A stretch of DNA of 22,448 bases from a virus. Below the pieces are notes generated by a model that saw only the letters and a program-made list of their open reading frames with translations, was not told the DNA's origin and searched no databases. Positions 1 through 22,448 of the stretch are shown piece after piece. Both the position numbers and the translations under genes were made by a program. Numbering within the stretch: position 1 is the stretch's first letter; every line of letters starts with the position of its first letter. The stretch is taken from the IMG/VR virus record IMGVR_UViG_3300022935_001985, positions 1-22,448 of that record. One strand, written 5' to 3'.

Positions 1-122
1 CAGATGAATTTGCAGGTGGTAATAGACAAGGTGGCGAATTTGATACAACACCATCAGATGCACAACAAGCAGCAGACGAATTTGCAGGTGGTAATAGACA
101 AGGTGGCGAATTTGATACAACA
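1..122 (+). repeat. Two tandem 72-bp-period coding repeats
   Basis: Bases 1-50 recur at 73-122 with one mismatch (t5 versus c77), at a spacing of 72 bp. The period is a multiple of three, so the repeat keeps the reading frame and gives two copies of DEFAGGNRQGGEFDTT in the partial protein. More copies may lie upstream of the window. Confidence 0.9.
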
Positions 123-2060
123 ACTGTACAAGAACCAGCAACAGGTCAAACCACACAAACAGACGAACCTGTACAAGAACCAGCAACAGGACAAACAGAC
201 GCAAATACTGAAGAACCTCAACAAGATGCATTAGCAGGTCGATTAGATACAACAACACCGAGCTTAATGGATGCATATAACGATGGCGGCAAACAAGCAA
301 TGGACAGTGTTCGTGATTTGCAGCAAGCACTAGAACGTTTAGGCATAGATCCAAATGGTGTAGACGGAAAGTATGGCCGCGGTACATATGCTGCCGTGCA
401 AGAATTTCAAAGACAAAATGGGTTACAAGTAGACGGCGAAGCAGGTCCTGAAACAATGGCTGCTCTACAAAGAGCGATAAACGCTCAAGCTGGATCAACG
501 GCGGCGCAGCCTCAAGCAGCAGAGCCTACCACAGGTCCAGACGATGGTACAAGAGGCGGTCAAGAGCCAAACAGAACTGTACAAGAACCAGCAACAGGTC
601 AAACCACACAAACAGACGAACCTGTACAAGAACCAGCAACAGGACAAACAAGTCCTGGAACAGGCGCAACAGCTCCTGGAGATATTGGTGACGGTTTGAG
701 AGGTGGCGGCGATGACTCCGAACAAACTATTGTACAAGAACCTGCAACTGGGCAAACTCAATCACAAGCAGTACCTGTAAGACCAGAAGAAATGGATAGA
801 TTCCAAGAACTAATGGATAAAGTAGAACAAGAACAAACATCTACTTCGGCCGCTGGACAAGAATCAGGTCAACCAAACGCAGAACTAGACGGTCAAGAAA
901 GAGGCGTGCAAACAGCAAGTGTTGATATGTCTATGAAAAATATGCTTGCTTTGGTAGAGTTTATGCTACATGAAGCACCTGAAGATTTAACTGATCAAGA
1001 ACGTGAAGAACTAGATGCACTTTTTGCAAGATTGGAAGCAAGCGATGATCCTAGGGCTAAAGAACTTGTATCTCGTTATAATAAAGCATTTCCTAAATCA
1101 GACCAAGCAATTGACAATAAGATGGATAGAGATAATGCTGCATCATCTGCAAGTGCAGACGGACCTAGAACAAGAGGCGGCAAACGTGGATCTGAAGGAG
1201 AAGGTAACATAGACGCTCAACGTAATGTTTTACAAAATCATAATGCGTTAGCAGATGAAATTAGATCCGGATCAAATCCAATTGTTGCTGAAATTGAAGC
1301 AGAACTTGCAAAAGGTGGCAATATTGTACAGTTTAACGGTGTATGGATGACTAAAATACGAGATTTAGCACGCGAAGCTGACCCTCAAAGATTTCAATCA
1401 CTAAATACTAAACTACAAGTTGCATTAGCAGGATATTTTAACAAAAAATATAACGGCGGCAGTGATACAAACTTTAGAATTGGCAATACTAACGATTTTT
1501 ATAGAGGTATACAGCAACAAATTTCAGGTAGCCAAGGTGCTACAAATAGAGAAAGTTGGGACAATGACATGACAGATAAATCAAAATTAAAAGAAGCATC
1601 AATGAACATTTCAATGAATGGAACAAATGCTTCTGAAATCGGAGAACTAATGCGCATTATGCAATTAGCAGGCACAGGTGGCAGCGGAGAACATACTCAT
1701 ATGCCAATAGCACCCGATGCATTGCATACTGATGATGATTCGCATAATGAAATGCCATGTCCTGTTTGCGGTATAGCACACGGCGAAGAAGCTCCTACTC
1801 CGTGTGGAATGGGAGAAGAACTTGTAGGCGAAGATTGGGATAATGGTCCTAGTGAAGAATACAAAGATCATAATTACATGGTTAAAGATCTATCAGGTGG
1901 TATTAATAGACAGAAAAAAATGTATGCTGCTTCACAACGCGGAGACAATGCTATGGCAGTAGAATCAGTTAAAGATCAGTTATACAAAGCACTCGAAGGC
2001 AAATACGCTAATGATGCACAACGCAAAGCAGTGCATGCAGCAAAGAATAAGAAAAAGTAA
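1..2060 (+). CDS. Partial acidic repeat protein with peptidoglycan-binding domain (virion-associated?)
   Basis: The 5' end is missing. The frame is open from base 3, so the ATG at 267 is internal; 685 residues are visible. The visible start is low-complexity and rich in Q, T, G, D and E, with a 16-residue unit (DEFAGGNRQGGEFDTT) twice and VQEPATGQT five times (from 126, 171, 579, 624 and 732). Between repeat groups, about 300-480 encodes a PG_binding_1-type domain (DLQQALERLGI, VDGKYGRGT, VQEFQRQNGLQVDG, AGPETMAALQ). The C-terminal half is less repetitive and carries a CPVCG...PCG cysteine motif near 1756-1806 and the segment EIGELMRIMQLAG. PG_binding_1 domains usually anchor enzymes or virion parts to cell walls; no catalytic domain is visible here. 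The gene lies directly upstream of gp17 and ends in a terminator. A tail or internal virion protein is my inference; the domain call is firmer than the role. Confidence 0.75.
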   Translation, partial: DEFAGGNRQGGEFDTTPSDAQQAADEFAGGNRQGGEFDTTTVQEPATGQTTQTDEPVQEPATGQTDANTEEPQQDALAGRLDTTTPSLMDAYNDGGKQAMDSVRDLQQALERLGIDPNGVDGKYGRGTYAAVQEFQRQNGLQVDGEAGPETMAALQRAINAQAGSTAAQPQAAEPTTGPDDGTRGGQEPNRTVQEPATGQTTQTDEPVQEPATGQTSPGTGATAPGDIGDGLRGGGDDSEQTIVQEPATGQTQSQAVPVRPEEMDRFQELMDKVEQEQTSTSAAGQESGQPNAELDGQERGVQTASVDMSMKNMLALVEFMLHEAPEDLTDQEREELDALFARLEASDDPRAKELVSRYNKAFPKSDQAIDNKMDRDNAASSASADGPRTRGGKRGSEGEGNIDAQRNVLQNHNALADEIRSGSNPIVAEIEAELAKGGNIVQFNGVWMTKIRDLAREADPQRFQSLNTKLQVALAGYFNKKYNGGSDTNFRIGNTNDFYRGIQQQISGSQGATNRESWDNDMTDKSKLKEASMNISMNGTNASEIGELMRIMQLAGTGGSGEHTHMPIAPDALHTDDDSHNEMPCPVCGIAHGEEAPTPCGMGEELVGEDWDNGPSEEYKDHNYMVKDLSGGINRQKKMYAASQRGDNAMAVESVKDQLYKALEGKYANDAQRKAVHAAKNKKK
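122..197 (+). repeat. 76-bp perfect direct repeat, copy 1
   Basis: This block is identical base for base to 575-650, at an offset of 453 bp (151 codons, in frame). It encodes VQEPATGQT-TQTDEP-VQEPATGQT. The intervening DNA carries the peptidoglycan-binding domain, so recombination between the copies would remove that domain without breaking the frame. Confidence 0.92.
575..650 (+). repeat. 76-bp perfect direct repeat, copy 2
   Basis: Second copy of the block at 122-197, identical over 76 bp. A further diverged VQEPATGQT unit follows at 732. Confidence 0.92.
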
Positions 2061-2076
2061 ATATCCCCCAGAACTC

Positions 2077-2103
2077 AATAGGGCCTAAGGGCCCTATTTT
2101 TTT
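2077..2103 (+). terminator. Rho-independent terminator after the PG-binding protein
   Basis: A 9-bp perfect stem (AATAGGGCC at 2077-2085 with GGCCCTATT at 2090-2098) has a 4-base loop TAAG and runs into seven T residues (2097-2103). It begins 17 bases after the stop codon and separates this gene from gp17. Confidence 0.9.
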
Positions 2104-2104
2104 G

Positions 2105-2112
2105 AGTAAATA
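2105..2112 (+). promoter_or_regulatory. T4-type late promoter motif before gp17
   Basis: AGTAAATA matches the TAAATA core of the T4 late promoter (TATAAATA). It follows the terminator immediately and ends 5 bases before the gp17 ATG. No Shine-Dalgarno sequence lies between, so a start site 5-7 bases downstream would give a leaderless or nearly leaderless mRNA. The first bases depart from consensus, so this is moderate evidence. Confidence 0.5.
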
Positions 2113-2117
2113 TACAT

Positions 2118-3698
2118 ATGAGTAAGTCATTAGATGGTGTCTTAACAAAAAAGGCAAACCGTAAAGAAACATTTACAGAAGATCATATTCAAGATCTTAT
2201 GCAGTGCATGGATCGTGATAATGGGTATCTTTATTTTGCAAAACATTTTGCAAATATACAACACCCTGTACAAGGCAAACTTTTATTTGATCCTTACGAA
2301 TATCAACTTAGGTTGTTACACTCTTATCATAATTACCGATTTAACATTAACATGATGCCACGACAAACAGGAAAAACTACTTGTGCTAGTATCTACTTGT
2401 GTTGGTATGCTATGTTCCATCCAGATCAAACTATTCTAATTGCTGCACACAAATATACAGGTGCGCAAGAAATTATGTCACGTATACGCTATGTGTATGA
2501 AACTTGTCCAGATCATATTAGGGCAGGTGTAACAAGTTACAACAAAGGTAGTATGGAATTTGAAAATGGATCACGCATTATAAGCCAAACAACAACTGGA
2601 AACACAGGACGTGGTTTGTCTATCTCTTTACTATACTGTGACGAGTTTGCGTTTGTGCAACCTAATATTGCGGAAGAGTTTTGGACTTCAATATCTCCTA
2701 CACTAGCAACAGGTGGTCGTGCTATCATTACTAGCACACCGAACTCAGATGAAGATACATTTGCTACTATTTGGAAACAAGCAGAACAAAAGTTTGACGA
2801 ACATGGCAATGAACAAGATGTTGGCATAAACGGATTTCATGCTTTTAGAGCAAGTTGGGACGAACATCCAGACAGAGACGAACAATGGAAACAAGATGAA
2901 ATAGGACGTATTGGCGAAGAAAAGTTCCGACGCGAATATGGCTGTGAGTTCTTAGTTTTTGATGAAACATTAATTAACAGTATTAAACTTGCTGCTATGG
3001 AGGGTGTAAATCCTATTCTAAATATGGGGCAAACACGTTGGTATAAAAAGCCCACAAGCCAATACACATATGTTGTTGCACTTGATCCTAGTATGGGTAC
3101 TGGCGGCGACTATTCTGCCATACAAGTTTTCGAACTGCCTACCTATGAACAAGTAGCAGAATGGCAGCACAATACTACTGCTATACCCGGACAAATAAGA
3201 GTACTTGCAGACATTTGTAAGTATATAGAAAGTGAAACAAAAAATCCCACAGGAATTTATTGGAGCGTGGAGAACAATGGATTAGGCGAGGCTGCCCTTA
3301 TCGTTATAAACGATTACGGTGAAGAGAACATTCCGGGGTTGTTCGTCAGTGAGCCTATCCGCAAAGGACACGTTCGTAAATTCCGCAAAGGTTTCAACAC
3401 TACTCACAGCACAAAAGTTACTGCTTGTAGTAGATTGAAAACAATGATAGAAAATGACAAGATGACAATAAAATCTAAACCGTTTGTGTCAGAATTAAAA
3501 GCATATGTAGCAACAGGTTCTAGCTACCAGGCTAAATTGGGTCACAGTGACGATTTAGTAAGTGCTACACTATTAGCACTTAGAATGATGAGTGTGTTAA
3601 AGGATTGGGATCCTAGAGTTTACAATACCTTTAACCAAGCTGAAGATATAGAAGATTATGAACAACCTATGCCAATCTTCATAAGTACTAATTATTGA
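2118..3698 (+). CDS. gp17: Terminase large subunit (gp17-like packaging ATPase/nuclease)
   Basis: This is the DNA-packaging motor of T4-like phages: an N-terminal ATPase drives DNA into the prohead and a C-terminal RNase H-fold nuclease cuts the concatemer. The 526-residue protein has Walker A PRQTGKTT (residues 81-88), Walker B LLYCDE (171-176, catalytic E176) and a coupling motif TSTPN (205-209). The nuclease acidic residues are visible at D323 (VVALDPSMG), E385 (VENNG) and D478/D479 (HSDDL). Length is slightly below T4 gp17 (610). No Shine-Dalgarno precedes the ATG; a late-promoter motif abuts it. No small terminase (gp16) gene is adjacent. The neighbours on both sides carry cell-wall-binding domains. 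Confidence 0.96.
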   Translation: MSKSLDGVLTKKANRKETFTEDHIQDLMQCMDRDNGYLYFAKHFANIQHPVQGKLLFDPYEYQLRLLHSYHNYRFNINMMPRQTGKTTCASIYLCWYAMFHPDQTILIAAHKYTGAQEIMSRIRYVYETCPDHIRAGVTSYNKGSMEFENGSRIISQTTTGNTGRGLSISLLYCDEFAFVQPNIAEEFWTSISPTLATGGRAIITSTPNSDEDTFATIWKQAEQKFDEHGNEQDVGINGFHAFRASWDEHPDRDEQWKQDEIGRIGEEKFRREYGCEFLVFDETLINSIKLAAMEGVNPILNMGQTRWYKKPTSQYTYVVALDPSMGTGGDYSAIQVFELPTYEQVAEWQHNTTAIPGQIRVLADICKYIESETKNPTGIYWSVENNGLGEAALIVINDYGEENIPGLFVSEPIRKGHVRKFRKGFNTTHSTKVTACSRLKTMIENDKMTIKSKPFVSELKAYVATGSSYQAKLGHSDDLVSATLLALRMMSVLKDWDPRVYNTFNQAEDIEDYEQPMPIFISTNY

Positions 3699-3704
3699 TA
3701 AATA
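3697..3704 (+). promoter_or_regulatory. T4-type late promoter motif GATAAATA
   Basis: GATAAATA matches the NATAAATA late-promoter form described for marine T4-like phages. It overlaps the gp17 stop codon and lies 7 bases before the ATG at 3712. No Shine-Dalgarno sequence lies between, so a very short leader is predicted. Confidence 0.65.
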
Positions 3705-3711
3705 CATTGCA

Positions 3712-5961
3712 ATGAAAAATTTAGATCTAATAGCAGAAGAACTTTTTAACAAAATACGAGGACGCTTTCCAAGTGTCACCATTGGTGATGAAGAAGGCAA
3801 AGTAACCAACGAGCCAAATGCTGCTCGATTTTTTGACTTCGATTATATGGAAGGCGATAAAAAATTAGGGAGTGTAAACGTAACGCTATCCGATAACGCT
3901 ATCCAAGTAATGTATAGTAATGACTTTGTAGCTAACGAAGATAGTATTACTAGAGACAATTGGTACGGGTTTTTAAAGGAATTAAGAAGTTTTAGCAAAA
4001 AGAGACTTTTACAGTTTGACACAAGGAATATTAATAAATCAAATTTAGATCTAAGAGATTATAAATTTTTAACAAAAGATCGCACCGGAGATAATACAAT
4101 GAACGAATCAAAGATGTATGGCACTAGCAAAACTAGTTACCAAAATATTGGTGAAGCTAGAATTGCAATAAAACACACTAAACCAGTAAATCATGAATCT
4201 GTAACTGGTAGAATACAAAATATAGGTGCAATTTATATAGAAAGTAGCGATGGAGAAAGATTTAAATTTCCATTTAAACACATTAATGGTGCAAGAGCAA
4301 TGGCAAGACATGTCAGTGAAGGCGGTAAGCCATTTGATGACTTTGGCAAACATATCGAATCTATTAGCGAAGAATTAATTAGTTTGAAAAAATTTAAGTC
4401 ATACATGAATCGTTCTAGTGTAATGGCTGAAGGTCTTTCTTCATATGTTCGTCCGGTCAATGAAAGAATAGAAGAACTAAAGAAAACAGTGCAACATCTT
4501 CAAAAAGAATCCTTTTATAAAAATACTTTTGAAAATTTTGAACTACAAGAAGTAACAGAAGTTCCAACAGACGTAGCAGAAAATTGGATAGATCAACTTA
4601 CAATACGTCAGTTTAATGAAGAATTAAAAGATGTGTTTCCTTTCGTATACCGCTTGGTAAGCGAAACAACTCGTGCAAAAGAGTTAACAGCAGAATCATT
4701 TTTAGACGAAGATCACAGAGAAACCTATACTGTAAAACAAGGCGATACTTTGTATAGCATTGCTAGAGAAATGGTAAAGTATGAAATGCAAGGTATGAGT
4801 GTAAATGATGCTGTACAGATGATTGCAGACGACAATGGTATTGAAGATCCAGCAATGATACAGCCCGGGATGGAGTTACAAATTCCTTGGGTGACTGGTG
4901 CAGTAGGAGGAGATCCTATGACGGGCGAACCTATAACTAGAGGGTTGCCACATGGTGCATTTGAACATTCTATTGAAAATACATTTGAAGAGCTAATGGG
5001 TCAATTTGGTGAAACATTAACACCTACTGACGACGAATGGTCAAAAACATTACAAATCCCAAATAGAGAAACTTGGGAAAAATTAATAAAACAAGCCAAA
5101 GCCGAAGGCGATAAAAAAATGCTAGGTAAGTTAATGGCAATGGGTCAATTTAGTGAAAGCAAAGTTGAAATGTGTCCAGAAGCATGCTGCGGCAAGCCTG
5201 TCACAGAATGCTCTTGCGGTCCAGATTGTAAACATTGTAATTGCTACGAAAAGAACAAAAAAATGGATGAGAGCAAAAGAGACGTTCCGGTAACAGAATT
5301 TGTTTTATCAATGTATGATCGCCATACAGGACAGTTTCCAAAAGGCGAAACAGCAGTACTAACAGCAATAGAAAAAGACTACGGCGAACAGTACATCAAT
5401 CCTGCAAAAGCGTTTATTGAAGCAATCAATGCAAAGTTTGAAGAATTTAACGGTTATAGAGATCCTGAGCTTGCAGAAGATGATGTGGAAGAAGGTGTTT
5501 GGGACGCTGTCAAAGGTGCAGTCAGTGGCGGCATTCAAGGTGCTAAACAAGGATGGACAACTTCAAACTTTCAAAACAAAGCTCAAGAATTAGCAAATCA
5601 ATACGCTAAAGTTGCTCCACAAGCAGCAAAAGATCCAAACTCATATATACATGGGGGTACCCTTGCAGGGTACCCTGCTATAGAGGCTTTATTAGACATT
5701 TATCAAGAGTTGGATGGATTAGGCAGAGAGATTAAAAAAGCAGGCGGCGGCGAAACCACTACATATAATGCAATGCAAATGATAAAAAATATTCAGAGAA
5801 TAAGACAAGGCGACCAAAATGCATTAAGAAGATTAAACAATCAGATTGCCAGCAACGAAGCCAAATTTATTATGGATTTTGTTAAAAAAGATATTGCAAG
5901 TATAAGCGCACAAGGCGAATCACAAGAACAAAACGACATCATGAGATTAGCCGGTCTGTAA
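3712..5961 (+). CDS. LysM-domain protein with eight-cysteine cluster (putative virion protein)
   Basis: This is a 749-residue protein of unknown function. A LysM domain (peptidoglycan/chitin binding) spans about 338-392 and opens with YTVKQGDTLYSIA, ending near QPGMELQIP. Residues 488-511 hold eight cysteines (C488, C492, C493, C500, C502, C506, C509, C511) plus H508, a spacing that suggests a bound metal or dense disulfides. Residues 200-285 look helical. A Gly/Ala-rich stretch (VKGAVSGGIQGAKQGW) lies near 600-617, and the C-terminus ends in DIMRLAGL, resembling LMRIMQLAG in the protein before gp17. No signal peptide or membrane segment is evident. Position between gp17 and gp32, behind a late-promoter motif, suggests late expression and a virion role; this is inference. 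Confidence 0.75.
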   Translation: MKNLDLIAEELFNKIRGRFPSVTIGDEEGKVTNEPNAARFFDFDYMEGDKKLGSVNVTLSDNAIQVMYSNDFVANEDSITRDNWYGFLKELRSFSKKRLLQFDTRNINKSNLDLRDYKFLTKDRTGDNTMNESKMYGTSKTSYQNIGEARIAIKHTKPVNHESVTGRIQNIGAIYIESSDGERFKFPFKHINGARAMARHVSEGGKPFDDFGKHIESISEELISLKKFKSYMNRSSVMAEGLSSYVRPVNERIEELKKTVQHLQKESFYKNTFENFELQEVTEVPTDVAENWIDQLTIRQFNEELKDVFPFVYRLVSETTRAKELTAESFLDEDHRETYTVKQGDTLYSIAREMVKYEMQGMSVNDAVQMIADDNGIEDPAMIQPGMELQIPWVTGAVGGDPMTGEPITRGLPHGAFEHSIENTFEELMGQFGETLTPTDDEWSKTLQIPNRETWEKLIKQAKAEGDKKMLGKLMAMGQFSESKVEMCPEACCGKPVTECSCGPDCKHCNCYEKNKKMDESKRDVPVTEFVLSMYDRHTGQFPKGETAVLTAIEKDYGEQYINPAKAFIEAINAKFEEFNGYRDPELAEDDVEEGVWDAVKGAVSGGIQGAKQGWTTSNFQNKAQELANQYAKVAPQAAKDPNSYIHGGTLAGYPAIEALLDIYQELDGLGREIKKAGGGETTTYNAMQMIKNIQRIRQGDQNALRRLNNQIASNEAKFIMDFVKKDIASISAQGESQEQNDIMRLAGL
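5655..5678 (+). repeat. Tandem GGGTACCC palindromes inside the LysM gene
   Basis: GGGTACCC occurs at 5655-5662 and again at 5668-5675. The second lies in a perfect 14-base palindrome, GCAGGGTACCCTGC (5665-5678). The two copies can also pair as an 8-bp stem with a TTGCA loop. The block is GC-rich in AT-rich surroundings and uses codons (ggg, acc, ctt, cct) less common nearby. It codes in frame for GGTLAGYPA. Confidence 0.7.
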
Positions 5962-5999
5962 AGATTGGCTAAATTCTTGAAATTCTTTGTCAAAAAAGG

Positions 6000-6028
6000 T
6001 TGACAGAAGATAAATATTATTGTATAGT
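6000..6028 (+). promoter_or_regulatory. Sigma70-like promoter for gp32
   Basis: TTGACA (6000-6005, perfect -35) is followed by a 17-base spacer and TATAGT (6023-6028, five of six -10 matches). A perfect TATAAT also lies at 6030-6035 but at a poor spacing of 24. Start is predicted near 6035, giving a leader of about 54 bases. TGTCAA at 5988-5993 forms a 6-bp dyad with the -35 box, which could be an operator. The same layout and a shared TATAGTATAT stretch occur at 20584. Confidence 0.7.
6009..6016 (+). promoter_or_regulatory. T4-type late promoter motif inside the gp32 promoter spacer
   Basis: GATAAATA, identical to the motif at 3697, lies within the 17-base spacer of the sigma70-like promoter. 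Host-type early and phage late polymerase could both use this region, as T4 gene 32 also has more than one promoter class. The dual use is inference. Confidence 0.5.
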
Positions 6029-6045
6029 ATATAATGTGCTATACA
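6021..6045 (+). promoter_or_regulatory. Dyad across the gp32 -10 region
   Basis: TGTATAG (6021-6027) and CTATACA (6039-6045) form a perfect 7-bp inverted repeat around an 11-base centre that covers the -10 box and predicted start. Only the right arm would be in mRNA started near 6035, so it is better read as a DNA site (possible operator) than an mRNA hairpin, unless transcription enters from upstream. Confidence 0.45.
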
Positions 6046-6050
6046 AAATT

Positions 6051-6088
6051 AGGCACATAGAACATAGGCATATAAAGGAGGCATAACT
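6051..6088 (+). promoter_or_regulatory. gp32 leader with AGGCA repeats and strong ribosome binding site
   Basis: Three near-repeats, AGGCACATAG (6051), AGGCATATAA (6066) and AGGCATAACT (6079), are spaced 15 and 13 bases apart. AAAGGAGG (6074-6081) is a near-perfect Shine-Dalgarno sequence 7 bases before the ATG, the strongest in the window. T4 gp32 represses its own translation by binding its leader; a similar role for these repeats is a guess. Confidence 0.55.
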
Positions 6089-7075
6089 ATGGCATCATTA
6101 GCAGAAATCCGAGCAAAGCTCAAAGAACAAGAATCACGCACAAGCGGTAACAGCTCAGGCGGCGGTGATAACAGCATTTACCCATTTTGGAATATTAAAG
6201 AAGGCGATAGCGCAACGCTACGTTTCCTTCCTGATGGCAATGCAGACAACACATTCTTTTGGCAAGAGCGTTTGGTAATTAAACTACCATTTGCAGGAGT
6301 CAAAGGTCAAACCGACTCACGTCCAGTACAAGTACAAATTCCATGTATGGAAATGTATGGCGAGACATGTAATATTCTTAATGAAGTACGTGGTTGGTTT
6401 AAAGATCCAAGTCTAGAAGATATGGGTCGTAAGTATTGGAAAAAACGTTCTTATATTTTTCAAGGTTTTGTTGTGGACAATCCACTAAGCGAGGACACTA
6501 CTCCGGATAATCCAATCCGTAGATTTATTATTGGTCCTCAAATCTTCCAGATCATCAAACAGGCTCTTATGGATCCAGACATGGAAGAATTGCCAACAGA
6601 TTACACAGCAGGTGTAGACTTCCGTCTTAATAAAACTTCAAAAGGCGGATACGCAGACTACTCAACATCTAACTGGGCACGTAGAGAGCGTCCACTAAAT
6701 GATGCTGAAATGCAGGCTGTTAATACACACGGCTTGTTTAATCTAAATGACTTCCTACCTAAAAAGCCAGGTGAAGTAGAACTTAAGGTCATGCAAGAAA
6801 TGTTTGAAGCGTCAGTAGACGGTGAAGCATTTGACATGGATCGTTGGGGACAATACTTCCGTCCAGCGGGCATGAGTGCAGCAACAGGCGATCCAGTTGC
6901 TCCGGCTGCAAGCACACCTGCACCAACACCAGCGCCAGCACCTGAGGCAGCACCTGCTCCTGTAGCAGAGGCAGCACCAGAGCCAACTCCAGCACCAGCA
7001 GCTGAAGCGGCTCCTGCAGAAGGTGGCAATGCGCAAGACATTCTTGCAATGATCCGCGCACGTCAAGGACAGTGA
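6089..7075 (+). CDS. gp32: Single-stranded DNA-binding protein (gp32-like)
   Basis: This protein coats single-stranded DNA in replication, recombination and repair and recruits UvsX/UvsY and replication proteins. The 328-residue product has a basic N-terminal segment (LAEIRAKLKEQES), an OB-fold-type core opening with YPFWNIKEGDSATLRFLPDG (31-50), and the conserved segments IPCMEMYGETC (84-94) and KKRSYIFQGFVV. Residues about 268-312 form a Pro/Ala/Glu-rich linker, followed by a short terminal helix (DILAMIRARQ), which probably replaces the acidic partner-binding tail of T4 gp32. Only two cysteines exist (C86, C94), so the T4 zinc set (His plus three Cys) is not complete. The strong ribosome binding site fits a protein made in stoichiometric amounts. 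Confidence 0.93.
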   Translation: MASLAEIRAKLKEQESRTSGNSSGGGDNSIYPFWNIKEGDSATLRFLPDGNADNTFFWQERLVIKLPFAGVKGQTDSRPVQVQIPCMEMYGETCNILNEVRGWFKDPSLEDMGRKYWKKRSYIFQGFVVDNPLSEDTTPDNPIRRFIIGPQIFQIIKQALMDPDMEELPTDYTAGVDFRLNKTSKGGYADYSTSNWARRERPLNDAEMQAVNTHGLFNLNDFLPKKPGEVELKVMQEMFEASVDGEAFDMDRWGQYFRPAGMSAATGDPVAPAASTPAPTPAPAPEAAPAPVAEAAPEPTPAPAAEAAPAEGGNAQDILAMIRARQGQ

Positions 7076-7082
7076 TAACTAG

Positions 7083-7111
7083 TGGGGGAGCAATCCCCCA
7101 TTTTGCTTTTT
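7083..7111 (+). terminator. Rho-independent terminator between gp32 and uvsX
   Basis: TGGGGGA (7083-7089) pairs with TCCCCCA (7094-7100) around a GCAA tetraloop of the stable GNRA class, followed by TTTTGCTTTTT. The broken T tract suggests partial read-through, which would let some gp32 transcripts continue into uvsX and set a high gp32:uvsX ratio. Confidence 0.85.
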
Positions 7112-7126
7112 AGATTAGGAGATATT

Positions 7127-8206
7127 ATGGCGACTAAGGCATTTGATCCGACCAAGTTTCGGACTGCATTAACAAAATCTATTTCAGGTATGAGTGCAGG
7201 ATTTAACGATCCTACTGATTGGATTAGCACAGGTAACTATGCACTCAATTATCTTATTTCGGGTGATTGGAATAAAGGCGTTCCGCTAGGCAAAGTAAGT
7301 GTATTTGCTGGCGAGTCCGGTGCAGGTAAATCATATATTTGTTCAGGTAACATTGTAAAGAGCGCACAAGATCAAGGTATCTTTGTAGTTCTTATTGACT
7401 CAGAGAACGCACTTGACGAAGCGTGGCTACAAGCACTTGATGTAGATACTTCAGAAGATAAACTACTAAAACTTAACATGTCAATGATTGATGATGTTGC
7501 TAAGACTATTAGTACGTTTATGACAGACTACAAAGCAATGGCGGAAGAAGAACGTCCTAAGGTACTGTTTGTAGTCGACTCGCTAGGTATGTTGTTAACA
7601 CCAACCGATGTTGATCAGTTTAACAAGGGTGATATGAAAGGCGATATGGGTCGTAAGCCTAAAGCACTAACTGCACTTGTTCGTAACACTGTTAACATGT
7701 TTGGTAGTCACAATGTAGGCTTAGTAGCAACTAATCATACATACGCATCGCAAGATATGTTTGATCCAGACGATAAAATTTCAGGCGGTCAAGGCTTTAT
7801 CTATGCATCATCTATTGTAGTTGCAATGAAGAAGTTGAAACTAAAAGAAGATGAAGACGGTAATAAGATTAGTGAAGTGCGTGGTATTCGAGCCGCTTGT
7901 AAGGTTATGAAAACACGTTATGCTAAACCGTTTGAAGGTGTACAAGTTAAGATTCCATACGAAACAGGTATGAATCCATATAGCGGCTTGCTTGAATTGT
8001 TTGAAGGCAAAGGTGTAATTGAAAAGAGCGGCAACCGTTTGAAGTATGTTACTACTGATGGTGAAGAACTGCTTGAATACCGTAAAAACTGGACAGGTGA
8101 ACTACTCGATAAGGTTATGTCAGATTACCTCGTAAAAGAAGCTTCTATGGTAAATATCGCTGAGGTTGACGAGGAAGCAACTGTTTTAGAATCTATCGAG
8201 GAGTAA
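7127..8206 (+). CDS. uvsX: UvsX recombinase (RecA-like)
   Basis: UvsX is the T4-family strand-exchange recombinase, acting with gp32 and UvsY in recombination-dependent replication and repair. Counting from ATG 7127 the protein is 359 residues. Walker A is GESGAGKS (62-69), Walker B is VLFVVDSLGML (D151), and the DNA-contact loop region includes GDMKGDMGRKPKAL (168-181) and ISGGQGF (218-224). A frame extension to a GTG at 7082 is rejected, because it would start inside the terminator stem; ATG 7127 has AGGAGA four bases upstream. The next gene begins 3 bases after the stop, and a GAGGAG ribosome binding site for it overlaps the end of uvsX. Confidence 0.95.
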   Translation: MATKAFDPTKFRTALTKSISGMSAGFNDPTDWISTGNYALNYLISGDWNKGVPLGKVSVFAGESGAGKSYICSGNIVKSAQDQGIFVVLIDSENALDEAWLQALDVDTSEDKLLKLNMSMIDDVAKTISTFMTDYKAMAEEERPKVLFVVDSLGMLLTPTDVDQFNKGDMKGDMGRKPKALTALVRNTVNMFGSHNVGLVATNHTYASQDMFDPDDKISGGQGFIYASSIVVAMKKLKLKEDEDGNKISEVRGIRAACKVMKTRYAKPFEGVQVKIPYETGMNPYSGLLELFEGKGVIEKSGNRLKYVTTDGEELLEYRKNWTGELLDKVMSDYLVKEASMVNIAEVDEEATVLESIEE

Positions 8207-8209
8207 CAT

Positions 8210-8446
8210 ATGGACGAAAGTCATGTCACCGAAATCTGGCAACTTTTTAAAGAATATTTAGATAAGAAAAATATAGAAATTGCCGCAGAACGTTTTATCG
8301 ATTTAATGGCAGATTACGGAGTAGGCGACGATACCTTAATCTCGGCATTAGGCGCAGACCCGCATTTAGATAATGCTATTAATTACTTTTTGGATTTGGA
8401 TGATGTTGATAAATTCGACGACGAAATAGACGATTGGGATGAGTAA
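8210..8446 (+). CDS. Small acidic protein of unknown function
   Basis: This 78-residue protein is not recognised. It is strongly acidic; the last 19 residues (from FLDLDDVDKF to DDWDE) are mainly Asp/Glu. The N-terminal part looks helical (VTEIWQLFKEYLDKK, AAERFIDLMADYG). Its start is 3 bases after uvsX, with GAGGAG as ribosome binding site, and its stop overlaps the uvsY start (TAATG), so it is co-translated with both recombination genes. The acidic tail could bind a basic partner or mimic DNA, but this is only inference from composition and context. A real gene is likely, given tight coupling and good initiation signals. Confidence 0.75.
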   Translation: MDESHVTEIWQLFKEYLDKKNIEIAAERFIDLMADYGVGDDTLISALGADPHLDNAINYFLDLDDVDKFDDEIDDWDE

Positions 8447-8901
8447 TGGGATGGTATAGTGAAGTATCTAGAGATATTTCTAAAATTCCTGATGCAGTTG
8501 CATTTTTTGAAAACGAACTTAGACAAGCAAAACAAGAGTGTAAACTTGTAGGTAATGTTGAAAAAAGTGCGGCTGCTATGCCAGGCATTGTTGAACATCG
8601 TTTTAATCAGCTTCAAGAAATTGAAGCAATCTTAAACTATTTGAATATTGAGCTACGTAGATTGCGTAGCTCTTTCTTCAAAAAATATCTTGAAAATTAT
8701 CAACGAGCTCTGTCAAGCCGTGATGTTGAAAAATACGTTGACGGCGAGGCAGACGTTGTTGATTATGAAAAAATTATCAATGAATTTGCACTTCTGCGCA
8801 ACAAATGGTTAGGAGTCTTAAAGGCCCTGGACCAGAAGCAATGGCAGATAACTAATGTTGTAAAGCTTCGTGTAGCAGGAATGGAAGATGCAACTTTATG
8901 A
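8446..8901 (+). CDS. uvsY: UvsY-like recombination mediator
   Basis: UvsY loads UvsX onto gp32-coated single-stranded DNA. The 151-residue protein is close in size to T4 UvsY (137) and is mostly helical. It contains YVDGEADVVDYEKIINEF (about 97-114) and a basic C-terminal part (KWLGVLKALDQKQW, VVKLRVAGMED), a pattern I associate with UvsY of marine T4-like phages. Direct similarity to T4 UvsY is weak, so the call rests on this pattern plus position two genes after uvsX. The start overlaps the upstream stop (TAATG) and the stop overlaps the next start (ATGA), so the sugar cluster is translationally coupled to it. Confidence 0.7.
   Translation: MGWYSEVSRDISKIPDAVAFFENELRQAKQECKLVGNVEKSAAAMPGIVEHRFNQLQEIEAILNYLNIELRRLRSSFFKKYLENYQRALSSRDVEKYVDGEADVVDYEKIINEFALLRNKWLGVLKALDQKQWQITNVVKLRVAGMEDATL
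8650..8672 (+). other. Stable hairpin inside uvsY coding sequence
   Basis: GAGCTACG (8650-8657) and CGTAGCTC (8665-8672) form a perfect 8-bp stem with a 7-base loop, followed by TTTCTTC. The mixed T tract makes it a weak terminator at best; attenuation, mRNA processing or chance are all possible. Confidence 0.4.
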
Positions 8902-9614
8902 TATTTAACGCATGGTGGTTAGGCAGTGAAAAAGCTCAAGGAAATTTTGGTGACATACTCACTCCGCACATTTTAGACCATTATAAAATAAAATATAAAT
9001 TTGAACCAAATTATGTAAATGCCACATTAATTTGTGTTGGCAGTATTGCTAGGCGTGCCGGAGTCAACACTACTGTAATTGGAAGCGGTATAATTTCTAA
9101 AGGAGACAGGATTACTCCTGGAGCCAATTGGAGATTTGTCCGCGGTCCTCATACACAGCATCATGTTAACAGATTAGGAGGCAACTGTCCAGCAGTATTT
9201 GGTGATCCTGCATTGTTACTACCAAAAATTTATAACCCTACAATTACAAAAAAACATAAAATAAGTTATGTGCCTCATAATGTAGATTTCGCAGAAATAT
9301 CACAAAAATATGAAAATGTTATCAACTTAAGAACAAGTGATTATAAAAGAGTTGTAGATAAAATTTTAGAATCAGAGTTTATCGTCTCAAGTAGTCTTCA
9401 TGGATTAATTGTAGCACATGCTTATGGAATACCTGCTGCCTGGGCCAGATCACATAATAATTTAAAAGGTGATAATGTTAAATTCGAAGATTATTTCGCA
9501 AGTGTTAATCTTAATTGCGAAGTAAGTTCTTACGATTCTCCTAAATTTTGTTTACCAAACAATATTAACATAACTACTATTGAAGAGATTTTAGAGGAAA
9601 TTGCAAATTTATGA
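8898..9614 (+). CDS. Polysaccharide pyruvyl transferase family protein
   Basis: Members of this family (PF04230) add pyruvate ketals to sugars of surface polysaccharides, and some act as glycosyltransferase-like enzymes. The 238-residue protein shows the family pattern: NFGDILTPHIL (16-25), VIGSGI (60-65), VRGPHT (81-86), FGDPALLLP (101-109), VPHNVD (125-130) and SSSLHGLIVAHAYGIP (164-179, with H168-G169). It is shorter than typical family members (about 300-400). The start overlaps the uvsY stop (ATGA), so it is the first gene of the sugar island. A second family member lies at 16309. The substrate cannot be read from sequence. Confidence 0.82.
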   Translation: MIFNAWWLGSEKAQGNFGDILTPHILDHYKIKYKFEPNYVNATLICVGSIARRAGVNTTVIGSGIISKGDRITPGANWRFVRGPHTQHHVNRLGGNCPAVFGDPALLLPKIYNPTITKKHKISYVPHNVDFAEISQKYENVINLRTSDYKRVVDKILESEFIVSSSLHGLIVAHAYGIPAAWARSHNNLKGDNVKFEDYFASVNLNCEVSSYDSPKFCLPNNINITTIEEILEEIANL

Positions 9615-10381
9615 AGGTTGTAATATTAGCCGGAGGACTTGGTACACGCTTACATGAAGAAACTAATATGCGTCCTAAACCGATGGTTGAAATAGGAGGT
9701 AAACCTATTCTTTGGCATATTATGAAAATTTACTCTGCACACGGAATAAATGATTTTGTTGTCTGCTGTGGATACAAAAGTAATATTATAAAAGATTATT
9801 TTATTAACTATGCTGCAAAAAATTCCGATGTAGAAGTAAACACAAAATCAGGCAATGTAAGATTTTACAATAACCAATTAGAAGACTGGAATATTAATCT
9901 TGTAGAAACAGGCGAAGATTCTATGACTGGTGGCCGACTAAAACGAGTTAAAGAACATATTAAAGACGAAGAAGCGTTTTGCTTTACATATGGCGATGGT
10001 GTAGGGAATGTAGATATAACCAAGTCTATAGAATTCCATAAAACACACAAAAAATTAGTTACTATGACAACAGCTTATGCCCCTGGAAGATTTGGTAATT
10101 TAGAGATAACTGGGGACAAGATAACTAAGTTTCAAGAAAAACCAGAAGGCGATGGAGCAATGATAAATGCAGGATTTTTTGTTTTATCTCCTCAAGTTTT
10201 AGATTACATAGACGACGATACTACTACATGGGAAGAAAATCCTCTTCATAAATTAACGTCTGAAGGACAGGTCATGGCATACAAACATACAGGTTTTTGG
10301 AGGCCTATGGATTCGCTTCCTGACAAAAATGCATTAGAAAAACTATGGAAAGGTGAAGAAGCACCTTGGAGGATCTGGTAA
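9611..10381 (+). CDS. rfbF: Glucose-1-phosphate cytidylyltransferase
   Basis: This enzyme makes CDP-glucose from CTP and glucose-1-phosphate, the entry step to CDP-linked 3,6-dideoxyhexoses. The 256-residue product has the usual family length. The nucleotide-binding signature is LAGGLGTRLHEET (6-18) with RPKPMVEIGGKPILWHI (21-37). GDG (128-130) and WRPMDSLPD (230-238) hold the probable metal ligands D129 and D234. MINAGFFVL (184-192) is the sugar-binding segment. Start and stop overlap the neighbours (ATGA and TAATG). The gene symbol follows the Salmonella O-antigen pathway (also called ddhA). Confidence 0.93.
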   Translation: MKVVILAGGLGTRLHEETNMRPKPMVEIGGKPILWHIMKIYSAHGINDFVVCCGYKSNIIKDYFINYAAKNSDVEVNTKSGNVRFYNNQLEDWNINLVETGEDSMTGGRLKRVKEHIKDEEAFCFTYGDGVGNVDITKSIEFHKTHKKLVTMTTAYAPGRFGNLEITGDKITKFQEKPEGDGAMINAGFFVLSPQVLDYIDDDTTTWEENPLHKLTSEGQVMAYKHTGFWRPMDSLPDKNALEKLWKGEEAPWRIW

Positions 10382-11430
10382 TGAATGCAGATTTTTGGAA
10401 AAATAAAAAAGTTTTAATAACCGGACATACAGGATTTAAAGGTAGCTGGTTGTGTACATGGTTACAGTTTTTAAATGCAGAAGTATGTGGATATAGTTTA
10501 GACGCTCCTACTACCCCTAATAATTTTACAGAGTCAAAAGTGAGTAGTCAAATGTTGTCCATACTGGACGACACAAGAAATAGAGATGCTATTTTTAGAA
10601 TTGTTAATACATTTCAACCTGAAATAATTTTCCACTTAGCAGCTCAACCTTTGGTAATAGAATCTTACAAAGATCCTTTTACTACATATGAAACAAATGT
10701 CATGGGCACATTAAATGTATTAGATGCAGCAAGACAATGTAATAGTGTAAAGGCAATTGTTAATATAACAACAGATAAATGCTACGAAAATAAAGAATGG
10801 CCCTATCCATATAGGGAAAACGAGCCTATGGGGGGTTACGATCCTTACAGTAGTAGTAAAGGTTGCTCAGAACTGTTAACAAGTGCGTACAGAAGAAGTT
10901 TTAATTTGCCACTTGCATCAGCAAGAGCAGGCAATGTAATAGGAGGCGGAGACTGGGCACAGGATAGAATTGTACCAGATGCGCTAAAGGCTTTTGGCAA
11001 AAATGAAGAACTAATAGTGCGGTATCCTGATGCTATTAGACCTTGGCAGCATGTATTAGAACCATTATCTGGATATATGGTATTAGCAGAAAACCTTTAC
11101 AATAACAAAGAATTTGCCGACGGCTGGAATTTTGGTCCGTTTGATGAAGATGCAAAGCCTGTTAAAGACATATTAAATTATATGACCTCTAAATGGGGGA
11201 ACAATGTAACTTGGACTCATGATAAACAAGAACATTTACACGAAGCTCATTATCTAAAATTAGATATTAGTAAAGCAAAGACCTACTTAAACTGGCGGCC
11301 TAGATGGCGGTTAGAACAAGCACTTAATGCTACAATAGAATGGCACAAAGCCTGGCTAAAAGGTGAAGATATGAGAAAAGTTTCTATAATGCAAATAGAA
11401 AAATTTATGAACGGAGAAACAAATGGTTGA
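10381..11430 (+). CDS. rfbG: CDP-glucose 4,6-dehydratase
   Basis: The enzyme converts CDP-glucose to CDP-4-keto-6-deoxyglucose with tightly bound NAD+. The 349-residue protein is an extended SDR: TGHTGFKG (14-21) binds NAD, TTDKCYEN (130-137) carries the Thr-Asp-Lys active-site triad that marks CDP-glucose rather than dTDP-glucose dehydratases, and YSSSK (156-160) holds the catalytic Tyr/Lys. NVIGGGDWAQDRIVPD and RPWQHV are also typical. I chose ATG 10381, which overlaps the rfbF stop (TAATG) and has GGAGG 8 bases upstream, over an upstream in-frame TTG at 10366. It overlaps rfbH by 8 bases. Also called ddhB. Confidence 0.93.
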   Translation: MNADFWKNKKVLITGHTGFKGSWLCTWLQFLNAEVCGYSLDAPTTPNNFTESKVSSQMLSILDDTRNRDAIFRIVNTFQPEIIFHLAAQPLVIESYKDPFTTYETNVMGTLNVLDAARQCNSVKAIVNITTDKCYENKEWPYPYRENEPMGGYDPYSSSKGCSELLTSAYRRSFNLPLASARAGNVIGGGDWAQDRIVPDALKAFGKNEELIVRYPDAIRPWQHVLEPLSGYMVLAENLYNNKEFADGWNFGPFDEDAKPVKDILNYMTSKWGNNVTWTHDKQEHLHEAHYLKLDISKAKTYLNWRPRWRLEQALNATIEWHKAWLKGEDMRKVSIMQIEKFMNGETNG

Positions 11431-12622
11431 AAAAATATCATACGCAAAGACAGTATACGGACAAGCAGAAATAGATGCTGTCGTAAAATGTTTAGAACAA
11501 TCTACTCAAATGGGTGTCCATAGTAGACAGTTTGAAAAACAAATTGCAGATTTATTCGACAAAAAAGAATGCTTATACGTGAACAGTGGATCTAGTGCGT
11601 TACACATAGGCATGGAGGCATTTGATTTTCCAGAAGGTAGCGAAGTAATTACACCGGCATTAACTTTTGGTACAACATTATCATGTATTTTAAAAAATAA
11701 GTTAATTCCTGCATTTGTTGATGTAGAACCAAGAACATATTGTATTGATGCTAGTAAAATAGAATCTATGATTACAGAAAAAACCGTTGCTATCCTAGCA
11801 CCAGATTTATTAGGTAATGTTTGCGACTGGCGTAGGATAAGAGAAATTGCAGACAAGCATGGATTAAAAGTTTTACATGATAGTGCTGATACGTTAGGAG
11901 CAACTGTAGATGGTGAAAATATAGGAAAGTATAGTGATATGAGTATTACAAGTTTCTACGGTTCTCATATTATTAATTGTGCAGGAAACGGCGGTGCCTT
12001 ATGTTTAAACGATGAAAAGGTTATTGAAAAAGCAAAACTTCTACGTAGTTGGGGTAGAAGTAGTAGTTTATTTGACGAAGCAAGTGAAGCAATAGAGAAT
12101 AGATTTAATATAGAATTAGATGGACTAGAATACGATGCGAAATTTGTTTTCGCCATTCCGGGCTACAATCTAGAAGGTAACGAAATGGGAGCAGCCTTTG
12201 GACTAGTACAACTAGAAAATTTAAAAAATAATATCGATGTAAGAAGAACAAATTATCATAAACAAATTAATTACTTTTCAAAATATAGAGATTATTTTGT
12301 AAATCCAGTCGAAGCTCAAGATGTTACTACAGGCTGGTTAGCATTTCCAATTTTAATTAAAGAAGATGCTCCGTTTACACGTAAGCAATTTCAAATTTAC
12401 TTAGAAAAAAGAGATATACAAACAAGAGTTTGTTTCACAGGTAATGTTTTACGGCAGCCAATGGCACAAGGGATTACAATGCGTAAACACAAAGCAGGAT
12501 ATCCTAATGCAGATGCTGTTATGGAACGTGCTGTGCTTTTGCCGTTACACCACGGAATGACAGACGAAATGTTTGAACGTTTACATAATACTATTGATCA
12601 ATTTATAGCAGAACATACATGA
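11423..12622 (+). CDS. rfbH: RfbH-like CDP-4-keto-6-deoxyglucose 3-dehydrase, without iron-sulfur cysteines
   Basis: RfbH/E1 enzymes of the DegT/DnrJ fold remove the C3 hydroxyl from CDP-4-keto-6-deoxyglucose using PMP; E1 then uses a [2Fe-2S] cluster to pass electrons. The 399-residue product has the fold pattern NSGSSALHIGMEAF (54-67), a cofactor Asp in LHDSADTLG (D153), and SFYGSHIINCAGNGGA (177-192). H182 stands where aminotransferases have the PLP lysine, as in E1 and ColD. The E1 cluster motif is C-X57-C-X1-C-X7-C; at the matching places I find A155, S214, L216 and I224, so no cluster is expected. It may work in a ColD-like way or have another partner. Position after rfbG supports this substrate. 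It is about 38 residues shorter than Salmonella RfbH. Confidence 0.85.
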   Translation: MVEKISYAKTVYGQAEIDAVVKCLEQSTQMGVHSRQFEKQIADLFDKKECLYVNSGSSALHIGMEAFDFPEGSEVITPALTFGTTLSCILKNKLIPAFVDVEPRTYCIDASKIESMITEKTVAILAPDLLGNVCDWRRIREIADKHGLKVLHDSADTLGATVDGENIGKYSDMSITSFYGSHIINCAGNGGALCLNDEKVIEKAKLLRSWGRSSSLFDEASEAIENRFNIELDGLEYDAKFVFAIPGYNLEGNEMGAAFGLVQLENLKNNIDVRRTNYHKQINYFSKYRDYFVNPVEAQDVTTGWLAFPILIKEDAPFTRKQFQIYLEKRDIQTRVCFTGNVLRQPMAQGITMRKHKAGYPNADAVMERAVLLPLHHGMTDEMFERLHNTIDQFIAEHT

Positions 12623-13416
12623 AAGTATTAATCACAGGAAGCAATGGATATTTAGGAAAAGCTATATCTAAAAGTCTGTTTCTTACAGGTAATGCTATCG
12701 GACATTACACTAGAAAAACCGAAGTTAATTTTATCCAACAATTTAATCCTGATGTTGTTGTACATACTATTTGTTCTTATGGTCGCAACGGAGAATCTCC
12801 TAACCAAATATATCAGTCCAATCTTAATTGCGGTATAGAAGTACTTTCGGAATGCAAAAAATTAGACAAACGGGTTACATTTATAAACTGTGGTACTTCT
12901 TTAAAATTTAACACAAATTTATATTCTATAAGTAAAGGTCAATTTGTTGAATACGGCAAGTTTGCTTCTAGTGATCAATTACAATTCCTTAATATGAATC
13001 TACAACATTTTTATGGCCCAGGTGCTACAAATAATTTTATTTCCTATGTTTTTGAAAATTGTTTTACAAATAAAGACTTAGCATTAACTGAAGGAACACA
13101 ACAAAGAGACTTTATCTATATAGACGATGTTATAACAGCATTTAAAACTGTAATTGAAAAACGCAATACATTACTAGATTTTGAAAACATAGATGTAGGC
13201 ACAGGTGTTACTACACAGTTAAAAGATGCAATAACAAAAATTAAAGAAATAACAAAATCAAGCAGTGCCCTTGAGTTTGGCAAAGTACCTATGAGAGAAA
13301 ATGAAGAAATGATTATGTCTGCAAATACAAAGTTTCTAAACAAATTAGGATGGACATATAAAAATGATATCAACAAAGGATTAGCATTAGTAAAGGATTA
13401 TTATGGTAAAAGATAA
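12619..13416 (+). CDS. NAD(P)-dependent sugar reductase/epimerase, RfbJ (CDP-abequose synthase)-like
   Basis: The 265-residue protein is an extended SDR with TGSNGYLG (6-13), YSISK (102-106, Tyr/Lys pair), NLQHFYGPG (127-135), QQRDFIYIDDV (161-171) and DVGTGVTTQLKDA. These segments match, as I recall them, CDP-abequose synthase (RfbJ: YGPG, IRDFIFVDDVV, VGTGAGVSLKDF, EFGAI...NEIM, LGW/MGW near the end). RfbJ reduces the C4 ketone of CDP-4-keto-3,6-dideoxyglucose, which is exactly the step expected after rfbF-rfbG-rfbH. Whether the product is abequose, paratose or another stereoisomer cannot be decided. The start overlaps the rfbH stop (ATGA). Confidence 0.8.
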   Translation: MKVLITGSNGYLGKAISKSLFLTGNAIGHYTRKTEVNFIQQFNPDVVVHTICSYGRNGESPNQIYQSNLNCGIEVLSECKKLDKRVTFINCGTSLKFNTNLYSISKGQFVEYGKFASSDQLQFLNMNLQHFYGPGATNNFISYVFENCFTNKDLALTEGTQQRDFIYIDDVITAFKTVIEKRNTLLDFENIDVGTGVTTQLKDAITKIKEITKSSSALEFGKVPMRENEEMIMSANTKFLNKLGWTYKNDINKGLALVKDYYGKR

Positions 13417-14080
13417 AGCAAAACTTACTGGAAAAAATCCTAGCAATTTAAAACAATCTATTATCTTAAATCTAGCGTTACAAGAAGCAGATATAGAATC
13501 TAGAAATTGTGAAATTAAAATAAATCATGACAAAGGTATATCATATGTAAACGGTGTAGAATTACCAATAATTTTTCCGAAAAAATGGTTGAAGCATACT
13601 AGCAAATTGCACACACTAAAAAAGGAATATAAATTTTACTTTAATGGGCACATAGGTAAAGGATCTTCTAGAGAAACTCTTTTACAAGATTTTATCAAAC
13701 GAGATGACTGTAAGGTTGTTTGGAGCGACGACGGCCGTGTAATTGCAAAAAAAGACAAATATAATACAGAATACTTTACAGGGCTTGCAAAAAGTCAATA
13801 TGGTCTATGTCCGCATCAGCCCGGATGGAAGGGAGATATGGATGCACTATGGACATACAGATATATAGAATGTTTAATGTCTAAAGTTATTCCTGTAAAC
13901 TTTAGAGAAACTCCTCTTAGTAAAAGTTTTACAGGTGATAGTATTTTTGTATGGGATAATGACATCCTTGCAAAAGATATAGTATATGATACAGATATTT
14001 TAGATCATAATTATAATTTCGCAATTTCTAAATTTACTCTTTCTCCAAAACAAATTAGGACCATAAAAAAGTTTACGTAG
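13403..14080 (+). CDS. Exostosin-like glycosyltransferase (putative)
   Basis: The 225-residue protein contains SQYGLCPHQPGW (about 131-142) followed by DALWTYRYIECLMSKVIPV. This resembles the conserved core of exostosin/GT47-type transferases, where a Gly-Leu-Cys-Pro turn and an Arg...Glu helix before Ile-Pro-Val bind the nucleotide sugar. The N-terminal 60 residues show no pattern I know. The start overlaps the previous gene by 14 bases and is preceded by AAAGG. It is the last gene before a short gap with a new promoter motif. It may transfer the deoxysugar made by the four genes upstream; this is inference from position only. Confidence 0.6.
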   Translation: MVKDKAKLTGKNPSNLKQSIILNLALQEADIESRNCEIKINHDKGISYVNGVELPIIFPKKWLKHTSKLHTLKKEYKFYFNGHIGKGSSRETLLQDFIKRDDCKVVWSDDGRVIAKKDKYNTEYFTGLAKSQYGLCPHQPGWKGDMDALWTYRYIECLMSKVIPVNFRETPLSKSFTGDSIFVWDNDILAKDIVYDTDILDHNYNFAISKFTLSPKQIRTIKKFT

Positions 14081-14084
14081 TTAA

Positions 14085-14099
14085 GTGCGCACATAAATA
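14085..14099 (+). promoter_or_regulatory. Palindrome plus T4-type late promoter motif CATAAATA
   Basis: GTGCGCAC (14085-14092), an 8-base perfect palindrome, abuts CATAAATA (14092-14099), a match to the NATAAATA late motif. The ATG at 14105 is 5 bases beyond the motif, with no Shine-Dalgarno between. This is the only intergenic gap in the sugar run between 8446 and 18871, so it probably starts a separate late transcript for the second sugar block. Confidence 0.55.
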
Positions 14100-14104
14100 T
14101 CTAC

Positions 14105-14881
14105 ATGAAAGATAGAGTTGTTTTAGTCACTGGTGGTTTCGATCCTCTCCATAGTGGACATATAGAATATTTTAAGGAAGCAAAAAAACTAGGATCTAAA
14201 TTAATCGTAGGTTTAAATAGCGACGAATGGCTTACTCGCAAAAAAGGACGTCCGTTTATGCCTATAGAAGAACGTGCTGCGATAATTAAAGAACTTGCAG
14301 TGGTCGATAAAGTCATAAGCTTCGATGACTCAGATGGCAGTGCTTGTGGAGCTATTTTTAAAGTTTTAAGTACAACACCATCTGGTACAAAGATAATTTT
14401 CGCCAATGGCGGGGATAGAACAAATACAACTACTCCAGAATATGAAACATATGGCGATATGAATTATGTAGAATTTGTCTGGGGAGTAGGTGGCGAAGAT
14501 AAAAAAAATTCTTCTAGTTGGATACTAGAAGAATGGAAAAATCCAAAAACTATAAGATCATGGGGTTGGTACAGAGTATTAGATCATCAGCCAGACAAGG
14601 GATACAAAGTAAAAGAACTGGTAATTGCTCCAGGTAAACATCTTAGTGACCAACGACACAAGTATAGAAACGAACATTGGTATGTGTTAGATAACGAAGT
14701 TACAATAGCTCTAGAAGATGATAGAGGAAAAAATGGAGTTAGATTAGAAAAAAATCATAATGTAATTATCGGTAATAATGTTTGGCACAAAGCCATGAAT
14801 GATACCGATAAGCACACTCACATACTCGAAGTGCAGTTTGGGGAACTTTGTGAAGAAGAAGATATTGAAAGAAGAGATTAA
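14105..14881 (+). CDS. Fusion: HldE/TagD-type nucleotidyltransferase with mannose-6-phosphate isomerase-type cupin
   Basis: Residues 1-140 are a small cytidylyltransferase domain: TGGFDPLHSGH (9-19) with the HxGH active-site motif, MPIEERAAIIKELAVVDKV, and SSSWILEEW (136-144) in place of the C-terminal STT/STS motif. Residues about 151-258 are a cupin like the C-terminal domain of type II phosphomannose isomerases (ManC/AlgA): SWGWYRVLD, VKELVIAPGKHLSDQRH, EHWYVL, VWHKA, LEVQFGE, EEDIERRD. Likely metal ligands are Q183, H185, E190 and H228. The two activities would suit isomerising and activating a sugar phosphate, but the substrate is unknown. The order is unlike ManC, where a GT-A-type pyrophosphorylase precedes the cupin. 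The stop overlaps the next start (TAATG). Confidence 0.85.
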   Translation: MKDRVVLVTGGFDPLHSGHIEYFKEAKKLGSKLIVGLNSDEWLTRKKGRPFMPIEERAAIIKELAVVDKVISFDDSDGSACGAIFKVLSTTPSGTKIIFANGGDRTNTTTPEYETYGDMNYVEFVWGVGGEDKKNSSSWILEEWKNPKTIRSWGWYRVLDHQPDKGYKVKELVIAPGKHLSDQRHKYRNEHWYVLDNEVTIALEDDRGKNGVRLEKNHNVIIGNNVWHKAMNDTDKHTHILEVQFGELCEEEDIERRD

Positions 14882-15552
14882 TGAAAATATTTGTAGGTTA
14901 TGACACAAGAGAAGATATTGCATACCAAGTTTGCAAGCACAGTATTTTAAACAAGCAACCACTAGCAGATGTGCGCCCTTTAAAGCAGCAAGAGCTACGT
15001 GACGCAGGCTGGTATACACGTAGTTTAGATAAACTTGCAAGCACCGAATTTACATTTACACGTTTTCTTATTCCAGAACTTACAAACTTTACTGGCTGGG
15101 CGTTGTTTATGGATTGTGATATGATCCTTACAACAGATATTAAAGAGTTGTTTGACCAAGCAGACGACAAGTATGCTGTAATGTGTGTGAAACACGATTA
15201 TACACCAAAAGAAGGCACAAAGATGGATGGGCAAAAACAAACTATCTATCCACGTAAGAATTGGTCAAGTGTAATGCTGTTTAATTGTGCGCATCCTAGC
15301 AATGCTGCACTTACAATGGACCTAGTTAATAGTCCAGAAATTAACGGTGCATACTTGCACAGATTTAGTTGGTTAAAAGATGAAGAAATTGGAGAATTGG
15401 ATCACACTTGGAATTATCTTGTCGGTGTTTACGATGACATTGATACACCCAATCTAATCCATTATACAGAAGGCGGACCGTGGTTTGAAAACTACAGAGA
15501 CTGTGAGTTTAACGAACTTTGGAAACAAGAACTTTATGATATGTTTAAGTAA
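14881..15552 (+). CDS. Glycosyltransferase, GT-A fold (GT8-like)
   Basis: The 223-residue protein starts MKIFVGYDTREDIAYQVCKHS, a nucleotide-binding opening of GT-A enzymes that take several hexoses. The metal-binding DxD motif is FMDCDMI (D78, D80). WSSVMLFNC and LIHYTEGGPW near the end match the GT8-like layout of Asn/His-Gly contacts. Sampled stretches have higher GC (about 45% in 14941-15000) than the flanking sugar genes, suggesting a different origin. It is coupled to the gene before it (TAATG) and overlaps the next by 17 bases. Confidence 0.75.
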   Translation: MKIFVGYDTREDIAYQVCKHSILNKQPLADVRPLKQQELRDAGWYTRSLDKLASTEFTFTRFLIPELTNFTGWALFMDCDMILTTDIKELFDQADDKYAVMCVKHDYTPKEGTKMDGQKQTIYPRKNWSSVMLFNCAHPSNAALTMDLVNSPEINGAYLHRFSWLKDEEIGELDHTWNYLVGVYDDIDTPNLIHYTEGGPWFENYRDCEFNELWKQELYDMFK

Positions 15553-16309
15553 AAACAAAACTGACGATTATGTAAATAAATTTGCATTTGGGGCAGGATT
15601 ACAAGTCGAAGATTATGATTATGATTTTGGCGACAACACCATTCTTATAAGAAGCATGGGTAAACGTAAACTTATCGACTGGTGTTTAAAAAACAATCAT
15701 ACATTCTATTATATGGATAGTGGTTATATTGGCAACTATAAATCTGATGATAATCCTATGGGTTGGAAATATTATCATCGAATTGTAAAAAATGATGTGC
15801 AGCACGGAAAAATAATTAATAGGCCAGATGACAGATGGAAAAGGTTAAAGTATCCTATTATGCCTTTAAAAAAAGGACGCCATATTCTGCTTGTTACACC
15901 TTCCGAAAAGCCTTGTAAATTTTATGGTATAGATAGAGATACTTGGGTAGCAGATACTATAATAGAAATAAAAAAATATACAGATAGACCTATAGTTATA
16001 AGAGACAAACAACCTAGACCTAACAGATTAACAAAGACTATATTTGAAGATTTAGAAAATTGTCATGCAATGGTTACATATCAGAGCATAGCAGCAGTAG
16101 AAAGTGTACTGTACGGCGTCCCGTCATTTACACTAGCGCCGACGGCAGCAGATCCTGTATGTGATAAAGATCTAAGCCTGATCGAAAACCCTACATTACA
16201 AGACAAAGATAAAATATATAAATGGGCTTGCCATTTAGCATACGGGCAATTTCATGTAAACGAATTTAAAGACGGAACAGCATATAAAATGCTAATGAAG
16301 GAGACATAA
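15536..16309 (+). CDS. KpsS/GT-B-like surface-glycan protein, paralogue 1
   Basis: From ATG 15536 the protein has 257 residues; an in-frame TTG at 15485 would overlap the previous gene by 68 bases and is not used. The C-terminal half contains HILLVTPSE, W..DTIIEIKKYTDRPIVIR, CHAMVTYQSIAAVESVLYGVPSF and SLIENPT. This pattern recalls capsule-synthesis (KpsS/KpsC) and related GT-B transferases, where the TYxS..A.ES...GVP segment binds the donor. The same blocks recur in the proteins at 17229 and 19750. The N-terminus (MGKRKLIDWCLKNNHTFYYMDSGY) differs from the other two. No donor or acceptor can be assigned. Confidence 0.65.
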   Translation: MICLSKNKTDDYVNKFAFGAGLQVEDYDYDFGDNTILIRSMGKRKLIDWCLKNNHTFYYMDSGYIGNYKSDDNPMGWKYYHRIVKNDVQHGKIINRPDDRWKRLKYPIMPLKKGRHILLVTPSEKPCKFYGIDRDTWVADTIIEIKKYTDRPIVIRDKQPRPNRLTKTIFEDLENCHAMVTYQSIAAVESVLYGVPSFTLAPTAADPVCDKDLSLIENPTLQDKDKIYKWACHLAYGQFHVNEFKDGTAYKMLMKET

Positions 16310-17232
16310 TGGCAAGGCCGATAGTAGTATATAGAAAAGACGAAAATAATGTTGGTGATATAGCAAGTGATCCTTTACAATATTTTATACCCGGACAGTA
16401 TGATACAATAGATATACTTGATCTGCCAATAGCAAGATGGAATAGTGACCAGCCTATTGTTGTAGGAGGGGGAGGTTTGCTGGGCAATGATTTTATAGGA
16501 GATAATTTATATAAATTATTATCGCATAATGATTATAATCAATTAGCAAACCTAGTAAACAATGCTTGGACTGCTTCGGATCCAAATCACCAAGATTTGC
16601 AACAAAAGTTTATGGCAGACCTACATTCTCTGGTAAACTCGTACAAACAAAAACTAGCTACAAAAGTTACAGCACCGAGGTATATATGGGGTGCAGGACA
16701 TAATCAAGACACTACAAAGAGAGTAAAATTTATAGAATATCCGTCAATCCTTAGTATGTTTGATAAAGTTGCTGTGCGAGATTATAAACAACAATATGAT
16801 TATGTTCCTTGTGCAAGTTGTATGCATCCTGCATTTAGGAAAAAGTATGCAATAAAAAATGATATTATATGGTTTGAGCACAAAAAGCAACTTGTTAAAA
16901 GTACAGAATTTGCCACCATGTCGATTCCTAGATTTATAAACAGTGGAGCAAATATCGAACAAGTAGCAGAACTTTTAGGAAGTGCTAATACTATTATTAC
17001 AAACAGTTATCATGGTGCATATTGGGGGACGCTACTAAAGAAAAAAGTTATTGTAGTTGAAGCATGGAGTAGTAAATTTTATTATTTAAAACATAATCCT
17101 ATTTTTGCACCTAAAGGATACTTTCCTGTACACGAACTTGCAGAACAATGTGAGATATACCCTTCTGCTATAGATGAGTGTGTTGCACTTAACCAAAAAT
17201 ATTTTGATGAAATTAGAGACACGTTAAAATGA
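16309..17232 (+). CDS. Polysaccharide pyruvyl transferase family protein, second copy
   Basis: The 307-residue protein shows the PF04230 pattern: NNVGDIASDPL (13-23), IVVGGGGLLGNDF (50-62), YIWGAGHNQD, VAVRDY, an ASCMHPAF segment, and ITNSYHGAYWGTLLKKKVIVVE with H235-G236. It is longer than the first copy at 8898 and not closely similar outside these blocks. A good ribosome binding site (AAGGAG, 16298-16303) precedes the TAATG overlap with the upstream stop; its own stop overlaps the next start (ATGA). It sits between two members of the KpsS-like family. Confidence 0.78.
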   Translation: MARPIVVYRKDENNVGDIASDPLQYFIPGQYDTIDILDLPIARWNSDQPIVVGGGGLLGNDFIGDNLYKLLSHNDYNQLANLVNNAWTASDPNHQDLQQKFMADLHSLVNSYKQKLATKVTAPRYIWGAGHNQDTTKRVKFIEYPSILSMFDKVAVRDYKQQYDYVPCASCMHPAFRKKYAIKNDIIWFEHKKQLVKSTEFATMSIPRFINSGANIEQVAELLGSANTIITNSYHGAYWGTLLKKKVIVVEAWSSKFYYLKHNPIFAPKGYFPVHELAEQCEIYPSAIDECVALNQKYFDEIRDTLK

Positions 17233-18146
17233 AGTATAAAGTAACAGCATACATGAATGGAGTTCCTAATCCTAAAAAAAATCAAAACAAAATTAATATT
17301 TTGCGAAACTTTATAAATGGGGTTAACAAAAAAGGAGACGTTGGATCGTTGCATTTTTCAAACAATCTTGTTCCAGCAGATGTAGCAATGATACAAGGGT
17401 TTGTACATGCCGGCAGCGAAAGAGTTCCTCATTTAATGCTTAGGAAAAAAGCCATAGATTATCAAAAACAAAATCAAAGAAAATCGTTAATTGTTGACAG
17501 TAACTTGTTTAATTACAAAGTGGGCAAAGATCATTCGTTACAGTACTTGAGATATAGTTTTGATGGAGTTTTTCCTACTACTGGAAATTATTTTGACAGA
17601 ATAGTTGATCCTGAAAGATGGAGGAAAATATCTCAAGATTTAGGAGTCAGACCTAAAGAATGGCGCACCAAAGGAAACCATATTTTAATTGCAACTCAAC
17701 GCAACGGTGGCTGGAGCATGCAGGGTACTGATGTTGTGCAATGGTTAGATCAAACAATAGATATTATAAAACAACACACAGACAGACCTATTTTGGTAAG
17801 GGGGCATCCGGGTGATAAACGTGCAAAAGAATATCTTGCGAACAAAGGGTATAACCTAAGCGTTTCTAATAGCATTGTTGATGATTTTAAAAATGCATGG
17901 GCAACTGTTACATACAATAGTAGTCCTGGGGTAGCAAGTGCTATAGAAGGTATTCCTGTTTTTGTTTTAGATCCTAATCCTGCAATTAGCCAGGCTTTTC
18001 CTGTAGCAAACACAGATATATCAAAAATAGAAAATCCGGAAATATTCAAAAGGCAAGATTGGCTAGAAAGACTTGCGATGAGTCATTGGAAATTTTCCGA
18101 AACATCTTCGGGAGAGGCTTGGGAACACATAAGGAAATTCGTATGA
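17229..18146 (+). CDS. KpsS/GT-B-like surface-glycan protein, paralogue 2
   Basis: The 305-residue protein shares with its relatives HILIATQRN, W.DQTIDIIKQHTDRPILVRGHPGD, WATVTYNSSPGVASAIEGIPVFVLDP, SKIENPE and a final W...GEAWEHIR. The N-terminal half (SLHFSNNLVPADVAMIQGFVH, SLIVDSNLFNYK) looks like a separate lobe, as in GT-B enzymes. Donor, acceptor and catalytic residues cannot be named. The start and stop both overlap their neighbours (ATGA each). Confidence 0.65.
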   Translation: MKYKVTAYMNGVPNPKKNQNKINILRNFINGVNKKGDVGSLHFSNNLVPADVAMIQGFVHAGSERVPHLMLRKKAIDYQKQNQRKSLIVDSNLFNYKVGKDHSLQYLRYSFDGVFPTTGNYFDRIVDPERWRKISQDLGVRPKEWRTKGNHILIATQRNGGWSMQGTDVVQWLDQTIDIIKQHTDRPILVRGHPGDKRAKEYLANKGYNLSVSNSIVDDFKNAWATVTYNSSPGVASAIEGIPVFVLDPNPAISQAFPVANTDISKIENPEIFKRQDWLERLAMSHWKFSETSSGEAWEHIRKFV

Positions 18147-18871
18147 AAATAAAATGGTCAGGTTTAGCAGATGCTGTTTATTGGGAAGGCATAGCAAAAT
18201 ATTGTGTGCCCAGCTGGGAAAAATTACCAGGTAAAAAATACATAGTGCATGATAGTAATCTAATAAACTATAATTTTTTAAATATTGTTAATTGGGCAGA
18301 AGTAGGCAACTACGAAAGCGGTTTTTGGAAAATACAAAGAGAACGTAAAAAGACAAATAACTTTTGGCGTAAAATGCAAAGCCAAGTTTGGGCAGTAAGG
18401 AATTTAACAAATTGTGATTTTGTTGCGTTATTAGATACTGATATAGAAGTTTTAGATTTTGATCAAATTGCTTGGGAAAATCAAATGGATCAATTTGTTG
18501 AAAGTGGACATGTATGGGCTACAGGAAGATCTCAAAGTAGATTGCATGACAGCGGAATGATAGTTTTAAACATGAAACATCCACAACTTCATCAGCTAAT
18601 AGACGAGTATGAAAATATATGGAATTCTGGAGAGATATTTAATTTACGAAAAAGTTATGACGGAATAGCAGTTGAAAGTTTGTTTGACAAGTGGCCTTCT
18701 TATAAAATTATGAATATAGATTGGGGATCAGGGTTTCATACGTACGATGTAGGATTTGTACATTATGGTAGTAAAATTCCTAAACAACGTAGAATTGCAT
18801 GGCCTGGAGATGGCAAAAGTCTAGTCGAAGATTTTACTAAAAATCTAACAGTAAAACATTATAAAAATTAA
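18143..18871 (+). CDS. Glycosyltransferase, GT-A fold (putative)
   Basis: From ATG 18143 (ATGA overlap, AAGGA upstream) the protein has 242 residues; an upstream in-frame TTG at 18059 is inside the previous gene and is rejected. FVALLDTDIEVLDF (93-106) carries the DxD motif at D98 and D100, and SGMIVLNMKHPQL (about 141-153) matches the acceptor-side block of nucleotide-diphospho-sugar transferases. The ending FHTYDVGFVHYGSK resembles the His-Gly segment that contacts the donor phosphates. It is the last plus-strand gene before the reversed gene, and their stop codons overlap. Confidence 0.65.
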   Translation: MKIKWSGLADAVYWEGIAKYCVPSWEKLPGKKYIVHDSNLINYNFLNIVNWAEVGNYESGFWKIQRERKKTNNFWRKMQSQVWAVRNLTNCDFVALLDTDIEVLDFDQIAWENQMDQFVESGHVWATGRSQSRLHDSGMIVLNMKHPQLHQLIDEYENIWNSGEIFNLRKSYDGIAVESLFDKWPSYKIMNIDWGSGFHTYDVGFVHYGSKIPKQRRIAWPGDGKSLVEDFTKNLTVKHYKN

Positions 18872-19716
18872 CTAGTCCAATATGATTCCGAACGGTTAAC
18901 CATTATATCAGATCTTTTAGATTTGCCTGCCACTTTACGGTTACCCTTCATATGGTCTATCCATTTACCTAGTTTAGTATTGATCAACGGATGTCCGCCA
19001 CCGCCTGTCTTGGCTTCACGCAAGTACATTTCTGCACTATAATCTAATACGTTAGGTGTTTTAAGTTTCATCTTGTTTACTATATGGCCGAATATAAAAC
19101 TGTCATGCCATTCGACTAATTTAAACATTCCGTTATCTGCATCTTCGTACATGCGTTCAAATTCTTGTAAAAATCGCTTGCAAACTTCGTCTTTTAGATT
19201 CATACCATAAAAGCCGCATTCTGGCCAAGTTTGTGATCCTTTACCACGTCCTACATATGTAATCCAGCTTGTTTCTGGTAATAGTTCTTTAAACTGATCA
19301 TAACTCCAGTCGCTGTGTACATAAGTATCAGCATCCATCCATACACACCAATCTTTAGACCTTTCACAAGCATCGAACACTGCATATACCTTGTTTGCAA
19401 ATCTTACAGCATCCCATTTAAACTCTTTGTTCCAATCTTTACGTCCTTGACGTGCAGGATGATTTGCTATATTGCCGTTTGCATGTGGAACATTTTTCCA
19501 ACGTTCTTTAAATGCATTAAGTTTTGGTAATACTTCTTTAGCATTTAAAACTTTGATATTTTCACACAAAGGATCAACAACTGGAGAACAATCTTCTGCA
19601 TACACTAATAGTTTGATACGCTTGTCTACACGCTTTGCAAAGCTGTCTAAAAATCTCTGCCCATATAAATCTAAACCAGGTTTATGGAAAGTTGTTACCA
19701 CAGTTATGTCTGTCAT
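18868..19716 (-). CDS. Glycosyltransferase, GT-A fold, on the reverse strand
   Basis: This is the only minus-strand gene seen. The 282-residue protein starts ITVVTTFHKPGLDLYG and has a DxD motif in WCVWMDADTYVHSDW (D128, D130). SWITYVGRGKGSQTWPECGFYGMNL and VEWHDSFIFGHI are further GT-like segments. An AAAGGA ribosome binding site lies just upstream on the minus strand. Its stop overlaps that of the gene at 18143 within TTAA, and no terminator hairpin is visible between these convergent genes. Sampled GC (about 50% in 18961-19020) is above its neighbours. Either it was inserted in reverse or it is expressed separately from the late operon. Confidence 0.75.
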   Translation of the reverse strand: MTDITVVTTFHKPGLDLYGQRFLDSFAKRVDKRIKLLVYAEDCSPVVDPLCENIKVLNAKEVLPKLNAFKERWKNVPHANGNIANHPARQGRKDWNKEFKWDAVRFANKVYAVFDACERSKDWCVWMDADTYVHSDWSYDQFKELLPETSWITYVGRGKGSQTWPECGFYGMNLKDEVCKRFLQEFERMYEDADNGMFKLVEWHDSFIFGHIVNKMKLKTPNVLDYSAEMYLREAKTGGGGHPLINTKLGKWIDHMKGNRKVAGKSKRSDIMVNRSESYWTS

Positions 19717-19749
19717 TTTTAATCCTTTGTAAATATAGTAAGGTATTTA
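19717..19749. promoter_or_regulatory. 33-bp divergent intergenic region
   Basis: The gap holds start signals for both strands. Plus strand: TAAATA (19730-19735), like the late motif, then TAAGG before the ATG pair at 19750/19753. Minus strand: TACTATATTTAC, a possible -10 region, then AAAGGA before ATG 19716. There is no room for full separate promoters, so they must overlap or one gene is read from farther off. Confidence 0.4.
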
Positions 19750-20601
19750 ATGATGAAATTTAGTTTATGGACACAATATGGCGCACTCAATAGTACTCCT
19801 GTTTTTGATGCTTTTAGATATGGCGCTCGTTCTCTTGGCTTTGATACTGTGGATAATGGCGATGCCGATGTTGATGTTATATGGAGTGTACTATTTCACG
19901 GTAGAATGGCTCCGAACAAAGCTATATGGGAGAAAAATTTAAAAAGTTCAAAACCAACTATAGTGCTAGAAGTTGGCGGTATTAAACGAGGAACAACATG
20001 GAAGGTAGGGTTAAATGGAATTAATAGAACTGCTTACTTTGGTGATAGCGGCAATGATCGCACTCGCGCTGATAGCTTGGGATTGGTTTGTAAACCTTGG
20101 CGGACAACCGGCGATTTTATTTTAATATGTGGACAGCATGACAAAAGTCTACAGTGGCAAAACATGCCACGCATGAGCCAATGGATTATGGATACTATTG
20201 AAGAAGTACAGAAACATACTAATAGACCTATTGTTTTTAGACCACATCCCCGTTGTAGGCTTGATGCTATAGAACACCAATACCGTAATGTGCGGAGACA
20301 AGATCCTATAAAAATTATAGGTAGTTATGATGATTTTGATATGGCATTTAATAATGTATGGACTACTATAAGCTACTCTAGTAACCCGGGTATACACAGC
20401 ATACTAAACGGTGTTCCAGCGTTTGTAGGGCCCGCATCGTTAGCGTATGACGCCGCTAATGACATAGATTTCTTACATGATATAGAAAATCCATATATGC
20501 CAGATAGACAACAATGGTTAAATGACTATGCCTGGACAGAATTTACAGTTGAAGAAATTTCTTCAGGTTTGCCACTTAAACGCTTGACTTCTATGCTATA
20601 A
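19750..20601 (+). CDS. KpsS/GT-B-like surface-glycan protein, paralogue 3
   Basis: The start is either of two adjacent ATGs (19750 or 19753), giving 283 or 282 residues; the second has the better spacing to TAAGG. Shared family blocks are KPWRTTGDFILICGQHD, W.MDTIEEVQKHTNRPIVFRPHPR, WTTISYSSNPGIHSILNGVPAFVGP and HDIENP. The block KPWRT...ILI...Q also occurs in paralogue 2 (KEWRTKGNHILIATQ), so these two are closest. The N-terminal lobe (VDVIWSVLFHGRMAPNK, TIVLEVGGIKRG) is again different. It lies apart from its relatives, beyond the reversed gene, and ends just before a new promoter. Confidence 0.65.
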   Translation: MMKFSLWTQYGALNSTPVFDAFRYGARSLGFDTVDNGDADVDVIWSVLFHGRMAPNKAIWEKNLKSSKPTIVLEVGGIKRGTTWKVGLNGINRTAYFGDSGNDRTRADSLGLVCKPWRTTGDFILICGQHDKSLQWQNMPRMSQWIMDTIEEVQKHTNRPIVFRPHPRCRLDAIEHQYRNVRRQDPIKIIGSYDDFDMAFNNVWTTISYSSNPGIHSILNGVPAFVGPASLAYDAANDIDFLHDIENPYMPDRQQWLNDYAWTEFTVEEISSGLPLKRLTSML

Positions 20602-20612
20602 TTTGTTATAGT
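20584..20612 (+). promoter_or_regulatory. Sigma70-like promoter before the unknown gene and uvsW
   Basis: TTGACT (20584-20589), a 17-base spacer and TATAGT (20607-20612) repeat the layout of the gp32 promoter, with TATAGTATAT common to both. The -35 box lies in the end of the upstream gene. Start is predicted at or beside the ATG at 20619, with no Shine-Dalgarno, so a leaderless mRNA is likely. CTATAA-TTTG-TTATAG (20596-20611) is a 6-bp dyad over the -10 region. Confidence 0.6.
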
Positions 20613-20618
20613 ATATGT

Positions 20619-21872
20619 ATGTTAACACTAGAAGATTACATAGAAATTTTAGCTAATTTTAGAACAGAAGAGTTTTCTGGAGATTTTGTTGTATCCAAAT
20701 CTGATTATAACCTAATACATAGCCTAGCAAGACAAAGTATAAATGGTATAGGATTTACAGATAGACAAATGGATCTAGTTAAAAAGAAAGTTTTAGAGTA
20801 TAAAGATTTGTTTGTCACTAATAATATACAAGTGTCTGACAACTTAGATCGATTACGTAACCCTATTAGAGAGATAGACAGATCTAGATGGATTAAAATA
20901 GTAGACAGTTTACCTAATATAGTTTATGAAGCATCGAGCGGACCTTTTATCGCTGTAAGATTTGTTTTTAATAAAAAATTAATTACTGCACTTGAAGGAT
21001 TGAGGTCAGAAGGTATAGAAAGTCATTATGACAAAGAAAATAAAATACATTACTACTCTTATAGTGAAAGAAATTTATTTACAATAGTTAATATATTAAA
21101 AGATAAAAATTTTGATATGGACGACAAAGTCCAACAAATTTATGAGGTTTGCGAAAATATGAATAATAATAAATCATCATATATTCCTGGAGTATATAAT
21201 TTAAAATTAAGAAATTTAAATAAAAATGCAATCGATTACATAATTTCTGATATAGGATCTCCTTCTATAGACAACTTAGCACTGTTAAGGGATAGAAAAC
21301 AATTATACGGCCTAGAACATTTCGACGATACTGATTTAGAAAAATCATATCAATCTTTGTCTATATTATCAAAAAAAATTATTACCAGAACAAAAAAAGA
21401 AATACTTGTCAACAAAACAAATTATACACTTGATAATCTTATAGAATCAATGTTAGAACTGTATAGATTACCTATACTTTTTATATTAGATAGTACAAAC
21501 GATTTTGATAATTTAGTAGAATCTTATAATAGCTTAAAAAATATTTTACCTAGAAACAGTTTTTCTGTTCTATACAGAAAAGAAAACAAAAACAAAGACG
21601 AAGAAGCGTTCAACGCATATATTAAAGAAAATTCTCTTAATGCTAGTCTTGACACAAATCCAAAAATAGTGTATACTAGCATAGATAAATTTCCAAAAAC
21701 ATTATTAAAAACTCACTGGAAACCACGTGTAGTAATTGTGTTAGGAGATAGAATGGCAATGCAAAGATCTAAGTATCAGTATTATATAAATGATAATGAC
21801 TTGGTGGTACACTACCGTAAAGATGATAAATCTACATATGCATTCGAATTGCAAAGGATAGAAAAAATTTAA
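20619..21872 (+). CDS. AT-rich gene of unknown function coupled to uvsW
   Basis: I do not recognise this 417-residue protein. It is Lys/Asn/Ile-rich with likely helices throughout and no clear Walker, zinc or membrane motif. Segments that may define a family are GIGFTDRQMDLVKKKVLEYKDLF (about 47-69, broken here as GIGFTDRQM and VKKKVLEYKDLF), GPFIAVRFVFNKKLI, IPGVYNLKLRNLN and, near the end, PRVVIVLGDRMAMQRSKYQY. The alternating beta/alpha pattern after residue 290 (LPILFILDST, FSVLYRKE, PKIVYTSI, RVVIVLGD) could be a nucleotide-binding-like fold that lost its P-loop. The stop overlaps the uvsW start (TAATG) and it has its own early-type promoter, which points to DNA metabolism. GC is very low (18-20% in sampled lines). 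Confidence 0.75.
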   Translation: MLTLEDYIEILANFRTEEFSGDFVVSKSDYNLIHSLARQSINGIGFTDRQMDLVKKKVLEYKDLFVTNNIQVSDNLDRLRNPIREIDRSRWIKIVDSLPNIVYEASSGPFIAVRFVFNKKLITALEGLRSEGIESHYDKENKIHYYSYSERNLFTIVNILKDKNFDMDDKVQQIYEVCENMNNNKSSYIPGVYNLKLRNLNKNAIDYIISDIGSPSIDNLALLRDRKQLYGLEHFDDTDLEKSYQSLSILSKKIITRTKKEILVNKTNYTLDNLIESMLELYRLPILFILDSTNDFDNLVESYNSLKNILPRNSFSVLYRKENKNKDEEAFNAYIKENSLNASLDTNPKIVYTSIDKFPKTLLKTHWKPRVVIVLGDRMAMQRSKYQYYINDNDLVVHYRKDDKSTYAFELQRIEKI

Positions 21873-22448
21873 TGGCTAGTTGTAAACTAATAATTGAAGA
21901 TGAAGTAAACATCAAACTAGAAGGACTAGAAGTTGACGTACGGAGAAAACTGGCGAATGCTCTCAAATTCGAAGTGCCTTACGCACGATATATGCCTCAG
22001 TATAAGCTCGGGCGTTGGGATGGCAAAGTTGCTTTCTTTGGGATTGGCGGCACTGGCTACGTTAACCATCTTGATACTATTGTCGAAGTACTTGAAAAAA
22101 ATCGTGTCTCGATTGTAGACATTGAAGATAGACGTCATCCAATTAAATTAGATCTACAACCTATTACAGAACGTTATTGGGCCGATCAAGGTGTTGTATG
22201 GCCAAAGGGTCATCCGGCAGAAGGCGAAGAAATTATACTACGTGACTATCAAGTCGAAGCTATTAACAACTTTCTACAAAACCCACAGAGCTTGCAAGAA
22301 ATTGCAACAGGCGCAGGTAAAACAATTACAACTGCAACACTGTCACATATTAGTGAGCCGTACGGACGTAGTCTTGTAATTGTGCCTAACAAATCACTTG
22401 TTACACAAACAGAAGAAGACTATATCAATTGTGGGTTAGACGTAGGGG
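21872..22448 (+). CDS. uvsW: UvsW-like DNA/RNA helicase, 5' part
   Basis: UvsW is the T4-family SF2 helicase that resolves branched DNA and R-loops, ending origin-dependent replication. The window holds 192 residues; the frame is open to the edge. Residues 1-120 match the UvsW N-terminal domain (FEVPYARYMPQYKLGRWDGKV, about 33-53, given in part). IILRDYQVEAI (121-131) is the Q-like motif, ATGAGKT (145-151) is Walker A, and LVIVPNKSLVTQT (168-180) is motif Ia. The start overlaps the upstream stop (TAATG). Sampled GC (about 48% in 21961-22020) contrasts sharply with the gene before it. Confidence 0.93.
   Translation, partial: MASCKLIIEDEVNIKLEGLEVDVRRKLANALKFEVPYARYMPQYKLGRWDGKVAFFGIGGTGYVNHLDTIVEVLEKNRVSIVDIEDRRHPIKLDLQPITERYWADQGVVWPKGHPAEGEEIILRDYQVEAINNFLQNPQSLQEIATGAGKTITTATLSHISEPYGRSLVIVPNKSLVTQTEEDYINCGLDVG

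Follow-up and report, generated by a model that had tools for sequence, protein, structure and literature searches.

Putative relatives of retaining beta-Kdo transferases without the catalytic Asp form a fixed-order core of a sugar-gene cassette in a T4-like marine phage

The window, that is, the whole 22,448-bp stretch of DNA analysed (positions 1 to 22,448 of IMG/VR record IMGVR_UViG_3300022935_001985), was a fragment of a T4-like marine phage with terL, a gp32-like gene, uvsX, uvsY, and a truncated gene that we take to be uvsW from its context. A sugar-gene cassette was placed between uvsY and uvsW, and it contained the CDP-deoxyhexose genes (together spanning 9611..13416, plus strand) and the three paralogous genes considered here (genes 1, 2, and 3):

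8446..8901, plus strand: uvsY, left cassette anchor (phrog_231, E 3e-16)
9611-10381, plus strand: glucose-1-P cytidylyltransferase, above the NCBIfam equivalog cut-off
10366-11430, plus strand: CDP-glucose 4,6-dehydratase, above the NCBIfam equivalog cut-off
11423-12622, plus strand: RfbH-like enzyme, below the NCBIfam equivalog cut-off
12619-13416, plus strand: reductase/epimerase, below the NCBIfam equivalog cut-off
14105..14881, plus strand: HldE-C/TagD-like nucleotidyltransferase fused to a mannose-6-P-isomerase-type cupin, below the NCBIfam equivalog cut-offs
14881..15552, plus strand: GT8 glycosyltransferase, adjoining gene 1
15536..16309, plus strand: gene 1 (P0001, subfamily F0, 257 aa), intact ORF
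16309..17232, plus strand: polysaccharide pyruvyl transferase, occupying the exchangeable slot that separates gene 1 from gene 2
17229..18146, plus strand: gene 2 (P0002, subfamily F1, 305 aa), intact ORF
18143..18871, plus strand: putative glycosyltransferase of no confident family, located between genes 2 and 3 in a slot of variable content (18143 being a start picked by us within the TTG ORF 18059-18871)
18868..19716, minus strand: putative glycosyltransferase, on the strand opposite to gene 3
19750..20601, plus strand: gene 3 (P0003, subfamily F2, 283 aa), intact ORF
21872..22447, plus strand: presumed uvsW, right cassette anchor, truncated by the window end

An earlier note on this DNA had given the correct coordinates and frames for genes 1, 2, and 3 and had proposed that they were three diverged paralogues of one family. 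Pairwise BLASTP among the three proteins bore this out (83.2, 57.8, and 88.2 bits; E 3e-23, 2e-14, and 7e-25): with the partner shuffled (60 shuffles), no score rose above 22.3 bits, and none of the three proteins scored higher than 20.0 bits with any of six sugar genes nearby. The four shared blocks it had listed were found in the same order in all three proteins, with most of them in the C-terminal donor half, but the block written as 'hILh..Q/S' had Q in just two of the genes (2 and 3) and P in gene 1, as in 83/83 F0 members. The N-terminal halves, which had been described as differing, were diverged but homologous rather than different domains, since the subfamily profiles aligned across both halves: (i) third versus second gene subfamily over columns 3-282 and 13-314 (E 5e-45), (ii) first versus second over columns 52-268 and 84-317 (E 1e-35), and (iii) first versus third over columns 20-269 and 20-286 (E 8e-30). 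Gene 1 differed mainly by a shorter N-terminus.

The three genes were members of three ancient subfamilies (F0, F1, and F2), whose order was constant across phages (62/62 and 46/46 loci). This family was present in at least 542 confirmed stretches of public viral contigs; 267 ORFs were reduced to 231 different ones, and the window copies L081-L084 were excluded from every count. Additional paralogues F3, F4, and F7 sat within the same cassettes as F0, F1, and F2, and a QXXXD-type paralogue replaced the pyruvyl transferase in the slot between genes 1 and 2 in 23/62 loci. In 44/47 F2-bearing loci, a homologue of 18868..19716 lay upstream of F2 and, as here, on the opposite strand. GT8 and the gene 1 homologue made up one fused protein in 7 relatives. 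The suggested history of duplication followed by insertion or shuffling held for the genes between the copies, which are exchanged, but the copies themselves were not recent ones later scattered: the duplications were old, and the resulting subfamilies kept a fixed order across phages. A cellular origin was also considered and rejected: a match was found in 11/385 genomes of the class of G001, among the strong matches, G001 was a phage contig (uvsW, uvsX, and uvsY) in a bacterial MAG and G387 a prophage, and several of the remaining matches were weak, short, and confined to the HP region.

The AlphaFold models of genes 1 and 2 (pLDDT 95.7 and 96.3, respectively) had a GT-B fold, to which gene 3 was assigned by homology only, and they matched retaining beta-Kdo transferases over the whole length: (i) KpsC (GT107) with Z 14.3, 253 aligned, and rmsd 3.8 for gene 2 and Z 12.3, 222 aligned, and rmsd 4.4 for gene 1 (second-look alignments), (ii) WbbB (GT99) with Z 13.5 and 11.7, respectively, and (iii) KrkA (GT140) with Z 12.2 and 9.9, respectively. 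The best entry outside these three gave Z 10.1 for gene 2 (partial, 139 aligned) and 8.6 for gene 1, and KpsC, WbbB, and KrkA were likewise top-ranked by Foldseek, so they led over other GT-B structures for both models. By sequence, the whole-family profile had WbbB as its only significant PDB match (E 7.6e-4), and the PDB search with single-subfamily profiles, F1 and F2 included, gave nothing significant. In hhalign Viterbi alignment to the KpsC modules, E was 5.7e-9 for the QXXXD-type profile and 4.6e-8 for the whole-family profile (0.72 and 0.61, respectively, with reversed KpsC as the control), and QLAGDAS was aligned on QTRGDAS, gene 2 G161 on the KpsC Asp, and HP on HP. The F0, F1, and F2 profiles alone barely reached KpsC (probabilities of 33, 21, and 55%), and the link therefore rests on the fold together with the QXXXD-type sisters.

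The label 'KpsS/GT-B-like' given earlier was accordingly right at the fold level, because confident models of two genes matched KpsC, WbbB, and KrkA over the whole length, but KpsS membership by sequence was rejected: no match to Pfam PF05159 (Capsule_synth) over the gathering score was found in the window, and this domain was matched in 4/116 relatives only weakly (best E 0.015). PHROGs had no family for the three genes, and the 116 relatives gave just three single weak matches there. We read the family, largely from the models, as a phage-centred branch of the clan of retaining beta-Kdo transferases (KpsC GT107, WbbB GT99, and KrkA GT140).

The characterised retaining beta-Kdo transferases depend on the Asp of QXXXD: their C-terminal domain binds CMP-Kdo, this Asp takes Kdo from CMP while the His of the HP motif protonates the leaving group, and the Asp is finally displaced by the acceptor once a Glu has activated it. 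The corresponding positions in the window, with the nucleophile position placed by profile alignment to KpsC, were as follows:

15716-15718, plus strand: gene 1 Asp61, putative base position
15899-15901, plus strand: gene 1 P122, Q position
15911-15913, plus strand: gene 1 P126, nucleophile position
16007-16009, plus strand: gene 1 K158, HP-His position
17496-17498, plus strand: gene 2 Asp90, proposed base position
17697-17699, plus strand: gene 2 Q157
17709-17711, plus strand: gene 2 G161, nucleophile position
17805-17810, plus strand: gene 2 H193-P194 (HP)
19969-19971, plus strand: gene 3 E74, proposed base position
20134-20136, plus strand: gene 3 Q129
20146-20148, plus strand: gene 3 S133, nucleophile position
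20245-20250, plus strand: gene 3 H166-P167 (HP)

None of the three window proteins had the catalytic Asp, and its absence was a trait of the subfamilies (counted over 52/55 F1, 41/42 F2, and 83/83 F0 members, with ORFs below 150 aa excluded): the nucleophile position was Gly in 52/52 for F1, Ser in 41/41 for F2, and P/A/L/S/V in 83/83 for F0 (Pro in 66/83), with Asp in 0/52, 0/41, and 0/83, respectively. A substitute acid was sought at the nucleophile loop (columns 157-163), and no invariant acid was found there in F1, F2, or F0. The Gln of QXXXD was retained in F1 (52/52) and F2 (41/41), and so was the HP-motif His (51/51 readable of 52 in F1; 41/41 in F2), while F0 had K (50) or R (33) in place of this His in all 83, and gene 1 had no HP motif. 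The full Q-D-H signature was present in 29/29 members of F3, F4, and F7; among the five small clusters outside this count, F8, F9, and F11 had the Asp, and F10 and F12 had neither the Asp nor the acidic base residue. An invariant acidic residue occurred in a D/E-x-G-like motif (D in F0 and F1; E in F2, F3, F4, and F7), which, judged by motif and order and lying outside the profile alignment, may correspond to the base position Glu66-Asp-Gly of KpsC. The earlier idea of a common donor-binding half was weakened: genes 2 and 3 retain the Q and the HP motif of the site for the CMP-sugar, but gene 1 has lost both and so may not share their donor. A full-length tree (100 rows, arbitrary root; at most 16 rows plus the window gene from each of F0, F1, and F2; trait columns removed) needed two changes of Asp and two of His; when a tree rooted on KpsC was built from the C-terminal part, the backbone did not resolve and long branches converged at the root.

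With respect to the donor, kdsA was found in six close-relative contigs, and kdsB was beside it in five, making CMP-Kdo the likeliest donor: the KdsA of L005 was above the NCBIfam cut-off (322.8 > 242), in L017 the D-less three were the only paralogues, accompanied by kdsA and kdsB, and L088 had kdsB directly 3' of two F0-like genes. These kds genes could instead serve host LPS alone. Neither kdsA nor kdsB was found in less closely related records, among them the contigs of 149 and 342 kb and the complete genome of Mosig, so the donor may be host-made or different. The window itself (ending in uvsW) had CDP-sugar genes and no Kdo genes, which leads to a rather unlikely alternative: the D-less subfamilies would use other donors in the same fold, such as a CDP-deoxyhexose or the product of the nucleotidyltransferase-cupin, and would have lost the Asp because it is useful for ulosonates only. 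The nucleotidyltransferase-cupin gene, found in 77/81 F0-bearing loci and thus far more constant than kdsA/kdsB, favours such donors, as does the loss of Q and His from gene 1, but the CDP-hexose genes were missing at comparable identity from other cassettes with F0, F1, and F2, the three D-less genes were combined with kdsA and kdsB in L017, and the Gln kept throughout F1 and F2 is the residue that binds the Kdo carboxylate in solved enzymes (PMC12887879).

Taken as a whole, the best explanation, to which we assign a probability of about 0.55, is that the three genes encode D-less core members of the beta-Kdo clan that act by direct transfer on a core glycan. As judged from their residues, the three core members would no longer use double displacement and have probably turned to direct transfer. 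They are predicted to be compact cytoplasmic GT-B glycosyltransferases; genes 2 and 3 retain the donor-binding half (Q, HP, and Ser motif), with an acidic residue where the base is proposed to lie, and would move the sugar of CMP-Kdo (or of a similar CMP-ulosonate) onto the acceptor in a single direct inverting step, while gene 1, with Lys/Arg for His and no Q, would act together with the adjacent GT8 on a less certain donor. The three enzymes would jointly build a conserved core glycan, and the exchangeable slot genes would add variable decorations; the predicted role of F3, F4, F7, and rarer groups is that of ordinary Kdo-type transferases with a retaining mechanism. A more specific version, put forward tentatively as possible, is that one cassette combines both mechanisms, with retaining QXXXD paralogues and active, inverting Gly/Ser sisters of Kdo type. 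If true, the phage would lay alpha- and beta-linked Kdo in one glycan via homologous enzymes, and the cassette would illustrate the origin of a retaining mechanism from an inverting one, or the return to it.

The D-less paralogues might alternatively be pseudoenzymes, inactive themselves and serving as scaffolds or guides for active transferases such as GT8 or the QXXXD paralogues, which we consider quite improbable. F0 lost three donor-site residues and its members were fused to GT8 in the 7 relatives above, and, in a study of KpsC D160G/A/S variants, D160A was inactive (PMC10148158); against this, 24/46 loci with all three genes had no QXXXD paralogue in the stretch examined, so that there was often no active sister to steer, and a dead enzyme would have no need for the HP, Gln, and acidic residue that were invariant in F2 and nearly invariant in F1.

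Under direct transfer on a core glycan, the target would most likely be an outer-membrane glycan of the infected host, with the virion as the second option. The placing of phage glycosyltransferases next to genes of uvsX type is reminiscent of T4, where phage DNA is glycosylated. DNA glycosylation is named as one known use of phage glycosyltransferases (PMC7029224). A thymidylate-synthase/dCMP-hydroxymethylase family gene was nevertheless found in 0/27 records, among them contigs of 149 and 342 kb and the complete genomes of three phages (the control search was positive in 9/14 genomes), and pyruvyl transferases and FkbM methyltransferases suit surface glycans, which makes DNA a very improbable target. 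Decoration of the virion (e.g., tail or capsid) is an option of limited likelihood: relatives were located near tail-fibre genes in Caulobacter phage C1, near the large terminase in MW202713, and near terminase and portal in the G387 prophage, but the window cassette was flanked by recombination genes, and the glycosyltransferases of pelagimyophages are read as host O-chain modifiers (PMC7029224).

The three genes are possibly a natural example of a change of chemistry within an enzyme family. Members with the full signature stand in this phage family next to three fixed departures from it, offering natural comparisons on what the nucleophile is needed for. For a conserved marine-phage cassette, the vague label 'LPS glycosyltransferase' can be replaced by a testable donor, CMP-Kdo. 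No paper on phage-encoded retaining Kdo transferases was found in open-licence PMC.

Among known systems, the pelagimyophages are phages of the same kind with GT8-rich sugar genes, described as GT8 and O-chain related in a text from which 'Kdo' is absent (PMC7029224). KrkA (GT140) of E. coli K13 and KpsS1 (GT118) are divergent families of one clan with QXXXD and HP in common (PMC12887879); unlike the window genes, KrkA retains Asp193 and is fused to a ribosyltransferase. KpsC (GT107), which together with its partner KpsS makes the beta-Kdo linker of group 2 capsules, shared with genes 1 and 2 the whole-length fold and with the family the QXXXD loop, HP, and Ser motifs in matching place and order, but the window genes had no Asp nucleophile (nor, in gene 1, the Gln and the His), encoded a single short module versus two in KpsC, had no Capsule_synth match, and lay in a phage cassette where no capsule exporter was seen. 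WbbB (GT99), a terminator of O-antigen, combined a fold match with the family's only significant PDB sequence match, while the window proteins were shorter and without its Asp232 nucleophile. GT38 bacterial polysialyltransferase, a CMP-sugar-dependent inverting GT-B enzyme, was matched more loosely by the gene 2 model (Z 9.3, 196 aligned, rmsd 7.2) and has the HP motif, as do genes 2 and 3.

The three window genes, called paralogues of a KpsS/GT-B-like family with differing N-terminal halves in an earlier note, were all intact and showed mutual similarity far above chance; their N-terminal halves had indeed diverged but had not been swapped, since subfamily profiles aligned across both halves. 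A profile built from the three genes recovered 267 ORFs (231 different) from 80 viral loci plus the window, and the different ORFs fell into 13 clusters at 45% identity (F0 to F12, our own numbering), with gene 1 in F0, gene 2 in F1, and gene 3 in F2. F0 lay ahead of F1 in 62/62 loci with both, and F1 ahead of F2 in 46/46; F0, F1, and F2 are old subfamilies in fixed order. The window (viral record, 22,448 bases) carried large terminase, gp32-like, uvsX, uvsY, and uvsW genes, plus the sugar-gene cassette between uvsY and uvsW; uvsY was identified by a phrog_231 match, and the other four names are putative assignments from context. A VQEPATGQT/FAGGNRQGGEFDTT-type peptide was repeated in the truncated first ORF (3-500). 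A separate IMG/VR contig, L001, carried a near-identical stretch (98-100% on labelled genes), and the closest named phage in protein comparison was Pelagibacter phage Mosig EXVC030M (Kyanoviridae), which encoded two family relatives at ~30-35% identity. The cassette features were as follows:

14105-14881, nucleotidyltransferase fused to cupin, nearly constant in cassettes (77/81 F0-bearing loci)
15536-16309, + strand, gene 1 (F0)
17229-18146, + strand, gene 2 (F1)
18868-19716, opposite strand, lone gene, its orientation before F2 kept in 44/47 F2-bearing loci
19750-20601, + strand, gene 3 (F2)

The nucleotidyltransferase-cupin gene was upstream of F0 in 73 of the 77 loci possessing it, and GT8 adjoined or was fused to F0 in 59/79 GT8-bearing loci. 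Seven F0 ORFs (L043, L047, L048, L049, L059, L076, and L079) were true GT8 fusions, in frame within a single ORF of 550-567 aa, a hint that the two domains act one after the other. The F0-F1 slot was occupied (i) by another family member in 31/62 loci (F3 in 16, F5 in 8, F7 in 6, and F11 in 1) and (ii) in the other 31 by a pyruvyl transferase, alone or with one further gene (12), nothing (12), GT8 (6), or another gene (1); the window pyruvyl transferase therefore sits in a slot filled differently elsewhere.

At fold level, the KpsS/GT-B-like assignment was borne out by AlphaFold models of gene 2 (mean pLDDT 96.3) and gene 1 (95.7), for which Foldseek and VIA-align both put KpsC, WbbB, and KrkA first: best-chain Z scores were 14.3/13.5/12.2 for gene 2 and 12.3/11.7/9.9 for gene 1, the next entries reaching 10.1 (gene 2; partial, 139 aligned) and 8.6 (gene 1). 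The whole-family profile also matched WbbB by sequence (E 7.6e-4). A Caulobacter phage protein was one of the best matches to predicted viral structures, as were 'capsule polysaccharide biosynthesis' proteins of Tetraselmis virus 1. Four proteins of this giant virus of a green alga were among the best BFVD matches (A0A2P0VNK4, A0A2P0VP54, A0A2P0VP74, and A0A2P0VP72); Kdo-type sugar acids are found in the walls of Tetraselmis.

WbbB uses Asp232 as nucleophile, His265 (HP) to protonate the phosphate, and Glu158 as base (PMC9587256); in KpsC the same roles fall to Asp160 (in QXXXD), the His of HP, and Glu66 (PMC10148158). Aligning the profile of QXXXD-type phage members to eight KpsC modules (E 5.7e-9, versus 0.72 for the reversed control) placed QLAGDAS on QTRGDAS and HP on HP, and whole-family alignment to KpsC placed G161 of gene 2 at the Asp position. 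Q, D, and H were all kept in F3 (14/14), F4 (9/9), and F7 (6/6), and the MW202713 phage had the full signature. The window subfamilies showed other patterns: (i) F1 (n=52) had Q in 52, G at the Asp position in 52, and H in 51 plus one gap; (ii) F2 (n=41) had Q, S, and H, respectively, in all 41; and (iii) F0 (n=83) had P at the Q position in 83/83, P (66), A (11), L (3), S (2), or V (1) at the Asp position, and K (50) or R (33) at the HP-His position. F5 resembled F0, and F6 resembled F1. The proposed base position was acidic without exception among members counted (D in F0, F1, F5, and F6; E in F2, F3, F4, and F7). One HP-type and one Lys-type gene made up the pair of Caulobacter phage C1 and two bacterial-genome pairs. 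A few kb away from its portal and terminase genes, a prophage (L157, G387:C1:729000-745000) carried a family gene pair together with genes for an FkbM methyltransferase and a GT9-like protein.

Without the Asp, the KpsC two-step route would be closed unless another residue serves, and no invariant acid replacing it was found in the QXXXD loop. As genes 2 and 3 keep the Gln, HP, and acidic residue, the simplest working scheme would have the acceptor attack C2 of CMP-Kdo directly, in the manner of inverting sialyltransferases; PMC9587256 traces the donor half to an inverting ancestor that resembled a sialyltransferase. In gene 1, Lys/Arg may assume the phosphate contact.

Fifty records were searched whole for genes of the candidate donor, CMP-Kdo, with PF00793 (KdsA type; matched in 7) and PF02348 (KdsB type; in 6). 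Six PF00793-positive records were viral contigs (L002, L005, L008, L010, L017, and L022), namely every close-relative locus (uvsW >=79% identical) reaching >1.5 kb beyond uvsW; the remaining close relatives ended <=768 bases past it. kdsA was followed by kdsB in five of these contigs (in L008 by its start alone), and L002 stopped at kdsA; in L005 (18967-20428), L010, L017, and L022, uvsW had the pair a few kb downstream of it. An S-adenosylmethionine synthetase gene immediately preceded kdsA in L002. By NCBIfam, L005 kdsA was a KDO-8-P synthase above cut-off, and the best family for kdsB was CMP-Kdo synthetase (L088 above a subfamily cut-off, L005 below cut-off). The contig L088 (NZHE01000029.1), T4-like phage DNA that had been binned into a Rickettsiales MAG, had five family members and its kdsB-like gene at 9426-10133. 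L017 and L002 had three family members only, as in the window, so kdsA/kdsB occur where the sole KpsC-like enzymes lack the Asp. Counting against a Kdo-type donor, kdsA was not found in the other 43 records, including contigs of 149 and 342 kb and the complete genomes of Mosig, C1, and MW202713.

As to the target, pelagimyophage glycosyltransferases were read as O-chain modifiers in PMC7029224. The cassette glycan may alternatively decorate the virion, since in other phages family relatives lie beside genes for tail fibres, terminase, and portal; glycosylation of phage DNA is disfavoured, PF00303 being matched in 0/27 records.

A search of open-licence PMC literature found no description of the phage branch or of members lacking the Asp, and GT99, GT107, GT118, and GT140 are already described. 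The window proteins share the fold of the retaining beta-Kdo transferases KpsC (GT107), WbbB (GT99), and KrkA (GT140) and most likely their donor site, but they should not be filed as such enzymes because the defining Asp is absent.
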